Assembly (NCBI GenBank): GCA_023284085.1
Contig: JAKVHY010000015.1
Coordinates: 1 to 64,000, forward strand
Direction of reading: 5' to 3'
Length of the DNA: 64,000 bases
Source: Shewanella benthica
GTDB lineage: Bacteria > Pseudomonadota > Gammaproteobacteria > Enterobacterales > Shewanellaceae
Shown here: piece after piece, positions 1 through 64,000 of the stretch
How the letters are laid out: every line of letters begins with the position of its first letter
Numbering within the stretch: the first letter of the stretch is position 1
Made by a program: the position numbers and the translations under genes
The notes under the pieces: generated by a model
Told to the model about the DNA's origin: nothing
The model's database searches: none
The model's input: the letters and a program-made list of their open reading frames with translations, nothing else

Positions 1-414
1 TATAGAGATGAACGCTTCAATGGAATTCACTATGGGCTTATCGGATGGTATTGCCTGGCCTTGGTCAAGTTTACGCTACATAGCTATTAATAAGCTGGGG
101 GTATAGAGATGAACGCTTCAATGGAATTCACTATGGGCTTATCGGATGGTATTGCCTGGCCTTGGTCAAGTTTACGCTACATAGCTATTAATAAGCTGGG
201 GGTATAGAGATGGATGGATCGATGGAATTCACCATGGGGTTTGATGGTATCGCCAGGCCGAGTTTGCGCTACATAGCGATTAATAAGCTGGGGGTATAGA
301 GATGAACGCTTCAATGGAATTCACTTTGGAATTCACTGTGGGCTTATCCGATGGTATTGCCAGGCTTTGGTCAAGTTTACGCTACATAGCTATTAATAAG
401 CTGGGGGGATAGAG
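1..414 (+). repeat. Tandem array of about 101-bp units, each a mini-ORF copying the start of the NrfD gene
   Basis: Four head-to-tail units start at 1, 102, 203 and 295 (lengths 101, 101, 92 and 113). Units 1 and 2 are identical. A fifth, partial unit begins at 408 and becomes the genuine NrfD gene. Each unit has a purine-rich ribosome site (GCTGGGGG), then an ATG, then an ORF ending in TAG, and the next ATG follows two bases later (TAGAGATG). The ORFs lie at 8-106, 109-207, 210-299 and 302-412 and encode 32, 32, 29 and 36 residues. Their first half matches the NrfD N-terminus (SMEFTMGLSDGIAWPW). Their second half (SLRYIAINKLGV) is probably the C-terminal tail of the upstream gene, so the unit spans a gene junction. 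The length differences (minus 9, plus 12) keep frame. The array continues past the window edge or begins near it. Confidence 0.9.
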
Positions 415-1362
415 ATGGATGGTTCAATGGAATTCACTATGGGGCTATCTGATGGTATCGCTTGGCCTTGGCCAATCGCGGTATACCTGTTCTTTGCAGG
501 GATTTCAGGTGGTGCTATAGCAACGGCGATATTTATTCGTTTTTACAAGGGACAGACTGCAAACACGCCATTTTATAAAGCTGCTGCACTGATCTCTTTA
601 GTGACGATTAGCTTAGGCATGCTCTGTTTGGTTTTGGATTTGACTAACCCACTGTTTTTCTGGCGGATATTGGTTTTCTACAATCTTAGCTCTGTGATGT
701 CGATAGGTGTGATAGCACTGACAGCTTACATTCCACTGGTTGCCTTGATCACACTGCTCGCGTTTGAAGGTGAGATACGTAAGATCCCTGCTCTGGGTAT
801 GTTACTGCCAATCATCGACAAGCTAAAAGCTGTGCGTCGCCCATGCGAAGTCGTGGTATTGATTTTAGCGATGGCGGTGTGTGCCTATACAGGTTTCTTG
901 ATCTCAGCATTAATTCGCTTCCCCATCATTAATACCTCTGTATTACCGGCGTTATTCATTGTCTCTGGTATTTCAGCAGGTGCGGCAAGTGCAAAAATGC
1001 TTGCTGTTTCAATGTTTAAGGAAGAGCTGCATAGCCAGGATATGAAACTGCTTCATGGGGCTGAATGGCCAATCATGGCCGCTGAGATGTTGTTTATCTT
1101 TATGATCGCTATGTCTCTGTTTTCTGGTAATGCTGGAATGCAGAATGCTTTCTCTGCTTTTCATACCGGTGACTGGGCGGGTGTATTTTGGCTTGGTGTT
1201 GTGGGAGTTGGTTTTGCTGGCCCGTTACTACTTAATTTTGCAACGAGTAAGCGTTTTAGTCACTCAGCGCAAGCCTTTTATGCATCGGGTGTATGTGCAG
1301 TCAGTGGCATGATGTGCCTACGACTATTCATCATCTATGCGGGTCAAAATTTTGCTATCTAA
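415..1362 (+). CDS. nrfD: NrfD/PsrC-type membrane subunit, probably SirD of a sulfite-reductase system
   Basis: A 315-residue polytopic inner-membrane protein of the NrfD/PsrC family, with about eight hydrophobic segments. These proteins oxidise quinol and pass electrons through a partner iron-sulfur subunit (NrfC type) to periplasmic reductases. The N-terminus (GIAWPWPIAVYLFFAGISGG) is typical of the family. It is followed closely by NosL/NosD/NosF/NosY-type genes. In Shewanella that combination belongs to the sir cluster for the octahaem copper-dependent sulfite reductase, so sirD is the likely identity; this rests on gene order recalled from the genus. The start at 415 has a G-rich ribosome site shared with the upstream mini-ORF array, whose last stop codon ends two bases before this ATG, so translational coupling is likely. 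Confidence 0.85.
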   Translation: MDGSMEFTMGLSDGIAWPWPIAVYLFFAGISGGAIATAIFIRFYKGQTANTPFYKAAALISLVTISLGMLCLVLDLTNPLFFWRILVFYNLSSVMSIGVIALTAYIPLVALITLLAFEGEIRKIPALGMLLPIIDKLKAVRRPCEVVVLILAMAVCAYTGFLISALIRFPIINTSVLPALFIVSGISAGAASAKMLAVSMFKEELHSQDMKLLHGAEWPIMAAEMLFIFMIAMSLFSGNAGMQNAFSAFHTGDWAGVFWLGVVGVGFAGPLLLNFATSKRFSHSAQAFYASGVCAVSGMMCLRLFIIYAGQNFAI

Positions 1363-1377
1363 CGAGCACAGATAGGT

Positions 1378-1423
1378 ATCCCACCTAATCCACTATCCCT
1401 GCAAGGTTAGTATCAGGTGGGAT
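1378..1423 (+). repeat. Hairpin element A with conserved loop motif
   Basis: ATCCCACCT (1378-1386) pairs perfectly with AGGTGGGAT (1415-1423). The loop contains TCCCTGCAAGGTT (1396-1408), which also occurs in hairpin B at 1477-1514. No T-run follows, so this is not a standard terminator. Confidence 0.7.
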
Positions 1424-1476
1424 CACCACACTGACTGGTAGAAAGTAAAACGCTCAAAGTGTCACCTGTTACTCAT

Positions 1477-1514
1477 ACCTCTCTGGTTGTTCCCTGCAAG
1501 GTTGCTAGAGAGGT
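1477..1514 (+). repeat. Hairpin element B with the same loop motif
   Basis: ACCTCTCT (1477-1484) pairs with AGAGAGGT (1507-1514), and the loop again carries TCCCTGCAAGGTT (1491-1503). The stems of A and B differ in sequence but the loop motif is identical. Both lie in the nrfD-nosL intergenic region. Confidence 0.7.
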
Positions 1515-1546
1515 GTTGAGTCACTTTATTGCTTGTTGGAATTATC

Positions 1547-2035
1547 ATGAAAAAATTTATTATATTATGCTTAATACTGCCGTCTCTTTTTGCTTGTAGT
1601 CAGAGTGAAAATGATACGCCAAAACAGCAAGCCGAAATAATTAACCAGCATGATCGCTGTCACCAATGTGGCATGATGATCAAGAAATACCCTGGCCCCA
1701 AAGGGCAGGTTCACTTGCGAGGCGAGCAGTTAGTCCCTAAGTTTTGTTCGACGCGTGATATGTTCAGCTTTTCACTTCAGCCGGAAAATCAGCGTCAAAT
1801 ATTAAGTCTTATGGTGCACAATATGGCGATAACAGATTGGGATCACCCTGTAGATTCAAGTTTTATTGATGCTAAGACGGCTTGGTATGTTTATGGCACG
1901 AGTAAGCTGGCGGTAATGGGTCCTGCGATTGCTTCATTTGGCACAAAAGAGACTGCTGAGCAATTTGCTAAAGAGTTTGGTGGAGCTGTGTTGCAATTTG
2001 AAGATATCACCCTTGAAGTTCTAGCGGGCTACTAA
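1547..2035 (+). CDS. nosL: NosL-family copper-binding lipoprotein (SirJ-like)
   Basis: A lipoprotein of about 162 residues: the signal sequence ends in LFAC with the lipidated cysteine at residue 17. The NosL family donates Cu(I) to periplasmic metalloenzymes. The sequence shows a CHQCGMMI metal-binding motif, a conserved later cysteine (KFCSTRDMF) and the typical C-terminal half (FGTKETAEQFAKEFGG). The ATG at 1547 is chosen because it begins the signal peptide directly; an upstream TTG at 1529 would add six residues. It sits in a nrfD-nosL-nosD-nosF-nosY order. In a sulfite reductase cluster its job would be to supply copper for the haem-copper active site of the SirA/MccA enzyme. That link is inferred from the neighbours. 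Confidence 0.85.
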   Translation: MKKFIILCLILPSLFACSQSENDTPKQQAEIINQHDRCHQCGMMIKKYPGPKGQVHLRGEQLVPKFCSTRDMFSFSLQPENQRQILSLMVHNMAITDWDHPVDSSFIDAKTAWYVYGTSKLAVMGPAIASFGTKETAEQFAKEFGGAVLQFEDITLEVLAGY

Positions 2036-2080
2036 GATGATTTGTTTTTCTACACTGTAACGTGTTTGGAGAGCCGTAAA

Positions 2081-3337
2081 ATGTATCGCATCGGACTATT
2101 AGTCTGCCTACTGGCTTTCTCTCATCTTTCACTGGCTAGCATCATAGATATTTATGATGCCGGTGAGCTTAGGTACTATCTGCAACATGCCCAACCCGGT
2201 GACAGCTTGCAGCTTAAAGCCGGCCTTTATCAAGGTCAGTTTAAGGTAAACAAACCCCTATCAATCTTCAGTATGGAAGCGGTTACTATCGATGCATTAG
2301 GTAAAGGTAGTGCTTTTACTGTGTCTGCTACCGATGTGAGTATCTCTGGATTAATTATCCGCAATTGGGGTAACGATCACTATGAGAGTGACGCGGCGAT
2401 TCTAGCCCTAGCGGGGAGCGATCGACTCACAGTAACCAGTAATGTGTTAAAGGGGGACGGTTTTGGCATCTATGGTCGTGATATCGAAGGTATTCAGATA
2501 GTGGCGAACACCATAGAGGGTAACCCAGAGCTATTTAAATTAGATCGAGGTGATGGTATTCACCTGCGACATGTGAAATCGCCTTCCATCTGCGATAACA
2601 CCATCTCTCAGGTTCGCGACGGCGTCTATCTGGAGTCGACTCTGTATAGCAAGGTGCTGGGAAATCGCTTCTTTGAACAGCAATATGGCATTCACTACAT
2701 GCATTCAAAGCATGATGAGGCCGCGAATAATCAGAGTTATCGCGTCGATGGTGGCTATGCCCTGATGAACTCTGAGAAGATCCACCTGCACCATAATAGC
2801 GTCTGGCAAGCCGTGGATTTCGGCATTCTGCTCAATATGACCAAGGATTCTCTGATCGAGTCTAATAGCGTAGAGAGGATCGTTAATCCCGCAGAAGACG
2901 TGCTACCAGGCAAAGAAGGTAAAGGGATCTTTATCTATGGCGCCAGAGATAATAGCGTGCGCGGCAATCGTTTTGCTCATAGCGATATTGGCTTTTATAT
3001 GGCCATGGGAGGCGAGGGAAATAGGGTCTATGAGAACCAGTTTCTCGATAACTTCAGCCAGGTTAAATATGTTGGCGATAAACTGCTTGAGTGGAGCCGA
3101 GATGGTCGCGGCAACTACTGGAGTGGCTATTTAGGTTGGGATCATAACCTAGATGGGATCGGCAACACTCCATATAGGCCAAATGACAGCATTGATAAGT
3201 TATTCTGGCTCTATCCCGAGGCGAGTTTTCTGATGGATAGTCCCATAGTCACGGTGCTGCGATGGGTGGATCGCCAGTTCGAAATCGGTGCTGACAGTGG
3301 CATTATCGATAGCTACCCCCTGTTGAATTCGATGTAA
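2081..3337 (+). CDS. nosD: NosD-family periplasmic copper maturation protein (SirK-like)
   Basis: About 418 residues with a cleavable signal peptide (MYRIGLLVCLLAFSHLSLAS) and then a right-handed parallel beta-helix built of repeated short strands, seen as recurring N-N and G-I/V patterns (GDGFGIYGRDIEGIQIVANT, RDGVYLES). NosD works with the NosF-NosY ABC transporter in maturing copper enzymes. The start at 2081 is preferred to an upstream in-frame ATG at 2042, because the signal peptide begins there and GGAG lies nine bases upstream. The conserved C-terminal region GNYWSGYLGWDHNLDGIG is typical of NosD. Here it is likely to serve the sulfite reductase rather than nitrous oxide reductase, since no nosZ or nosR is visible. 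Confidence 0.88.
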   Translation: MYRIGLLVCLLAFSHLSLASIIDIYDAGELRYYLQHAQPGDSLQLKAGLYQGQFKVNKPLSIFSMEAVTIDALGKGSAFTVSATDVSISGLIIRNWGNDHYESDAAILALAGSDRLTVTSNVLKGDGFGIYGRDIEGIQIVANTIEGNPELFKLDRGDGIHLRHVKSPSICDNTISQVRDGVYLESTLYSKVLGNRFFEQQYGIHYMHSKHDEAANNQSYRVDGGYALMNSEKIHLHHNSVWQAVDFGILLNMTKDSLIESNSVERIVNPAEDVLPGKEGKGIFIYGARDNSVRGNRFAHSDIGFYMAMGGEGNRVYENQFLDNFSQVKYVGDKLLEWSRDGRGNYWSGYLGWDHNLDGIGNTPYRPNDSIDKLFWLYPEASFLMDSPIVTVLRWVDRQFEIGADSGIIDSYPLLNSM

Positions 3338-3344
3338 GTGTAAG

Positions 3345-3374
3345 CCAGAGATCATGGTTTTCTCCAATCTCTGG
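3345..3374 (+). other. Intra-operon hairpin between nosD and nosF
   Basis: CCAGAGAT (3345-3352) and ATCTCTGG (3367-3374) form a perfect 8-bp stem just after the NosD stop codon. There is no T-run, so it may stabilise mRNA or tune downstream expression rather than terminate. Confidence 0.5.
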
Positions 3375-3404
3375 ACGAATAGTCAGTGTTAATTAGGATA
3401 AGTG

Positions 3405-4316
3405 ATGAATAACGAGCTCGTGGTTATCGGTCGACATATTAGGCATGAATTTGGCGATTTTGTGGTGCTGGATGATGTTAGCTTTAGTTTATATCAGGGA
3501 CAGACCATGGCGCTTCTTGGTCATAACGGTGCCGGTAAATCGACATTGATTAAGATACTGCTGGGCCTCATCTTACCATCGAGTGGTGAGATAGATATCT
3601 TGGGTAAAACCCAATTAGCTAAAGATGCCAGAGCGGATCTGCGTATTGGCTACCTACCGGAAAATGTCAGCTTCTATGATAAGTTGACCGGTGAAGAGAT
3701 CTTAACCTATTTTGCCGAATTAAAGGGCATAGGTCCTCGTAAGGTTAACCAACTTATTGAGGAGTTTGGCTTAGGGTATGCCAAAGATCGTCGCCTCAAC
3801 ACCTACTCAAAAGGGATGGCACAGCGACTCGGTTTTGCTCAGGCGATATTGAGTGAGCCTGAGCTGTTACTGCTCGATGAGCCCACAGTTGGACTCGACC
3901 CTGCGGCCTCGCAATTTCTATATGCCAAGATTGATGAGTTAAAACGTCAAGGTACGGCTGTGATTGTCTGTACTCATGAGCTCTCCTTGATCGAAAACAA
4001 CCTAGATAGTGCACTTATTCTAGCCAAAGGACGCAGCTTGGCTGCCGGAGATATGGCAGCTCTGCGTCAACAAAGTGAGTTAAAGGTAAAGATAACCTCC
4101 CCTATGCTTGAGCAGGCAATCCAAGGGTCTGCACGGTTACAGCAGATTAGTCAGGGTAATGCGCTTTATGTGGATAGCATGGATAAGCCTGAATTGCTTG
4201 AGTACCTAACTTCACAGTGTGGTGTATTTGACCTGTCGATTTTTGAGCCTGGGTTGGCCGAGATTTATCATCATTATAATAATCAAGCCAGTGGCATCTG
4301 TAGTCAGTTAAAGTAG
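3405..4316 (+). CDS. nosF: ABC transporter ATP-binding protein, NosF type (SirL-like)
   Basis: A cytoplasmic ATPase of about 303 residues. It has a Walker A motif (GHNGAGKST, near residue 42), a signature region (YSKGMAQRLGFAQA) and a Walker B motif with the D-loop (LLLLDEPTVGLDP), followed by a His switch (VCTHELS). The C-terminal hundred residues are variable, as usual in NosF/CcmA-like proteins. ATG 3405 is chosen over the in-frame GTG at 3402 because AGGA (3395-3398) is then well spaced. It partners the NosY-type permease nine bases downstream to form the exporter that supports NosD in copper-site assembly. The transported molecule is unknown; a sulfur species has been proposed for Nos systems. 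Confidence 0.9.
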   Translation: MNNELVVIGRHIRHEFGDFVVLDDVSFSLYQGQTMALLGHNGAGKSTLIKILLGLILPSSGEIDILGKTQLAKDARADLRIGYLPENVSFYDKLTGEEILTYFAELKGIGPRKVNQLIEEFGLGYAKDRRLNTYSKGMAQRLGFAQAILSEPELLLLDEPTVGLDPAASQFLYAKIDELKRQGTAVIVCTHELSLIENNLDSALILAKGRSLAAGDMAALRQQSELKVKITSPMLEQAIQGSARLQQISQGNALYVDSMDKPELLEYLTSQCGVFDLSIFEPGLAEIYHHYNNQASGICSQLK

Positions 4317-4325
4317 AGTTTTAGT

Positions 4326-5174
4326 ATGTTTATGAATAACAGTCAGTTTCGTCGTTCTCCTGTGATGGTCATCGCCAAAAAAGAGGTGAGAGATAGCCTG
4401 AGAAATCGATGGGTCCTGTTTATTTCACTGATCTTCCTCGTGCTATCACTTAGCGTGACTTTTGCGGGGAGTGCTATAAAGGGAGAGCTATCTCTACCTG
4501 AGATATCAGCCTTGATGTCTAGTCTATCGACCATCTCGGTCTTTATCATTCCTCTAGTGGCAATGTTGATAAGCCACGATGCCTTTGTGGGGGAAGATGA
4601 GGCTGGGACGCTATTGTTACTGCTCTCCTATCCATTGACACGCAGGCAGATCTTGCTGGGTAAGTTACTGGGACATAGTGTGATTATGATCTTTACTACC
4701 TGCTTTGCCTTTGGCTTTACCTGTATGTTATTGCTACTGCTCGCTGATACCTACGATGGCTTTAGTACTCTGGTTCATTTCATGCAGTTTATTTTTAGCA
4801 GCATCATGTTAGCGGTTATCTTTATTTTATTGGGCTATGTCGTCAGCCTAAAGGCGACAGAGAAGGCAAAAGCGGTGGCAAGCATTTTACTGCTCTGGTT
4901 CCTCTTTGTGCTTATTTATGATCTCCTGCTGTTAACCTTGTTGGTTGCAGACTTGTCATTTATCAATCAAGGGGTGTTCAAGGTTTTGATTGTGTTGAAC
5001 CCAACAGATATTTATCGGGCAATGAACCTGATCGGCATCGAGGGTGGTAGCGGCAGTCTGTCGGTATTTTCAGATTCTGGCTGGGGCTTTTCTGGCTTAT
5101 GTGGCGCAATGTTGACCTGGATTTCTATTCTGGTGGCAGCATGTTACGTCATATTTAATAAGCGGCCCCTATAG
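4326..5174 (+). CDS. nosY: ABC transporter permease, NosY type (SirM-like)
   Basis: 282 residues with about six membrane-spanning segments and the family's N-terminal cytoplasmic start (VIAKKEVRDSLRNRWVLF) and central motif (DEAGTLLLLLSYPLTRRQIL). It is the membrane partner of the NosF ATPase just upstream. The last gene of the cluster on this strand; the next gene starts after a 219-bp gap and encodes a regulator. A second ATG at 4332 is a possible start. Confidence 0.88.
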   Translation: MFMNNSQFRRSPVMVIAKKEVRDSLRNRWVLFISLIFLVLSLSVTFAGSAIKGELSLPEISALMSSLSTISVFIIPLVAMLISHDAFVGEDEAGTLLLLLSYPLTRRQILLGKLLGHSVIMIFTTCFAFGFTCMLLLLLADTYDGFSTLVHFMQFIFSSIMLAVIFILLGYVVSLKATEKAKAVASILLLWFLFVLIYDLLLLTLLVADLSFINQGVFKVLIVLNPTDIYRAMNLIGIEGGSGSLSVFSDSGWGFSGLCGAMLTWISILVAACYVIFNKRPL

Positions 5175-5393
5175 CACTAGCGTTATAAATTACCTTGGCT
5201 AAATTAGGTAGTTTTTACTCGTATGCATAATGTAAAGACACCATAAAAATGTGTGATAACCTTCTATTTTGAAGGAGTGTTTTCTAGACTAATTGCGAAA
5301 AGAGTCACATTATCCAGTAACTAAAGTAAGTAGACTAATGTGTAGTCGATCTATTACACCAAGAATATTATTGCCGATTAGTTGAGGTTTAAA

Positions 5394-6677
5394 GTGCAAA
5401 AAATCACTCCCTATTTGGAGTTAGACGCAGAAGCCAAGCAGTTGCTGGATCGTGCTGAAAATAAAACAATTACCTTGACCCCCTCAGAGTCGGCGGTGTT
5501 AAATCAGCTCATCATCTCCTCAGGTGCTGTGTGCACTAAAGAGGAACTATTGGCCGCAGGTTGGGTTGATCGAGTTGTTGCCGCAACTTCATTGACTCAA
5601 TGTGTTAGCACTTTACGAAAAAAGCTGGAGCCATACCCTGAAGTTGTTCTAAGAACGATAGCAGGAAGAGGTTATCAACTTAATATCTCTAACCGTTCCC
5701 ATATCACAATGTTGGCGGTAAATGATCCCATTGCGGTGCGTGATGCGATTATTGATGTGTCCTTGTTGGTGAAGGTCAGCGGCATAGTCATTGCTGTAAT
5801 GTTGATGACCTGCCTGTGGTACTGCAGTGACTATCATGGGGTCGTGAAAAATATCGCAAGCTGGAATAGTGAAAAAACCATTCCACTGAACATTGGTGGC
5901 ATAAAGCAAGTGGTTCCTCTGTTATATAAGGATGATGTGGCGCATCTTCATCCCAGTATGTGGCAGAAACATCTAGCCCCAGAGAGTAATCACCTAGTCC
6001 AGTTAAAGCCCTACAGAGGATACGCAGCCACAGACGGTAATTATTACTCTATGGCTATCTGCCCTGATTTTGATAAAAATGGCTGTTCCGGCTATGGGTT
6101 AATCAATATTGCAGCCACAGATCTCACTCCTGCCGGTCTGCATATGGACAGCTTTGCTGAGTTGACCAAGACCATGGAGCAGAGGATCCGCTATAACCGG
6201 GTGATCATTCCGCCCACAGAGCTAGACCAGGGCAATTTTGTTGAGCATAACTATCACGCCGATATTTACTATCCGGTAAAAGGCGAGATGTTGGTTCGAT
6301 CTGATATCAGCCTGTCTTTAATTTATGAAGATGATAGTAGTGGTAAGTTTTACTCGGCGGCCTGTGTGACCGATGAAGGCTGTTTGACCACGCCAATAAA
6401 ATATAAAGTTAAAGGGCATTTTACTCAGTACAGAGAGAAAATTGGTGAACTTGACGTCGATGTGTTTCAAGTTAAGGTGACACAAAAGCAGCTATTCAAG
6501 CCTGATAAAGTGAGCTCTGCCGCAATGCCATTTTATCGTGAGATTAGAAAACATGAGATTATCGAAGAGGATCTCTATTTTTATCGACTCTACAAGGATA
6601 AAGAAACAGCTGTTTGGATAGTGCCTCTGCTTGGTAATACAGTCGCTTGGTATAAGTACGATAAAGTGAAAATTTAA
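5394..6677 (+). CDS. Membrane-anchored winged-helix transcriptional regulator (ToxR/CadC-like)
   Basis: About 427 residues. Residues 1-100 form an OmpR/PhoB-type winged helix (LTPSESAVLNQLI, then the recognition region TSLTQCVSTLRKKL and the wing VVLRTIAGRGYQL). A single transmembrane helix follows near residues 125-145 (VSGIVIAVMLMTCLW), then a periplasmic domain of about 280 residues of unknown fold. The design resembles ToxR and CadC, which sense the periplasm and bind DNA directly from the membrane. GTG 5394 is chosen because GAGG (5384-5387) is well spaced; an upstream TTG at 5382 overlaps that site. It lies downstream of the sir/nos-type operon and could regulate it, but no direct evidence is present. 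Confidence 0.8.
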   Translation: MQKITPYLELDAEAKQLLDRAENKTITLTPSESAVLNQLIISSGAVCTKEELLAAGWVDRVVAATSLTQCVSTLRKKLEPYPEVVLRTIAGRGYQLNISNRSHITMLAVNDPIAVRDAIIDVSLLVKVSGIVIAVMLMTCLWYCSDYHGVVKNIASWNSEKTIPLNIGGIKQVVPLLYKDDVAHLHPSMWQKHLAPESNHLVQLKPYRGYAATDGNYYSMAICPDFDKNGCSGYGLINIAATDLTPAGLHMDSFAELTKTMEQRIRYNRVIIPPTELDQGNFVEHNYHADIYYPVKGEMLVRSDISLSLIYEDDSSGKFYSAACVTDEGCLTTPIKYKVKGHFTQYREKIGELDVDVFQVKVTQKQLFKPDKVSSAAMPFYREIRKHEIIEEDLYFYRLYKDKETAVWIVPLLGNTVAWYKYDKVKI

Positions 6678-6684
6678 GCTTGAG

Positions 6685-6852
6685 TAAAAGAAGGTGCGAG
6701 GTTCGAGATAAAAGCAGGACGCTTCGCTGCGAGTACCGAGAGCGGCTGCGCCTGCGAGTTCGGGCTACGCCCTACGAATGAGGAACAAGCTTTTGCTTTG
6801 TCCTCGTAGAAGAGCGTTCTCGTCACTTTTAGTGAGCTTGCGAACGCCCTAG
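6685..6852. repeat. Compact palindromic intergenic element
   Basis: The 170-bp convergent gap is full of small inverted repeats: CGGGCTACGCCC, ACAAGCTTTTGCTTTGT, and a compound stem in which GCGTTC pairs with GAACGC and CACT pairs with AGTG around 6813-6848. It is more GC-rich and structured than the flanking gaps. It looks like a dispersed REP-like element, and could also terminate the two converging transcripts. Other copies were not seen in the window. Confidence 0.4.
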
Positions 6853-6861
6853 TAACTGTTT

Positions 6862-7572
6862 CTATTTTATAAACGCAAACGCATCGCCGTAGAGGTGTTC
6901 TTCCTCTACACCAATGGCGCGGAAGACTTCTCTGGCTGCGCCCACCATGTCGAAACGGCCGGCAATATAGATATCATAGCCATGTAGGCTAACGAAATCG
7001 GCCTTGATCTGGGCTAATAGGTTAGCCTTCTTGCCTTTCCAATCTCCGCCTGCTTCTTCGAGCACAGGAACGAAATGCAACCAGGGATGGGCATCATGCC
7101 ACTCACGGGCAATCGTTTCGTAATACATGGCATCGGCGTTACGACAACCCCAATACAGAGTCGTTTCGATCTTCTGTCCGAGTGCTATCTGCTGCTCGAC
7201 GATACTCTTGATGTAAGAGAATCCAGTACCACCGGCGATCAGTAATCTTGGACGCAGGCTCTCGTGGCGCAGGTGAGCCTCACCGCCTGGTACTTCTATT
7301 TCAATCTTAATACCGTTTGCCAAGCACTCTTTCATGCGCTCGACCACTTGCATAGGGTAGCTTTCGCTGACCGCGGCGCCGATATGCAGTTCGATAAGTG
7401 CTGAATTTGGTGCCGAAGCGATTGAGAATGGGCGTTTATCTTGCTCACCCATGACAACACAGAGGTACTGACCAGCGTTGAAGTCGAACGCTGTTTCAGG
7501 TTTTAGAATGATTTGATAAACCGCATCATTGAATGGGGTAACAGTTTTGATTGTACAGCTTATGGTGTTCAT
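6862..7572 (-). CDS. fre: NAD(P)H-flavin reductase
   Basis: 236 residues, the normal size for Fre/LuxG. It reduces free flavins with NAD(P)H. The flavin-binding RPFSIASAP motif and the nucleotide-binding GGTGFSYIKSI motif are present, and the C-terminus (LYGDAFAFIK) is typical. It has a good ribosome site (AAGGA) six bases before the ATG. It lies downstream of ubiD on the same strand, the same pairing as in Escherichia coli, where ubiD and fre are adjacent. Reduced flavin is relevant to UbiD, which needs prenylated FMN. Confidence 0.93.
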   Translation of the reverse strand: MNTISCTIKTVTPFNDAVYQIILKPETAFDFNAGQYLCVVMGEQDKRPFSIASAPNSALIELHIGAAVSESYPMQVVERMKECLANGIKIEIEVPGGEAHLRHESLRPRLLIAGGTGFSYIKSIVEQQIALGQKIETTLYWGCRNADAMYYETIAREWHDAHPWLHFVPVLEEAGGDWKGKKANLLAQIKADFVSLHGYDIYIAGRFDMVGAAREVFRAIGVEEEHLYGDAFAFIK

Positions 7573-7792
7573 CTAACGTCCTTTTCGAACCCCTCTGTGG
7601 GAGCTTTACTATTTATTAGTTCAAAGTTAATAGTTTAAAGTGGTTCAGAGCACTTGCTTCAGAACCAAGTTAAAACAGATACATTAATCATAGTCATTTT
7701 CGGCAGGTTAAGCGGGAAATAGCCAGCGTGCCAGAAGCTTGGTTCGAAGCCCAAGTTTGTCAACTCAAGCCTCTAAACTCTAGTCTATAAAC

Positions 7793-9262
7793 TTACTTAT
7801 CCAAACCTAAGTCGGCCCACATATCATCGACTTTTTGTTTTACCGCTTTATCCATCGTGATTGGGGTACCCCATTCACGATCGGTTTCGCCTGGCCACTT
7901 GTTGGTTGCGTCCATGCCCATCTTAGAGCCTAGGCCGGCAACGGGGGATGCAAAATCCAGATAGTCGATAGGTGTATTCTCTATCATTACGGTATCGCGT
8001 TTCGGATCCATACGAGTCGTTATCGCCCAGATCACATCGTTCCAATCACGGCAGTTAACATCTTCGTCCACGACTATGATGAACTTGGTATACATAAACT
8101 GACGCAGGAAGGACCAGGCGCCCATCATCACGCGCTTAGCATGGCCGGGGTATTCCTTACGGATAGAGATCACTGCCATGCGATAGGAGCATCCTTCGGG
8201 TGGCAGATAGAAGTCGATGATCTCCGGGTACTGCTTGCGCAGGATCGGCACAAATATTTCGTTGAGTGCGACACCTAACATGGCTGGCTCATCCGGTGGA
8301 CGGCCTGTGTAGGTACTATGGTAGATGGCATCTTTTCTGTGGGTGATATGAGTCACGGTGAAGACAGGGAACTTGTCTGTCTCGTTGTAATATCCCGTAT
8401 GATCGCCATAGGGGCCTTCTTCGGCCATCTCTTCCGGATCGATATAACCTTCTAAGACGATTTCGCTGGTGGCAGGCACCTCTAAGTCACAGCTTAAGGC
8501 TTTGCAGACTTGGGTACGCTCACCGCGAAGCAAGCCTGCGAAGGCATACTCACTCATGGAATCTGGTACTGGTGTGACAGCGGCTAAGATAGTGACCGGA
8601 TCTGCACCTAATGCCACTACAACTGGGTAGCGTTCACCTGGGTATTTCTCTTTAAAATCTTTAAAGTCTAACGCGCCGCCGCGATGATCTAGCCAGCGCA
8701 TGATCAACTTATCTTTACCCAGCAGTTGTTGGCGGTAAATACCCAGATTCTGCCGTTCTTTGCGGGGCCCCTTAGTGATGGTCAATCCCCAAGTCACCAG
8801 AGGGGCTGCATCTCCGGGCCAACAGTGTTGAATTGGCAGTTTAGTCAGATCAACGTCAACACCTGTTTTTACCACTTGCTGACAAGGAGGATTACGCACT
8901 GTCTTAGGTGGCATATTCAAGGCTTGCTTGAATTTAGGGATCTTAGATATCGCATCCTTGAAGCCGCGAGGTGGTTCAGGTTCTTTAAGGAAAGCCAGCA
9001 GTTCACCGACTTCACGCAGTGCCAGAGGATCATCTTTACCCAGTGCCATGGCGACACGTTTAGGTGTACCGAAAAGGTTAGCCAGCACAGGCATCTCGTT
9101 GCCGACAGGATTCTCGAACAGCAGAGCAGGACCTTTAGCACGAAGCACTCGGTCGCAAATCTCCGTCATCTCAAGGTGAGGGTCGACGGGATGGCTGATA
9201 CGCTTTAGTTCACCCTGGCTTTCCAGGTGTGCGATAAAACTGCGCAGATCCTTAAAACTCAT
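7793..9262 (-). CDS. ubiD: 4-hydroxy-3-polyprenylbenzoate decarboxylase UbiD
   Basis: 489 residues from the ATG at 9262. It decarboxylates 4-hydroxy-3-polyprenylbenzoate in ubiquinone synthesis using prenylated FMN. Long blocks agree with the enterobacterial enzyme: [60 protein letters not shown] and [18 protein letters not shown]. The open frame extends 20 codons upstream to 9322, but those residues have no counterpart in the family and family members begin near [12 protein letters not shown], so the shorter start is chosen. The ribosome site there is weak. Confidence 0.93.
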
Positions 9263-9471
9263 TGATTCTTGCTGCCATAAAAAATGTGATATGGCGCGCA
9301 CTATAGCATTTTTAGTACGCATGTTTAACTGCTTAACTTTATATAGAGGAAGATAATAATTAGTTAAGCAAGGGGTAAATTATGCTGGCGTTTAATTAGC
9401 ACTGTAATAAGCGTAATATAGAGGCAGAACTAAGTTTTCATGCTATCAAAGGCTGAGTTTTGGAGGCGGTA

Positions 9472-9999
9472 ATGGCTAGAATCACTCGTATAGGGCAGGC
9501 TATCACGCTGTCTGCTTTGCTGTCTCTTGCCAGCTTAGGTGTGCAAGCCAGTGATCGCTTCAATTGGAGCAGCAATGTCTGGGTTCAGCCTAGCTGGAGC
9601 AGTAGTTGGGGCACTGGAATCGGTGTCGGCATAGGAACAGGCTCACCTTACTGGAGTAATCACTCCTTGAGCCATGGTTGGAATAATAGCTGGAACCATG
9701 GTTGGAATAATAACTGGTACCGTCCTTATTGGCGTAACAGTTGGCGTTATCCCTATCGTTATAATCGCTATGATAGCTACTATTATAATGATCGCCGAGC
9801 GGTAAAAAGAGAGCCCACTCCAGCAAAAGCTATCTCTGCACCTGTGCGAGTCACCACCAGTGTGCAATACGCATCCGGTTTGAAAAGCCTACCTGAAAAT
9901 GCCCGCGTCATGCAAAGAGATGGCCGCACCATCTATGAATGGCAAGGCGTTGAATATGTGTTTGATTGGAACACTGAGACCTATAGAGAGTTGCAATAG
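9472..9999 (+). CDS. Exported Trp/Asn/Tyr-rich protein of unknown function
   Basis: About 175 residues with a signal peptide (MARITRIGQA to GVQAS). The middle (about residues 30-110) is a low-complexity stretch rich in Trp, Asn, Ser, Tyr and Arg with an imperfect repeat (HGWNNSWNHGWNNNWYR). A compact C-terminal domain ends VMQRDGRTIYEWQGVEYVFD. ATG 9472 is preceded by a clean GGAGG (9462-9466) at five bases; the open frame starting at TTG 9460 would bury that site. It is probably a periplasmic or outer-membrane-associated protein. The family is not recognised with certainty. Confidence 0.75.
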   Translation: MARITRIGQAITLSALLSLASLGVQASDRFNWSSNVWVQPSWSSSWGTGIGVGIGTGSPYWSNHSLSHGWNNSWNHGWNNNWYRPYWRNSWRYPYRYNRYDSYYYNDRRAVKREPTPAKAISAPVRVTTSVQYASGLKSLPENARVMQRDGRTIYEWQGVEYVFDWNTETYRELQ

Positions 10000-10124
10000 C
10001 ATTCTTGTCTATGGGCCTGCCAAATCTCATATGGTTGGGGATACCCAGATGTGAAAGCATGACAAAAAATTGTGGTAGTCACCGACTTTAAATAAGCTGA
10101 TAAATGGTTTCTTAGTCGATAACA

Positions 10125-10643
10125 TTAAGATTTTAAGTAAATCTCATAACGATTGACGGTAAATTCATCCTCTTGATACTGACTGATATAGCTCATTCCC
10201 AGCTTGAGTAGCACATTAATGGATCCCAAGTTTTCGGCTACGGCGTCTCCGAGCACATGGTTGAGGTTCATGTGCAGTTTTGCATATTCGATACAGGCAA
10301 GGTTGGATTCGGTTGCATAGCCTTTCCCCCAATGGGCAGGGTGGAAGCGGTAGCCGATATCGACAGCCTTGATACGGCTATCATTCTTGAAACCGCAAAA
10401 GCCAATCACTTCATCGCTCTCTTTAAGCACCACGGCCCAGCGGCCATAGCCGAACTGACTGTATTCTTTTAACCAGATATCACCAATGATCTTCTCCGCA
10501 TCCTCAATGCTGTTACACATGCCTGCATCTCCGGTAAAGCGGTTGACCTCTTCAGGGGCATTGAAGAGGTAAACAGCTTGGGCATCCTTGAGATTAAATT
10601 CTCGAATAATAAGCCGCTGTGTCTCGGTAATTATCTTGCTCAT
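10125..10643 (-). CDS. GNAT acetyltransferase, RimJ/RimL-like
   Basis: About 172 residues. The fold markers are the N-terminal TQRLIIREFNLKDAQAVY, the central VIGFCGFK strand, the HWGKGYATE acetyl-CoA-binding loop and the NLGSINVLLKLGM helix near the end, the last typical of the family that acetylates ribosomal-protein N-termini or small molecules. The substrate cannot be told. ATG 10643 is chosen because AAGG lies eight bases upstream; the GTG at 10652 would overlap that site. Confidence 0.85.
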   Translation of the reverse strand: MSKIITETQRLIIREFNLKDAQAVYLFNAPEEVNRFTGDAGMCNSIEDAEKIIGDIWLKEYSQFGYGRWAVVLKESDEVIGFCGFKNDSRIKAVDIGYRFHPAHWGKGYATESNLACIEYAKLHMNLNHVLGDAVAENLGSINVLLKLGMSYISQYQEDEFTVNRYEIYLKS

Positions 10644-10709
10644 CTTGGTCACCTTTTTCGTTTGATTCTTTAGCTATCTCAGTAGCAATTTAGTACTACA
10701 AGGGCTTCT

Positions 10710-12242
10710 GTGTTGCTTTTTACTTTAGCTGGTGCCTTAAACCCAAAACAGATACAGTTGCACTCAATAAAACCCAATACAGATTGCGATGCCTTGGCTA
10801 AATTTAAGTATCAGAACATTGTCGACGAGATCATTCGTGCTATAGAGTCAGGCATATTCTCAGATAAATCTGGGAGTAATAAACTCGAGTCCGTGCGTCG
10901 TTATGCCAGGGATAAAGGCGTTGGGGTATCGACTGTGACTCAGGCTTACTATGAGCTTGAACGGCTAGGTTGGATCTACTCCGAGCCTAAGCGCGGCTAT
11001 TTTATCGCTTCAAGGAGAGCGCTTACGCAACCTGATTATGGTTCTAGCATCAAGCGAATTCATGCGGAATTAGATTTAGCCAATGCGGTGCAATATTCGT
11101 TTAACGACCCGGATATCTTACCTCTGTCCTGTACGGCTCCTTGTACTGTTATCGATCAAGAACTCCTGCTTAACCGTTTGCATAAACAGGTATTGAAGCA
11201 CCGCCCTTACAAACTCTTGATGCAAGATCCTATCGAAGGGATTCCTGAGCTGAGGCATGAGATATGTCGTCATCTATTACGCTCAGGGCAAGTGTTTCTC
11301 AAAGATCAGGTATTGATAACTAATGGCAGGCAAGAGGGCTTGTTGCTGGCTCTAGCGGCCGCCAAAGCCATAGGTAAAACGGTGGCGGTGGAGTCTCCTG
11401 TGTCATTTTATTTTCAGGCGATGCTGAAACAGTTCAATACCGATGTGATTGAGGTGCCAATGCAAGGTAGCTATGCCGATGAGTTAACACTGCTCTCCAA
11501 GGCGCATAAAGAACAGAAGTTTGATACCTACCTGGTCAATCCTAACTTTGCCGATCCTACCGGGCGAGTCTTATCGGTAGAGGATAAGCAGGCCTTGATT
11601 GCGTGGGCAAGTGAGCATGATGTCACCTTGATTGAATATGACCGCGGTGAGTTATATTTTGGCGCAACTCGTCCTGTGGCGATTGTAAGTCTAGTGACTC
11701 AAATTCGCCCCTGTAGGGTGATAAGCATAGGTGATTTCTATGACACCATCTCGCCAACGATTAGCTTAGGTTATTTGATATGTAACGATACGTTCATCGC
11801 CTGTCAGTGTACAAAACAAATCATTGCCGAGGAGCCAAGCATTGCCTTGCAACATATGGTGGCAAACCTGATGTCATCTGGTGAGTATCATACGCTGACG
11901 GGGAAACTCAGAAATCAGATGAACACGAATTACCTTAAAATGAAAAGCTCGATGAGCTCTGTGCTAGGAGATTCGGTTTACATGAGTCAGCCAAAGGGCG
12001 GCCCCTGTATCTGGTTTAAGTTACCAGAGGGGTATTCCAGTGAGGCTCTGTGGTCACGAGTCATATCGGCAAAACTATCGATTGCGCCAGGAAGCATGTT
12101 TTCTTTTTCATCAAATTATACCTGCTATTTTCGGATCACCTTTGCTCTGCCTTGGAATGAAAAAATGGAGTCTGGGGTTATCCGGCTAGCTGAGGTTATT
12201 AGAGATTACCTTAAAGAGAAACCAAAGCTCACCCCTTGTTAA
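10710..12242 (+). CDS. MocR/PdxR-type GntR regulator with a degenerate aminotransferase domain
   Basis: 510 residues starting at GTG with AGGG five bases upstream. An N-terminal GntR winged helix (about residues 25-105: VRRYARDKGVGVSTVTQAYYELERLGWIYSEPKRGYFI) is joined to a fold-type I aminotransferase-like domain (residues 150-500). In most MocR proteins a lysine in a motif like GTFSKxLxPxLRLGYL holds pyridoxal phosphate. Here the aligned segment reads GDFYDTISPTISLGYL, with aspartate where the lysine should be. The upstream LIEYDRGEL also lacks the usual D-D-Y-D/E-x-E-F form. The protein probably still binds DNA but cannot form the normal internal aldimine. The target genes are unknown; it is next to a GNAT gene on the other strand. 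Confidence 0.85.
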   Translation: MLLFTLAGALNPKQIQLHSIKPNTDCDALAKFKYQNIVDEIIRAIESGIFSDKSGSNKLESVRRYARDKGVGVSTVTQAYYELERLGWIYSEPKRGYFIASRRALTQPDYGSSIKRIHAELDLANAVQYSFNDPDILPLSCTAPCTVIDQELLLNRLHKQVLKHRPYKLLMQDPIEGIPELRHEICRHLLRSGQVFLKDQVLITNGRQEGLLLALAAAKAIGKTVAVESPVSFYFQAMLKQFNTDVIEVPMQGSYADELTLLSKAHKEQKFDTYLVNPNFADPTGRVLSVEDKQALIAWASEHDVTLIEYDRGELYFGATRPVAIVSLVTQIRPCRVISIGDFYDTISPTISLGYLICNDTFIACQCTKQIIAEEPSIALQHMVANLMSSGEYHTLTGKLRNQMNTNYLKMKSSMSSVLGDSVYMSQPKGGPCIWFKLPEGYSSEALWSRVISAKLSIAPGSMFSFSSNYTCYFRITFALPWNEKMESGVIRLAEVIRDYLKEKPKLTPC

Positions 12243-12320
12243 GTGGAGGTTCAGCTTGTGCTGGTAGAGTTATACCGTATGCAGTGCCTTGCTGTATCTA
12301 TCGAGCATAAGGATGATTGA

Positions 12321-12545
12321 ATGATAAAAAATATAATGCAAAAAGTGATGGTTTTAGCCTGTTCGTTTATCTTCTCTACCAGCCTGGCATTTGCCTCGAC
12401 TCAAACCGCGGTTACCGCACAATTAGTTAAATCAGAAGTCGATGGAACAGTACTCATTTGTCAGTATCGCACCATGCAAGAGATACATTTCAAGGTGGTT
12501 TTTACTAATCAAGTATGTCCATTAACTATGCAGGTTGAGCACTAA
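12321..12545 (+). CDS. Small exported protein of unknown function
   Basis: 74 residues with an N-terminal signal peptide (about residues 1-25, ending SLAFAS) and a mature part of about 49 residues containing two cysteines (LICQYRT and NQVCPLTM) that could form a disulfide. AAGGATGA lies upstream of the ATG. No family recognised. It follows the MocR regulator on the same strand after 78 bp. Confidence 0.6.
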   Translation: MIKNIMQKVMVLACSFIFSTSLAFASTQTAVTAQLVKSEVDGTVLICQYRTMQEIHFKVVFTNQVCPLTMQVEH

Positions 12546-12573
12546 GCCATCTCCCATTTTTTACTATTCGGCT

Positions 12574-12990
12574 TTAATCTGGATATCTTTGCTCAATTGC
12601 TCGAAATGAGCGTAGAAAAAGCCCAATCCCGCCTACGCTAAGCACTAAAATCACGATAAGATCGAAGGCACTCATATGGGTAAAGCGGAACTGAATCGAG
12701 CTGATCACGCCAAAAACAAGTGCTATTAACGAACCAAAGGTGAGTACCCAGCCAAGGATATTTTTGTAGTTGTAAAACATGATGCCGACACCAAAAATAA
12801 ACGGGATCATTATCATGCCGCTGGTAACATTAAAGCCACCAAAGTTTGAACCGTGATAAAGGCTGCTACCCATGCCAAAAGAGCTGGTTATCTTGATGGC
12901 ATTGAGCAACATATAGAAGCCGCCACACATCATTATTAGGCCTATAAAAAACTGACCTATACCACCGGATGTTCCACCTGCACCATTCAT
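12574..12990 (-). CDS. Small four-helix membrane protein
   Basis: About 138 residues with four predicted transmembrane segments and a Gly-rich N-terminus. ATG 12990 has AAGGA at a good distance; an upstream in-frame TTG at 13005 overlaps that site. No enzymatic motif is seen and the function is unknown. It lies 72 bp downstream of the thioredoxin-like lipoprotein and may be cotranscribed with it. Confidence 0.65.
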   Translation of the reverse strand: MNGAGGTSGGIGQFFIGLIMMCGGFYMLLNAIKITSSFGMGSSLYHGSNFGGFNVTSGMIMIPFIFGVGIMFYNYKNILGWVLTFGSLIALVFGVISSIQFRFTHMSAFDLIVILVLSVGGIGLFLRSFRAIEQRYPD

Positions 12991-13062
12991 ATGTAATCCT
13001 TTCAAATTTAGCGTTCAATTTATCGCTTGCATCAGATATCGCCAGCTTTTACCGATTGGGAG

Positions 13063-13560
13063 TTACCACTGCACTTCGGCCAATGGATTTTCACCTTCGG
13101 CTATTATGGTCTTAACTATGGTGTTATTAGCATCGAGTAGAATGAGTCTGGGGATCCCGGCATTGGCAAACTTGGCATAGATAGCTCTATCGGTATCGGC
13201 AATAAGCGGAAAGTTTATCTCATACTCGCTGGCAAATTTTTCTAATGCTGCGATGTTTTCTTCGCGGCCTATCGCAATGATATCTAGATTAGGGTCTAGG
13301 TTGAGATCTGATGCTTCCAGCGCCTTCATGGTTCGCTGAGAATCTGGACACCAGGTGGCAAATAGCACCAGTAATTTGGCATTGCCAGACTCTTCTAGAT
13401 TGATCTTATTACCTTGGGTATCGGTAAATTGAGTCACAGGAACAAGTTGTCCCGCTTTGACATAGGTTAGATATTCAATCTGTTCATTATCAGTAGTTGT
13501 CGCACAACCGGAGACAAGGAGGGCTAATGAAAGTAAAGAAGCCGAAATGAGCTGTTTCAT
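13063..13560 (-). CDS. Thioredoxin-fold lipoprotein (TlpA/AhpC-like) with a single-Cys WCPDS motif
   Basis: About 165 residues. The lipobox LVSGC gives an envelope lipoprotein. The rest is a TlpA/ResA-like thioredoxin fold: LLVLFATWCPDSQRTM carries the active-site position, and AGIPRLILLD supplies the cis-proline. The second cysteine of the usual CXXC is serine, so a simple dithiol oxidoreductase cycle is unlikely; a monothiol, peroxiredoxin-like or binding role is possible. ATG 13560 is preferred to GTG 13563. Confidence 0.8.
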   Translation of the reverse strand: MKQLISASLLSLALLVSGCATTTDNEQIEYLTYVKAGQLVPVTQFTDTQGNKINLEESGNAKLLVLFATWCPDSQRTMKALEASDLNLDPNLDIIAIGREENIAALEKFASEYEINFPLIADTDRAIYAKFANAGIPRLILLDANNTIVKTIIAEGENPLAEVQW

Positions 13561-13669
13561 CACAAATCCATTTAATAGAAAGTGGGCTTAAAATAGCAAA
13601 CATCGACTTTTTTGTGTAGATAATTACTCAAATGGAGGCTACTAAAGATGTGATCCCCCTAGAGTTTGG

Positions 13670-14320
13670 TTATAGCGTATGCATAAACCGCTCGGGCCTA
13701 AATAGATAGTAGTTATCGTAGTCGTTAGAGAAGGCCACTGTTTTTGCTCTGCCGGTTATCTCATCTCGCGGTATAAATCCTATTACGCGTGAGTCGGCGC
13801 TGGAATCTCGATTATCTCCAAGTGCCAGATAGTAATTATCAGGCACTGTGACCGGGCCGAAATTGGCAAGTCGAGAGGGGGTGTCATGGGTTCTTATCAT
13901 ATGATCTACGCCTAACAGATGTTCGATGCTATCAGTGTTTGAGACAAGTTTGTTTTGAATTTCATAGTCCAGCCCTTGCCCATTTATGATGAGTTTGTTT
14001 TGTCTCATTTCGACGATATCACCGGGTACACCTATCACACGCTTAACGAGTTTCTTATCTGCTTTGACTGAATCGAAGATGATAATCTCCCCCCGAGCAG
14101 GATCGGCAATTTTTACCAGAGAAAGATGGGTGAAAGGTACACGTATATCATAGGCCATCTTATTAACCAGCAGCCTATCTCCTTCGAGTATGGTTGGTTT
14201 CATCGAGCCGGTAGGTACCGAGTTCCAATCCGCAACAGCGCTTCTAAATACCAGCATCAATACCATAAACAGTAAGAAAGAGCGGTTATTTTTTAGTAGC
14301 TTGAGTAATCCTTTTATCAT
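13670..14320 (-). CDS. lepB: Signal peptidase I, short paralogue
   Basis: 216 residues. Cleaves signal peptides of exported proteins with a Ser-Lys dyad. The serine is in VPTGSMKPT (about Ser39) and the lysine in LVKRVIGVPGD (about Lys93). The C-terminal signature GDNRDSSADSR is intact. There is only one N-terminal transmembrane helix, and the protein is much shorter than the main LepB (about 320 residues in E. coli), so this is probably a second, specialised signal peptidase. Confidence 0.88.
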   Translation of the reverse strand: MIKGLLKLLKNNRSFLLFMVLMLVFRSAVADWNSVPTGSMKPTILEGDRLLVNKMAYDIRVPFTHLSLVKIADPARGEIIIFDSVKADKKLVKRVIGVPGDIVEMRQNKLIINGQGLDYEIQNKLVSNTDSIEHLLGVDHMIRTHDTPSRLANFGPVTVPDNYYLALGDNRDSSADSRVIGFIPRDEITGRAKTVAFSNDYDNYYLFRPERFMHTL

Positions 14321-14582
14321 TCATCAATTCCTTATTAATTGCATACATACCTAGTCTGAGACTCTTGTATAAGCTTGTCAGTTCCATTTAATGACCTAAA
14401 TAACTTGGAATAAAGGTAAGTGGATGTGACTGATAAAATTTTTTTGTTGAGGGGAAGGAAAAGCCTGCGAGGAGAAGTTTGACACACGAGTATTGGCAGA
14501 TTATTGTCGGCGCATTATGAATGCTTTGCTTTCCTGGCGCTGAGCATTTACTCAATTAGATTTATCTGGAGTGAGCAATACC

Positions 14583-15263
14583 ATGAAGTACCAATGGATC
14601 TTATTTGATGCCGATGAAACCTTGTTTCATTTCGATGCCTTCAAAGGCTTACAGCTGATGTTTTCGAAGTTTGGTGTCGACTTTACCTTAACTGATTTTC
14701 AGGTTTATCAAGAGGTGAATAAGCCGCTGTGGGTAGAGTATCAAGATGGCAATATCACCGCCTTGGAGTTACAAAATACCCGCTTCGATTCTTGGGCGGC
14801 GAAGTTGGCGGTGACGACTCAAGAGCTCAATAGCGGTTTCTTAGCCGCTATGGCGGATATCTGTAGCCTGTTACCCGGTGCCAGAGAGTTGATCCATGCA
14901 TTAACGGGCCGAGTCGAAATGGGGATCATTACCAATGGCTTCACCGAACTGCAAACCATACGCCTACAACGTACTGGCTTATTGGAGTGTTTTTCCCCTG
15001 TGGTTATCTCTGAGCAAGTGGGCGTCGCAAAACCCAATGTGGCGATTTTTGAGCATGCCCTCACTCATATGCAACATCCACCGAGAGATAAGGTATTGAT
15101 GGTGGGCGATAACCCACATTCAGATATACAAGGTGGTTTGAATGCCGGGTTCGATACCTGCTGGCTAAACAGTGATGGGCGAGATGTACCTGCCGGGATC
15201 AATCCTCATTATCAGGTGAGTTCATTGTTGGAATTGCAACATCTGCTATTAGCGCCGAACTAA
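14583..15263 (+). CDS. yjjG: Pyrimidine 5'-nucleotidase YjjG (HAD superfamily)
   Basis: 226 residues from ATG 14583. HAD motif I is FDADETLFHF, motif II is IITNGF, motif III is around VGVAKPN and motif IV is MVGDNPHSDIQGG. Similarity to E. coli YjjG runs the full length, including KPLWVEYQDGNI and ISEQVGVAKPN. The enzyme dephosphorylates nucleoside monophosphates, including damaged pyrimidine nucleotides. GTG 14571 is an alternative start, but family members begin at MKxxWIxFDADE. Confidence 0.92.
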   Translation: MKYQWILFDADETLFHFDAFKGLQLMFSKFGVDFTLTDFQVYQEVNKPLWVEYQDGNITALELQNTRFDSWAAKLAVTTQELNSGFLAAMADICSLLPGARELIHALTGRVEMGIITNGFTELQTIRLQRTGLLECFSPVVISEQVGVAKPNVAIFEHALTHMQHPPRDKVLMVGDNPHSDIQGGLNAGFDTCWLNSDGRDVPAGINPHYQVSSLLELQHLLLAPN

Positions 15264-15283
15264 GGCCTGCAGCATGTTACCGG

Positions 15284-15303
15284 GTCGGGATAATTATCCC
15301 GGC
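15284..15303. other. Palindrome downstream of yjjG
   Basis: A near-perfect dyad centred on GGGATAATTATCCC, with flanking bases extending the pairing. No T-run follows. It may be an mRNA 3'-end structure or a binding site in the yjjG-tyrP gap. Confidence 0.4.
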
Positions 15304-15355
15304 TCGAGCCGATTCGCTACCGGTGTATTTATTTTCATCGTTATAGCCGTCAGGA

Positions 15356-15412
15356 TTGACAAGGTATGGCCGAGATTATAATTTAGATGTAACAATGCAA
15401 CTCATTGTTACA
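15356..15412 (+). promoter_or_regulatory. Consensus promoter with an operator-like dyad upstream of tyrP
   Basis: TTGACA (15356-15361) and TATAAT (15377-15382) are both perfect sigma-70 hexamers with a short 15-base spacer. Immediately downstream, TGTAACAAT (15388-15396) and ATTGTTACA (15404-15412) form a perfect 9-bp inverted repeat with a 7-base centre, covering the expected transcription start. This is a typical repressor-operator position. It does not match the TyrR box. Confidence 0.6.
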
Positions 15413-15634
15413 AAAGAACATCCTATTAACAGTACCCTTGAAAGGTGTCAACGTGACATTAATAGAACGCTATTATCACTATCTGTAGCCACAGTGGCAT
15501 GGATAGAGGGTAATTCAGATAAAACCTACCAGCTAAATTCTCACCATTGTGGCAATGCTATTTTCTTTTCGGAATCTGGCCAGCCGGTGTTGTGCCAGTT
15601 CCGAGCTCTTCTCTTCAGTTTTGGAACTGTATAA
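15395..15634 (+). CDS. Possible leader ORF upstream of tyrP
   Basis: An open frame of 79 codons from ATG 15395, ending with TAA directly against the tyrP ATG at 15635. A longer reading from TTG 15356 is unlikely because that TTG is part of the promoter -35 box. No clear ribosome site precedes 15395 and no family is recognised. A 7-bp stem (CAGTTCC 15596-15602 with GGAACTG 15623-15629) would hide the likely tyrP ribosome site; ribosomes reading this ORF would melt it. It may be a coupled leader peptide or just an untranslated leader. Confidence 0.35.
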   Translation: MQLIVTKEHPINSTLERCQRDINRTLLSLSVATVAWIEGNSDKTYQLNSHHCGNAIFFSESGQPVLCQFRALLFSFGTV

Positions 15635-16816
15635 ATGAATCACAGTAAGATCGTCGGCAGCACACTCATCATAGCTGGCACGACAATAGGGGCCGGCATG
15701 CTGGCTCTTCCGCTGGCCTCCGCTGGGCTTGGTTACGGTGTCACCAGCTTGATCATGTTGCTCGTTTGGGCCTTGATGATCTATACCGCCTTACTGATGA
15801 TTGAGGTGCATCAATTTGCCCCTATCGATGCGACCCTACACTCGCTGGCGTATAAACTTCTAGGCCGTAAGGGCCAGGTTGTAGCCAGTATCGCCATGAT
15901 GTTGCTGTTTTATGCCTTGTGTGCAGCCTATATCGCCGGCGGGGGAGAGCAGCTGCATAGTAAGTTAGCGAATTGGCTGGGTCTTGATATACCAATACAG
16001 GCGGGGGCCATTATTTTTACCTTAGTTATTGGCAGCGTGGTTACCCTAGGGACTGGATCGGTAGACATAATCAATCGTAGCCTGTTTGCCTTAAAACTCA
16101 TCGCCCTGGTGATAATCTTAGTTCTTTTGATGCCTAAGGTATCGCTGGATTATTTGCTTGAGTTACCCGTACACCAGGGGGTCATCATGGCTGCACTGCC
16201 AGTGATTTTTACTTCCTTTGGTTTTCATGGATCTATTCCGTCCATCGTGCGTTACTTGGGTAAAGAACCTAAGGGCTTGGTGTTGGTGATGGTTGTTGGT
16301 TCAGCCATACCTCTGGTGGTTTATCTGCTGTGGTTGGTGGTAAGTCAGGGGGTATTATCACAAGCTGAGCTTATGCAGAGCCAGAGTCTTAACGGTTTCA
16401 TAGGCTCCTTGAGCCATTTGCTGCATGCACCAATGATAACCAACCTGGTATCTATATTTGCCGACTTGGCCCTGATGACATCATTTCTCGGTGTGAGTCT
16501 GGGCTTGTCTGATTATATGTCCGATCTATTGCAACGCCAGGCCAAGCCGAGTAACAAGCTTCTGGTGGCGCTGGTGACGTTTCTTCCCCCGCTTGGATTT
16601 GCCATGTTCTATCCCCGCGGCTTTATTGTGGCACTAGGCTATGCGGCATTTTCCTTGGTCGTATTAGCTATTTTTCTGCCGGTGGCTATGGTGGTGTCGC
16701 AGCGAAAGCAAACGGGTCTCGGAGGCTATCGTGTTAAAGGTGGGCAGGCAGGATTAATCATTGCTACTTTAGCCGGTATTTTTATCGTGATGGTGCAAAT
16801 ACTAGAGATGATGTGA
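15635..16816 (+). CDS. tyrP: Tyrosine-specific permease, HAAAP family
   Basis: 393 residues with about eleven membrane segments, close in length to E. coli TyrP. The N-terminal GSTLIIAGTTIGAGMLALPL motif, the central PVIFTSFGFHGSIPSIVRYL and the late FLPPLGFAMFYPRGFIVALGYA are strongly like TyrP. It imports aromatic amino acids by proton symport across the inner membrane. Preceded by a consensus promoter, an operator-like dyad and a structured leader. Mtr-type tryptophan specificity cannot be fully excluded. Confidence 0.88.
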   Translation: MNHSKIVGSTLIIAGTTIGAGMLALPLASAGLGYGVTSLIMLLVWALMIYTALLMIEVHQFAPIDATLHSLAYKLLGRKGQVVASIAMMLLFYALCAAYIAGGGEQLHSKLANWLGLDIPIQAGAIIFTLVIGSVVTLGTGSVDIINRSLFALKLIALVIILVLLMPKVSLDYLLELPVHQGVIMAALPVIFTSFGFHGSIPSIVRYLGKEPKGLVLVMVVGSAIPLVVYLLWLVVSQGVLSQAELMQSQSLNGFIGSLSHLLHAPMITNLVSIFADLALMTSFLGVSLGLSDYMSDLLQRQAKPSNKLLVALVTFLPPLGFAMFYPRGFIVALGYAAFSLVVLAIFLPVAMVVSQRKQTGLGGYRVKGGQAGLIIATLAGIFIVMVQILEMM

Positions 16817-17004
16817 ATGGTCATCCTGTCACCCTGCATGAGCCTGACAATATCCAGGGGCATTAAATTCAGGCTGTTTTATGGCCATTCAGCTTAAAAA
16901 ATAACCGCTTAAACGTTATTATGGCTTATTGGCCTGTTTTTTGGTCGTTTGATTCATGAAGGGCTTTACATTGACGCTAACAATCCCTATTATCAGCGTC
17001 GTTC

Positions 17005-17095
17005 GGAGGGATGGCAGAGTGGTCGAATGCACCGGTCTTGAAAACCGGCATGGGTTTATAGCCCATCTAGGGTTCAAATCCCTATCCCTCCGCCA
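17005..17095 (+). tRNA. tRNA-Ser (anticodon UGA)
   Basis: The acceptor arm pairs GGAGGGA (17005-17011) with TCCCTCC (17085-17091). The anticodon stem CCGGT/ACCGG frames the loop CTTGAAA with anticodon TGA at 17039-17041. A long variable arm (TGGGTTTATAGCCCA) as in serine tRNAs follows. The T loop is TTCAAAT, and the 3' CCA is encoded (17093-17095). Confidence 0.96.
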
Positions 17096-17107
17096 CATTC
17101 AAGACGA

Positions 17108-17136
17108 AAGGCTACTCGAAAGAGTAGCCTTTTTTC
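17108..17136 (+). terminator. Rho-independent terminator of tRNA-Ser (copy 1)
   Basis: GGCTACTC, loop GAAA, GAGTAGCC, then six T. A perfect stem with a GNRA-type tetraloop directly after the tRNA. Confidence 0.9.
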
Positions 17137-17226
17137 GTTTAAGAAAGAAATAGCTTGATAGGGAGGTGAACCCTAGGGTTCCTGTTGTTTAAAGTCAGCT
17201 ATCCCTCCGCCATATTAAAGACGAAA

Positions 17227-17254
17227 GGCTCATCAGAAATGATGAGCCTTTTTT
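17227..17254 (+). terminator. Rho-independent terminator (array copy 2)
   Basis: GGCTCATCA, loop GAAA, TGATGAGCC, then a T-run. The stem differs from copy 1 but stays fully paired. Confidence 0.85.
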
Positions 17255-17341
17255 CGTTTAAGAAAGAAATAGCTTGATAGGGCGATGAAGCCTAGGATTC
17301 CTATTGTTTAAAGTCAGCTATCCCTCCGCCACATTCAGATG

Positions 17342-17372
17342 AAGCCCGTTATCGAAAGATAACGGGCTTTTT
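17342..17372 (+). terminator. Rho-independent terminator (array copy 3)
   Basis: AAGCCCGTTATC, loop GAAA, GATAACGGGCTT, then T-rich sequence. A 12-bp perfect stem of new sequence. Confidence 0.85.
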
Positions 17373-17458
17373 CGTTCTTGTTTTTTAGAAATAACAATTT
17401 GCCCCCTCAGGGTTCCTATTGTTTAAAGTCAGCTATCCCTGTGCACATTCAAGACGAA

Positions 17459-17500
17459 AGGCTCATCACTTCTTATTAGAGAGGGTAATGAGCCTTTTTT
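17459..17500 (+). terminator. Rho-independent terminator (array copy 4, looser)
   Basis: AGGCTCAT (17459-17466) and ATGAGCCT (17488-17495) with a longer imperfect interior, then a T-run. It is the most decayed member of the array. Confidence 0.7.
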
Positions 17501-17554
17501 CGTTTAGGAAAGAAATAGCTTGATAGGGAAGTGAACCCTCAAGGTTCTTATTAT

Positions 17555-18031
17555 TTAAAGCCCGCGCTTTTTCCTAAATGAGGCGACCTTTGCTGCCTCG
17601 GGATCCATTTTTCTCTTAGTATCTTCTTGCGGCGGCTTATCATCTGTGGTGTGTACCTTGAAGGTCTTCTCGGCTATGACCTTGCCTTTAAGCTCTAAGG
17701 TCATGCGCCACTTACCTAGCTTGTTGTACTCAGGTGCCCAGATTGTATCGCCGAGATAGAATTTCCAATCGTTTTCTTTCACGTAGACCTCGCCATCGAA
17801 AGGGGGCCTGATATTGCCGTCTGCATCGGGGATATCGGGGTGGTAGATGCAATACCTGAGTTTCTGGTTCTTGGCCTTTTTTATCCGGGTAATGAAACCA
17901 AATTCGATATCGATCTCTGCGGGTACATGCACGGTAGATTTAGTTAATCTGGGCAGGGCACCATCATGCTCGTCCCACTGGGTGAAGATTCCGCTATGAA
18001 TAATAGTGACGTCGGGTTTGAGTTTAGACAC
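17555..18031 (-). CDS. DUF3859-like protein of unknown function
   Basis: 158 residues, no signal peptide or membrane helix. The sequence is rich in beta-type segments (PEIDIEFGFITRIKKAK-like N-half, WKFYLGDTIWAP, KWRMTLELKGKVIAEKTFKV) and fits what I recall of the DUF3859 family, though the assignment is from memory. The last dozen residues are Lys/Arg-rich. Its stop codon lies inside the tRNA-terminator repeat array. Confidence 0.65.
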   Translation of the reverse strand: MSKLKPDVTIIHSGIFTQWDEHDGALPRLTKSTVHVPAEIDIEFGFITRIKKAKNQKLRYCIYHPDIPDADGNIRPPFDGEVYVKENDWKFYLGDTIWAPEYNKLGKWRMTLELKGKVIAEKTFKVHTTDDKPPQEDTKRKMDPEAAKVASFRKKRGL

Positions 18032-18198
18032 CTTGTAGGCTCATTTAGGTTGTTGACTGGCTATTGTGATAGGTAATTCTAGCAAGTTAGCGATTCTTGA
18101 ACCAGAAGCAAGATCGGCTCATTCGCATAATATGAGGCAAGTGTAAGGGGAGGTAAAAGGAGGAGCGAGTTGCCACGCCCCTCTGTGAGGGTGTTGGC

Positions 18199-19896
18199 CT
18201 ATTCAGGCAATAGGGCCGCCATCATCTTCTGACCCAGCTCGACATGGTGCTGCATGGTTGAGAATTGCTTAGTGACACCGTATGGGCCAAAAGCATACAC
18301 AGGTACTGGTGCAGAAGTATGGGTGCCTGTGCCCCAGACGATATTTTGCTCTGGGGACAGGGCGCGGCCTATCAGGTTGCCATGGATCTCATCGCCGTAG
18401 ACGTAGAATTCCTTGAAGTCATTTATCAGTGGAAACTCGGCGGCATCAAGATATTTGTGACCCGGGACATAATATTCGTTGGCTTCACGTAACGCGATTG
18501 GCGCTGCGCGCTCGGGGGTGACTTTGAAGACGCTGTAGTTATTGATGGCCTCGGCCCACTGATCACCGGTTGAGTTGCCAAATTCCCAATCCGAATCCAC
18601 TCGATACATCATGTCATAGAAGGTACCGCTCTGAGCATAGAGCTTGTCTAAATGGGACAGGGCACCGAAGTTGAAGTTAGGCTTATAGTCTTTACCTTGC
18701 ATGCCATCACCGGACAGGGTCTGAGCTTCGGGTAGGTTATTGCGTGAGTAACTGAAGCCGAAGCTGCCGGTTTCATGATCTGCGGTGATTATCACTAAGG
18801 TGTCGTCACGATCTTTCACCCATTCGTAGACGGCATCGACCGCTTCGTCAAATTTGATCAGTTCATGTAACATCCAGCCGGCATCGTTGATATGGCCGGC
18901 CCAGTCGATCTGGCCACCTTCTACCATCAGGAAGAAGCCGTCTTCGTCTCTGGAAAGAATATCGAGTGCTTTTAATGTCATTTCACGTAGGGAAGGCTGG
19001 GTACAGGTATTATCTGACTTACAGGCTGAGTAGGCGATGCCGTCGGCCATGGCCGAGTTGGCAAACAGGCCTAACAGCTTATCACCCTCGGCCTTATCGA
19101 GTTGCTGTGCATCGAAGGCCAGGCTATAGCCATGCTGGTTCTTGGCTTCCAGGATCAAGTTGCGGTCATCGCTACGTTTTGACTTCTTATACACACTCAG
19201 AGGGGCGCCGATATCTACCATGGCCTGAATGGCGGCATCATCGGTCTTGATGTCGGCGGGTAGGAATACACGAGCACCGCCGGAGAGAAGGACATCGACA
19301 CTGCCGGACTCAATCAGCTGCTCGGCAATTTGAGCCTCATAGGAGCGGTGCGGCTGGTGGGCCGCGAAGGCTGCCGGAGTGGCATGGGTGATGCGGGTAT
19401 CAGAGACCAGACCGGTCGCCTTGCCTGCGGCCTTAGCCTTCTCGAGTATGGTCTCTACTATGTTGCCCTGATCGTCCAGACCTATCATCTCTGAGCCTGC
19501 CGCCATACCTGTGGCCAGCTGAGTTGCCGAACAGGCCGAGTCGACGACCAGGCTGCCATTGCTGCCATAGGGGGCATTGAGTGACAGTCCAAGTTGACCG
19601 GCGTCGCCAAATTTTGACAGTGCAGTTTTATGGGACTGGTATATCGAGTTCGGTGCACGTCTGGCATATTCCTCAAGAAGACCGACCTGCTGAGCGCCCA
19701 TACCATCACCTATCATAAGGATCACATTCTTGACGCTGGTGATCTCTACCGGAGCCACTTCCTTAATGACTTCGACTTCCTTAATCACTTCGACCTCTTT
19801 GATGACTTCGACGGTTTTAACTTCGTCATCATTACAGCCCGTGAGTAAAATCGTTGAAATTGCTATTGCGAGTATGCTTTTGTTTATACTTGTCAT
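18199..19896 (-). CDS. PhoA-type alkaline phosphatase lipoprotein
   Basis: 565 residues. The lipobox ILLTGC makes it an envelope lipoprotein rather than the soluble periplasmic enzyme. A spacer follows with three copies of EVIKEV. The catalytic domain starts at NVILMIGDGMGAQQ (metal Asp), has the nucleophile in VVDSACSATQLATG, metal ligands in VEGGQIDWAGHIND and ITADHETG, and a final metal His in GTGTHTSAPVPVYAFGP. It releases phosphate from monoesters using two zinc ions and one magnesium. It stands alone on its strand. No clear Pho box was recognised upstream. Confidence 0.92.
   Translation of the reverse strand: MTSINKSILAIAISTILLTGCNDDEVKTVEVIKEVEVIKEVEVIKEVAPVEITSVKNVILMIGDGMGAQQVGLLEEYARRAPNSIYQSHKTALSKFGDAGQLGLSLNAPYGSNGSLVVDSACSATQLATGMAAGSEMIGLDDQGNIVETILEKAKAAGKATGLVSDTRITHATPAAFAAHQPHRSYEAQIAEQLIESGSVDVLLSGGARVFLPADIKTDDAAIQAMVDIGAPLSVYKKSKRSDDRNLILEAKNQHGYSLAFDAQQLDKAEGDKLLGLFANSAMADGIAYSACKSDNTCTQPSLREMTLKALDILSRDEDGFFLMVEGGQIDWAGHINDAGWMLHELIKFDEAVDAVYEWVKDRDDTLVIITADHETGSFGFSYSRNNLPEAQTLSGDGMQGKDYKPNFNFGALSHLDKLYAQSGTFYDMMYRVDSDWEFGNSTGDQWAEAINNYSVFKVTPERAAPIALREANEYYVPGHKYLDAAEFPLINDFKEFYVYGDEIHGNLIGRALSPEQNIVWGTGTHTSAPVPVYAFGPYGVTKQFSTMQHHVELGQKMMAALLPE
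19757..19816 (-). repeat. 18-bp tandem repeat encoding EVIKEV in the phosphatase tether
   Basis: Three near-identical 18-base units code for EVIKEV repeated three times just after the lipidation site. The mature domain would sit on a charged, possibly coiled-coil stalk. Such repeats can vary in copy number between strains. Confidence 0.7.
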
Positions 19897-20045
19897 TGTC
19901 CGATTCCTGTCTTGTTTGTCGAAGACACTTTTGTTGATGGTATGTGATTAAATTGCTGATTAAGATAGGGTGATCAGGTTGCACTAATAAGACGGAAATG
20001 TTTCGATTTGAGTATGGACTCTAATTTTTAATTGATGAGGTAAAG

Positions 20046-20216
20046 ATGTCTAAGAAAGTTTTGAAGTTTGAGTATGAGAAAGAGACTAAAAATAGCGTGC
20101 GCTACCAGGAGATGCCGGAGCCGGGTCAGGCACCCGTGCTTGGCACCCTCTATGTGCAGAAATGGTTTGCCACAGACAGTAAGATATTAGAGATCACCAT
20201 AGAGAAAAAAGATTAG
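20046..20216 (+). CDS. Small conserved protein of unknown function
   Basis: 56 residues beginning MSKKVLKFEYEKETK, with a central RYQEMPEPGQAPVLGTLYVQ and a C-terminal beta-like EITIEKKD. The ATG has GAGG (20037-20040) five bases upstream. The core GQAPVLGTLYVQKWF resembles short proteins found widely in bacteria, which supports it being real. No function is known. Confidence 0.75.
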   Translation: MSKKVLKFEYEKETKNSVRYQEMPEPGQAPVLGTLYVQKWFATDSKILEITIEKKD

Positions 20217-20293
20217 CGTTATGGCCCTATTCGGCTAGCTTTAATAAGGTGTACCAGTTGCCTGTTACTGCTTTGCTGATGGATGGGGTATAT

Positions 20294-21229
20294 ATGTCTA
20301 GAGTAGCCATAGTTCAAGAGTCTTCGATTGTATTAAATCGTGATAAAACCATAGAAAAAGCGGTGCAGCTTATTCAAGAGGCGGCCTTGTCAGGTGCCGA
20401 CCTAGTGGTATTTCCTGAAGCCTTTATTTCCGGATATCCTGCATGGATCTGGCGATTGAGGCCTGGTATGGACTGGGGGACGAGTGAGGCATTGCATGGG
20501 CTATTGCTCGAAAGCTCAGTCAATATTGAAGGCGGCGATCTTATACCCTTGTACGAGGCGGCCAAAGCAAATCGGGTGACTGTGGTTTGCGGCATCAATG
20601 AGCGAGATAATGAGCGCAGCAGGGCGACCCTGTATAACACAGTCGTCATCATTTCTGCGGAGGGTAAGCTAGTCAACCGACACAGAAAGCTGATGCCTAC
20701 CAACCCCGAGCGTATGGTGTGGGGGTTTGGCGACGGCTCGAGTCTTAAGGTTATCGAATCGCCCATTGGCAGGCTGAGTACTTTACTCTGTTGGGAGAAC
20801 TATATGCCCCTGGCAAGGTACGCTCTCTATGCACAGGGGGTTGAGATCTATATCGCCCCTACCTATGACAGCGGAGATGCCTGGCTAGGCACCATGCAAC
20901 ACATAGCGCGGGAGGGACGCTGCTGGGTGATATCTTGTGGCGTGGTACTGGAACACAGGGATCTCCCCGATGATTTTCCCGAGAAAGATAACTTGTATCC
21001 AGACAGTGATGAATGGATAAATCCGGGCGATTCTGTGGTTGTCGCCCCTGGCGGTGAGATTATTGCTGGCCCCCTAAGAAAGGAGAAGGGCATACTCTAC
21101 GCCGAAATAGATATTAAGTTGGCAGCTATCTCTAAACGGGCATTAGATGTGGTGGGACATTACTCTAGGCCAGATATATTCACCTTAAGTGTTAATACCC
21201 AAGTACAAAGCCCGATTAAGATTAAATAG
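20294..21229 (+). CDS. Nitrilase-family carbon-nitrogen hydrolase
   Basis: About 311 residues. The Glu-Lys-Cys triad is visible: Glu in VVFPEAFISGYP, Lys in HRKLMPTNPE and Cys in LCWENYMPLARY. HRKLxPTxxE and CWExxMP are typical of true nitrilases (aliphatic or arylacetonitrile type) rather than amidases. It would convert a nitrile to the acid and ammonia in the cytoplasm. ATG 20294 is chosen because GGGG lies five bases upstream and the protein then starts at the first beta strand (MSRVAIVQ); a GTG at 20249 would add 15 residues. Confidence 0.88.
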   Translation: MSRVAIVQESSIVLNRDKTIEKAVQLIQEAALSGADLVVFPEAFISGYPAWIWRLRPGMDWGTSEALHGLLLESSVNIEGGDLIPLYEAAKANRVTVVCGINERDNERSRATLYNTVVIISAEGKLVNRHRKLMPTNPERMVWGFGDGSSLKVIESPIGRLSTLLCWENYMPLARYALYAQGVEIYIAPTYDSGDAWLGTMQHIAREGRCWVISCGVVLEHRDLPDDFPEKDNLYPDSDEWINPGDSVVVAPGGEIIAGPLRKEKGILYAEIDIKLAAISKRALDVVGHYSRPDIFTLSVNTQVQSPIKIK

Positions 21230-21480
21230 AGGAGAATATTTGATACTGGCATTTGATTTGTTGCAGACGCTGCATTGAATTATTTCATAAGGGCATCTAT
21301 TTTAAAATACACCTTATAGGCCAGTAACTCGACTGAGGGCGACGCATTCATCTGCTAGCCTATTGCGAAAGCTGTGGTTCCCGAGGGACGGCAAAAGAAA
21401 GCCAAGAAAAACGGGGAGCTTGGCTGGTATTTACTCTGCTCTTATCACTTATCACTTATAGCAGATATCTGTTTCGAGAA

Positions 21481-21948
21481 TTATGAGTGCTTAGTGTGCA
21501 GCACTTCCAGTAACTCATCTTCTAGTTCGAAACGGGTTTCCATTGCATGACCCAGTGATGACAGATCTTTATCGAGTTGATACAGGATTTGGTCATCGAC
21601 GGATTCGGTATACTTGTCATTGAAGTCTAAGGCCGAATCTGTGGTTTCACTGATGCGTGGGACCAGATTCTGCGCAAGAGATTTACTCGATGTACCATTC
21701 CTCTCACATGCGGTGACGACTCGATCATAAACTTCGAAATGTCCTTCGGACACATAGTCCACTAACAGGTCACAAAACTCTTTAACTGTCTTAACGGTAG
21801 GAAGTGACTTTTCAGTCGATTCATAGGGCGGGATACCGGCAATTTGGCAATAGTTGATCAGTAGTTGGCGACGATTATTAAGCCAATGATCGATAAGAGT
21901 GTTAGAGCCACCCCATTTTCTTTCAGCTTTTTCGAGTTGTTTTAACAT
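21481..21948 (-). CDS. rsd: Regulator of sigma D (anti-sigma-70 factor)
   Basis: 155 residues, all-helical in appearance. Start and middle match Rsd (MLKQLEKAERKWGGSNTLIDHWL, then FCDLLVDYVSEGHFEVYDRVV), and the C-terminus has METRFELEDELLEVL. Rsd binds region 4 of sigma-70 in stationary phase and frees core polymerase for other sigma factors. Its position next to hemE matches the E. coli neighbourhood (rsd, nudC, hemE). Confidence 0.9.
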   Translation of the reverse strand: MLKQLEKAERKWGGSNTLIDHWLNNRRQLLINYCQIAGIPPYESTEKSLPTVKTVKEFCDLLVDYVSEGHFEVYDRVVTACERNGTSSKSLAQNLVPRISETTDSALDFNDKYTESVDDQILYQLDKDLSSLGHAMETRFELEDELLEVLHTKHS

Positions 21949-22109
21949 GATTGTTCCCGTTTTAAAGTGCTTCCCTGACTTCTAATGTAGGTGACAAATA
22001 GGGTATTGATCAACCATTTTCGCTGATATAAGTGAGATATTCGTAAATAGTTAACATGGCTGTTTTGTATACAGAAAACTAAGTGAGATAGAGAGTTGAA
22101 TCCCCTAGA

Positions 22110-22202
22110 AAATAAAATGCCCAGCGATAGAAATCTATCGCTGGGCGAGTAAAGGTTTTGCGGGCTCGATGAGACGAGCTTCTTGATTGTTCTTGCTAGC
22201 GC
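22110..22202 (-). ncRNA. Candidate small RNA between rsd and hemE
   Basis: On the minus strand there is TTGCAC (22232-22237), exactly 17 bases, then TATAAA (22209-22214), a strong sigma-70 promoter. Transcription would start near 22202. About 60 bases further on, GCCCAGCGATAG and CTATCGCTGGGC (22119-22146) form a perfect 12-bp hairpin, followed on this strand by a T-rich tract (22109-22118). That gives a transcript of roughly 90 bases with no ORF. An internal AGCTCGTCTCATCGAGC stem is also present. It could alternatively be an attenuated rsd leader. Confidence 0.5.
22119..22146 (-). terminator. Rho-independent terminator, minus strand
   Basis: A perfect 12-bp stem with loop ATTT, followed on the minus strand by ATTTTATTTT. 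It faces rsd, so it would stop transcription coming from the hemE side before rsd. Confidence 0.7.
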
Positions 22203-22451
22203 AGACTTTTTATACCAAAGCCTGGAGAGGTGTGCAACTTTTTTCTGTCAAATTGGGAACATTAACACTATTTTTTGTCAGGATATTTTACTTTATGACA
22301 CTGGATAGTGCGCTGAGGCGGCTCATTGGGGGGGATTTTAGTATCTGGGGGGCTTTGTCACATAAATACTCAGATTAAGGTTACTTTATTAACGTAAATG
22401 CTAAACTAACGACCCAAGCGGATATCACTATAAGTTTAGGAATCAAGCCAA

Positions 22452-23516
22452 ATGGCAGAACTAAAGAATGATCGTTATTTACGTGCGTTACTGCAACAAC
22501 CTGTCGACAGAACTCCTGTTTGGATGATGCGTCAAGCTGGCCGTTATCTGCCAGAGTATAAAGCCATCCGCGCTCAGGCCGGTGACTTCATGTCTCTTTG
22601 TAGGGATAAGGATCTGGCTTGTGAAGTGACGCTACAGCCACTACGTCGTTATGATTTAGATGCCGCTATCTTATTCTCTGATATTCTGACTATTCCAGAT
22701 GCAATGGGTTTAGGTCTATATTTCGAGACTGGTGAAGGCCCACGTTTCCAGCGTCCGACCGACACTATCGATGCCATCAAGAAGCTATCTATTCCAGATC
22801 CTGAAGATGAGCTAGGTTATGTGATGCGTGCCGTAAGCACTATTCGTCGTGAGCTTAAGGGTGAAGTTCCGCTGATTGGTTTTTCTGGCTCTCCTTGGAC
22901 ACTTGCCACTTATATGGTTGAGGGTGGTTCAAGCAAGACGTTCGAAAAGATCAAGAAGATGGCCTACGAAGAGCCTGCCACACTGCACATGCTGTTAGAT
23001 AAGCTTGCCGATTCTGTGATTCTGTATCTGAATGCACAAGTCGCTAACGGTGCTCAATCTTTGATGATTTTCGATTCTTGGGGCGGCGCACTGTCTCACC
23101 ATGCCTACCGTGAATTTTCACTGCGTTATATGCAGAAGATCGTCGATGGTCTGACTCGTCATGCAGACGGTCGCCAGGTTCCTGTTACCTTGTTCACTAA
23201 GGGTGGCGGTCTATGGTTAGAGTCTATGGCTGAGACTGGCTGTGATGCACTGGGTCTGGATTGGACTGTTGATATCGGTGACGCACGTCGCCGTGTCGGT
23301 CATAAAGTCGCGCTCCAGGGCAACATGGATCCTTCGGTACTCTATGCTTCACCTGAGCGTATTCATCAAGAAGTGGATCAAATCCTTGCCAGCTACGGTG
23401 AAGGAGCCGGCCATGTATTTAACTTAGGCCATGGTATCCATCAACATGTTGATCCTGAGCATGCTGGTGCATTCATCAAGTCTGTACATGAGCTATCGGC
23501 TCAATACCATAAGTAG
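22452..23516 (+). CDS. hemE: Uroporphyrinogen decarboxylase
   Basis: 354 residues, the usual HemE length. It decarboxylates uroporphyrinogen III to coproporphyrinogen III in haem synthesis. The N-terminal substrate-binding loop [17 protein letters not shown], the AILFSDIL aspartate region, [17 protein letters not shown], and the C-terminal [15 protein letters not shown] are all present. Followed by a good terminator. Confidence 0.97.
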
Positions 23517-23552
23517 CTTATAGCTAAAGCATTAGCGATAAGTTATTCGAGA

Positions 23553-23580
23553 AGACTCGCCCACAGGCGGGTCTTTTTTT
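23553..23580 (+). terminator. Rho-independent terminator of hemE
   Basis: AGACTCGCC, loop CACA, GGCGGGTCT, then seven T, 37 bases after the hemE stop codon. Confidence 0.85.
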
Positions 23581-23616
23581 GCTCTGTCATTTATATTTAT
23601 CAAACTCAAACCTAGA

Positions 23617-25092
23617 CTACACTTTCTGTAATTCAATCTGGAAGCAGCTGCCCTCTCCCGGGGTGCTATCAATATCGATATTGCACTCAAGCAGGCCTAG
23701 CAACTGCCTCACTATCGCCAGTCCTACTCCGAGTTGAGGCAAGATATCATCACGTTTAAAGCTAGGTTTATTACGCATCTGTTGCAGTGCCTGCAGCTCA
23801 TGTTTATGCATGCCGGACCCGTTATCGGATATGCTGAGCCAGATACCTTGATGACCTCGATCTTTCGGACTTGAGTTGGCGGCGCTCAACTTGATACTTA
23901 TGATGCCACCCGTTGGCGTATAACGAATCGCATTGTCGACCAGGTTAGACAGGACTCGCATCAATATCTGAGGATCGGTGATAATTGCTAGGTTCTGGTC
24001 TACTTCGAAGTCGAGCTGCACCTTCTGTGTATTGGCGCGGGGGGCAAAGTATTGTTTTAATTGCTCTAGCAATAAACTCAGTTTGGTCTCCTTAAAATCA
24101 GGCGTTATCTGGCCGTTTTCCAGTGCCGCTAGCTCCAACATCTGACTCAGGAGTTGTTGTATATACTTTCCCGAATTGGCGGCAACTTGGATGAGGTCAC
24201 TGCTACGTTCATTGGCAGGCAGTAATAGCCAGGTATCGATATATCCCTGTAGCGAAGTGAGCGGGGTCTTAAGATCATGTGATAGATGCAGCATGAAGTC
24301 ATGTCTCGCTTGCTGCTGGCGATTGATGGCCTTGTGTTGCTCGCTTATTTCATTGAGTAAGCGTTTTATATGTAAGCTTAATTGGCGGATCTCTATGCTA
24401 CCCCGGTAATCGTGAGATAGGCTTAAGCCATCGGCGAGTTTTTGGGTTTCTACCAGACGCAGGTCTTGTTCGAGTCTGGAGAGAGGAGCGGTCAAATATC
24501 TGGCCAATAGGGCAAATAAAAGTAAGGCGAAGATACTCGAGCCTATGAGCATGCCTCCCCAGATCCGCGGCGCCTGGTGTTCACTGACCAAGGATTGCCA
24601 CATATCAAAATCTTCACCGCCTATGATGACATAGAGGTAACCTGTGATCTTGCCTGCGGCATCTTGAAGGTGGGCGGCGGAGAATATCTTATTGCTATCG
24701 AGTGATCGAGGATCCATGCCTTTAATTGGCAGTTCACCGCCTTCGATAAAGGCCTCTATGGGCAGAGTCGATACCTGTGGGCGTTTTATTTTCTCTTGGT
24801 TTGCATCATAGGCGATGACATTGCCTTGAATGTCTAAGGTGTAAATCTCGAAACTTGGTCCCAGAAGCATGAAGTCATGAAAGGCTTCTTTTAATGCTGC
24901 ATCTGAGGTGATCCCTTGAGACAGCAAGGGGTTGATGTGTGCCATATGCAGGGCTAATTCTTGGTGCAGAGACTGCTGTACTTGATTACGGCTAAAGTCT
25001 TGGCTGAATTGAAACCATTGCCAAACCGCGACTATTAAGATGAAAACAATCACACTTGCCGACAAGAGCAGTCGGCTAAATAAACTTTTCAT
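23617..25092 (-). CDS. Sensor histidine kinase
   Basis: 491 residues. Transmembrane helix 1 (residues 8-26), a periplasmic sensor of about 145 residues, transmembrane helix 2 (about 175-198), HAMP linker, HisKA with the phosphorylated His in LHLSHDLKTPLTSL, and an HATPase domain with N box (LSNLVDNAIRYT), G1 (ISDNGSGM) and G2 (GVGLAIVRQLL). It pairs with the OmpR-type regulator upstream. The signal sensed is not evident. Confidence 0.92.
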   Translation of the reverse strand: MKSLFSRLLLSASVIVFILIVAVWQWFQFSQDFSRNQVQQSLHQELALHMAHINPLLSQGITSDAALKEAFHDFMLLGPSFEIYTLDIQGNVIAYDANQEKIKRPQVSTLPIEAFIEGGELPIKGMDPRSLDSNKIFSAAHLQDAAGKITGYLYVIIGGEDFDMWQSLVSEHQAPRIWGGMLIGSSIFALLLFALLARYLTAPLSRLEQDLRLVETQKLADGLSLSHDYRGSIEIRQLSLHIKRLLNEISEQHKAINRQQQARHDFMLHLSHDLKTPLTSLQGYIDTWLLLPANERSSDLIQVAANSGKYIQQLLSQMLELAALENGQITPDFKETKLSLLLEQLKQYFAPRANTQKVQLDFEVDQNLAIITDPQILMRVLSNLVDNAIRYTPTGGIISIKLSAANSSPKDRGHQGIWLSISDNGSGMHKHELQALQQMRNKPSFKRDDILPQLGVGLAIVRQLLGLLECNIDIDSTPGEGSCFQIELQKV

Positions 25093-25145
25093 GGTTTAGC
25101 CCTTAGATCGATTCACCCGTTTATCGAGCTCATCATCCAGATTCA

Positions 25146-25886
25146 TTAATGGTTCATGGCTTGGGTTGGTGGTGAGAATTTATATCCAACTCCCCAAACG
25201 GTTTTAACCAGATCGGCAGTCGATGCACAATGGGATAATTTGGCTCTCAGGCGGTTAATATGACTATTGACCGTATGTTCATATCCGCTATATGAGTAAC
25301 CCCACACGGCTTCGAGCAACTGCATGCGGCTGAAAACTTGCTTGGGATGCTTAGCCATAAACATCAAGAGATCAAACTCTCTGGCTGTGAGCTCCAAGGT
25401 AGTATCGAAGGCAATCACTTCTCGTGTGGTACAGTTAATCGTAATACCATAGAAATCCAGCCGTGACTCTTGCTGATCTTCTATCAGGTGACTCCTGCGC
25501 AGCAAGGCTTTGACCCTAGCTCTCAATTCTAAGACACTGAATGGTTTAACTAAGTAGTCATCTGCTCCCGCTTCTAATCCGAGTACGATATCGGCCTCAG
25601 AATCTTTAGCCGTCAACATCATGCATGGCACCGTTTGGCCCGACTCTCTGAGCTGCTGACACAACATGATGCCATCTCCGTCGGGAAGCATGCGATCGAT
25701 AAGAATGAGGTCAAATTGCTTCCTCTCTAATGTTTCTCTGGCATGTTTCAATGTCGTGCTATGGGACACACCATAGCTTAAGGTATTGAGATTGAGCTTG
25801 ATCAAGTTAGCCAGATCAGGCTCATCTTCCACGATTAATATGTGGTGGCTGTAGTGTTCACCCAATACCTTCTGTGTTCCATTCAT
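25146..25886 (-). CDS. OmpR-family response regulator
   Basis: 246 residues. Receiver domain with the acidic pair EDE, phospho-acceptor Asp in LILIDRMLPDGDG, Thr in MLTAKD and Lys in YLVKPF. C-terminal winged helix with TAREFDLLMFMAKHP and VNSHINRLRAKL and the wing TVWGVGYKF. Cotranscribed with the kinase 53 bp downstream. The two spondin-domain genes upstream on the same strand may be in its regulon or operon. Confidence 0.92.
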   Translation of the reverse strand: MNGTQKVLGEHYSHHILIVEDEPDLANLIKLNLNTLSYGVSHSTTLKHARETLERKQFDLILIDRMLPDGDGIMLCQQLRESGQTVPCMMLTAKDSEADIVLGLEAGADDYLVKPFSVLELRARVKALLRRSHLIEDQQESRLDFYGITINCTTREVIAFDTTLELTAREFDLLMFMAKHPKQVFSRMQLLEAVWGYSYSGYEHTVNSHINRLRAKLSHCASTADLVKTVWGVGYKFSPPTQAMNH

Positions 25887-25966
25887 CTCGAGTCACCCAA
25901 AGCAGATCCGTAAATCAATAGACCTGATTCGGGTGGTATTTATTTCGAACAATTATCTTGTCATGT

Positions 25967-26701
25967 TTATCTCAGTCGTTCGATTGAGATAGTCAGAACA
26001 GGATTATCGAACCTATGGGAGGCAGATAATACCGAGTCGGCTAATCCATCGTCGGCGCTGATGACACCTGGATGAGCATGAACCCTATCGACATCGTCTC
26101 GCGTGGCATTAAATCCTTCTCCACTGTCCGCAGGCCCGGGAATGGTCCCCTTGGCTTCCGAGTTAGCTTCGGTGCCTGCATCGTAGGCGATGGAGTTGAA
26201 TGTCACCGTGGCGTTTACCGCTAAATCCACCAGAGACACGTTGTTTAGTCCGGCAAAGGCGTCATTAGTGTTGACTAACATGGTTAACACCGAGATTGAG
26301 TCGACCTCATCCGGGTTAAGCTTGAACTCGATACTCTCCTTCATTCCAGGGGCTAAAATTCCTTGACCCTTGACGAGTGCATCGACGCCCTCCATCTCGG
26401 CAAAGCCGGCGCTATCACCAGACTCGGCTAAGGTTTCCAGGGGGAGACTCGCTGCCCCGCCTGTTTGCCATGCTGTCATGTCTGCCTGATGTCTTATTAA
26501 GGCAATGGGAGACATGGGTTGATTGGCAGTCAAGTTCGTCACAGTGACTCGGTAATCTTGTGTCGGAACCGGTGGCGGTGGCGGTTCGGGTGTATCCATG
26601 GAGTCATTGTCATTATCTGAACATGCACTCAGAGTAAACAGGGTGGCGAACACCATAGATGCTGTGAGTCGCTTATGGGTCATTTGTTTGATTATGCTCA
26701 T
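25967..26701 (-). CDS. Spondin-domain lipoprotein
   Basis: 244 residues with lipobox FTLSAC, a short Pro-rich spacer (PEPPPPPVP) and a Spondin_N-type domain (YRVTVTNLTANQPMSPIALI, later VLTMLVNTNDAFAGLNNV and YDAGTEANSE). The second of two adjacent paralogues, 11 bases downstream of the other. Spondin_N domains are best known from animal matrix proteins; bacterial members are surface or periplasmic proteins of unclear role. Confidence 0.85.
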   Translation of the reverse strand: MSIIKQMTHKRLTASMVFATLFTLSACSDNDNDSMDTPEPPPPPVPTQDYRVTVTNLTANQPMSPIALIRHQADMTAWQTGGAASLPLETLAESGDSAGFAEMEGVDALVKGQGILAPGMKESIEFKLNPDEVDSISVLTMLVNTNDAFAGLNNVSLVDLAVNATVTFNSIAYDAGTEANSEAKGTIPGPADSGEGFNATRDDVDRVHAHPGVISADDGLADSVLSASHRFDNPVLTISIERLR

Positions 26702-26712
26702 GATTCATCCCC

Positions 26713-27414
26713 TTATTTAACGACCACGACGACTCTTGCGACCGGGTTAAGCCATCTGTGGATGCGACTATCGACGTCACTCATGCCACCAGCTGTATCT
26801 GTATCACCTAATACTCCCGGATGGATATGGACGTTTGTATTACTGCTGCCGTCCATGATTCCGGTGCCGTTAGTGCCGCCATCGCCTCCAGGTGCTGCCG
26901 GGATCCCCGGTGTACCTGGCATGCCGCCGCCATTAATGATTTCATCATTCGCTTCGGTGCCAGCATCATAAGCATTGAGGTTAAGGGTATAGGTGCCTGC
27001 TGTTGTAGGTATCTCCCATGCGTCCAAGCCGATGAATGCATCGTTTGTCGGTAACACCATAGCGACTATCGACAGATGAGTCATCGTCTGGGTATCTAGC
27101 ATTATACCGCTGGTTTTCGCACCCGCAGCTAAGAGTCCCATGGCCGGATTCTCCACCGTTATCTCATTGTTGCCCATCGCTGCCGCGGCTAAGTCAGCAA
27201 TGTCTCCTCCCTCTGCCATTTTCTGCAGCGCGGGACTGGCCATCTCACCTGATTGGAAAAGATGACTGGCATCATCATGGGCTGTGATGAGGATCGGGGT
27301 AAAGTGGTTGCCATGGGTCAAGTTGGTGATGCTTATCTCTAAATCGGCGGCAGAGACTGGAATGCTCATCATACTGCCGAGTATTAACAGGCGAGTGGCG
27401 TGGTGTAGATTCAT
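26713..27414 (-). CDS. Spondin-domain exported protein
   Basis: 233 residues with a cleavable signal peptide (ending SIPVSA) and a Spondin_N domain (LEISITNLTHGNHFTPILI, MVLPTNDAFIGLDAWEI, NAYDAGTEANDE). A Gly/Pro-rich insertion (GGGMPGTPGIPAAPGGDGG) precedes the conserved VHIHPGVLGD end. GGAG lies before the ATG. Forms an operon-like unit with the lipoprotein paralogue and possibly the two-component system. Confidence 0.87.
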   Translation of the reverse strand: MNLHHATRLLILGSMMSIPVSAADLEISITNLTHGNHFTPILITAHDDASHLFQSGEMASPALQKMAEGGDIADLAAAAMGNNEITVENPAMGLLAAGAKTSGIMLDTQTMTHLSIVAMVLPTNDAFIGLDAWEIPTTAGTYTLNLNAYDAGTEANDEIINGGGMPGTPGIPAAPGGDGGTNGTGIMDGSSNTNVHIHPGVLGDTDTAGGMSDVDSRIHRWLNPVARVVVVVK

Positions 27415-27685
27415 GGTGGATCTCCTTGTAGACGAATCGATTAGGTATCATTTGATTGTTACAAAGTGATATCACCGGGTTGTCGCGACTTAATCACAAG
27501 TTGAATAAGAAAGTATCACGAAAGTATCACATCTCATTTCTGAGTTAATTCTGATTGTTTCGCTGTTTATTGGTCGCCTTACTGAGCTATATCAAGATAG
27601 GCTGCTAGGAAAAAATGCACTCTATTGCCTACTTTAGCAACGGGTAAAACGAAACGGGTTTTCTCGGTGATGTAAATGGGGTATT

Positions 27686-30346
27686 TTGCATGCCGAAGTT
27701 ATGGAAGCGCTAATCAATTTAGTGGTGTCCGCCGTTAATTTTCAACGTTTATCGCTGCGAGATAAAATGCATATAGGCAAAAAACTGATCGTCTTTGTTG
27801 TAGGCTTCTGTATGCCTGCAGTGATTGCTGTGTCCTACTGTTTAAGCATGTGGTTCGATCATAGAGTCGAGTCGTTACAGCAAAGTGCAGTTAACATTGA
27901 GTTAGTCAGCATTCAGTCTCAGCTCGATAAAGATATTAAGCAGCTAGAGTTACTAGCCAATATCTATGCTGTGCCTCTGTCGGAGTTAAGTCCGCTTAAG
28001 AGAGTCACCTTAGATGAAGCCTGGCGAGCGAGTCGGGTATCTGATCACCTCAGCCTCTTCTATCTTAATGAGGGGCAGTTAACGCCATTTTCTCCACTCT
28101 ATGATGACGTGATGTCATTCGAGCTTAAGCCCATTCCCGCCTATCTGTCACACGGGACCTCTCCCCATTCCGGTGTGTATATGGATAAAGGGAATAGCTA
28201 TATCGTGAGTGTCACGCCGATCGAGCCAGACAAGTCGGTCATTATGGTGAGGAGGCTGACTGCTGAATATCTATCGAGCTATGGCTTACAGGGCATAGTG
28301 AGCCGGATGACCATAGTCGGTGGGACTAAGCTGGATTTACAGGCTAACCCGATTAGGGACACCTCGTTTCTCGAGTTGCCAAGCCTGATCTATGATAAGC
28401 CAGTGCACCTGGAAGTCACCTTCTCTGACAAGGCTTTCAATCAAGTTCAATTAAAATATGATCTGGTATCGATTGGTATCATTTGTGCCGGGATATTGAT
28501 ACTCATTGCTGGTTATATCTGGTTGAACCTAGGGCTTATACGTCCATTTCAGCGATTGATGGCACAGCTGGAGGAGATAGATCCCACGGCTAAGACTTAT
28601 ACGCCGCTGATAGGAGCTGGTTGCTCAGAACTCGTGGTGATGGCGGACAGGATTAATACCTTGTTGGCAAAGATTTTTCAACTGAAAGAGCGTTCAAAAA
28701 CCACATTAGAGTCGATTGCCGAAGCCGTGATATTGACCGATATCGAGGCAAAAGTGGTGTATTTAAATCCCCAGGCGGAGCGATTACTCGGAGTAAAGAG
28801 TACCTCTGCCATAGGGGAGAGTGTCGACGTCTTACTTAAAACGGATAAGAGTACCAATGAAGACTTATTCAAGTTTATGGCGAGTCGGGCACAGGATCCG
28901 GTACTGAGTAAGCTCAAGCTGCAAGGCGAATCGACTCGGATAATGGAGCGCAGCATAAGTAACCTGCTTAACCATAAGCAGCGAGTAATGGGCACGGTTA
29001 TTTTGCTCAGGGACATCACTCAGGAGGAGCTACTCAAGCGTAAATTGCGTCAGCGAGCCAACTTCGACTCGATAACGTCCCTGCTCAATCGCCGAGCTTT
29101 CGAAGAGAGGTTGGCGGCATTTAGCCTTGGGGCTCAATCGGTCGCTATTTGCTATTTTGACTTAGAGCAGTTCAAGTTAATCAATGATTCTTGTGGCCAT
29201 AGCGCGGGAGACAAGATGCTGGTCATGGTGGCCAGGGCGATGCAATCTTGCCTGACACAAGATGAGATGCTAGCCAGGCTAGGTGGTGACGAATTTGGCT
29301 TAGCTATCCGGGATCATAGCGCCTTGGAGGTGGCTCAGTTAGCCAAACGTATAGTTGCCAGTGTGTCGATGCAAGTGCTGCGGGATAATGCCTGTCATTA
29401 TAAAGTTGGTGTCAGTGCCGGGATAGCGATAGCCAGGGCCCCTTACATTTCGGCGAAAGAGCTGCTGAAAGATGCCGATATCGCCTGTCTTGCCGCAAAA
29501 AGTAAGGGAAGTAATCAGGTTCACTTCTATGATGATAAAGATAAAGACCTGACCAGCCAGCGTAATGCGCCAATGTGGGCGGTAAGAATTGCTCAGGCGC
29601 TAGAGCACAATGAACTCTTGCTTTACTATCAACCTATTAAAGGCATGGGCTCGGGTAAGCATAGGCAGCGGATGGAGATCTTGCTGCGCATTCAGGAGCC
29701 CAGTGGACGAATATTAGCTCCGGCGCAATTTATTGCCGCCGCTGAGCGCTTTAAGTTGATGAACGATGTTGATAAAGAAGTGATTAGAAAGGCTTTTCTC
29801 TGGCTATCTCTGCATGAAGAGATCTGGGAAGACCACTGTATCTCGATTAATCTATCGGGCAATAGCCTGGGCGCCGAGGGCATGGTGGATTACATTATTC
29901 AGCAGTTCGAACGTTTCGCCATACCCAGTGAGTGTATCTGTTTCGAGATCACCGAGACCAGTGCGATTCAGAACCGAAATCGGGCCATGGATATGCTTGA
30001 ATACCTGAGGAAGCTTGGTTTCTCTTTCGCGTTAGATGATTTTGGTAGTGGCTTCGCCTCCTATGGTTATCTCAAGGAGCTGCCTGTCGACTATGTGAAG
30101 ATAGATGGTTGCTTCGTGAAAAATTTAGCCACTAACGCGAAAGACTACGCCATCGTTAAGTCTATACACGATGTCTGTGGTGTTATGGGTATAGAGACTG
30201 TCGCTGAATTTGTGGAAAATCAAGATATTATCGATAAATTGCAAGAGATAGGGATCGACTACGCTCAGGGTTATGCCATAGGCCGCCCCCAACCTCTATC
30301 CAGTTATCGGCCCAGCACAGTGGTATCTCAACGCCTGACTGCATGA
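27686..30346 (+). CDS. Membrane GGDEF-EAL protein with CHASE4-like sensor and PAS domain
   Basis: 886 residues from a TTG start with GGGG upstream; ATG 27701 or 27767 are alternatives. Two transmembrane helices (about 30-52 and 263-285) flank a CHASE4-like periplasmic domain. HAMP and PAS (LESIAEAVILTDIEAKVVYLN) follow. The GGDEF domain has an intact ARLGGDEFGLAI active site. The EAL domain starts with EILLRI instead of EALLR, but NLSGNSL, EITETSA, DDFGSGF, VKIDG and the late Gln/Glu residues are present. Both cyclic-di-GMP synthesis and breakdown are possible. Confidence 0.9.
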   Translation: MHAEVMEALINLVVSAVNFQRLSLRDKMHIGKKLIVFVVGFCMPAVIAVSYCLSMWFDHRVESLQQSAVNIELVSIQSQLDKDIKQLELLANIYAVPLSELSPLKRVTLDEAWRASRVSDHLSLFYLNEGQLTPFSPLYDDVMSFELKPIPAYLSHGTSPHSGVYMDKGNSYIVSVTPIEPDKSVIMVRRLTAEYLSSYGLQGIVSRMTIVGGTKLDLQANPIRDTSFLELPSLIYDKPVHLEVTFSDKAFNQVQLKYDLVSIGIICAGILILIAGYIWLNLGLIRPFQRLMAQLEEIDPTAKTYTPLIGAGCSELVVMADRINTLLAKIFQLKERSKTTLESIAEAVILTDIEAKVVYLNPQAERLLGVKSTSAIGESVDVLLKTDKSTNEDLFKFMASRAQDPVLSKLKLQGESTRIMERSISNLLNHKQRVMGTVILLRDITQEELLKRKLRQRANFDSITSLLNRRAFEERLAAFSLGAQSVAICYFDLEQFKLINDSCGHSAGDKMLVMVARAMQSCLTQDEMLARLGGDEFGLAIRDHSALEVAQLAKRIVASVSMQVLRDNACHYKVGVSAGIAIARAPYISAKELLKDADIACLAAKSKGSNQVHFYDDKDKDLTSQRNAPMWAVRIAQALEHNELLLYYQPIKGMGSGKHRQRMEILLRIQEPSGRILAPAQFIAAAERFKLMNDVDKEVIRKAFLWLSLHEEIWEDHCISINLSGNSLGAEGMVDYIIQQFERFAIPSECICFEITETSAIQNRNRAMDMLEYLRKLGFSFALDDFGSGFASYGYLKELPVDYVKIDGCFVKNLATNAKDYAIVKSIHDVCGVMGIETVAEFVENQDIIDKLQEIGIDYAQGYAIGRPQPLSSYRPSTVVSQRLTA

Positions 30347-30431
30347 AGCAAATCACAGTCAATCTTTGAACTCGGTGTGTGATTTTATCTATGCTATATA
30401 CTTAGATAAAATCATTATTCAAGGAATGAAT

Positions 30432-31235
30432 ATGGCAGGTCTGACAGATAAAGTCATCCTGATCACTGGAGCCTCAGAAGGGATTGGACGAGCGCTGGCA
30501 CTCGCCTTGGCACCCTTGGGCTGTAAGTTAGTTTTAAGCGCAAGAAATGAATCCAGATTACTCTCACTCGCTCACGAGCTTGCCAGCCAAGGGCACGATC
30601 CTTGTGTTTTTGTCGCAGATGTCACCAATAGGTTTCAATGTCAGCAACTCATCGATACCAGTATCGAGCATTTCGGTCGCCTCGACATCTTAGTCAACAA
30701 TGCAGGCATGAGCATGTGCTCTAAGTTCGATGATCTTATCGAGCTGGATATTCTTGAACTTATGATGAAGGTCAATTATTTAGGTCCTGCCTATTTGACC
30801 CATGCAGCCTTGCCCGAACTGAAGAAAAATCAAGGTCAGGTGGTTATCGTCGCCTCGGTAGCTGGCCTCACCGGAGTACCTAGCCGCTCAGGATATGCTG
30901 CCTCAAAACATGCGGTAATAGGCTTCTTCGATTCCCTCAGAATCGAGCTTGTTGAAGATAATGTTGCCGTTACCACTATTTGTCCGGATTTTGTCGTCTC
31001 TGAGATACATAAACGTGCTCTGGATAGTCATGGACGGCCCTTAGGCGATGCGACTGTGCAGGAGTCGAAGAGACTCACGGCGGAGGAGTGTGCGAAGATG
31101 ATGGTGCCTGTGATATCCAGTCGAGGCCGATTTTTTATCACTTCGATGAGAGGTCGATTGGGACGCCTGCTCAAGCTTTTTGCGCCGCGTTTGATAGACA
31201 AGATAGCAAGAAGTGCTGTAGCGTCAGGGCATTAG
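30432..31235 (+). CDS. Short-chain dehydrogenase/reductase
   Basis: About 267 residues from ATG 30432, which AAGGA (30421-30425) serves. Rossmann motif TGASEGIG, NNAG, catalytic Ser in VASVAG and Tyr-Lys in YAASK are all present. A basic, hydrophobic C-terminus (RGRLGRLLKLFAPRLID) suggests membrane association, as in lipid- or retinol-type SDRs. An upstream frame from 30366 would add 22 residues with no family support. Substrate unknown. Confidence 0.88.
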   Translation: MAGLTDKVILITGASEGIGRALALALAPLGCKLVLSARNESRLLSLAHELASQGHDPCVFVADVTNRFQCQQLIDTSIEHFGRLDILVNNAGMSMCSKFDDLIELDILELMMKVNYLGPAYLTHAALPELKKNQGQVVIVASVAGLTGVPSRSGYAASKHAVIGFFDSLRIELVEDNVAVTTICPDFVVSEIHKRALDSHGRPLGDATVQESKRLTAEECAKMMVPVISSRGRFFITSMRGRLGRLLKLFAPRLIDKIARSAVASGH

Positions 31236-31256
31236 GCCTGCAGCTAAACTAGTCCA

Positions 31257-31281
31257 CAAAAAAAGCCCTCGATGGAGGGCT
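31257..31281 (-). terminator. Rho-independent terminator of purH-purD
   Basis: GCCCTC (31265-31270), loop, GAGGGC (31275-31280); on the minus strand the hairpin runs into a T-run (A-run 31257-31264). It lies 28 bases after the purD stop and could also slow the converging SDR transcript. Confidence 0.8.
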
Positions 31282-31308
31282 TCTACATTAACCTTGGGAG
31301 CTTAGCTG

Positions 31309-32601
31309 TTAGCTTTCTCTCGATATCGCTCGGTATGCAATATCGGTACGGAAGTAGACATCATCCCAATGGATAGTATCGACTAAGGCGTATGCGCTGG
31401 CTTGCGCCTCTGTCACTGTGTTACCTAAGGCGGTTGCACAAAGCACGCGACCACCATTAGTCACCACATGGCCGTCTTTCATGCTGGTACCGGCATGGAA
31501 TATCTTGGCATCATTGTTGCCAAGATTTAAACCTAAGATCACATCATGCTTTCGATACGCTTCCGGGTAACCACCGGCGGCTAAGACAACGCCTACGGCT
31601 GCACGCGAGTCAAACTCGGCGGTGACTTTATCTAGCTCACCACGTGTAGCCGCAAGACAAAGTTCTACCAGATCGGACTGGAGGCGCATCATGATAGGCT
31701 GAGTCTCAGGATCGCCGAAGCGGCAGTTATATTCTAAGACTTTAGCGCTGCCGTCGGGAGAGATCATCAAGCCGGCATAAAGGAAACCTGTGTAGACGTT
31801 GCCTTCGGCAGCCATGCCATCAACCGTTGGGCGAATCACATGATTTATCGTCCAATCGTGTACGGCTTGAGTCACCACGGGCGCAGGAGAGTATGCACCC
31901 ATGCCGCCTGTGTTGGGGCCGTTATCGCCGTTATCACGAGCCTTATGATCTTGGCTGGTGGCCATAGCGAGTATGTTGTTGCCGTCAACCATGACGATAA
32001 AGCTGGCTTCTTCGCCCTTTAGGAATTCTTCGACAACCACGCGGGAACCGGCTTCGCCAAACTTATTACCCTCGAGCATATCTTCGATAGCTGCATCGGC
32101 CTGAGCCTGATCTTCGGCGATAATCACGCCTTTACCCGCCGCTAAACCATCGGCCTTGATCACGATAGGGAAGCCTGTGCTTGCTGTCATCTCGGTGACG
32201 TAGGCTTTAGCCGGTTCAATGTCGGTGAAATTTGAATAGGCTGCCGTGGGGATATTGTGACGAGCTAAGAAGTCTTTGGTGAAGGCCTTAGATGATTCCA
32301 GCTGCGCCGCACCCTTAGTCGGGCCGAAGATGGGTAATCCGGCTTCATTGAAAGCATCAACAATACCCATAGCTAATGGCACTTCCGGGCCCACTATGGT
32401 GAGCTCGATCTGCTTATCTTGGGCAAAAGCGACCAGGGCCGCAATATCTTCGACATTAATAGCCAGGTTTTCTAACTTAGGTTCACTCGAGGTGCCGGCA
32501 TTACCCGGTGCAACAAATACCGTGTCAACTTGAGCCGATTGCGCCGCCTTCCATGCGAGTGCATGTTCACGACCGCCTCCACCTATAACTAATACATTCA
32601 T
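31309..32601 (-). CDS. purD: Phosphoribosylamine-glycine ligase
   Basis: 430 residues, full length. Second step of purine synthesis: ATP-dependent joining of phosphoribosylamine and glycine. N-terminal MNVLVIGGGGREHALAWK, the ATP-grasp region (PIVIKADGLAAGKGVI), GPNTGGMGAYSPAP and the late EYNCRFGDPETQ are all present. Second gene of a purH-purD operon, 74 bp after purH. Confidence 0.97.
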   Translation of the reverse strand: MNVLVIGGGGREHALAWKAAQSAQVDTVFVAPGNAGTSSEPKLENLAINVEDIAALVAFAQDKQIELTIVGPEVPLAMGIVDAFNEAGLPIFGPTKGAAQLESSKAFTKDFLARHNIPTAAYSNFTDIEPAKAYVTEMTASTGFPIVIKADGLAAGKGVIIAEDQAQADAAIEDMLEGNKFGEAGSRVVVEEFLKGEEASFIVMVDGNNILAMATSQDHKARDNGDNGPNTGGMGAYSPAPVVTQAVHDWTINHVIRPTVDGMAAEGNVYTGFLYAGLMISPDGSAKVLEYNCRFGDPETQPIMMRLQSDLVELCLAATRGELDKVTAEFDSRAAVGVVLAAGGYPEAYRKHDVILGLNLGNNDAKIFHAGTSMKDGHVVTNGGRVLCATALGNTVTEAQASAYALVDTIHWDDVYFRTDIAYRAISRES

Positions 32602-32623
32602 TTTTTTATCCTTAAAGAAGTTC

Positions 32624-32666
32624 CTAGGATCTAGGATCTAGGAACTAGGAACTAAACCCTAGTTCC
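32624..32666 (-). repeat. Heptamer tandem repeat and hairpin between purH and purD
   Basis: CTAGGAT twice then CTAGGAA twice (32624-32651), with GGAACTAGG (32641-32649) pairing with CCTAGTTCC (32658-32666). The whole purH-purD gap is built of this. It is a small minisatellite inside an operon and may act as an mRNA processing or stability element. Confidence 0.6.
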
Positions 32667-32675
32667 TTATTTCAA

Positions 32676-34265
32676 TTAATGACGGAAGTGACGCATTCCA
32701 GTGAACACCATGGCCATGCCGTGTTCATCGGCTGCGGCTATGATCTCTTCATCACGAATCGAACCACCTGGCTGTATGATACAGCTGATCCCCGCTGCTG
32801 CGGCCGCATCTATACCGTCACGGAATGGGAAGAAGGCATCGGATGCCATCACTGAATCTTGCACTTCCAGTCCTTCATCTGCGGCCTTGATGCCGGCAAC
32901 TTTTGCGCTGTAGACTCGACTCATCTGGCCGGCGCCCACACCGATAGTCATGCTGTTCTTGGCATAAACGATGGCGTTAGACTTAACGAACTTAGCCACT
33001 TTCCAACAGAACATAAGATCTTTCATTTCGGCTGCTGTGGGTTGACGCTTACTGACAACCTTAAGCTCATCGATTGCTGCCATGCCCTGGTCGCGATCCT
33101 GTAGAAGCAGTCCGCCGTTGACGCGTTTGTAATCGAGACTCTTAGTCTTAGTGCCCCATTCGCCACATTCAAGTAGACGAACATTGGCCTTAGCGGCAAT
33201 AGCATCGCGAGCGGCTTGGCTGACTTTAGGTGCAATGATCACTTCGACAAATTGACGTTCAACGATAGCGCTGGCGGTTTTCTCGTCTAGTTCACCATTG
33301 AAGGCGATGATGCCACCGAAGGCCGAAGTAGGATCGGTTTGGTATGCACGGTTGTAGGCATCCAGTAGGTTGCTACCGATAGCAACACCACATGGATTGG
33401 CGTGCTTGACGATGACACAGGCTGGCTCACTGAACTCTTTAACACACTCGAGAGCCGAATCCGTATCGGCGATGTTGTTGTAAGACAGCGCCTTGCCTTG
33501 CAGCTGAATCGCGCTGGCAACCGAGGCTTCATCGATATGAGTGTCAACATAGAAAGCGGCCGTTTGATGGCTGTTTTCGCCGTAGCGCAGATCTTGTTTC
33601 TTGATGAGTTGAGTATTGAAAGTGCGTGGGAATTTAGAGTCTTGAGGACACTCGTCTTTACTGTGAGCTGGGACCATAGTACCAAAGTAATTTGCGATCA
33701 TGCCATCGTAAGCAGCAGTGTGCTCGAATGCGGCAATCGCTAAATCGAAACGAGTCTCAAGGGTCGTGCTGCCTTCATTGTCATTCATCTCTTTGATCAC
33801 GCGATCGTAATCTCGAGTGTTAACTATGATGGTGGTGTCTTTGTGGTTTTTAGCCGTAGAGCGAACCATGGTCGGGCCGCCGATATCGATATTCTCGACG
33901 GCATCAGCCAGAGTACAGCCTTCTTTGGCGACTGTTTCTGCGAAGGGGTACAAGTTAACCGCCACAAGATCGATAGGCTTGATGCCGTTCTGTTCCATGA
34001 CAAGTTCGTCGATACCGCGGCGTGCCAAGATGCCACCGTGCACTTTAGGGTGCAAGGTTTTGACACGACCATCCATGATCTCCGGATGTCCGGTATGCTC
34101 CGATACTTCAATGACAGGCACACCGTTGTCAGCCAAAAGGCGGGCGGTGCCACCAGTAGATAGCAGTTCTACGCCCTGAGCATGTAATGCTTTAGCAAAC
34201 TCAAGGATTCCGGTTTTATCTGAAACGCTTAACAGCGCGCGACGAATGGGTCTGGCATTATTCAT
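32676..34265 (-). CDS. purH: Bifunctional AICAR transformylase/IMP cyclohydrolase
   Basis: 529 residues, full length. Catalyses the last two steps of IMP synthesis. The N-terminal cyclohydrolase domain ([34 protein letters not shown]) and C-terminal transformylase domain ([50 protein letters not shown]) are intact. First gene of the operon with purD. Confidence 0.97.
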
Positions 34266-34576
34266 TTTGGGTACAGTGTCCAGTAGTTATATTTAAGGAT
34301 CTTTCGGAAAACTCAGTGGCGTCAAGGTGTAAAACGCCTCACCACTTTCCAAAAGTCCCTCAATTCTAGCTGCTTTGATGAGCCCCTATTCGTGCGCGCA
34401 CATTTTACCGTAAAATGGGTTAATAGGCTTTTTTTTTCTGCGCGATTTCACAATACGCATAGGAGAACAAGCACAGGTTATAAATAAGTCGCATAATAAC
34501 CCTTGACCTTAGATTTAACTCCAAGGTTTATACTTGCCATAAAATTAGAGCCAATTAGGCCAAATGGAGCCGAAAA
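34266..34576. other. Divergent purH/zntR intergenic region
   Basis: About 310 bases. The right end holds the MerR-type promoter at 34503-34534. The left part should carry the purH promoter, but no clear PurR box was seen. Confidence 0.4.
34503..34534 (+). promoter_or_regulatory. MerR/ZntR-type promoter-operator
   Basis: TTGACC (34503-34508) and TATACT (34529-34534) are separated by an over-long 20-base spacer, the hallmark of MerR-activated promoters. The spacer carries an interrupted dyad ACCTT (34506-34510) and AAGGT (34523-34527). It sits 42 bases before the regulator's start codon and would serve both that gene and the permease. Confidence 0.75.
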
Positions 34577-35056
34577 ATGTATCGAATTGGAGAGTTGGCG
34601 AAGCAGTGTGAAGTGAAAGCCGATACCTTAAGATTTTATGAAAAACATGGCCTGTTATCGCCATCTTCACGCACAGATTCCGGTTATAGGATCTATACGG
34701 AAAATGATGCAGAGCGATTGCGTTTTATTCTGCGGGCCAAGGCGGTGGGTTTTACCTTAGCCGAGATCAGCGAATTGCTCTCCATCGAGTTAGATAAATC
34801 GAATTGGGCATGCGCCGATGTGAAGGGCATGGTGGACAGTAAACTCGCTCATGTCGAGGCTAAGATAGCCGAGCTTAAATACTTTCAGGTATCGCTGCAG
34901 CGATTATCCGATGCCTGTTGTGGTGGCCCTGAGAGCGCCGAGCATTGCTCCATATTGGAAGCGCTCGAGACCAATACAGATAATATTAAATGTGAGAATC
35001 ATGACCATCACCATGATGATTCTCAGTACACAAAAAATTGCCAAAGTAAGGGTTAG
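34577..35056 (+). CDS. zntR: MerR-family regulator, ZntR type
   Basis: 159 residues. N-terminal MerR winged helix (MYRIGELAKQCEVKADTLRFYE, GYRIY), dimerisation helix, and a C-terminal metal loop with ACCGGPESAEHCSI, similar to the zinc-binding loop of ZntR; a further cysteine is in WACADV. The tail is His/Asp-rich (ENHDHHHDDS), which may add metal binding. It stops two bases before the permease ATG, so the pair is an operon behind its own MerR-type promoter. Zinc or a related soft metal is the likely inducer. Confidence 0.87.
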   Translation: MYRIGELAKQCEVKADTLRFYEKHGLLSPSSRTDSGYRIYTENDAERLRFILRAKAVGFTLAEISELLSIELDKSNWACADVKGMVDSKLAHVEAKIAELKYFQVSLQRLSDACCGGPESAEHCSILEALETNTDNIKCENHDHHHDDSQYTKNCQSKG

Positions 35057-35058
35057 GT

Positions 35059-36414
35059 ATGTTGTTTGCGAATTTTATTGACCTCTTTTTAGATTCTGCT
35101 CCCTGGTTGCTGCTGGGGTTATTCTTGGCCGGCATGCTGAAGATGTTTGTGCCCATGGAGTGGATGCAGAAGCAGCTTGGTGGTCATGGGTTTAAGACCA
35201 CGGTCAAGGCGGCTATTCTAGGTGCTCCCTTGCCCTTGTGTTCATGCGGAGTGATTCCGGCAGCCGTCGGCCTGCGACGCTCAGGCGCCTCAAAGGCTGC
35301 CACGACTTCCTTTCTAGTCTCAACCCCGGAAACTGGCATCGATTCTGTGGCGGTATCTTATGTGTTACTCGGCCCTTTCATGGCCATAGCAAGACCCATA
35401 GCGGCTGTCGCGAGTGCGATTGTTGCCGGACTCTTAGTCGGCAGGGATGAGGATCCGTTAACAGATAAAGATGCGGGGAAAACAAATTCGGCAAAGGTAA
35501 GTCCTGCTCCCTCATCTTGCTGTAGCAGTAAAAAAGAGAAGGTTGAGCCTAAGGTTGAGAGCTCTTGTTGTAGTTCAGCTTCTAAGGCTGGACCTAAGAC
35601 AGAGTCGAAGGTGGCTCCCGTCGTGACTATGACGCCTATAGCCGCCGGTGAAAGTCTGTTGGCAACGCCTATGACAAGTCCAGCTTCGACAGCGACTGCA
35701 GACTCATGTTGTAGCAGTAAAACTAAAGTGCCAAAGAAAGAGTCTTCATGTTGCGGCTCAGCCAAGAGTGAGTCGGCTGCCAGTGATGATGAAAGCTGCT
35801 GTGAGTCGACCAAAGACATCGCCGCCGAGCTTCGCGGGACTCCTGTGATGAGCCGTATCGGCAAGGGGTTGCATTTCGCTGCGACTGACCTAGTACGAGA
35901 TATCACTCTCTGGTTGTTGATCGGCCTGTTCTTCGCCGCACTCGTGCAGACGTATGTGCCGGCGGATTTCATGGCGCAGTGGGGCGACGGTATCTTAGCC
36001 ATGCTGGTCATGGTGGTTATCTCTGTGCCTATGTATATCTGTGCTACCGCCTCTACGCCTATCGCCGCGGGCCTGTTGCTGGCGGGTGTATCACCCGGCG
36101 CCGTACTGGTCTTCATGTTGGCAGGGCCGGCGACGAACATAGCCACACTCGGCGTGGTGACCAAGGAGTTGGGTAAACGTGCGTTATTGGGTTACTTAGG
36201 GGGTGTGCTCGGGGTTGCTCTGATTTCTGGCATCATAGTGAACTATCTGGTAGACACCTTCGGGTTCGTGGTCATGCCTCAAGTTGGCGAAGATCATCAT
36301 CTGTTGCCCGACGTTATCGTCTATAGCTCAGGGATCTTGCTAGCCATTCTTATGGCGAAAGTCATGCTGGAGAAACTGCCTAAGAATTGGTGGCGCAGAG
36401 ATTGTTGCTCATAG
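35059..36414 (+). CDS. Permease (DUF318/ArsP-like) with a Cys-pair-rich central loop
   Basis: 451 residues. Two blocks of about four transmembrane helices each: PWLLLGLFLAGMLKMFVP and APLPLCSCGVIPAAVGLRRSG in the first, ATDLVRDITLWLLIGLFFAAL and a second conserved block (MYICATASTPIAAGLLLAG) in the second. They are joined by a loop of about 130 residues (roughly 145-255) containing five Cys-Cys pairs (SSCCSS, SSCCSS, DSCCSS, SSCCGS, ESCCES). The family includes organoarsenical/metal exporters. With its ZntR-type regulator it most likely exports zinc or another soft metal; the Cys pairs probably bind or sense it. The protein ends in CC as well (RRDCCS). Confidence 0.87.
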   Translation: MLFANFIDLFLDSAPWLLLGLFLAGMLKMFVPMEWMQKQLGGHGFKTTVKAAILGAPLPLCSCGVIPAAVGLRRSGASKAATTSFLVSTPETGIDSVAVSYVLLGPFMAIARPIAAVASAIVAGLLVGRDEDPLTDKDAGKTNSAKVSPAPSSCCSSKKEKVEPKVESSCCSSASKAGPKTESKVAPVVTMTPIAAGESLLATPMTSPASTATADSCCSSKTKVPKKESSCCGSAKSESAASDDESCCESTKDIAAELRGTPVMSRIGKGLHFAATDLVRDITLWLLIGLFFAALVQTYVPADFMAQWGDGILAMLVMVVISVPMYICATASTPIAAGLLLAGVSPGAVLVFMLAGPATNIATLGVVTKELGKRALLGYLGGVLGVALISGIIVNYLVDTFGFVVMPQVGEDHHLLPDVIVYSSGILLAILMAKVMLEKLPKNWWRRDCCS

Positions 36415-36465
36415 TGAATTAATTTTTGCTAATAGCTGCCTTCATAGCCATTTAAGCCAATCATT

Positions 36466-36490
36466 AAGCCAGCCAGAGAGCTGGCTTTTT
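36466..36490 (+). terminator. Rho-independent terminator of the zntR-permease operon
   Basis: AAGCCAGC, loop CAGAGA, GCTGGCTT, then T-run, about 50 bases after the permease stop codon. Confidence 0.8.
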
Positions 36491-36921
36491 ATCGGGAAAA
36501 AATAATTAGAGAAACTTGATTCTCGTATATTGCAGTTTTTGTTCTAATTAAAATATTATGGCATTTTCATTTGTTCTTCACGACTTGATAATTTAGTCGT
36601 AGCTAAATTAGATTATGTTTTTATCCTTATGTTTCATAAGGGGTTTAAGCTATGGTTAAGATTCATCTCAGCGTACATTAATTGAAGCCTTTGTGTCTCG
36701 ATATCCCCCTATCTTATTAAATTTCGTAAATTTACTTTTTCTTGGTTGCTGCCTGTGACGATTTAGATAGCACCTCTGTTGCCTGCTTGTTTTTCGTTCG
36801 AAAATGTTATGACTTAGGTCTAGTAATCACTCAATTCATTACAAGTAGTAAGGTTTTTTTAATATCGTATTCCAAGGGGAGTAAAAGATCTGCATATAAA
36901 AATGATGAATTAGGAGTGGCG
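36491..36921 (+). other. AT-rich leader region of the multihaem cytochrome gene
   Basis: About 430 bases of AT-rich sequence. An in-frame extension of the cytochrome ORF reaches back to 36742 but reads as non-coding, without signal peptide or family similarity. Probably promoter and untranslated leader. Confidence 0.4.
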
Positions 36922-38835
36922 ATGAAAGATGTGAATAAGCGCTATCTGGCGTTGATAGTGGCGGGGGCTATGGGCCTATCTGCATGTGGCAGCGATGGGA
37001 AAGATGGTTCGGACGGTGAAGACGGCAAACCAACTCCACCACCAACAGTGGAAGCATCAAGTGTGACTAACGTTGAGATGATTGCTCACACGTTAGAAGA
37101 AGGCTTGGTGAGATTTGAGTTTGAAATCACCGATGAAGAAGGCCAATTAATATCGGGTCTCGTAAAAGCCAATGCAGAAGTTGCTGAGTTAACCGAGAAA
37201 GGTATTGGTCGTAGTCGTGATGATTTTGAAGGTACGATCCTGGGCGGCAGTGCAAGTGAAGCGACCGAAGGTGCAAGCCTGACTGAAGTTGAGTCTGGTC
37301 GCTATGAGTTTGTGGCACCTATGGCTTCAGTGAATGCCGGAACTGAAGGCTTGATCCGCCTAGCTGTTGGCGGCGGAGAGAGGATTGCTAAGTCTCGCTA
37401 TATCGTCGTTGCTAAGAGTGATGATATCCATACGACTTCGACAGCGACCTGTCATGCTTGCCATACTGACTATGCGGCATCTTCATTGAAGCATCCTAGC
37501 TATACCGCGATTAATCCGGAAGGTGAAACTGATTTAGTCGCAGGCTGTATGACCTGTCACGGTAACATAGCACGTGATGATGGTGGTTATGCGCGTAATA
37601 CACTGCAGAAAATTGGTCATATCAATCACCAGAAATTTGAGAAGGACTTTGCACCATCTAACTGTTACACCTGTCATGAAAAACCAATCACAAGGGTTTA
37701 TTCTATGCAGACCTGTACGGATTGTCATGATGCTGCCGATGTAGGTACCAGGGGATTAGCGACTCAGTTCAATGCCTTTAATGAAGGTGAAGATGCGCGC
37801 TTATTTCACAAGCAAGTAACCGCACGAGCAGAGTTACGTGATACCCATTATACAAGGACATCGGCTCCATATATTAATGATGGGCTGGAGTGGGAAGAGT
37901 ATCCAAATGGTGGCTGGTGTACCGATGTTGCTCTCTTTAATACAGCAGCTGAATCCGAAGTTCAGCTAAATATCGCAGCCCTATATTCAGACGGTACCCT
38001 TACGTATGCTGGTGCCTATGTTCACGGTTATCAAAATGATTCGTTAGTTGGCCGTCCAAGCCCACGTGGATCTGAGCAGTACATTGAGAATATTGATGGT
38101 AGCCGCTCAATCTGTTATCCGCATCTTGATGGTTTGGAAACTGATTACCGTTTAGCAGGGTTAACAGCCAGTACTCGAGTGACATTTAAACAGCAAGATG
38201 AAGATGGCGGTTACGATGGCGTCTCCTTCACTAGTTATTCAGATGTCGTCGATCATGCAGGTCTAAAAATCCAAGCGTTTGAGCGTCGCCACAGTGTGAC
38301 GGCCGATAGTTGTACGACTTGTCACACTAACGAGACTAATTACCATAAGAATGGTAGCTATAACGAAGGTGGTAAAGACTGTGTCGCTTGTCATAACAAT
38401 GGCCAAGATCGTAGTGCGAAGAACTCTGCACCAGGTTTCGGCCCTATGGTTCATAGCATGCACTGGGGTGTAGGTAATACTGCAACCAGTCCTGAAGGTG
38501 AAGCAAACTCAGCCGCTAAGTTAAATGCTGAAAATTGTGTGGTTTGTCATGCCGAAGGTATAAACCTAGAGGCTATTCCGAACCAGTATATCTTGTCAAA
38601 AGCTTATAATGGCGGCGCATCAGGTGTGATGACTAGCCCAATAACAGCAAACTGTTTTGCTTGTCATAATGATGACTCGGCGAAGAACCATATGCTTCAA
38701 CAAGGTGGCGAAATCAATGTTGAGAAGTTAGAAGATTGGTACACGCTGCCAACTTCTGAGTCTTGTGCAACCTGTCATGCAGAAGGTAAATCATATGGTA
38801 TCGATAAGTTCCACGTTTTTGACCGTGCGCTGTAA
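36922..38835 (+). CDS. OmcA/MtrC-family outer-membrane multihaem c-type cytochrome
   Basis: 637 residues from ATG 36922 (GGAG five bases upstream). Lipobox GLSACGSDG with lipidation at Cys22, then a collagen-like GKDGSDGEDGK spacer. Nine CXXCH haem sites are visible: CHACH, CMTCH, CYTCH and CTDCH in the first half, then CTTCH, CVACH, CVVCH, CFACH and CATCH in the second. Beta-rich regions lie before and between the two haem groups, as in MtrC. The family sits on the cell surface and passes electrons to minerals or other external acceptors. Most members have ten haems, so one site of the first pentahaem group seems missing. No mtrA/mtrB partners are in the window. Confidence 0.9.
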   Translation: MKDVNKRYLALIVAGAMGLSACGSDGKDGSDGEDGKPTPPPTVEASSVTNVEMIAHTLEEGLVRFEFEITDEEGQLISGLVKANAEVAELTEKGIGRSRDDFEGTILGGSASEATEGASLTEVESGRYEFVAPMASVNAGTEGLIRLAVGGGERIAKSRYIVVAKSDDIHTTSTATCHACHTDYAASSLKHPSYTAINPEGETDLVAGCMTCHGNIARDDGGYARNTLQKIGHINHQKFEKDFAPSNCYTCHEKPITRVYSMQTCTDCHDAADVGTRGLATQFNAFNEGEDARLFHKQVTARAELRDTHYTRTSAPYINDGLEWEEYPNGGWCTDVALFNTAAESEVQLNIAALYSDGTLTYAGAYVHGYQNDSLVGRPSPRGSEQYIENIDGSRSICYPHLDGLETDYRLAGLTASTRVTFKQQDEDGGYDGVSFTSYSDVVDHAGLKIQAFERRHSVTADSCTTCHTNETNYHKNGSYNEGGKDCVACHNNGQDRSAKNSAPGFGPMVHSMHWGVGNTATSPEGEANSAAKLNAENCVVCHAEGINLEAIPNQYILSKAYNGGASGVMTSPITANCFACHNDDSAKNHMLQQGGEINVEKLEDWYTLPTSESCATCHAEGKSYGIDKFHVFDRAL

Positions 38836-39195
38836 GCATTGGTCCTATGGGTTACTTCAGGTTTTAATCTCTCGGGTCCCATAAGATTACCGCTTGAGTG
38901 GTAAAAGGGGATGGGAAATGGCTACCCTGCAGGCTGTCACTTCCATCCCCTATTTCATCTCTTTAAGGCCCTTAGGGGCCTTTTTTGTTATCGGAACTTT
39001 ACAGATTTACGCGTTTCTCGGCTTGAGTATATTGATGAACGAGTATAAATGACTCGTTTTTTCGCCAGCTATAGGCTAGCTTGCTATCTGGTCACTGTTT
39101 CTATATCGAGAGTTTTTATTCTCTCGTTAGGTGTTAGTGGCGTGAAGTACATGGATTTTGACGATCTTTTTCGATGAAAACATAAGAGGAACACA
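38836..39195 (+). other. Cytochrome/peptidase intergenic region with two hairpins
   Basis: Contains a 9-bp stem (AGGGGATGG at 38906-38914 with CCATCCCCT at 38943-38951) and a terminator at 38965-38986. The rest would hold the promoter of the S9 peptidase gene. No ORF of note. Confidence 0.5.
38965..38986 (+). terminator. Rho-independent terminator after the multihaem cytochrome
   Basis: AAGGCCC, loop TTAG, GGGCCTT, then a T-run. Confidence 0.85.
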
Positions 39196-41175
39196 ATGAA
39201 AAAGTCTCTTCACCTTAGCGCGCTGGCGCTGGCTGTTAGCTTAGGTTTATCAGCATGTTCTGGAACTAATACCGGAACCAACCAAGTTAATACAGGCTCA
39301 GAGGGTACTCAGCTGTTTCAGCAGGCTGCCCAGCAATATGATGCTCAGACCTTCTTCGAGACGACCACCTATTTCGGCTCTTCCTTCTCTGCAAATGGTG
39401 AGTCGATTCTCATCGGCTCGGATCAGTCGGGTATCTTCAACTTGTATAAGCTGGATGCGGCGACAGGGGCACAATCAGCCTTAACCACATTTAAAGATAC
39501 CACCTATCCAGTTTCCTGGTTCCCCAATGATGACAGGGTACTCCTGACCCAAGATAACGGTGGCAATGAGCTGTATCACCTGTTCGTACGAGAGCTAGAT
39601 GGCAAGATCACCGATATTACTCCGGGTGATGAAACCCGTGCAGGCTTCGTTAACTTCACCAACGAGGGTCAATACTTCTATGCCATGACCAACGAACGTG
39701 ATGCTAAGTTTATGGATCTGTATCGTTATAATGCTAAGACCTATGAGCGTGAGCTAGTATTCAAGAATGAGCTGGGCTTTGACATCTCAGAGGTCTCGAA
39801 GGATGGCCGTTTCGTGTCTCTGTCTAAGACGCACACCAATAGAGACAGTGATACTTACCTGTTGGATTTTAGCAAGCGCATCGTTAAGCCGACCATCATT
39901 AGCCAGCATGCAGATCCAGCCAACTATAATCCGATGACGTTCTCGGCCGATGGCAGTGCCTTGTATTACAGCACAGATGCCAAGGGAGAGTTCTCCCAGG
40001 TGTGGAAATACGATATCGCCACCGGTGAGCATAGTCTGGCGGTGAAAGATGACTGGAATGTCAGCTTCGTTTACTTCTCCGAGTCGGGCCGCTACCGAGT
40101 CTCCGGCGTCAACGCCGATGCCAGCACTAAGATCAGCATCTTAGATACCAAGACGGGCAAAGCCCTTAAGCTACCTCTGCTACCCGACGGCGATCTCAGG
40201 AATGTGAACTTCTCTAAGGATGAACAGACCCTCGCCTTCTATATCAACTCGGATACGTCGCCGTCGAATTTGTTTGTATGGCAGCTAGGCACAGATTCAG
40301 CTAAACAACTCACTCAAGCCCTGAATCCTAAGATTAACCCAGATGACCTGGTTGCCAGTGAAGTGGTGCGTTTCAAAAGCTTCGATGGTCTGGAGATCCC
40401 TGGGCTACTGTTTAAGCCAAAGGGCGCCAGCGCAGATAACAAACGACCCGCTGTGGTATTTGTCCATGGTGGCCCGGGTGGTCAGAGCCGCACCGGCTAC
40501 AGCGCCATGCGCCAGCATCTGATCAACCATGGCTACGCCGTGTTTGCGGTGAATAACCGTGGTAGCTCAGGTTACGGTAAGACCTTCTTTCACCTCGATG
40601 ATAAGAACCACGGCGAGAATGACTTGCAGGATATCGTTTACGGCAAGAATTACCTGCAGACATTAGATTGGATCGATAAAGATAAGATTGGCATCATGGG
40701 TGGCAGCTATGGTGGCTATATGACGGCAGCGGCTTTGGCCTTCGAGCCGGAAGAGTTTAAGGTGGGTATCGATATCTTCGGTGTCACCAACTGGGTTCGT
40801 ACACTAGAGTCTATACCACCTTGGTGGGAGTCTTTTAAGAAGGCGCTCTATGACGAGATGGGCGATCCTGCCACCGATGGCGAACGTCATCGCGCCATCT
40901 CACCTCTGTTCCACGCGCAAAACATCACTAAACCCTTGATGGTCATTCAGGGAGCCAACGATCCTCGCGTGCTCAAGATCGAGAGTGATGAGCTGGTGGA
41001 AAAGGTGAAACAAAATGGCGTGCCGGTGGAATATGTGGTGTTTGACGATGAAGGTCACGGATTCAGCAAGAAACACAACCGTGTCACCGCCTCTGAAGCT
41101 TATGTGAAGTTTCTCGATACCTATCTGAAAGGTGATGCAGGTCAGCTTCCTGGTGAGCGGGTTGCGACTAAGTAG
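39196..41175 (+). CDS. S9 (prolyl oligopeptidase) family peptidase lipoprotein
   Basis: 659 residues. Lipobox GLSACSG makes it an envelope lipoprotein. Residues about 50-390 form a beta-propeller (WD40/TolB-like blades such as SANGESILIGSDQSGIFNLY). The C-terminal alpha/beta hydrolase domain has the nucleophile in GGSYGGYMT, Asp in GANDPRV and His in EGHGFSKK. It is expected to trim short peptides, possibly dipeptidyl- or acyl-peptidase-like. It has its own promoter region and a bidirectional terminator downstream. Confidence 0.92.
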   Translation: MKKSLHLSALALAVSLGLSACSGTNTGTNQVNTGSEGTQLFQQAAQQYDAQTFFETTTYFGSSFSANGESILIGSDQSGIFNLYKLDAATGAQSALTTFKDTTYPVSWFPNDDRVLLTQDNGGNELYHLFVRELDGKITDITPGDETRAGFVNFTNEGQYFYAMTNERDAKFMDLYRYNAKTYERELVFKNELGFDISEVSKDGRFVSLSKTHTNRDSDTYLLDFSKRIVKPTIISQHADPANYNPMTFSADGSALYYSTDAKGEFSQVWKYDIATGEHSLAVKDDWNVSFVYFSESGRYRVSGVNADASTKISILDTKTGKALKLPLLPDGDLRNVNFSKDEQTLAFYINSDTSPSNLFVWQLGTDSAKQLTQALNPKINPDDLVASEVVRFKSFDGLEIPGLLFKPKGASADNKRPAVVFVHGGPGGQSRTGYSAMRQHLINHGYAVFAVNNRGSSGYGKTFFHLDDKNHGENDLQDIVYGKNYLQTLDWIDKDKIGIMGGSYGGYMTAAALAFEPEEFKVGIDIFGVTNWVRTLESIPPWWESFKKALYDEMGDPATDGERHRAISPLFHAQNITKPLMVIQGANDPRVLKIESDELVEKVKQNGVPVEYVVFDDEGHGFSKKHNRVTASEAYVKFLDTYLKGDAGQLPGERVATK

Positions 41176-41200
41176 CGGCTAGAATTTGATATAGAAATCG

Positions 41201-41228
41201 AAAGGCACTCAATTGAGTGCCTTTTTAC
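41201..41228. terminator. Bidirectional Rho-independent terminator
   Basis: AAAGGCACTCAATTGAGTGCCTTT is a perfect 24-base palindrome with T-runs in both directions, between two convergent genes. Confidence 0.88.
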
Positions 41229-41240
41229 TATTTATTACTG

Positions 41241-42284
41241 TTAGGTATCTGGCTCGAAATTCATGGGGAAATGACGTTCTGTGATTGTTCCTTCTGTGAC
41301 TTCTACTCCTTGTTCATCGACATGGATAAAGAAGGCATCAGTGACATCTTCTGGCGTGTTAGCCATTTCTGGGTCATCATTTTGCGCAACGCAGGTATAG
41401 CCTAAGCTGTAATCTCCGGCGACGACGAAACCAAATTCATATTCATGGCCTATTACTGCCTCTGATTCATCGGTTATCTCATTGACTCTAGCCGAAGAGA
41501 TAGGCGCCACTTCAGTGAGTAGGTAAGGAACTTCATCCCCTCTAAAATCTGCCATATCGGCTAATGCGGTTGCCGTCGGGTAGAGATAAACAGCCGGGCT
41601 GTACTCATCGGGTAAACCAAGCTCAACGGCGGCAGATTCACAGCTCGCCATGGTTTCAGGACTAATCTGACCCGTTATGGCCCCGACATCTGAGATATTA
41701 ACCAGCTGCACTGAAGTTGGTTTGAGTGTCCAGTAATCATGAGCGCCATGAGGGGCTTGCAGACCTTTGGCTAAGTTAAACTCGGCGACAAAGTTGTTAG
41801 TGCCAGCGGCAATGGTGAATGACTTATTAAAAAATAGTCGGCCAGTGTCTTCATCTTCTGCCCCAACGCCACCACAGCTACCATTGCTATTGGTCGTTAG
41901 GCCTTCAATTCCATCGGCTGTTTCTACATATGAACTGTTGGCATTAGCGGTTTCACTTTTTTGCATGTAAATACACATCTGGTATTCACCCAAGGGTACA
42001 GATTCACCGCTTACCAGTGTAGCCACCTCAGCTCCTTGAACCGTCAGCAGATCCACATGTTTGAGTTCACCATCTTCTGAGACATCAAATGAGATAGAGC
42101 CTTCGCTATTTTTTAACACGACTTGCTTAAAGGCAATATTGACGACTTCAGCATCGGCTGGATTATCCGATACGCCCAGGTTAAATGTTCCTGTGGTGGG
42201 ATCGGGTGTGCTGCTATCGCTGCCACCACAACCTGCTAGCAGGCCCGTCAGGGCTATAGCGAGTATTGTCTTGGTATGTTTCAT
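41241..42284 (-). CDS. DUF4382-domain lipoprotein
   Basis: 347 residues with lipobox LLAGCGG and a Ser/Thr/Pro spacer. The N-terminal domain (GTFNLGVSDNPADAEVVNIAFKQVVLK-type start, then VDLLTVQGAE and a PLGEYQMCIYM segment) fits DUF4382, a carbohydrate-module-like beta-sandwich. The C-terminal half is a second beta-rich region of unknown type. Four or more cysteines could form disulfides. Function unknown; probably periplasmic or surface. Confidence 0.8.
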   Translation of the reverse strand: MKHTKTILAIALTGLLAGCGGSDSSTPDPTTGTFNLGVSDNPADAEVVNIAFKQVVLKNSEGSISFDVSEDGELKHVDLLTVQGAEVATLVSGESVPLGEYQMCIYMQKSETANANSSYVETADGIEGLTTNSNGSCGGVGAEDEDTGRLFFNKSFTIAAGTNNFVAEFNLAKGLQAPHGAHDYWTLKPTSVQLVNISDVGAITGQISPETMASCESAAVELGLPDEYSPAVYLYPTATALADMADFRGDEVPYLLTEVAPISSARVNEITDESEAVIGHEYEFGFVVAGDYSLGYTCVAQNDDPEMANTPEDVTDAFFIHVDEQGVEVTEGTITERHFPMNFEPDT

Positions 42285-42524
42285 ATGTCACCTAATATTC
42301 TATGTTTGAATCGAAGAGCGCTTTTTTAATCTTGTTATTTAGCCTCTAAGTATGATATTCCGTTAAATATAGTTCTCCGAGGGAGATTAGGATAGGGATT
42401 GAGGGTGAAAAGTCTATTAAGAATGATGCTTAGGCGCGGAAGATGTAAAAGGTTTAATCTGGGATAAGGGAAAGGTTAATATTCCAAGGCGCTATAAGGG
42501 AAATAGCACCTTGGTTTGGCGGTT

Positions 42525-43250
42525 TTACTCAGGTAACTCTGCGTTGTGATAGACGTGCTGTACGTCGTCACAATCTTCCAGGGCCGCTAAGAACTTTTCA
42601 AATTGCTCAATGACTTCAGGATCTGTGATTTCAGTAAAAGTTTGCGGCACGAAGGTGATCTCTTCCACTTCGAAGCTAATATCCGGTGTCTCTTCGGTCA
42701 AAGAAGTCTTCACCTTAAAAAACTCTGTGTGCGGTGCAAAGACACTGACGATACCATCTTCAACTTCAATATCGGTGACATCGACATCGGCCATCATCAG
42801 GGTTTCAAGTACGGCTTCTTCATCTTCACCCTTGAAGGCAAAAACGGCTTGATGGTCAAACATGTGACCAACCGTACCTGGTCCACCTAGTTTGGCATCG
42901 TTTTTAACGAAGGCTTGACGCACTTCGGTGAAGGTACGCTTACCATTGTCGGTTAAGCAGTCAACTATGACCATGGCGCCACCTGGGCTGAAACCTTCGT
43001 AACGAGCTGTGACATAATCTTCGCCGCCGCCGCCTCTGGCCTTCTCGAGAGCGCGCTCGATCACGTGAGCCGGAACCTGATCTTTCTTAGCCTTGGCGAT
43101 CATTTGACGAAGTGGCAGGTTGCCGTCGGGGTCGAAGCCACCATTCTTAGCGCAAACGTAAATCTCTTTACCGTATTTTGAGTAAATTCTGGTTTTTTGG
43201 CCAGCAGTTTTAGCCATAGACTCTTTGCGGTTTTGGTATGCTCTTCCCAT
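42525..43250 (-). CDS. YebC/PmpR-family protein, YeeN-like
   Basis: 241 residues, full length. Motifs [21 protein letters not shown] (as [18 protein letters not shown]), [16 protein letters not shown], [20 protein letters not shown] and the DDVQHVYHN end are present. The family acts in translation rescue or transcription control. The start [17 protein letters not shown] resembles the YeeN subgroup rather than YebC proper (which begins MAGHSKW). Confidence 0.9.
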
Positions 43251-43917
43251 CTTGATCTATCTCATTATGCTTAAAAAATTGTCTGCAATGTTAGCAGCTT
43301 TAAAGCCATTTTTGCAGGGGAGGAGTTTTTAATTTGAGACGCAGGCTCAGATTTAGAAAAATTAGTCGATCTAGTGATAGATAAAGTGCTTTGCTCTCAC
43401 TCTGCATAAAACAATCTGAACCTAAATTGGATCTATTTCTCCTTCAACTCTGCTTGAAGTATTGGACCGGTATTCACCTTCTTTGCTGATACCTTTCTCG
43501 ATTGTTCTCCTGTTCTGCCTGATTTTCATGCTGCAAAATTAAGGTAATGCCCTATAAACGTCGACAAGATCACGTTCTGGTGATGCGCTTTGATACATTT
43601 TTGATTAATTTGTTTTCCTCTGTATGCCGGTATTTTGCAAAAGCGAACTTTGTGTTGCCTGTAGGTTTAGCGCTTGGCGGTATATCTCACTATCTGGGCT
43701 TTTTATTCTGGTTGGACTTGCTTGAAATGGCGAGATCTACGAGTGTTTAAACCTAAATTAGAGCGTGCCAATAAAGTGAATATGAACATTTATTGTTTTT
43801 AAGTTCATCTGGTGTTCATCGAGTCAATGACTTTGAGCTGGTTGCTGCACTTGGGGACCCACTGGTCTTGTTGGGAAAAATATCACGCCGATACTTTAAG
43901 AACTGAAGGAAACAAGC
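43251..43917. other. Intergenic region between yebC-like gene and TRAP operon
   Basis: About 670 bases. An open frame at 43547-43750 (67 residues, partly hydrophobic) has no clear ribosome site and no recognisable family, so it is not annotated as a gene. The right part should hold the TRAP operon promoter. Confidence 0.4.
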
Positions 43918-44880
43918 ATGTCTAAAAAATCCATATTAGTTGCTGCGGCGCTATCGACTATGGCATTGAGCCCCTTAGTCCAGGCACAAAAATTTATCAC
44001 TATCGGAACAGGCGGTGTCACGGGGATCTATTATCCTGCTGGCGGCGGCATGTGTCGCTTAGTGAATCAGAATAACCAAGAACACGGCATGCGCTGTTCA
44101 GTTGAGAGTACCGGTGGTTCAGTTTACAACCTCAATACCTTACGAGCGGGTGAGCTTGAATTCGGTATCGCCCAATCTGATCAGCAATACAATGCAATTA
44201 AGGGTAAAGGTGCCTTCGCTAATGCCGCGCCCTACGACGAGCTACGCTCTGTATTTTCCATCTACACCGAAGCATTCACAGTCGTAGCCCGTAAAGATGC
44301 CAACATCACCACTTTCAACGATCTTAAAGGCAAGCGCGTTAATATCGGTGAGCCAGGCTCGGGTCAACGGGCCACAATCGAAGCCATTATGGATGCCAAA
44401 GGTTGGACGCGCAGCGATTTTCGTCTCGCATCCGAGCTAAAAGCGGCGGAGCAGGCCCAGGCACTTTGTGATAACAAGATAGATGTCATGGTCTATTTCG
44501 TGGGTCACCCCAATGGTGCGGTGCAGGAAGCGACAACATCGTGTGATACGGTTGTCGTGAGTGTCGATGACAAAGAAGTTCAGCAGATGGTCGAGTCTAC
44601 GTCTTACTTTGTCTCTTATGAAATCCCAGGTGGTATGTACAGTGGCAATGATAAGCCCGTGACCACCATTGGCGCCAAGGCAACACTGGTGAGCAGCACT
44701 AAGGTCTCAGATGAGACTGTTTATTGGGTGGTTAAGTCAGTATTCGACAGCTTCGATAACTTCCGCCGCCTGCATCCTGGTTTCGCTAACCTGACTAAAG
44801 CAGAGATGTTGGAAGGTAACACGGCGCCACTTCACCCTGGTGCCGAGAAGTACTTCAAAGAGGTTGGTTTAATCGACTAG
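43918..44880 (+). CDS. TAXI-family TRAP transporter solute-binding protein
   Basis: 320 residues with a signal peptide ending LVQAQ. The TAXI hallmark FITIGTGGVTGIYYPAGGGMCRLVN starts the mature protein; STGGSVYNLNTLRAGELEFGIAQSD and KGKRVNIGEPGSGQ follow. It binds a small organic anion in the periplasm and passes it to the fused permease encoded next. The ligand is unknown (glutamate/oxoglutarate-type acids are known for some TAXI proteins). Confidence 0.93.
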   Translation: MSKKSILVAAALSTMALSPLVQAQKFITIGTGGVTGIYYPAGGGMCRLVNQNNQEHGMRCSVESTGGSVYNLNTLRAGELEFGIAQSDQQYNAIKGKGAFANAAPYDELRSVFSIYTEAFTVVARKDANITTFNDLKGKRVNIGEPGSGQRATIEAIMDAKGWTRSDFRLASELKAAEQAQALCDNKIDVMVYFVGHPNGAVQEATTSCDTVVVSVDDKEVQQMVESTSYFVSYEIPGGMYSGNDKPVTTIGAKATLVSSTKVSDETVYWVVKSVFDSFDNFRRLHPGFANLTKAEMLEGNTAPLHPGAEKYFKEVGLID

Positions 44881-44917
44881 GTCAGCAAATCGCAAGACAA
44901 AAATTGGTTAAATTTTA

Positions 44918-44944
44918 GGGCAGTGTAGTGTTTCTACACTGCCC
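44918..44944 (+). other. Strong hairpin between TAXI binding protein and permease
   Basis: GGGCAGTGTAG (44918-44928), loop TGTTT, CTACACTGCCC (44934-44944): an 11-bp perfect stem with no T-run. It lies 37 bases after the binding-protein stop codon and probably protects the upstream mRNA so that the binding protein is made in excess. Confidence 0.65.
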
Positions 44945-45026
44945 TAGTGTGTCATTAAATTTCTAAAATTCTATTTTTGTGCTGCCCGTCGAGGGATAGA
45001 ACAATTAGTCCAAGCAGGTTATTTAT

Positions 45027-47633
45027 ATGCAAAAAACACAAGAGCAAGGTGCAGTGGCAGACATGGCCGCCAGCAGCGATTCCGGAGCTCGGCAGTTGAG
45101 GGGACTCGCTGGCAAGCTAATTACCGCTATTGCCTTATCTTGGGCCTTGTTCCAACTTTGGTACGCCTCACCGCTGCCGTTTATTTTCAATTTCGGCATC
45201 ATTAATGACACTCAAGCCAGGGTTATCCACCTGGCATTTGCCATTTTCCTCGCGTTTACGGCATTTCCAGCCTTTAAATCATCGAATAAACACAGTGTCC
45301 CCATCTTAGATTGGGTGTTTGCCTTCGTGGGCGCAGGCGCCTGCCTCTATCTTTTCTGGTTCTATGAGCAGTTATCGACTCGGCCGGGTGCCCCTATCTC
45401 CATGGATATCTATGCGGCAGTGATTGGCATGGTATTGCTACTCGAAGCCACTCGTCGCGCCTTAGGCCCGCCCTTGATGATAGTCGCATGTCTGTTTTTG
45501 GTTTATATCTTCGCCGGTCCCTTGATGCCGGAGGTGGTCTCCCATCGTGGCGCATCACTTTCCAAGGCTGCTAGTCATATGTGGATCACCACCGAAGGTG
45601 TGTTTGGCATAGCGTTAGGTGTCTCTACTAGTTTCGTTTTTCTGTTTGTGCTTTTTGGTGCCCTGTTAGAGAAGGCCGGAGCGGGTAACTACTTTATCAA
45701 GATGGCTTTTGCCTTGTTAGGCCATATGCGTGGCGGGCCAGCAAAGGCGGCCGTGCTCGCATCGGGGATGACGGGACTCATCTCAGGTTCTTCGATCGCC
45801 AACGTGGTCACGACCGGCACTTTCACCATTCCCCTGATGAAACGTATGGGTATGCCAGCCTACAAGGCCGGCGCAGTTGAAGTCGCTTCATCCTGTTACG
45901 GGCAGATCATGCCGCCGATAATGGGTGCCGCGGCGTTCCTTATGGTGGAATATGTGGGCATTCCTTATGTGGAGGTGATCAAACACGCCTTCATTCCGGC
46001 GATTGCTGCGTATCTGACCTTCCTTTACATCATGCATCTCGAGGCATTGAAGGCTAACCTGCAAGGTATACCGCGCACCGAAGCGCCTGCACCGTGGAAG
46101 GTACGCCTGTTACGCTCGGGCATCACCATATCCAGCCTGATAATTCTCGCCGGTGTGGTGTATTTTGTACTGGATTTTATCAAGATGAATACCGGAGATG
46201 CCGCGGTTTGGCTCATCTCTGTGGGCACCTTGCTGGCATATATCTTCCTGGTTTCTCGCAGTGCTAAGTATCCGGACTTAGAGATCGACGATCCTAACTG
46301 TACTACGCCTGTGCTGCCTAAGCTTGGGCCTACGGTTAAGTCTGGACTGCACTTCTTGTTACCTGTGGTTATCTTGGTTTGGTGTCTGATGGTGGAGAAG
46401 CTATCTCCTGGACTTTCGGCCTTCTACGCCACCGCCTTTATGATCTTTATTCTGCTGTCACAGCGACCGCTATTTAGCTTCTTCAGGGGACAGAATAGGG
46501 GAATGGCTGATATCAAGGCGGGTGTAATCGATCTGCTCGATGGCTTAGAGACCGGGGCCAGAAACATGATAGGCATAGGCGTCGCTACGGCTGCTGCGGG
46601 TGTGGTTGTCGGTGCCGTAACGCTAACGGGCTTAGGCCCTGTGATGACCGAGCTGGTGGAGGTCTTGTCAGGTGGTAGCCTAGGCTTGATGTTGGTCTTG
46701 ATTGCGGTGATCAGCCTGATCTTGGGCATGGGCTTGCCGACGACGGCCAACTATATTGTCGTGTCGAGCCTGATGGCGCCGGTAGTGATTAGCTTGGGTG
46801 CTCAGCATGGTTTGATTGTGCCGCTTATCGCGGTGCACCTGTTTGTGTTTTATTTTGGCATCATGGCGGACATTACTCCTCCGGTGGGTTTGGCGGCCTT
46901 CGCGGCATCGGCAATCTCTAAGGCCGATCCGATTAAGACCGGGGTGCAGGCCTTTAAATATGCCATGTTGACTGCGGTTCTGCCGTTTATGTTTATCTTC
47001 AATACCGACATCATCTTGGTGGGCATAGACAGTATCTGGCAGATGATATTCATCTTTAGCTATACCTTAGTGGCCATGTGTCTGTTCGCTTCGGCAATGC
47101 AGGGCTATTTCGTTACCAGCAATAAGCGCTATGAGTCAGTGTTGCTTATTCTAGTGGCCTTTAGTTTGGTTCGTGCCGATTTCTGGGTGGATCAGGTACA
47201 GGCCAAGTTTATCGATCACCCGGGTAGTGATATCACTCAGGTTGTCGATACGCTCAAGGATGATGAGCCATTACGTCTGGTGCTGGGCTATGAAACCTAT
47301 AAGGGTGAGAGTAAGCAGAGGGTGGTGATGCTGGAGTTGCCACAGGCTGATACTGCCCAGCAACGACTCGATGCTGCAGGCTTGATGTTGATGCAAAACG
47401 ATAAAGGCCAGACTGTGGTGGATATGGTTGGCTTTGCCAGTAACGCGCAGAAGGCGGGCATCGACTTCGATCAGCAAATTCTCGCAGTGCAGCAGACGAA
47501 TGCCCGCTTCGCTAAAGAATGGATATTCATTCCGGCCCTGATGCTGGCAGGATTTGTTTTCTGGCGTCAGCGCAGGCGAGCGGAAGCTGAAACTGAAACT
47601 GAGCTAGGCGTTGAACCTGTGACTGGTTACTAA
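45027..47633 (+). CDS. TRAP transporter fused permease (4TM/12TM, TAXI type)
   Basis: 868 residues. An N-terminal four-helix DctQ-like part (about residues 30-150) is fused to a DctM-like large subunit (GALLEKAGAGNYFIKMAFALLG, LASGMTGLISGSSIANVVTTGTF-type core, SLILGMGLPTTANYIV, DITPPVGLAAFAASAI). The C-terminus has a further soluble part of about 130 residues and a last helix. It drives uptake with a sodium or proton gradient. It follows its binding protein by 146 bp with a hairpin in between. Confidence 0.93.
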   Translation: MQKTQEQGAVADMAASSDSGARQLRGLAGKLITAIALSWALFQLWYASPLPFIFNFGIINDTQARVIHLAFAIFLAFTAFPAFKSSNKHSVPILDWVFAFVGAGACLYLFWFYEQLSTRPGAPISMDIYAAVIGMVLLLEATRRALGPPLMIVACLFLVYIFAGPLMPEVVSHRGASLSKAASHMWITTEGVFGIALGVSTSFVFLFVLFGALLEKAGAGNYFIKMAFALLGHMRGGPAKAAVLASGMTGLISGSSIANVVTTGTFTIPLMKRMGMPAYKAGAVEVASSCYGQIMPPIMGAAAFLMVEYVGIPYVEVIKHAFIPAIAAYLTFLYIMHLEALKANLQGIPRTEAPAPWKVRLLRSGITISSLIILAGVVYFVLDFIKMNTGDAAVWLISVGTLLAYIFLVSRSAKYPDLEIDDPNCTTPVLPKLGPTVKSGLHFLLPVVILVWCLMVEKLSPGLSAFYATAFMIFILLSQRPLFSFFRGQNRGMADIKAGVIDLLDGLETGARNMIGIGVATAAAGVVVGAVTLTGLGPVMTELVEVLSGGSLGLMLVLIAVISLILGMGLPTTANYIVVSSLMAPVVISLGAQHGLIVPLIAVHLFVFYFGIMADITPPVGLAAFAASAISKADPIKTGVQAFKYAMLTAVLPFMFIFNTDIILVGIDSIWQMIFIFSYTLVAMCLFASAMQGYFVTSNKRYESVLLILVAFSLVRADFWVDQVQAKFIDHPGSDITQVVDTLKDDEPLRLVLGYETYKGESKQRVVMLELPQADTAQQRLDAAGLMLMQNDKGQTVVDMVGFASNAQKAGIDFDQQILAVQQTNARFAKEWIFIPALMLAGFVFWRQRRRAEAETETELGVEPVTGY

Positions 47634-47660
47634 GCAATTTGAGTTAACATCATTGAATCA

Positions 47661-47691
47661 GCCGCAAAAGTTATTCTTTTGCGGCTTTTTT
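47661..47691 (+). terminator. Rho-independent terminator of the TRAP operon
   Basis: GCCGCAAAAG, loop TTATT, CTTTTGCGGC, then six T. Confidence 0.9.
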
Positions 47692-47699
47692 ATGCCTGT

Positions 47700-48635
47700 T
47701 TACTTCTGTGATTTTGAGATGAAGTCCGGAGTTTCGAGCAGGGTATTATTCGGGTTTTGACTCAGACTCTCATAGATAAACTCGATAAACACCCGATATT
47801 TTTTGGGTAGATAGGCTCGTTGTGGAAAGCTCATGATGACCTTGGTTTGCGTCATGGGAAAGTCCTCCAGCAGAGGGATAAGTTGCTTATTATCTAAGGC
47901 CTGTTGGGCGATGATATTGGGCACGGTCGCTATGCCTAATCCCTCTATTGCAGCTTCTCTGGCTAAGGTGACATTATTCACCGTCAATTGTGCTTCCGGG
48001 TCTAAGGTTACCCATTTATCTCCGTCAAACAGGGTCCAGCTGGCATCGATATGCGCGGACTTTAATTTAATGGCCTTATGTTGGTTGAGATCTTGCGGAG
48101 TCTTGGGGGTACCGTAACGAGTCAGATATTCCGGGCTCGCCATCAGGGTTTTAGTCGTGTTGAGTAGATCATAACTCTGCAGCCTGGTATCTGTTGTCGA
48201 GGTTATCTGAAACAGAATATCGACATCTTCCTCAATCACATCGACCTTGCGGTTGCTGAGTTCGGCCTCTATGGAGATGTCCGGATAACGCCCAAGGAAG
48301 CGGGCAAAAATTTTCCCCAAAAATAGCTGGCCCAGCTCTATGGGGCAGACAATTCTGAGCTTGCCCTTGATCACCTCTTGGCTGGCGCTGAGTTGAACTT
48401 CCGCCTGCTTGAGATCTGCCAGAATACGGTGAACCCGGTTGTAATAGGCTGAGCCAGCCTCGGTCAATTTGAGTTTTCTGGTGGTACGAAATAAGAGCTG
48501 CACCCCGGCATCGGCCTCTAATTCGGCAATCTTACGGCTCACCGTCGCCTTGGTCAGACCCAGGGCCTTAGCCGCTGCGGTAAAGCTTCCCTGCTCGACG
48601 ACTTGATCAAACATCTGTACGCGATTGAGATCCAT
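47700..48635 (-). CDS. LysR-family regulator, divergent to emrAB
   Basis: 311 residues. N-terminal winged helix (MDLNRVQMFDQVVEQGSFTAAAKALGLTKATVSRKIAELE) and a LysR substrate-binding domain (GKLRIVCPIELGQLFLGKI). It is transcribed away from the EmrA/EmrB-type genes with about 100 bp between starts, the usual layout for a LysR regulator of a drug or metabolite exporter. Confidence 0.9.
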   Translation of the reverse strand: MDLNRVQMFDQVVEQGSFTAAAKALGLTKATVSRKIAELEADAGVQLLFRTTRKLKLTEAGSAYYNRVHRILADLKQAEVQLSASQEVIKGKLRIVCPIELGQLFLGKIFARFLGRYPDISIEAELSNRKVDVIEEDVDILFQITSTTDTRLQSYDLLNTTKTLMASPEYLTRYGTPKTPQDLNQHKAIKLKSAHIDASWTLFDGDKWVTLDPEAQLTVNNVTLAREAAIEGLGIATVPNIIAQQALDNKQLIPLLEDFPMTQTKVIMSFPQRAYLPKKYRVFIEFIYESLSQNPNNTLLETPDFISKSQK

Positions 48636-48732
48636 TATTGTTACACCTGTGAAACAGTGGGTAAGATTTTAACTATCTAATAAACATATGGAGACAGTAG
48701 TAGACTATGAAATACTAATCAAGGAGTCATAT

Positions 48733-49791
48733 ATGTCCAAGAGTAAATTATTCATTCTAGCACCACTCTTCATCGCAGCCATTGCGGGTGGTGGCTATTA
48801 CTGGTGGACTCAGGTGCGCTTCTTCGAATCCACAGATAACGCCTACGTGGAAGCCGATATCTCCAATATCAGCGTTAAGGTGCCCGGTTATGTGGTGATG
48901 ACCGATATTACCGATAATCAACATGTGGAAGCTGGCCAGCTACTGGCTCAGCTCGAAGACAATCAATATGAGGCTAAGGTCGCCCAGAAACAGGCGGAGT
49001 TGGATAGCACTAAAGCCGAACAACAGACCTTAGTGGCTAAAGTTAACCTGCAACAGGCACTGATTTCTCAGGCTCAGGCCGGGGTGATCGCTGCCGAGTC
49101 GGATCGTCTGCGTGCACAGCAGCAACTGACTCGTTCGCAGAAGTTGAAGGTCAAGAATTATAGTTCTCAAGACGATGTCGATGAGAGGCAGGCCGGATTC
49201 GAATCTGCTAAGGCGCATTTGGATGAAGCCAAGGCAGCGCTGATCGCTAAACGCAGAGAGCTCGAGGTGTTTTATGCTCAACTCGTACAGGCCGATGCCA
49301 ATGTAGTGCAAGCCAGAGCCGGACTGGAACTCGCTAAGATACAGTTAGCAGATACCCAAGTAAGGGCACCATTTTCGGGTGTGATAGGTAAGCGCGGGGC
49401 CATGAAGGGCCAGTATGTGCAGCCTGGTCAGGCCCTCTACAGTTTGGTGCCGGATGGGGCTGTTTGGATCACGGCTAATTTTAAAGAGACCCAGATCCAA
49501 CATATGCAGCCCGGTCAAACGGTGAAAGTTAGTCTCGATGCGTTTCCCGACAAAACCTTTACAGGTGTTATCGATAGTCTATCACCCGCATCCGGTGCCA
49601 AATTTAGTCTGTTGCCGGCGGAAAATGCCACGGGTAACTTCACTAAAATAGTACAGCGCATTCCGGTGCGGATCCGTCTCGACCTCAGTGAAGAGGGGGC
49701 GAGGGTAGTTCCGGGGTTAAGCGCCGTGGTTAAGGTCGATACCCGCAGTGCCTCCCTCGAGCACGCCCTCGCTGCTAATTCGGAACGCTAG
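48733..49791 (+). CDS. EmrA-type membrane fusion protein
   Basis: About 352 residues from ATG 48733 (AAGGAG six bases upstream; a longer frame from 48688 lacks a site). One N-terminal transmembrane helix, then the HlyD/EmrA pattern: STDNAYVEADISNISVKVPG, a coiled-coil hairpin of about 120 residues rich in Gln/Ala, and the returning VRAPFSGVIGKRGAMKGQYVQPG. It bridges the EmrB transporter to an outer-membrane channel. The stop is two bases before emrB. Confidence 0.9.
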   Translation: MSKSKLFILAPLFIAAIAGGGYYWWTQVRFFESTDNAYVEADISNISVKVPGYVVMTDITDNQHVEAGQLLAQLEDNQYEAKVAQKQAELDSTKAEQQTLVAKVNLQQALISQAQAGVIAAESDRLRAQQQLTRSQKLKVKNYSSQDDVDERQAGFESAKAHLDEAKAALIAKRRELEVFYAQLVQADANVVQARAGLELAKIQLADTQVRAPFSGVIGKRGAMKGQYVQPGQALYSLVPDGAVWITANFKETQIQHMQPGQTVKVSLDAFPDKTFTGVIDSLSPASGAKFSLLPAENATGNFTKIVQRIPVRIRLDLSEEGARVVPGLSAVVKVDTRSASLEHALAANSER

Positions 49792-49793
49792 TC

Positions 49794-51386
49794 ATGAGCG
49801 CCGCTGTAGAGTCAGTATCAGAGCAGTCATCCACTGTGACGGTCAAGCCACAGGGTTATGAGAAGGGCAGTCGCCGGGCTTGGATTGCCGTGTTCGGTGG
49901 TCTTATCGGCGCCTTTATGGCGATTCTGGATATTCAGATAACCAACGCCTCCATGAAGGAGATACAGGGCAGTCTTGGCGCGACTTTAGAGGAGGGCTCT
50001 TGGATCGCGACCGCCTATCTGGTGGCCGAGATGATCGCCATTCCTCTGTCTGGCTGGTTGAGCCAAGGCCTGTCGGTACGACGCTATCTGTTGTGGACCA
50101 CAACCGCCTTTATCGGCGCATCGATACTCTGTTCCATGTCCTGGAACCTTGAATCTATGATCGCCTTTCGGGCCATGCAGGGTTTCTTCGGTGGTGCCTT
50201 GATCCCCTTAGCTTTCAGATTGATTTTAGAGTTTCTTCCCGATGATAAACGCGCCGTGGGCATGGCCTTGTTTGGCGTGACTGCCACCTTTGCACCGTCT
50301 ATCGGCCCGACTCTGGGGGGCTGGTTGACCGAGCAATTTAGCTGGCACTATCTCTTCTATATCAACGTTCCCCCAGGGCTGCTGGTGATGGCCATGCTCG
50401 GCTATGGTCTGGAGAAGAAGCCGATTGTATGGGACAAACTGAAAAATATGGATCTGTCCGGCATCATCACCATGGCACTGGGCATGGGGTGTCTGGAAGT
50501 GGTGCTCGAAGAGGGCAATCGCAAGGAGTGGTTCAGCTCGGATCTGATCCGCAACCTGAGCCTGGTTGCCGCCGTCAATATCGTCCTGTTTATCTATATA
50601 CAGCTAAAGAAGAAAGAACCTCTGGTCAATCTCAGGCTACTGAGGCACAGAGACTTTGCCCTCTCGACCTTAGCTTACTTTCTGCTTGGCATGGCGCTAT
50701 TCGGTGCCATCTATCTAATCCCCCTCTATCTGTCACAGATCCATGACTATAGTCCGCTGGAGATAGGTGAAGTGATCATGTGGATGGGTTTTCCTCAACT
50801 GCTGGTACTGCCGTTTATTCCTAAGCTGATGGAGCGCTTCGATGGTCGCTATCTGGCGGCATTTGGCTTCGCCATGTTTTCTCTGAGTTACTATATGAAC
50901 AGTCATATGACGATGGATTATGCCGGTCATCAGATGATAGCCTCTCAAGTGGTGCGCGCCCTGGGTCAGCCATTTATTCTGGTGCCTATCGGAATCATAG
51001 CCACCATGCATATTAAGCCCCACGAAAATGCCTCGGCATCGACGGTACTCAATGTGATGCGAAATCTGGGAGGGGCATGTGGTATTGCCTTGGTGGCGAC
51101 CATGACAGATAACCTGTCTCGGGAGCATCTGGCCCATATTAAAGAGACATTGCCGGCGGTGAGCTCTATGGCTAATGACTATTTCACTCAAACCACCAAT
51201 GTGCTTATACAGGCGGGTTCAGATCCTGTGACGGCATCGGCCCAGGCCCATGCGATGCTGAGTCAGACCATGACGCAACAAGCCTATATTCAGGCCTATA
51301 ATGATGTGTTCTACATGTTGTCGGCTCTGCTGTTGATTGCCGTGGCATCGGTACTCCTGATTAGAAAGCCAACCAATAAAGGTTAG
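49794..51386 (+). CDS. EmrB/QacA-type MFS exporter (DHA2 family)
   Basis: 530 residues with about 14 membrane segments. Family motifs include LDIQITNASMKEIQGSLGAT, the helix-5 motif (GVTATFAPSIGPTLGGWL) and FYINVPPGLL. It expels hydrophobic toxic compounds together with the EmrA protein. No terminator is visible right after it; the downstream LysR gene starts 65 bp later behind a separate promoter-like repeat. Confidence 0.92.
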   Translation: MSAAVESVSEQSSTVTVKPQGYEKGSRRAWIAVFGGLIGAFMAILDIQITNASMKEIQGSLGATLEEGSWIATAYLVAEMIAIPLSGWLSQGLSVRRYLLWTTTAFIGASILCSMSWNLESMIAFRAMQGFFGGALIPLAFRLILEFLPDDKRAVGMALFGVTATFAPSIGPTLGGWLTEQFSWHYLFYINVPPGLLVMAMLGYGLEKKPIVWDKLKNMDLSGIITMALGMGCLEVVLEEGNRKEWFSSDLIRNLSLVAAVNIVLFIYIQLKKKEPLVNLRLLRHRDFALSTLAYFLLGMALFGAIYLIPLYLSQIHDYSPLEIGEVIMWMGFPQLLVLPFIPKLMERFDGRYLAAFGFAMFSLSYYMNSHMTMDYAGHQMIASQVVRALGQPFILVPIGIIATMHIKPHENASASTVLNVMRNLGGACGIALVATMTDNLSREHLAHIKETLPAVSSMANDYFTQTTNVLIQAGSDPVTASAQAHAMLSQTMTQQAYIQAYNDVFYMLSALLLIAVASVLLIRKPTNKG

Positions 51387-51389
51387 ATT

Positions 51390-51422
51390 GCATATTTGGA
51401 TGTAAGAGGTCTGTGATAGACT
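51390..51422 (+). repeat. Left copy of the promoter-like direct repeat flanking the sulfatase block
   Basis: GCATATTTGGAT (51390-51401), nine variable bases, then CTGTGATAGACT (51411-51422). The right copy at 60547-60579 has both 12-mers identical with the same 9-base spacing. TTTGGA and TAGACT with 16 bases between could be a weak sigma-70 promoter; this copy lies 28 bases before the LysR gene. Confidence 0.75.
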
Positions 51423-51450
51423 ATTACTTCTATAACTCGGGATAAACATA

Positions 51451-52356
51451 ATGGCTAAAGACTTAAATTTACTGCGTTTGTTGATTATTTTAGCTGAAGA
51501 GAAACAAACGGTACTAGCCGCTAAACGCATGAATTTAAGCCAACCGACGATCAGTATCATGTTGAAGAAATTGCGGGATCAATTTGACGATCCCCTCTTT
51601 ATCAGAGATAAAAACTTTCTTGTGCCGACAAGGAAGTGCACCCAAATTTTATCAAGCTTACCCGATATTTTTATTCAACTAGATAAGCTGTATAGCGATA
51701 ACACCAAGTGGGATATCTCAGAGCTTAGTGGGGAACTTCATCTCATTCTCTCGCCGCCTCTGATACCGACCCTTGGGGTTCATTTAATAAAAAAACTCAC
51801 CTCATTAGCCCCCGAACTCACGGTGCAATGTTCCCATTGGAGTCTGAGTACGCCGCAACAGCTCGAGTTAAATGCTCTGCATTTCGGCATTACCTATCTT
51901 CCCATGGAAACCAATAAGACCTTAATGGAGCAAGAGATCGGCAGTGATGAGTTTGCCTTGGTGGTGAGAAAAGATCATCCCCTTAAGGAAGCGACGGTCG
52001 AAGCCCTGCTGCCGTACCCTATTTGTATCAGTATTATTCCGGGTGTCACTGGGCCATCTAAGGCCGAGAAGCTCATTCGTCATTTCAAGCTGAAGAAAAA
52101 AATAAGCCTGAGAACTGGTGATATATCCTTGATGACTAATTTAATGAAAGAGAGTGATTACATAGGTATCATGCCGCGTTCACTGCAAGCCTCTATTGGC
52201 GACAACTTTCGTTTTCTCCCTCTGCCCCAAGAGTTAGTTCCGAGAGGCTATCAAAGAAAAATTGCATTTTTCTGTCACCAAACTAACCGTAAACAGCCCT
52301 TAACCGAATGGTTAATCAGGGAGTCGAAAGAGATATTATCCCAAATTTGTCCTTAG
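51451..52356 (+). CDS. LysR-family regulator of the sulfatase block
   Basis: 301 residues. Winged helix (MAKDLNLLRLLIILAEEKQTVLAAKRMNLSQPTIS region) and LysR effector domain (SGELHLILSPPLIPTLG). The N-terminus DLNLLRLL...MNLSQPTIS with DDPLFIRD is of the NodD/LeuO-type subgroup. It is the first gene of the block and the natural candidate regulator of the DUF1254 and sulfatase genes downstream. Confidence 0.88.
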   Translation: MAKDLNLLRLLIILAEEKQTVLAAKRMNLSQPTISIMLKKLRDQFDDPLFIRDKNFLVPTRKCTQILSSLPDIFIQLDKLYSDNTKWDISELSGELHLILSPPLIPTLGVHLIKKLTSLAPELTVQCSHWSLSTPQQLELNALHFGITYLPMETNKTLMEQEIGSDEFALVVRKDHPLKEATVEALLPYPICISIIPGVTGPSKAEKLIRHFKLKKKISLRTGDISLMTNLMKESDYIGIMPRSLQASIGDNFRFLPLPQELVPRGYQRKIAFFCHQTNRKQPLTEWLIRESKEILSQICP

Positions 52357-52508
52357 GTTTAGAGACATTAGGCTCCAAACAAGGAAACTCGCTATCTCAT
52401 TATTTTAATTTAACTAAGTATCTCTATTTAAATTGATAATAGAGAGTATAGAGATAAATTTTAGCGAAAATACGTAAGCTACTCCTATCCACTTGAGAGG
52501 AGTAGCTT

Positions 52509-53948
52509 ATGTTTAAGAAACGAATGACTGCCGTTATTGTGGCAACGGTCTTAATGCATTCTATGGGCGTTAGTGCTCATGAAATGAAATCATCCCCCTC
52601 GTCTGCAGCCTCACAGATCCAAGATAATCAAGCTAGCACCTGGCTAGACCAAGAAAGCTATCTACTGGCAACCGATGCCTATTTATGGGGCTCGACCTTA
52701 GTGAGGATGGAGCAAGTTGCACGTCAATATACAGATCTATCACAGGCTCAAAATGATACTAGCTATCGTGCGCCCTTAAATCATTTTGGCCATGCCCGTC
52801 GTCTTCCTACCGATGAAGATACCGACATGCCCACCGCAAACCGCGATACCTTGTATTCGAGTGCCATTGTCGATGTGTCGACACAGCCAATGATTTTATC
52901 AACGCCTGAAGTCGATGACCGCTATTTTGTCATCGACATGTTTGATATGTGGCATAACCTGTTTAAGTACGTGGGAACCCGCACCACGGGAACATCTGCG
53001 CAAAAAATTATGATTGTGCCACCAGGGTGGCAAGGTGATGTGCCTGAGGGGGTCATGCTGGTAGAAGCGCCGACCGCTAAGGTCTGGTTATGGGGGCGAA
53101 CTCAGGTCTTTGGTGAAAAAGATTATCCTAAGGTTCATGAGATTCAAGATCATTACACTCTGACACCATTGAGCATGTATCTGTCGGGAAAAACCAGCGA
53201 CTTTACCTCTACTCCTTTATCGCCAAGGGCTGGAATCGCTAAAGATCCTCTTAGATTCTATGAAGAGCTAGGTACTTATCTAAAAGCCAATCCTATTCCT
53301 GAACGGCAGCAAGCTCTATTGGGACAATTCAACAAAATTGGCCTGACAGAACATGGGTTCGATCCCAGTAAATTAACTCAAGCGATGCGGGTGCAACTGG
53401 AGAAGGCAGTCAGAGACGGACAACAAATTGTCGCTGCGCAAACGTCAAATCCAGTCACTCTGACTCAGAAAGATGACTGGTTCTACTCTTTTGTGCTTGA
53501 CCAATTTGGTGATGACAACGCCTTACGCTCACTTATTTCGCACCCCTACCTTGGCGGCCAAGGCGCGAAAGAAGCCATGTATCCGATCGCCTATACCGAT
53601 TCACAAGGTCAATTGCTAACGGGTAGCAAGAATTACAGCATGCACTTTAGGAGTGCGCCGCCGGTTCACTCGTTCTGGTCCGTTACTCTATATGATGCAA
53701 AAACAAAGATGTTGATTGGTAATGAAATTAATCGATTCAGCATCAGCGACCAAACCCCGATCACCAAGAATGCTGATGGCTCGTTCGATCTTGTCCTATC
53801 CCATAAGAAACCTACAGGCAGCAGACAGGTCTCCAACTGGCTACCAACAGCCAAAGGAAACTTCTATGCAATCACTCGTTTATATGTTCCATCACAACAA
53901 ATTCTCGACATGAAGTGGACTGTACCAGCGATTAATCCGTCGAAATAA
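52509..53948 (+). CDS. Exported DUF1254/DUF1214 protein (copy 1)
   Basis: 479 residues with a signal peptide (ending GVSAHE). The DUF1254 domain comes first (TANRDTLYSSAIVDVSTQPM, DRYFVIDMFDMWHNLFKYVG), then the C-terminal DUF1214 domain (FRSAPPVHSFWSVTLYDA, SNWLPTAKGNFYAITRLYVP). These periplasmic proteins have no settled biochemical role. It lies 46 bases upstream of the sulfatase and was probably acquired with it. AGGAG precedes the start. Confidence 0.9.
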   Translation: MFKKRMTAVIVATVLMHSMGVSAHEMKSSPSSAASQIQDNQASTWLDQESYLLATDAYLWGSTLVRMEQVARQYTDLSQAQNDTSYRAPLNHFGHARRLPTDEDTDMPTANRDTLYSSAIVDVSTQPMILSTPEVDDRYFVIDMFDMWHNLFKYVGTRTTGTSAQKIMIVPPGWQGDVPEGVMLVEAPTAKVWLWGRTQVFGEKDYPKVHEIQDHYTLTPLSMYLSGKTSDFTSTPLSPRAGIAKDPLRFYEELGTYLKANPIPERQQALLGQFNKIGLTEHGFDPSKLTQAMRVQLEKAVRDGQQIVAAQTSNPVTLTQKDDWFYSFVLDQFGDDNALRSLISHPYLGGQGAKEAMYPIAYTDSQGQLLTGSKNYSMHFRSAPPVHSFWSVTLYDAKTKMLIGNEINRFSISDQTPITKNADGSFDLVLSHKKPTGSRQVSNWLPTAKGNFYAITRLYVPSQQILDMKWTVPAINPSK

Positions 53949-53994
53949 TCGATTAATTGCAGCCATGATTCTTTAAATTTATAGGTACTACTCA

Positions 53995-55533
53995 ATGAAA
54001 AAAACCAGCTTAGCCAAGACAGCCTTAGCGATCGCCGTGACCTCTTTTGGCGCTCATGCGGCTCATACACAACCTAACATTGTCACTATTATGATTGATG
54101 ATGTTAGCCCAATGGATATCTCAGCCTATCACCGTGGTTTAGGGGCAATCGAAACCCCCAATATAGACCGCATTGCCAAACACGGCATGATGGTGAGTGA
54201 TTATTATGCTCAAGGTAGTTCTACTGCGGGTCGAAGTGCCTTCATTACCGGCCAATATCCCTATCGAACGGGTCTGACAACAGTGGGGCAACCGGGCTCA
54301 AATATTGGTTTGCAAAAAGAGGATCCAACCTTGGCTCAGATGCTGAAGGCCAAAGGTTACTCGACGGTTCATGTGGGTAAGAGCCATTTAGGGGATCGTA
54401 ATAAATTTCTGCCTACGGTGCATGGCTTCGATGAGTTTTATGGTTTCCTGTATCACTTAAATGTCATGGAAATGCCCGAGCAGGCTAACTTCCCTAAAGA
54501 TCCCAATTTTGTCGGACGTCCACGAAATATGATCCACAGTTATGCCACCGAACATTATGATAAAACCGTGCAGGCTCGCTGGGGGGAAATTGGTAAGCAA
54601 CGCATAGAAGATAAAGGCCCCTTGGGCTCTGAACGCATGAAAACTATAGACGATGACTTTGTGAAATTTTCCACGGATTGGTTAGATAAACACGAGGCAA
54701 CTCAGCCCGATAAGCCCTTCTTTATGTGGTTTAATCCATCGCGTATGCATCAACAAATTCATGTCAAAGATGAGTATCTAGGTGCGAGCGGACATACCGA
54801 ATACTTCGATGCATTGAAAGAGTTAGATGATCAAATTGGGGTGCTGTTAGATAAATTGGATGCCCTCGGAGAAACTGACAATACCATCATCATGTTCACC
54901 TCAGATAATGGCATTAACTTAGATCACTGGCCAATGGCTGGGTCGGCTGAGTTCCGTGGCCAGAAGGGGACAACATGGGATGGTGGTTTTAGAGTGCCTA
55001 TGCTGATCAGCTGGCCGGGACACATTCCCGAAGGGAAATATACAGGTGGCTTTATGACTTCCGAAGACTGGGTTCCTACCCTGATGGCTGCAGCCACCGG
55101 CGATACTAAAATTAAACAGGAACTACTCAAAGGCAAGAAAATTGGCGATACAAGCTACAAGGTTCATTTAGACGGTTACAACCAATTAGATATGCTGACA
55201 AACAATGGAGCGAGTAAGCGTCACGACTTCTTCTTTTATAACGAGCAAAATTTGAATGCATTTCGTGTCGACAAGTGGAAAGTGCACTTGAAAACTAAGA
55301 CAGAGTGGACCGAACCTGCCAAAGCCTGGCCTTTGGGCATCATACTCGATATTAAGGCGGATCCTTTTGAGCGCAGTATCGATACCAATGGTTGGTTCCT
55401 ATGGATGAAAGAGCGTTCTTGGGTAGTGCCAATATTGCAAAAATCAATTGTGGAGTACAAAAAATCATTGAAAGCTTTCCCTCCTCGTCAGAAGTCGGGT
55501 GGGATCGGCATGTCGGATAATTCAGTCAAATAG
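53995..55533 (+). CDS. Ser-type arylsulfatase-family sulfatase
   Basis: 512 residues with a signal peptide (about residues 1-24). Type I sulfatase fold: metal Asp pair in MIDDVSPMD (35-36), the activation motif SSTAGRSAFITGQYPYRTG with Ser76 as the residue to become formylglycine and Arg80 following (S-x-A-x-R), VGKSHLGD, and SDNGINLDHW for further metal and substrate contacts. Serine at the active position means it needs a radical SAM maturase, not the oxygen-dependent enzyme. Exactly such a gene lies at 59377. It removes sulfate from an ester in the periplasm; the substrate is unknown. Confidence 0.92.
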   Translation: MKKTSLAKTALAIAVTSFGAHAAHTQPNIVTIMIDDVSPMDISAYHRGLGAIETPNIDRIAKHGMMVSDYYAQGSSTAGRSAFITGQYPYRTGLTTVGQPGSNIGLQKEDPTLAQMLKAKGYSTVHVGKSHLGDRNKFLPTVHGFDEFYGFLYHLNVMEMPEQANFPKDPNFVGRPRNMIHSYATEHYDKTVQARWGEIGKQRIEDKGPLGSERMKTIDDDFVKFSTDWLDKHEATQPDKPFFMWFNPSRMHQQIHVKDEYLGASGHTEYFDALKELDDQIGVLLDKLDALGETDNTIIMFTSDNGINLDHWPMAGSAEFRGQKGTTWDGGFRVPMLISWPGHIPEGKYTGGFMTSEDWVPTLMAAATGDTKIKQELLKGKKIGDTSYKVHLDGYNQLDMLTNNGASKRHDFFFYNEQNLNAFRVDKWKVHLKTKTEWTEPAKAWPLGIILDIKADPFERSIDTNGWFLWMKERSWVVPILQKSIVEYKKSLKAFPPRQKSGGIGMSDNSVK

Positions 55534-55558
55534 GGTATTTGACTGAAGCCAGATATTG

Positions 55559-55585
55559 AAAAAAGGAGCATTTCGCTCCTTTTTA
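55559..55585 (+). terminator. Rho-independent terminator of the sulfatase gene
   Basis: AAAAAGGAGC, loop ATTTC, GCTCCTTTTT, then more T. It separates the sulfatase from the following barrel protein, which can still be expressed by read-through. Confidence 0.8.
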
Positions 55586-55615
55586 TTTCTCTTCATTTTT
55601 TAAGCAAGGTGTCCG

Positions 55616-56263
55616 ATGAAATATATACCTCTATCTCTGTTAGTGATTGCTTTAACTCCATTCTATTGTGCTGCAGCTACAACCGCTGATGATGTGGATA
55701 TGTCTGATCCCATGGCTGTATACACTGGCGGAGATATTAAGGCTGGCAATCAGGGCCTGGGAGGGTCGCTACAATTCTCTGCTGGCAAGAAAAACTGGGC
55801 TGTAATGGGAAAAGTGGAAGCCACCAACAATTTTGATACCTATCGCGCCCGTATTTTTACACCAAATAAAATTACCGGTACAGGCATTTACATCGATGCG
55901 GGTAAAGACAACCACATCGATAGTTTAAGTTCTAACTACGCTACAATTGGCGTATTACAGGTGATCCCGGTCAATGATAAGTTGAGATTATATGTTGGCC
56001 TTACTTATGGGAAGTCTTGGGAAGAGAATAATAAATATCAAGATACTAAGCTCATCAATGCTCAGTTTTACGCTAAATATAAAATCGATGAGAAGTTTTA
56101 TATTATGGCCGCGCCGCAATATAAATACGGTCTGGATGGTGAGGAATTTCGTGATTTCTATGCCGAGCTTAGCCTAGGTTATAAGATAGACAAGAGTAAC
56201 ATCATCATGTTTACCGGCAGTACAGATCAACAAATGTGGCTGACCTATAAATTCAAAATATAA
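55616..56263 (+). CDS. Small exported beta-barrel-like protein
   Basis: 215 residues with a signal peptide (ending YCAAAT). The mature part alternates in the style of an outer-membrane beta-barrel (GSLQFSAGKKNWAVMGKVEA, AQFYAKYKIDEKFYIMAAPQ, AELSLGYKIDKSNIIMFTG) and ends in a hydrophobic/aromatic C-terminal strand (MWLTYKFKI). It probably inserts in the outer membrane. Family not recognised; it may be a channel linked to the sulfatase. Confidence 0.75.
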   Translation: MKYIPLSLLVIALTPFYCAAATTADDVDMSDPMAVYTGGDIKAGNQGLGGSLQFSAGKKNWAVMGKVEATNNFDTYRARIFTPNKITGTGIYIDAGKDNHIDSLSSNYATIGVLQVIPVNDKLRLYVGLTYGKSWEENNKYQDTKLINAQFYAKYKIDEKFYIMAAPQYKYGLDGEEFRDFYAELSLGYKIDKSNIIMFTGSTDQQMWLTYKFKI

Positions 56264-56449
56264 TAATTTGGATTATTTACGGGGGTCTACACCAGAAAAG
56301 GAAACAGTAAAGGGAGTGGTTAAAGTAAGTAGTTTAAGGGAAGAGTTAAAGGGAGTAACTCCCCCCTTAAACGAGATTAGGCTGGTATCGATTGGGTGAG
56401 TAGATAAGCGTTGCGTCGGTTACTTATTGGCGGGTTACTTATCGGCGAG

Positions 56450-57673
56450 TTAGTTAAAGGCCATGTTCATGGTGATTCCGAAAAATTGATTCGAGTTATC
56501 AAATTGTCCGTTCATGCCATCATTATTAATCTTAGGTTCGCCATAATCCACATAGCTATAATATGTATTGAAGGTGATGTCTTTGGTCCATTGATACGTT
56601 AGGCCAATACTGTAGCGGTGTTGGGTATCGACAGGCAGGTCAGCACCTTGGTATTCAGGCACATCCAATGGAGAGCTCGCATAGCCTATGCCGGCTTCCA
56701 GTCGCACCCTAGACGATAATTGATAACGAGCGCCCAGGGCACCAGTCCATACATTGTCAAAATCACGAGCTATTTGAGTCACATTATTGCCATTAATTGA
56801 TATCCGGGTCGATTCATTATCACTCCACTGTTCAAAACCTAGGCTCCAAACAAGACTCAGAGGTTGAGATAATTGATGCAGTCCGGAGATTTCAACTTGA
56901 CGTGGGTTCAATACGTTTAAACCTGCCAGGCCAGATTTGGCAGAGATGCTTGGATCCAATCTGTCTGGCACATTCGGTAGATCTACCTTGATAGCATCAC
57001 TATTAAACATTCCGGTTAAGTCATGATCCATTCGAGATCTATAGGTAATACCAAAACGTGTATCTTTATCCCACTGATATATGGCACCAAGGTTATAACC
57101 CAAAGACCAACTGTCTGTATTCACATTGGCTTGACCATATAACAGGTTTTCTTCAAACGTCGCGTAGTCAATTTGAAGGCCTGCACCTAAAGAGAGCTTT
57201 GGATTAACTTGATAAGAAACACTTGGATTAAACTGCATTACCGATAATCTGAGATCATTTAAATTTAATGCTCCTCCATAGCTGGTTCCATAGTCTAATG
57301 CGCTTCCTCCCTGGACTGAGATGCTCATGCCAAGATGCACATCATCATTTAGTTGATGTACATAATAGAGGGAGCCATAGGGTTGCAGTCCTCCGGCATT
57401 GCCACTATCCAAGCTAGGATCTGATGCATCTTTATAGTTAACCCCGAGATCCATCACGGCCAGGTTAACGCTCAGTGCATCACCATCGAGGTAACTCATA
57501 CCGGCGGGATTCGAATATGCTACCGAGGCATTTTCGGCTATCACAGCACTGCCTGCTCCGGCTGTGCTCACTGTCATGGTACTCATTTCTGGGATTAAGG
57601 TGCCGGCCGCATTTGCCTGACAGGCGAGCAGCAAGGCTGAACTTAATAGGGTTAAGGAGTGTATTTTCTTCAT
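56450..57673 (-). CDS. FadL-family outer-membrane porin
   Basis: 407 residues with signal peptide (ending CQANAAG). The FadL/TodX family imports long-chain fatty acids or aromatic hydrocarbons across the outer membrane. The N-terminal hatch shows STAGAGSAVIAENASVAYSNPAGMSYL, with the NPAGM motif. The C-terminal part is a 14-strand barrel and the protein ends in aromatic-hydrophobic FFGITMNMAFN. Within this block it suggests a hydrophobic substrate. Confidence 0.9.
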   Translation of the reverse strand: MKKIHSLTLLSSALLLACQANAAGTLIPEMSTMTVSTAGAGSAVIAENASVAYSNPAGMSYLDGDALSVNLAVMDLGVNYKDASDPSLDSGNAGGLQPYGSLYYVHQLNDDVHLGMSISVQGGSALDYGTSYGGALNLNDLRLSVMQFNPSVSYQVNPKLSLGAGLQIDYATFEENLLYGQANVNTDSWSLGYNLGAIYQWDKDTRFGITYRSRMDHDLTGMFNSDAIKVDLPNVPDRLDPSISAKSGLAGLNVLNPRQVEISGLHQLSQPLSLVWSLGFEQWSDNESTRISINGNNVTQIARDFDNVWTGALGARYQLSSRVRLEAGIGYASSPLDVPEYQGADLPVDTQHRYSIGLTYQWTKDITFNTYYSYVDYGEPKINNDGMNGQFDNSNQFFGITMNMAFN

Positions 57674-57702
57674 AGAATGATTCTCTTTCTGTGCCTAGAG
57701 CC

Positions 57703-57743
57703 AAACAAAAAGAGTATCTTGAGCGAACACCCAAGATACTCTT
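57703..57743 (-). terminator. Rho-independent terminator, minus strand
   Basis: AAGAGTATCTTG (57710-57721) pairs with CAAGATACTCTT (57732-57743) in 12 bp; on the minus strand a T-run follows (A-run 57707-57710). It ends the DUF1254 copy 2 transcript before the FadL gene. Confidence 0.8.
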
Positions 57744-57816
57744 CATCGAGACCTGTCGTTACTCCCATTCCATATAAGTCTCTTTTTAGTTCAGAGACTT
57801 ACTCGGAATGATGTCA

Positions 57817-59214
57817 TTACTGTTTGATTACTTGGGGAAGTTGGTAGGTGTTGTCTAATACAGCTTGGGTTGGCTCATACAAACGCATATGTAAGTAGAA
57901 ATTATCTTCTGGTGTGGGTAGCCAGTTACATTGTGCATCTAGTGGCTTATCGTGCTGAATGCATACGGTTAATGAGCCATTCTTGTTGTAAGTCAGTTCA
58001 TCTTTACGGCTGCTGGATATCGAGTAGCGGTTAATACTGTTGGGTACCATAAATAAGTGCTTCGCATCGTACATGGTCAATGACCAGAATGCTTTTGCCG
58101 GCGCATCGGCTGGCATCGTCATTCTGTATTGATTCTTTCCTGACAGTTGTTGTCCATCCTCATCCGTATAACGATTGGGGTATAAGGCTCTCTCTTTAGT
58201 ATTTAATCCCCCGGCGCGGAAGTTAATACTGGCCCGGCTTAAGAAATCATTACCGTACTTACCTCCCTTAAACATCATCGACCAGCCATTATTCTTGGTG
58301 CCTAAATTCCGGCCTGCGTATTCGATGATCTGTGGCGCAGCATTGAGTGCACGCATCAGGCCTTTTTTCTGATCTGCGGTTAAATTATCAGGGTCGAAGG
58401 GCTTATCTTTACCTATGTCTATGTACTTAAATTGATCGACGATAGAGGCATCGGCAGGAATGGGATTATTGCGTAGCTCTTTATCAATCAGTTTATACCA
58501 GTCCAATCCTTGAGGGCGGGCCATAGGAGGGATGCCACCTTTAGCATGGGTTAATTTCACACTTAGATGCTGCTGTCCAAGTTCTGATAGGGGGTAATTA
58601 ATGAAGCCATCATGAATTTTTAATGCAGCATTTAGATCTTTATTACCGGCAACTCCGGTTCTTTGAATGTACCAGACAAAGGGGGTTCTCGACTCTATGA
58701 TGCCGTCAATTCCGTCAGGGGTTTTGCCGCTAGCGCTTTTCCAGCCCTTGTTTACCAGTAGGTACTTACCACCATCTTTACCGACATTATCTTCAATTAA
58801 ATTGCCTACGGCTTCGGAGTAGTCATCCAGTAGCTGCACAATGAAATAACGATTGTTAGTGGGCGGTATTTCAATCACCAAGGGGCCAGTTTGATTTAAA
58901 TTTATGTGTGATTGCGAATACAAGGTATCGTTATTCACCGTTGGAACAATTTTGTCATCTGGCCCAGCTAAGCTAACGGTTTTACCCATCATGTTCATCG
59001 GTGCCATGCCATTATCCATTGGCGTCTTTACGCTCGTCGAGGTTTGTCTGACTTGCGCTACGGTCAGTGGCCCTGCACCGTAGATAAAGGCTTGTAGACC
59101 TAAGTTATAAGCCAATTCTTCCTGGGGGTTTATTGGTGTCAATTCAGCCGAAAATGCCGCTGTGCTGCTCAATAAACTTGCCGCAATGAGTGTAGAAATT
59201 ATCGCCTTTTTCAT
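57817..59214 (-). CDS. Exported DUF1254/DUF1214 protein (copy 2)
   Basis: 465 residues with a signal peptide (ending TAAFSAE). Same two-domain design as the protein at 52509-53948: TVNNDTLYSQSHINLNQTGP and NRYFIVQLLDDYSEAVGNLI in DUF1254, and the DUF1214 end (PAKAFWSLTMYDAKHLFMVP, CNWLPTPEDNFYLHMRLYEP). The two are paralogues but clearly diverged. This one is divergent to the maturase gene (162 bp between starts). Confidence 0.9.
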   Translation of the reverse strand: MKKAIISTLIAASLLSSTAAFSAELTPINPQEELAYNLGLQAFIYGAGPLTVAQVRQTSTSVKTPMDNGMAPMNMMGKTVSLAGPDDKIVPTVNNDTLYSQSHINLNQTGPLVIEIPPTNNRYFIVQLLDDYSEAVGNLIEDNVGKDGGKYLLVNKGWKSASGKTPDGIDGIIESRTPFVWYIQRTGVAGNKDLNAALKIHDGFINYPLSELGQQHLSVKLTHAKGGIPPMARPQGLDWYKLIDKELRNNPIPADASIVDQFKYIDIGKDKPFDPDNLTADQKKGLMRALNAAPQIIEYAGRNLGTKNNGWSMMFKGGKYGNDFLSRASINFRAGGLNTKERALYPNRYTDEDGQQLSGKNQYRMTMPADAPAKAFWSLTMYDAKHLFMVPNSINRYSISSSRKDELTYNKNGSLTVCIQHDKPLDAQCNWLPTPEDNFYLHMRLYEPTQAVLDNTYQLPQVIKQ

Positions 59215-59376
59215 ATTAACGCCTCTTTCATAAATATCAGCAAAGGCTAGCGACTCTTAGTCGTAATTAACAATTAAAAGAATGAATAGCCGCTATTAAA
59301 AATATCAATTCGACTGGTGCAATAAAATTGCATAAATTAATAACAATCGATAATTTCTATGAAAGAAGGTAATGGG

Positions 59377-60543
59377 ATGACAGTGACATCTAATCCGGCA
59401 CCAATAATGCCATATAGCCTCTTTATCAAATCTGAAAGTGCTAAATGCAATTTGGATTGTCACTATTGCTATTACCTTAAAAACGAAGATAAGCAAAAAC
59501 CAGGGATGGATGAAGCGACATTAGAGAAAATGATTGTCAATCATATGAAGTCACAACCTGAACAATCTGGTGTTGTCGATTTTATCTGGCATGGCGGTGA
59601 GCCTATGATGAGAGGATTAGACTTCTATCGCTCTGCCATTGAATTACAGCAGCAAAAATCCGCCACACCCATCCAAAACACGATTCAAACCAATGGCACC
59701 TTAATTAATGATCGTTGGGCCGCTTTCTTCGCTAAGCATCACTTTATGGTTGGGATCAGCATAGACGGTCCGCAACTTATCAATGATATTGCTCGTATTG
59801 ATAAAAGCGGACATTCCTCATTCGAAAGAACCATGCGCGGCATACGTCATCTGCAACAGCATAAGGTTGATTTCAATACACTCACAGTGATTAATAATAA
59901 GAGTTATCGCCACGGGAAGCTGATCTATCAGTTTTTAAAGGATAACGGCAGCACTTATCTGCAATTTCAGCCTTGTATCGATCATGAAATGGATCGCCGA
60001 TTCGATTATGACTGGACCATTTCGGGTAAACAATGGGGACAATTTCTGTGTGAAGTATTCGATGAGTGGGTAGAAAACGACATAGGTAAAATTTATGTCC
60101 AATTCTTTGAAAACTGCCTGATGATTCTAATGGGGCACCAGAGCCAGATGTGCCACCACGCCGATACCTGTGGTCAGCAACTTATGATCGAGTCCAATGG
60201 AGAAGTTTTTAGCTGTGATCATTATGGTTATGATGAATACAAGCTTGGTAATATCCACCAGGACAAGGCGTCCTTCGCGACTATGGTAAGTTCAGAGCAA
60301 CAAGTCAATTTTGGCCAAGATAAACACCAGTCATTAAGCCAAAAATGTCTGCAATGTGATTTTAAACCCTTATGCAACGGTGGTTGTCCAAAAAACAGAA
60401 TCGCTAGCACTGATAATGGTGAAGATCTCAATGTTCTCTGCGAAGGTTATGAAATCTTCTTTAAGCATTCACTTCCTGTGATGCTGAGAATGGTTGATGC
60501 AATGCAGCAAGGCTATTCACCGCTGCACTATCGGGTGTTTTAA
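59377..60543 (+). CDS. Anaerobic sulfatase-maturating enzyme (radical SAM, anSME)
   Basis: About 388 residues from ATG 59377 (AAGG seven bases upstream; ATG 59359 would add six residues). The radical SAM cluster motif CNLDCHYC (Cys24, 28, 31) follows SLFIKSESAK. WHGGEPMMRGLDFY and QTNGTLI are typical of anSME. The SPASM region has CHHADTCG, FSCDHYGY, CLQCDFKPLCNGGCPKNR. The enzyme turns the active-site Ser or Cys of sulfatases into formylglycine in the cytoplasm, before export. Its client is almost certainly the Ser-type sulfatase at 53995. Confidence 0.93.
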   Translation: MTVTSNPAPIMPYSLFIKSESAKCNLDCHYCYYLKNEDKQKPGMDEATLEKMIVNHMKSQPEQSGVVDFIWHGGEPMMRGLDFYRSAIELQQQKSATPIQNTIQTNGTLINDRWAAFFAKHHFMVGISIDGPQLINDIARIDKSGHSSFERTMRGIRHLQQHKVDFNTLTVINNKSYRHGKLIYQFLKDNGSTYLQFQPCIDHEMDRRFDYDWTISGKQWGQFLCEVFDEWVENDIGKIYVQFFENCLMILMGHQSQMCHHADTCGQQLMIESNGEVFSCDHYGYDEYKLGNIHQDKASFATMVSSEQQVNFGQDKHQSLSQKCLQCDFKPLCNGGCPKNRIASTDNGEDLNVLCEGYEIFFKHSLPVMLRMVDAMQQGYSPLHYRVF

Positions 60544-60546
60544 AAA

Positions 60547-60579
60547 GCATATTTGGATTCAACAGGCCTGTGATAGACT
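60547..60579 (+). repeat. Right copy of the promoter-like direct repeat flanking the sulfatase block
   Basis: GCATATTTGGAT (60547-60558) and CTGTGATAGACT (60568-60579), identical to the left copy in both 12-mers and spacing. It starts three bases after the maturase stop codon and lies 27 bases before the elaA start, so it is probably the elaA promoter. Confidence 0.75.
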
Positions 60580-60606
60580 GAGTTTTTACTCTGACGGAGA
60601 ATGGAA

Positions 60607-61065
60607 ATGCAGTGGAGTGAATTGGCGTTTAATGCACTCTCAGTCGATGAGTTATATGAGCTGCTAAAGCTCAGAGTCGATATCTTCGTGGTGGAGCAAA
60701 ATTGCCCCTATCCGGAGCTAGATGATAAAGATAGACACAGTGAAACACGGCACTTGCTGGGACGAAATCCTCTGGGTGATATTGTCGCCTATGCGCGAGT
60801 CTTGGCCCCGGGTGTGAGCTATCCAGAGGTGAGTATAGGTCGTGTCGCCGTGGCGGAGCACGCTAGGGGCGCTGGTGTCGCCCATCAACTGATGCAAGAA
60901 TCCATAAAGCTAGCTAAGCAATATTGGCCCAATGAGAATATTCAATTAGGCGGACAAGAATATCTGCAGAGTTTCTATCAGAAGTTAGGCTTCGAACCTG
61001 TGTCTGAGGTGTATCTGGAGGATGGGATCCCACATCTGGATATGCTCTATAAAACCGGTAAATAA
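60607..61065 (+). CDS. elaA: GNAT acetyltransferase ElaA
   Basis: 152 residues, the usual ElaA length. LLKLRVDIFVVEQNCPYPELDDKD, IVAYARVL, IGRVAVAEHARGAGVAHQLM and the FYQKLGFEPVSEVYLEDGIPH end closely match E. coli ElaA. ATG 60607 is chosen over 60601 because GGAGA ends directly before 60601. Function not established beyond the acetyltransferase fold. Confidence 0.9.
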   Translation: MQWSELAFNALSVDELYELLKLRVDIFVVEQNCPYPELDDKDRHSETRHLLGRNPLGDIVAYARVLAPGVSYPEVSIGRVAVAEHARGAGVAHQLMQESIKLAKQYWPNENIQLGGQEYLQSFYQKLGFEPVSEVYLEDGIPHLDMLYKTGK

Positions 61066-61067
61066 AA

Positions 61068-61102
61068 AGAGCACTCCGGGGATAAGTGGAGCGCTCCTTT
61101 TT
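61068..61102 (+). terminator. Rho-independent terminator of elaA
   Basis: GAGCACTCC and GGAGCGCTC pair with one mismatch and are followed by CTTTTT. Confidence 0.7.
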
Positions 61103-61127
61103 GGGTATGACCACAATAAATTGAAGT

Positions 61128-61373
61128 TTATTCCCTTAGCTGGACCTTAGTGTCGAAATCAACTGCACCATGGTGGCGGATACTGGCCACTTGGTTATGC
61201 TGTGCGATCACTGCTAATGGTCCAGAGGGCAAATGGCGGACAAACAAGAGCCGATATCCGAATCGATGTAGGCTGTATAGTGCCATCTTTTGCTCGGCGC
61301 TCATTGAGTGCCAATGTTCGCTTTGCTCCAGCTTGGTACTTCGCCTATCTTGCACTTGTTGTGCTATTTGCAT
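61128..61373 (-). CDS. Small protein of unknown function
   Basis: 81 residues from ATG 61373, or 58 from an internal ATG at 61304. The C-terminal half (LHRFGYRLLFVRHLPSGPLAVIAQHNQVASI) has the alternation of a folded beta-rich domain, better than the overlapping plus-strand frames (61150-61458), which read as shadows. It converges with elaA. The start is uncertain because both ribosome sites are weak. Confidence 0.55.
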   Translation of the reverse strand: MQIAQQVQDRRSTKLEQSEHWHSMSAEQKMALYSLHRFGYRLLFVRHLPSGPLAVIAQHNQVASIRHHGAVDFDTKVQLRE

Positions 61374-61592
61374 ATTTTTATCTTCACGTATGCAGGCCGA
61401 TGCTGCCTGTCTGTTTTCGCACTTTTTGCGCTCACTTCCTCTCGAGAGAGGTAGGTGAAGTGTTATAGTAACAGTTCAATGCTGAACGAAAATTGAACTG
61501 TATCATCGTATACTCATTTATAAGTAGATGAAAGTCTTTCCTGAGAGCTAGTTCACAGTTTATTAGGTCTGAGTTTATTAGAAGAGGTTAAC

Positions 61593-62477
61593 TTGCTGAA
61601 TTATATCGAGCCTGTGTTTCGCCCCCCATCTGAGTGGAAGTCACTTATCTTGCAGGTGACTAATGGTTGTAGCTGGAATAAGTGCAGCTTCTGCGACATG
61701 TACACGGCACCACAGAAACGCTTTCGCGCCCAGAAACTGGATAAAGTGGCCGATGATATTAAGGCGGTGGCTCGTCGGGGAGTGAGTGTAGCTCGTGTTT
61801 TTCTGGCCGACGGCGATGCCATGAGTCTGCCTTTTTCCAGGTTAGAAGAGATCTGTTTGTTGATCCGGGAACACTTGCCTCAAGTCACGAGAATAAGCAG
61901 TTACTGCTTGCCGAGAAACTTGAAAAATAAGAGTCCAGAACAGTTGCTTAGATTGAGGGAACTTGGCTTGTCTTTGCTCTATATCGGCTGTGAGAGTGGT
62001 GATGATGAGGTGCTTAAGCGTATCGAGAAGGGGGAGACCTATGCGTCTTCTCTGGAGGCGCTGCATAAGATAAAGGCTGCCGGTATAAAGTCTTCTGTGA
62101 TGATCCTCAATGGCTTAGGCGGAACTGAGCTCTCTGAGCAGCATGCAATCAACTCGGCTCGCTTGATGAATGCCGCACAGCCGGAATTCCTCTCGACTCT
62201 AGTCGTGACGCTACCCTTAGGCACACAGAGAATGGATAAAGCCTATGACGGCCTTTTTCAGCTGCCAGATCAGATGGGGCTATTCAGGGAGATGCATACC
62301 CTGTTACAGAATTTGGAGTTGAATAAAACGATATTTCGTTCGGATCATGCATCGAATTATTTGGTGCTCAAAGGCATATTAGGCAAGGATAAGAGCGAGT
62401 TGCTTGCCCAAGTCGAAGGTGCAATACACAGACCTCAGCAGACCATACTCAGACAGGAATGGCAGCGGGGTCTCTAG
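61593..62477 (+). CDS. Radical SAM protein
   Basis: 294 residues from a TTG start with AGAGG five bases upstream. The cluster motif is CSWNKCSFC (spacing C-x4-C-x2-C) after ILQVTNG. Further regions FLADGDAMSLP, YIGCESGDDEVLKRIEKGE and MILNGLGG are typical of the Elp3/B12-free radical SAM group. There is no SPASM or TRAM domain. Reaction and substrate unknown. Confidence 0.85.
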   Translation: MLNYIEPVFRPPSEWKSLILQVTNGCSWNKCSFCDMYTAPQKRFRAQKLDKVADDIKAVARRGVSVARVFLADGDAMSLPFSRLEEICLLIREHLPQVTRISSYCLPRNLKNKSPEQLLRLRELGLSLLYIGCESGDDEVLKRIEKGETYASSLEALHKIKAAGIKSSVMILNGLGGTELSEQHAINSARLMNAAQPEFLSTLVVTLPLGTQRMDKAYDGLFQLPDQMGLFREMHTLLQNLELNKTIFRSDHASNYLVLKGILGKDKSELLAQVEGAIHRPQQTILRQEWQRGL

Positions 62478-62509
62478 CAGCCTAAGTTAGACTTCTGAGA
62501 TTTTTCTGG

Positions 62510-63448
62510 TCAGTCTCTGAGGCTGCTCGATCTGAGTGAGTCGGTTATGCTTAGGCAGTAATCTTTAAACCACTGGATAAGTGGATCCTTATGCACTCTT
62601 GCATGCCAATATAAGGCACTCTCAATTACCGGCATCTCTTCATGGTGAATGAAGGTCAGTTTATCTTGCCAATAGGTATTCTGGATAATGGTATCGGAAA
62701 GAAAAGCGATATGTTTTCCCGCCAGTAGTCCGTTTCTGAGTACCAGCATAGAGCTACTGGAAAAACTGGTTTTACGAGTCAGATTATTGGCCTGCACTAA
62801 CTGATTAACCTGTGTTTCTGCTGCACTTGAAGCTGAATACTCCGCAGTAGCGAAACTGAAAATCTCCTCCAGACTAGGATTGACCAGCTGATTGATGGGA
62901 TGATCCGGACTGGAAGCGATACAATATTTATCTCTGGCGATATGACGACCGTATATGTTTGCCGGGGGAGCTATTTTACCGCCGGCGCAGAGGTCAATTT
63001 CCCCTGATTCCAACATGGCAAACATGTCTTTCGGTTGATGTAAGAACTCCAACTCGACGTTCGGTGCTGCCTGCATTACCATTTTGAGTATCTGGGGAAC
63101 AATTTCAGACGTCATACTATCGATGAATGCGATTCGAATGACGCCATGTACTTCTTGAGGATCGAAGGTTTTCTGCAGTATTAGACGACTGCTCATCTCC
63201 AGCCATTCCAACAGATTTGGCAATAAAGCCAGAGCCTTCTCCGTCGCCTTAATGCCTTGGCCATGTTTCATAAATAAGGCTTCATCGAATAAATTACGCA
63301 GCTTCTTTAAATTTTGACTCATGGCGGGCTGCGAAATATCGAGGCGTTCGGCACTCTTGGAAACGCTCTGCTCTTCGATCAATACTGTCAGACTCAGCAG
63401 TAGATTAAGATCGCAGCGTTGAATTATTTTTAGATCCGAGTGGTTCAT
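62510..63448 (-). CDS. LysR-family regulator
   Basis: 312 residues. Winged helix (CDLNLLLSLTVLIEEQSVSKSAERLDISQPAMSQNLKKL) and LysR effector domain (GVIRIAFIDSMTSEIVPQIL). Its ATG overlaps the stop of the preceding LysR gene by four bases (ATGA), so the two are translationally coupled. It converges with the radical SAM gene. Confidence 0.9.
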   Translation of the reverse strand: MNHSDLKIIQRCDLNLLLSLTVLIEEQSVSKSAERLDISQPAMSQNLKKLRNLFDEALFMKHGQGIKATEKALALLPNLLEWLEMSSRLILQKTFDPQEVHGVIRIAFIDSMTSEIVPQILKMVMQAAPNVELEFLHQPKDMFAMLESGEIDLCAGGKIAPPANIYGRHIARDKYCIASSPDHPINQLVNPSLEEIFSFATAEYSASSAAETQVNQLVQANNLTRKTSFSSSSMLVLRNGLLAGKHIAFLSDTIIQNTYWQDKLTFIHHEEMPVIESALYWHARVHKDPLIQWFKDYCLSITDSLRSSSLRD

Positions 63449-64000
63449 TTAATGACATCTTTATCGGTTAACTGTTCAATAAGAATCGATGAAATAAGCT
63501 TTCTAAACCATTTCTGCAATTTACTATTACGATGTTGCATGTTCCAACACACTTTAAGTTCCAAATCGATAGGCTCCCCGAGCCAGATAAAATCTTCTGT
63601 ATTACGTCCCTTTAGCACGCTAGTTGCGAAATGGGGCACTAAGGTCGCCGTGTTGGGGGCGGTCAAGGCTTGTATCATAGTACTCAAAGAGCCAGATGAT
63701 AGTGAGTAAGAGGCATCCTCGGCGTTGATGGTCTTCAGCGCATTGATAACATGAGTCTGGTTATGTTCCTGATACAGGTATCTCAGCAGTTGAAATGGAC
63801 TCTCATCTCGATGTCCACCTTCATTATACCGAGCGGCACTCTTATCTAGCGTCACCATCTGCCAAGGGTATTGAGCAATAACCTGGCTTTTTATTGGTTT
63901 AGGCACATTGTCATAGAAACCGACAATAAGATCTATGTGCCCTCGTCTGAGCATTTTAAATCCTTGGGTCTTCTGAGTGACATATTCAAGCTCGATGCCT
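63445..64000 (-). CDS. LysR-family regulator, C-terminal part (cut by the window edge)
   Basis: The frame is open from the window edge and ends at 63445. The visible 184 residues are a LysR effector domain, starting in GIELEYVTQKTQGFKMLRRGHID and continuing LIVGFYDNVPK. The N-terminal DNA-binding part lies outside the window; the ATG at 63954 is internal, not the true start. Overlaps the next LysR gene by four bases. Confidence 0.85.
   Translation of the reverse strand, partial: GIELEYVTQKTQGFKMLRRGHIDLIVGFYDNVPKPIKSQVIAQYPWQMVTLDKSAARYNEGGHRDESPFQLLRYLYQEHNQTHVINALKTINAEDASYSLSSGSLSTMIQALTAPNTATLVPHFATSVLKGRNTEDFIWLGEPIDLELKVCWNMQHRNSKLQKWFRKLISSILIEQLTDKDVIK

Follow-up and report, generated by a model that had tools for sequence, protein, structure and literature searches.

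The window analysed here is a stretch of 64,000 nucleotides from Shewanella benthica, and it opens with the very first base of contig C15. Bases 1-475 form a tandem array with a period of 101, 4.7 copies and a score of 611 (TRF). The array consists of short open reading frames and leads into the gene of a membrane protein of the NrfD family, with further genes of the cluster downstream. The features are as follows:

8 to 106, forward strand: mini-ORF A, copy 1, 32 aa; an NrfD (SirD)-like head joined to an NrfC (SirC)-like tail
92 to 108, forward strand: Shine-Dalgarno (SD)-like unit tail AAGCTGGGGGTATAGAG; overlaps the stop codon and recurs ahead of the next starts
109 to 207, forward strand: mini-ORF A, copy 2, 32 aa; sequence identical to 8-106
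210 to 299, forward strand: mini-ORF B, 29 aa; SirD-type head MDGSMEFT, with bases at the join that can be read as SirD or as SirC
302 to 412, forward strand: mini-ORF C, 36 aa; a 12-nt near-duplication inside
415 to 1362, forward strand: SirD, NrfD-family membrane subunit, 315 aa (PF03916, E 6.7e-64)
1529 to 2035, forward strand: NosL-family gene (PF05573)
2042 to 3337, forward strand: NosD-family gene
3402 to 4316, forward strand: ABC-ATPase-family gene
4326 to 5174, forward strand: ABC-permease-family gene

All four mini-ORF stops in the window are TAG, followed by AG and then by the next ATG, and the start-to-start distances are 101, 101, 92 and 113. A first-pass annotation of this DNA had described at least four mini-ORFs of 29-36 aa at 1-414 with two bases between stop and start, and unit length changes of -9 and +12 relative to 101. 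Both descriptions are accurate (32, 32, 29 and 36 aa; spacings of 92 and 113). In the unit alignment, the -9 of unit B is made up of one 3-nt and one 6-nt difference. A separate tandem repeat is found at 17005-17500, with units of about 119 bp behind a tRNA-Ser (TGA) gene; TRF counts 2.2 copies at 17082-17335, and similar sequence continues to about 17500. Each of these copies contains the tRNA-Ser 3' end and a hairpin with a T run.

Beyond the window, the sole match to the array in this genome is the very end of contig C21 (E 0.001), which has 105 identical bases in common with the start of C15. The end of C21 carries the gene of a 238-aa FeS protein, then TAG, AG and ATG, and then one A unit of the same sequence as A in the window, which breaks off at the contig end with its stop codon not quite complete. 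At its end C21 has a pure A run of 111 nt, and C15 opens with one of 212 nt. The difference is exactly one 101-nt period, which is what a repeat-collapsing short-read assembler could leave. Because of the contig edge and the 105-base overlap, the number of A units in this genome is a lower bound only. If the overlap joins the contigs into one stretch, the order is SirC-A-A-B-C-SirD, with a minimum of four mini-ORFs.

The 315-aa protein scores 228.1 bits with the nitrite reductase NrfD model TIGR03148 (NCBIfam), under the cut-off of 347.6, which speaks against reading it as the NrfD of nitrite reduction. The array had been said to end in an NrfD gene; this holds for the family, and SirD is the better reading than nitrite-reductase NrfD. 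The 238-aa FeS protein on C21 reaches 209.9 bits with TIGR03149 (NrfC) against a cut-off of 377.6. Upstream on C21 there are genes of a 678-aa multihaem cytochrome, a rhodanese-like protein, an FKBP-type isomerase and a TPR protein (an NrfG match below cut-off) together with the FeS gene, and the opposite strand encodes an NrfE/CcmF-type haem lyase. The NrfD-family gene thus stands beside genes of a multihaem cytochrome and an FeS protein. Because this neighbourhood resembles a sir (sulfite reductase) cluster, the flanking genes are called SirC and SirD, and the cluster is putatively one of sulfite reductase; in a profile search, no Sir model was matched by the proteins of the cluster. The Sir names are provisional, given by layout and family after the Shewanella oneidensis operon described next. 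In the available text on S. oneidensis, SirA is an octaheme cytochrome, SirC an FeS protein and SirD an NrfD-like predicted quinol oxidase, and the sulfite reductase operon is named sirAIGCDJKLM (PMC6976685). Downstream of sirD in the window there is an inverted repeat at 1378-1423, and TCCCTGCAAGGTT is repeated at 1396-1408 and 1491-1503. Several relatives have stretches similar to CTTGCAGGGA after sirD.

The survey covered 129 Shewanella genomes, 106 of which have NrfD-type matches when distant ones are counted. Junctions were examined at 83 full-length SirD loci (>490 bits), including the locus studied here; this set excludes three SirD matches that are partial, lying at a contig edge or missing the N-terminus (G054 twice, G104), as well as every lower match, both those of at most 49% identity and those beyond the matches listed. 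At 80 of the 83 loci the gap between the SirC stop and the SirD ATG is 1-3 nt and there is no array. The three array bearers are the present genome, with at least four mini-ORFs before SirD, the single-contig genome G027 (gap 145), in which two units are fused as one 46-aa ORF before SirD, and G085 (gap 168), with two mini-ORFs of 27 and 25 aa. The first-pass annotation had suggested comparing related strains, and copy number and unit length do differ between these three related species (one genome each). In a second collection, largely of the same species, the gap lies between -4 and 5 nt at 60 of 61 loci, and 10 of these 60 belong to other genera; the remaining locus, with a gap of 168, is G085, which matches Shewanella sp. 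UCD-KL12. When five relatives were searched with the unit, all nine matches fell at SirD starts or sirC/sirD junctions, two weak ones among them at a second sir cluster.

In a tree of SirC and SirD (15 rows, out of 65 distinct rows), the three genomes with an array group together as one clade (99/99), which makes a single origin of the array likely. The sister of this clade consists of four array-less species (95/97), and both groups together are supported at 98/99. The dS values for SirC and SirD, respectively, are 0.27 and 0.40 between the present genome and G027, 0.64 and 0.95 between the present genome and G085, and 0.59 and 0.85 between G027 and G085. Since the array is found in lineages that are dS 0.59-0.95 apart, it is no fleeting duplication. 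The present genome has one sir cluster; G027 and G085 have two in tandem, and their second cluster, about 9 kb away, has a plain 1-nt gap. Compared in 11 windows of 200 nt, sirA of the present genome (L155, 10232-12268 on C21; compared with L153 of G027) is closer to cluster 1 of G027 in ten. The remaining window is nearer to cluster 2 (0.82 vs 0.73), which is perhaps a trace of recombination between clusters.

The units derive from the genes on either side of them. The C-terminus of the NrfC-like SirC on C21, GTEPSLRYIPIVKVGV, matches the unit tails SLRYIAINKLGV or SLRYIAINKLGG, so the earlier guess that the tail came from a preceding NrfC-type gene was right. Unit B shares bases with both parents to the left and right of its join: GATGGTATCGC occurs in the head of SirD too, and GCCGAGTTTGCGCTACATA in the tail of SirC. 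The proposed duplication across the NrfC/NrfD junction is thereby upheld: a SirC tail and a SirD head both flank the units and match them. SirC ends in IPIVK where five of the seven distinct units have IAINK; unit 2 of G027 has FINK and unit 2 of G085 has DNK at this place. N replaces the V of SirC in 7/7 distinct units, which points to one origin. The array likely arose from one tandem duplication spanning the sirC end and the sirD start in the common ancestor, to judge from these sequences, and the head of unit B may have been taken over from SirD. A derivation of the units from the second sir cluster appears less likely by head comparison: the cluster 1 SirD head MDGSMEFTMGLSDGIA fits the units better than the cluster 2 heads of G027 (MDGSIEFTMGLSQGIA) and G085 (MDGNIEFTMGLSQGIA).

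The lengths of the units follow a rule. The six ORF elements of the three arrays have six lengths, 101, 92, 113, 143, 86 and 80 nt, and all are 2 mod 3 (3n+2). The chance of this is (1/3)^5 = 0.004 if the lengths are independent, which related units are only partly. A hand count on the unit alignment gives seven of eight length changes in threes, again among units that are related and not independent. These events are -3 in B, +6 in A and C, +12 in C, -9 common to G027_2 and G085_1, -12 in G027_2, -27 and +1 in G027_1, and a net -15 in G085_2, the middle of which is not alignable with other units. The probability of 7/8 is 0.0026 at a rate of 1/3 and 1.4e-5 at 8/52, the rate among gaps in noncoding stretches nearby, a rough rate with noisy blastn gap placement and with the present sequence in both comparisons (23.7 kb aligned to G027 and 12.4 kb to G085). 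In the same comparisons, 38 of 50 (G027) and 45 of 54 (G085) indels inside ORFs are non-triplet; gap placement or the ORF mask is therefore imperfect, and the figure for 1/3 is given beside that for 8/52. In G027 the units measure 69 and 74 nt, and an extra G removes the first stop. Despite this frame-breaking +1, the stop of the resulting 46-aa fusion is again 2 nt away from the SirD start. Directly before each unit's stop there are five or six G in a row (97-101 in the window and equivalents), and one extra G in this run, as in G027, brings a unit into frame with the next start. Slippage at this run could fuse units.

A simple model of ribosome passage, in which a next ATG within 12 nt of a stop counts as a path kept, shows what such changes would do. 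Single-base insertions keep a path to SirD in 14% of cases in the present array, 1% in G027 and 13% in G085. Three-base insertions keep it in 96-98%, and the other non-triplet changes tried keep it in 1-20%.

Point substitutions are less telling. Random substitutions in the unit create a stop in 1.5% of cases, or in 6.5% disrupt the ORF when start or stop loss is included. Among about 40 substitutions (a rough hand count), the probability of zero nonsense changes is 0.55, and that of zero nonsense changes, start losses and stop losses is 0.07. The lack of nonsense changes is weak evidence because merely 1.5% of substitutions would be nonsense; with less than one expected by chance, nonsense avoidance was discarded as proof of translation. 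The first-pass annotation had argued from it that translation through the array matters. That view keeps the support of the length rule and of the relay model, whereas the nonsense argument is not significant. Three non-overlapping unit pairs give a pN/pS of 0.28, where neutral simulation has a median of 0.78 (P 0.007); for the full set of 21 pairs the value is 0.35. The low values are carried by pairs with B or G085_1, mainly by B/G085_1 (10 synonymous and 6 nonsynonymous changes); pN/pS is 1.18 for A/C, 1.45 each for A and C against G027_1, and 2.00 for C/G027_2. Of the seven distinct units, five retain MxxSMEFT and six retain INK. A constraint on the peptide sequence would fit these numbers, which are suggestive only. 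In a Pfam scan of the three peptides of the present genome, the best result was a weak MELT_2 match (E 0.04).

Signals for translation are predicted throughout. The unit tail at 92-108 has a predicted anti-SD pairing of -9.7 kcal/mol, and the stretch before SirD in the window has -9.3. At all starts examined in the three arrays there is an SD-like stretch, with a pairing of -7.7 to -10.6 kcal/mol, in keeping with the ribosome site that had been claimed for each unit. In comparison, the pairing before SirD in 60 loci (L039-L098, G085 among them) is -6.1 to -10.7, with a median of -7.7 kcal/mol. Coupling is favoured when a stop lies close before a start, as stated in the available part of PMC12548453, and the array has the layout of coupled cistrons, with a stop-start spacing of 2 nt and the ribosome site inside the upstream end. 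The predicted RNA fold of the array is no different from that of shuffled sequences (z 0.29). No sigma-70-type promoter or intrinsic terminator was found in 1-414; the three sites of the scan in 1-1600 lie further down.

We propose that the array is probably a termination-reinitiation relay that arose by duplication of a gene junction and was selected to stay translatable. A segment over the sirC end and the sirD start would have been tandemly duplicated, most simply once, in the ancestor of the three species, after which the array would have grown, shrunk and diverged between lineages. Each unit would be a mini-cistron in which the first SirD codons are in frame with the last SirC codons, and its SirC-derived end would supply the ribosome-binding sequence and the stop for the start two bases on. 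A ribosome leaving SirC would be handed through a relay of one mini-ORF in G027, two in G085 and at least four in the present genome before it reaches SirD. Selection would remove changes that drop ribosomes before SirD and would let units fuse or change in length by multiples of three. As an outcome, SirD would stay coupled to SirC, and the SirC:SirD ratio may shift with unit number. A lossy relay would lower SirD output, and fresh initiation at each SD could offset the loss. Against the relay, the extra G of G027 does break its unit's own frame, and there is no unusual RNA structure for coupling to open. Moreover, with an SD in each unit, ribosomes could start afresh at SirD and a relay would not be needed.

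The closest competitor is a passive duplication without benefit, to which we give not quite even chances. It is not mutually exclusive with the favoured reading, as the two have the relay in common and only the gain is denied. A duplicated coupled junction of length 3n+2 would be tolerated because the duplication copies SD, stop and start together, so that SirD keeps its local start context, and the frame rule would reflect the removal of harmful changes. The restriction of the array to one clade, its variable length and the much the same SD-like tail retained before its starts all fit this account, as do the 80 of 83 SirD loci that manage without an array. For MIRUs (mycobacterial interspersed repetitive units), too, coupling likely allows insertion with minimal impact on the gene, according to the available portion of PMC12548453. 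On the other side, persistence over dS 0.59-0.95 is long for a repeat that recombination can delete, and 0/3 array species have reverted to a plain junction. An artefact of assembly at the contig edge has next to no chance of explaining the array, the copy number of A aside. The window does begin at a contig edge and the contigs share 105 nt, but units B and C differ from A, and homologous units are present at the same place in G085 and in G027. Since the genome of G027 is in one contig, assembly does not account for the existence of an array.

A dose- or phase-varying switch, in which identical A units change number often and set SirD translation, appears unlikely. At least two identical 101-bp units stand beside diverged ones, the assembly breaks at the same place, and unit numbers differ between species; ordinary repeat slippage would, however, explain identical copies, and SirCD is a respiratory complex and no typical contingency gene. 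An action of the peptides as such, which might for instance occupy the SirC/SirD contact that supplied both of their ends, is quite improbable. The pN/pS of 0.28 (three pairs) to 0.35 (all pairs) and the recurrence of MxxSMEFT (5/7 units) and INK (6/7) would agree with this. Against it, the unit middles vary in length and sequence, unit 2 of G085 is unlike the others, G027 has one 46-aa fusion instead, and the three peptides of the present genome have no Pfam match better than E 0.04. A somewhat more plausible but still doubtful extension of the relay is a copy-number-adjustable, heritable rheostat, in which each mini-cistron would change the passage of ribosomes from SirC to SirD by a set factor and unit number or openness would be selected. 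If true, the rheostat would be a local counterpart of MIRUs outside mycobacteria and a route to evolving subunit ratios in operons. 

Around the same two subunits, the three arrays and the sister clade form a natural series of none, one fused, two and at least four units, in which it could be measured how serial mini-ORFs affect coupling and subunit ratio. A duplication over a coupled junction would turn the flanking genes into translatable spacer, a possible origin of MIRU-like elements.

Among the matches listed in the open-licence PMC literature there is no report of this array. The MIRU literature is said to include Supply et al. 1997. The MIRU is the nearest known kind of element. As described in the available parts of two sources, it is a short repeat whose small ORF is coupled in translation to the following gene, and its tandem copy number varies (PMC12548453; PMC3635867). 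MIRUs occur in many mycobacteria, appear to be mobile, and their coupling has a spacing of -4 nt (PMC12548453, available part). The array is similar in that the small ORF of its repeat is placed for stop/start coupling to the next gene, with stop, 2 nt and ATG throughout the three genomes. Its unit number varies between the three species (one genome each). It differs in its spacing of +2 nt instead of a -4 nt overlap, in its presence at one locus rather than interspersed, and in being built from the flanking genes' own ends. Because it fails on dispersal and on the -4 spacing, the array is not filed as a MIRU. On the best reading, it would work like a MIRU in layout yet would have been born locally and not dispersed. 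Short upstream ORFs that deliver ribosomes, such as the nfORF booster (PMC13255528) and the iraD uORF (PMC5574718), are known from the accessible portions of these papers. Such coupled pairs and short uORFs (PMC12548453; PMC13255528; PMC5574718) are like the array in that stop and start are close and the peptide need not matter; in the sections available, each has one short ORF, whereas the array is a series of one to at least four inside a gene cluster. The axe-txe mini-ORF lies in an operon and acts in cis on a later gene, and its frame and distance matter (PMC8708949, accessible text). It shares with the array the position of mini-ORFs within an operon ahead of a later gene but has two codons and, in that text, no repeat. 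The SirACD proteins of S. oneidensis have the same combination of a haem cytochrome, an FeS protein and an NrfD-like protein; the available description of that operon mentions no array (PMC6976685), and at 80 of the 83 SirD loci of the survey sirC and sirD are 1-3 nt apart.
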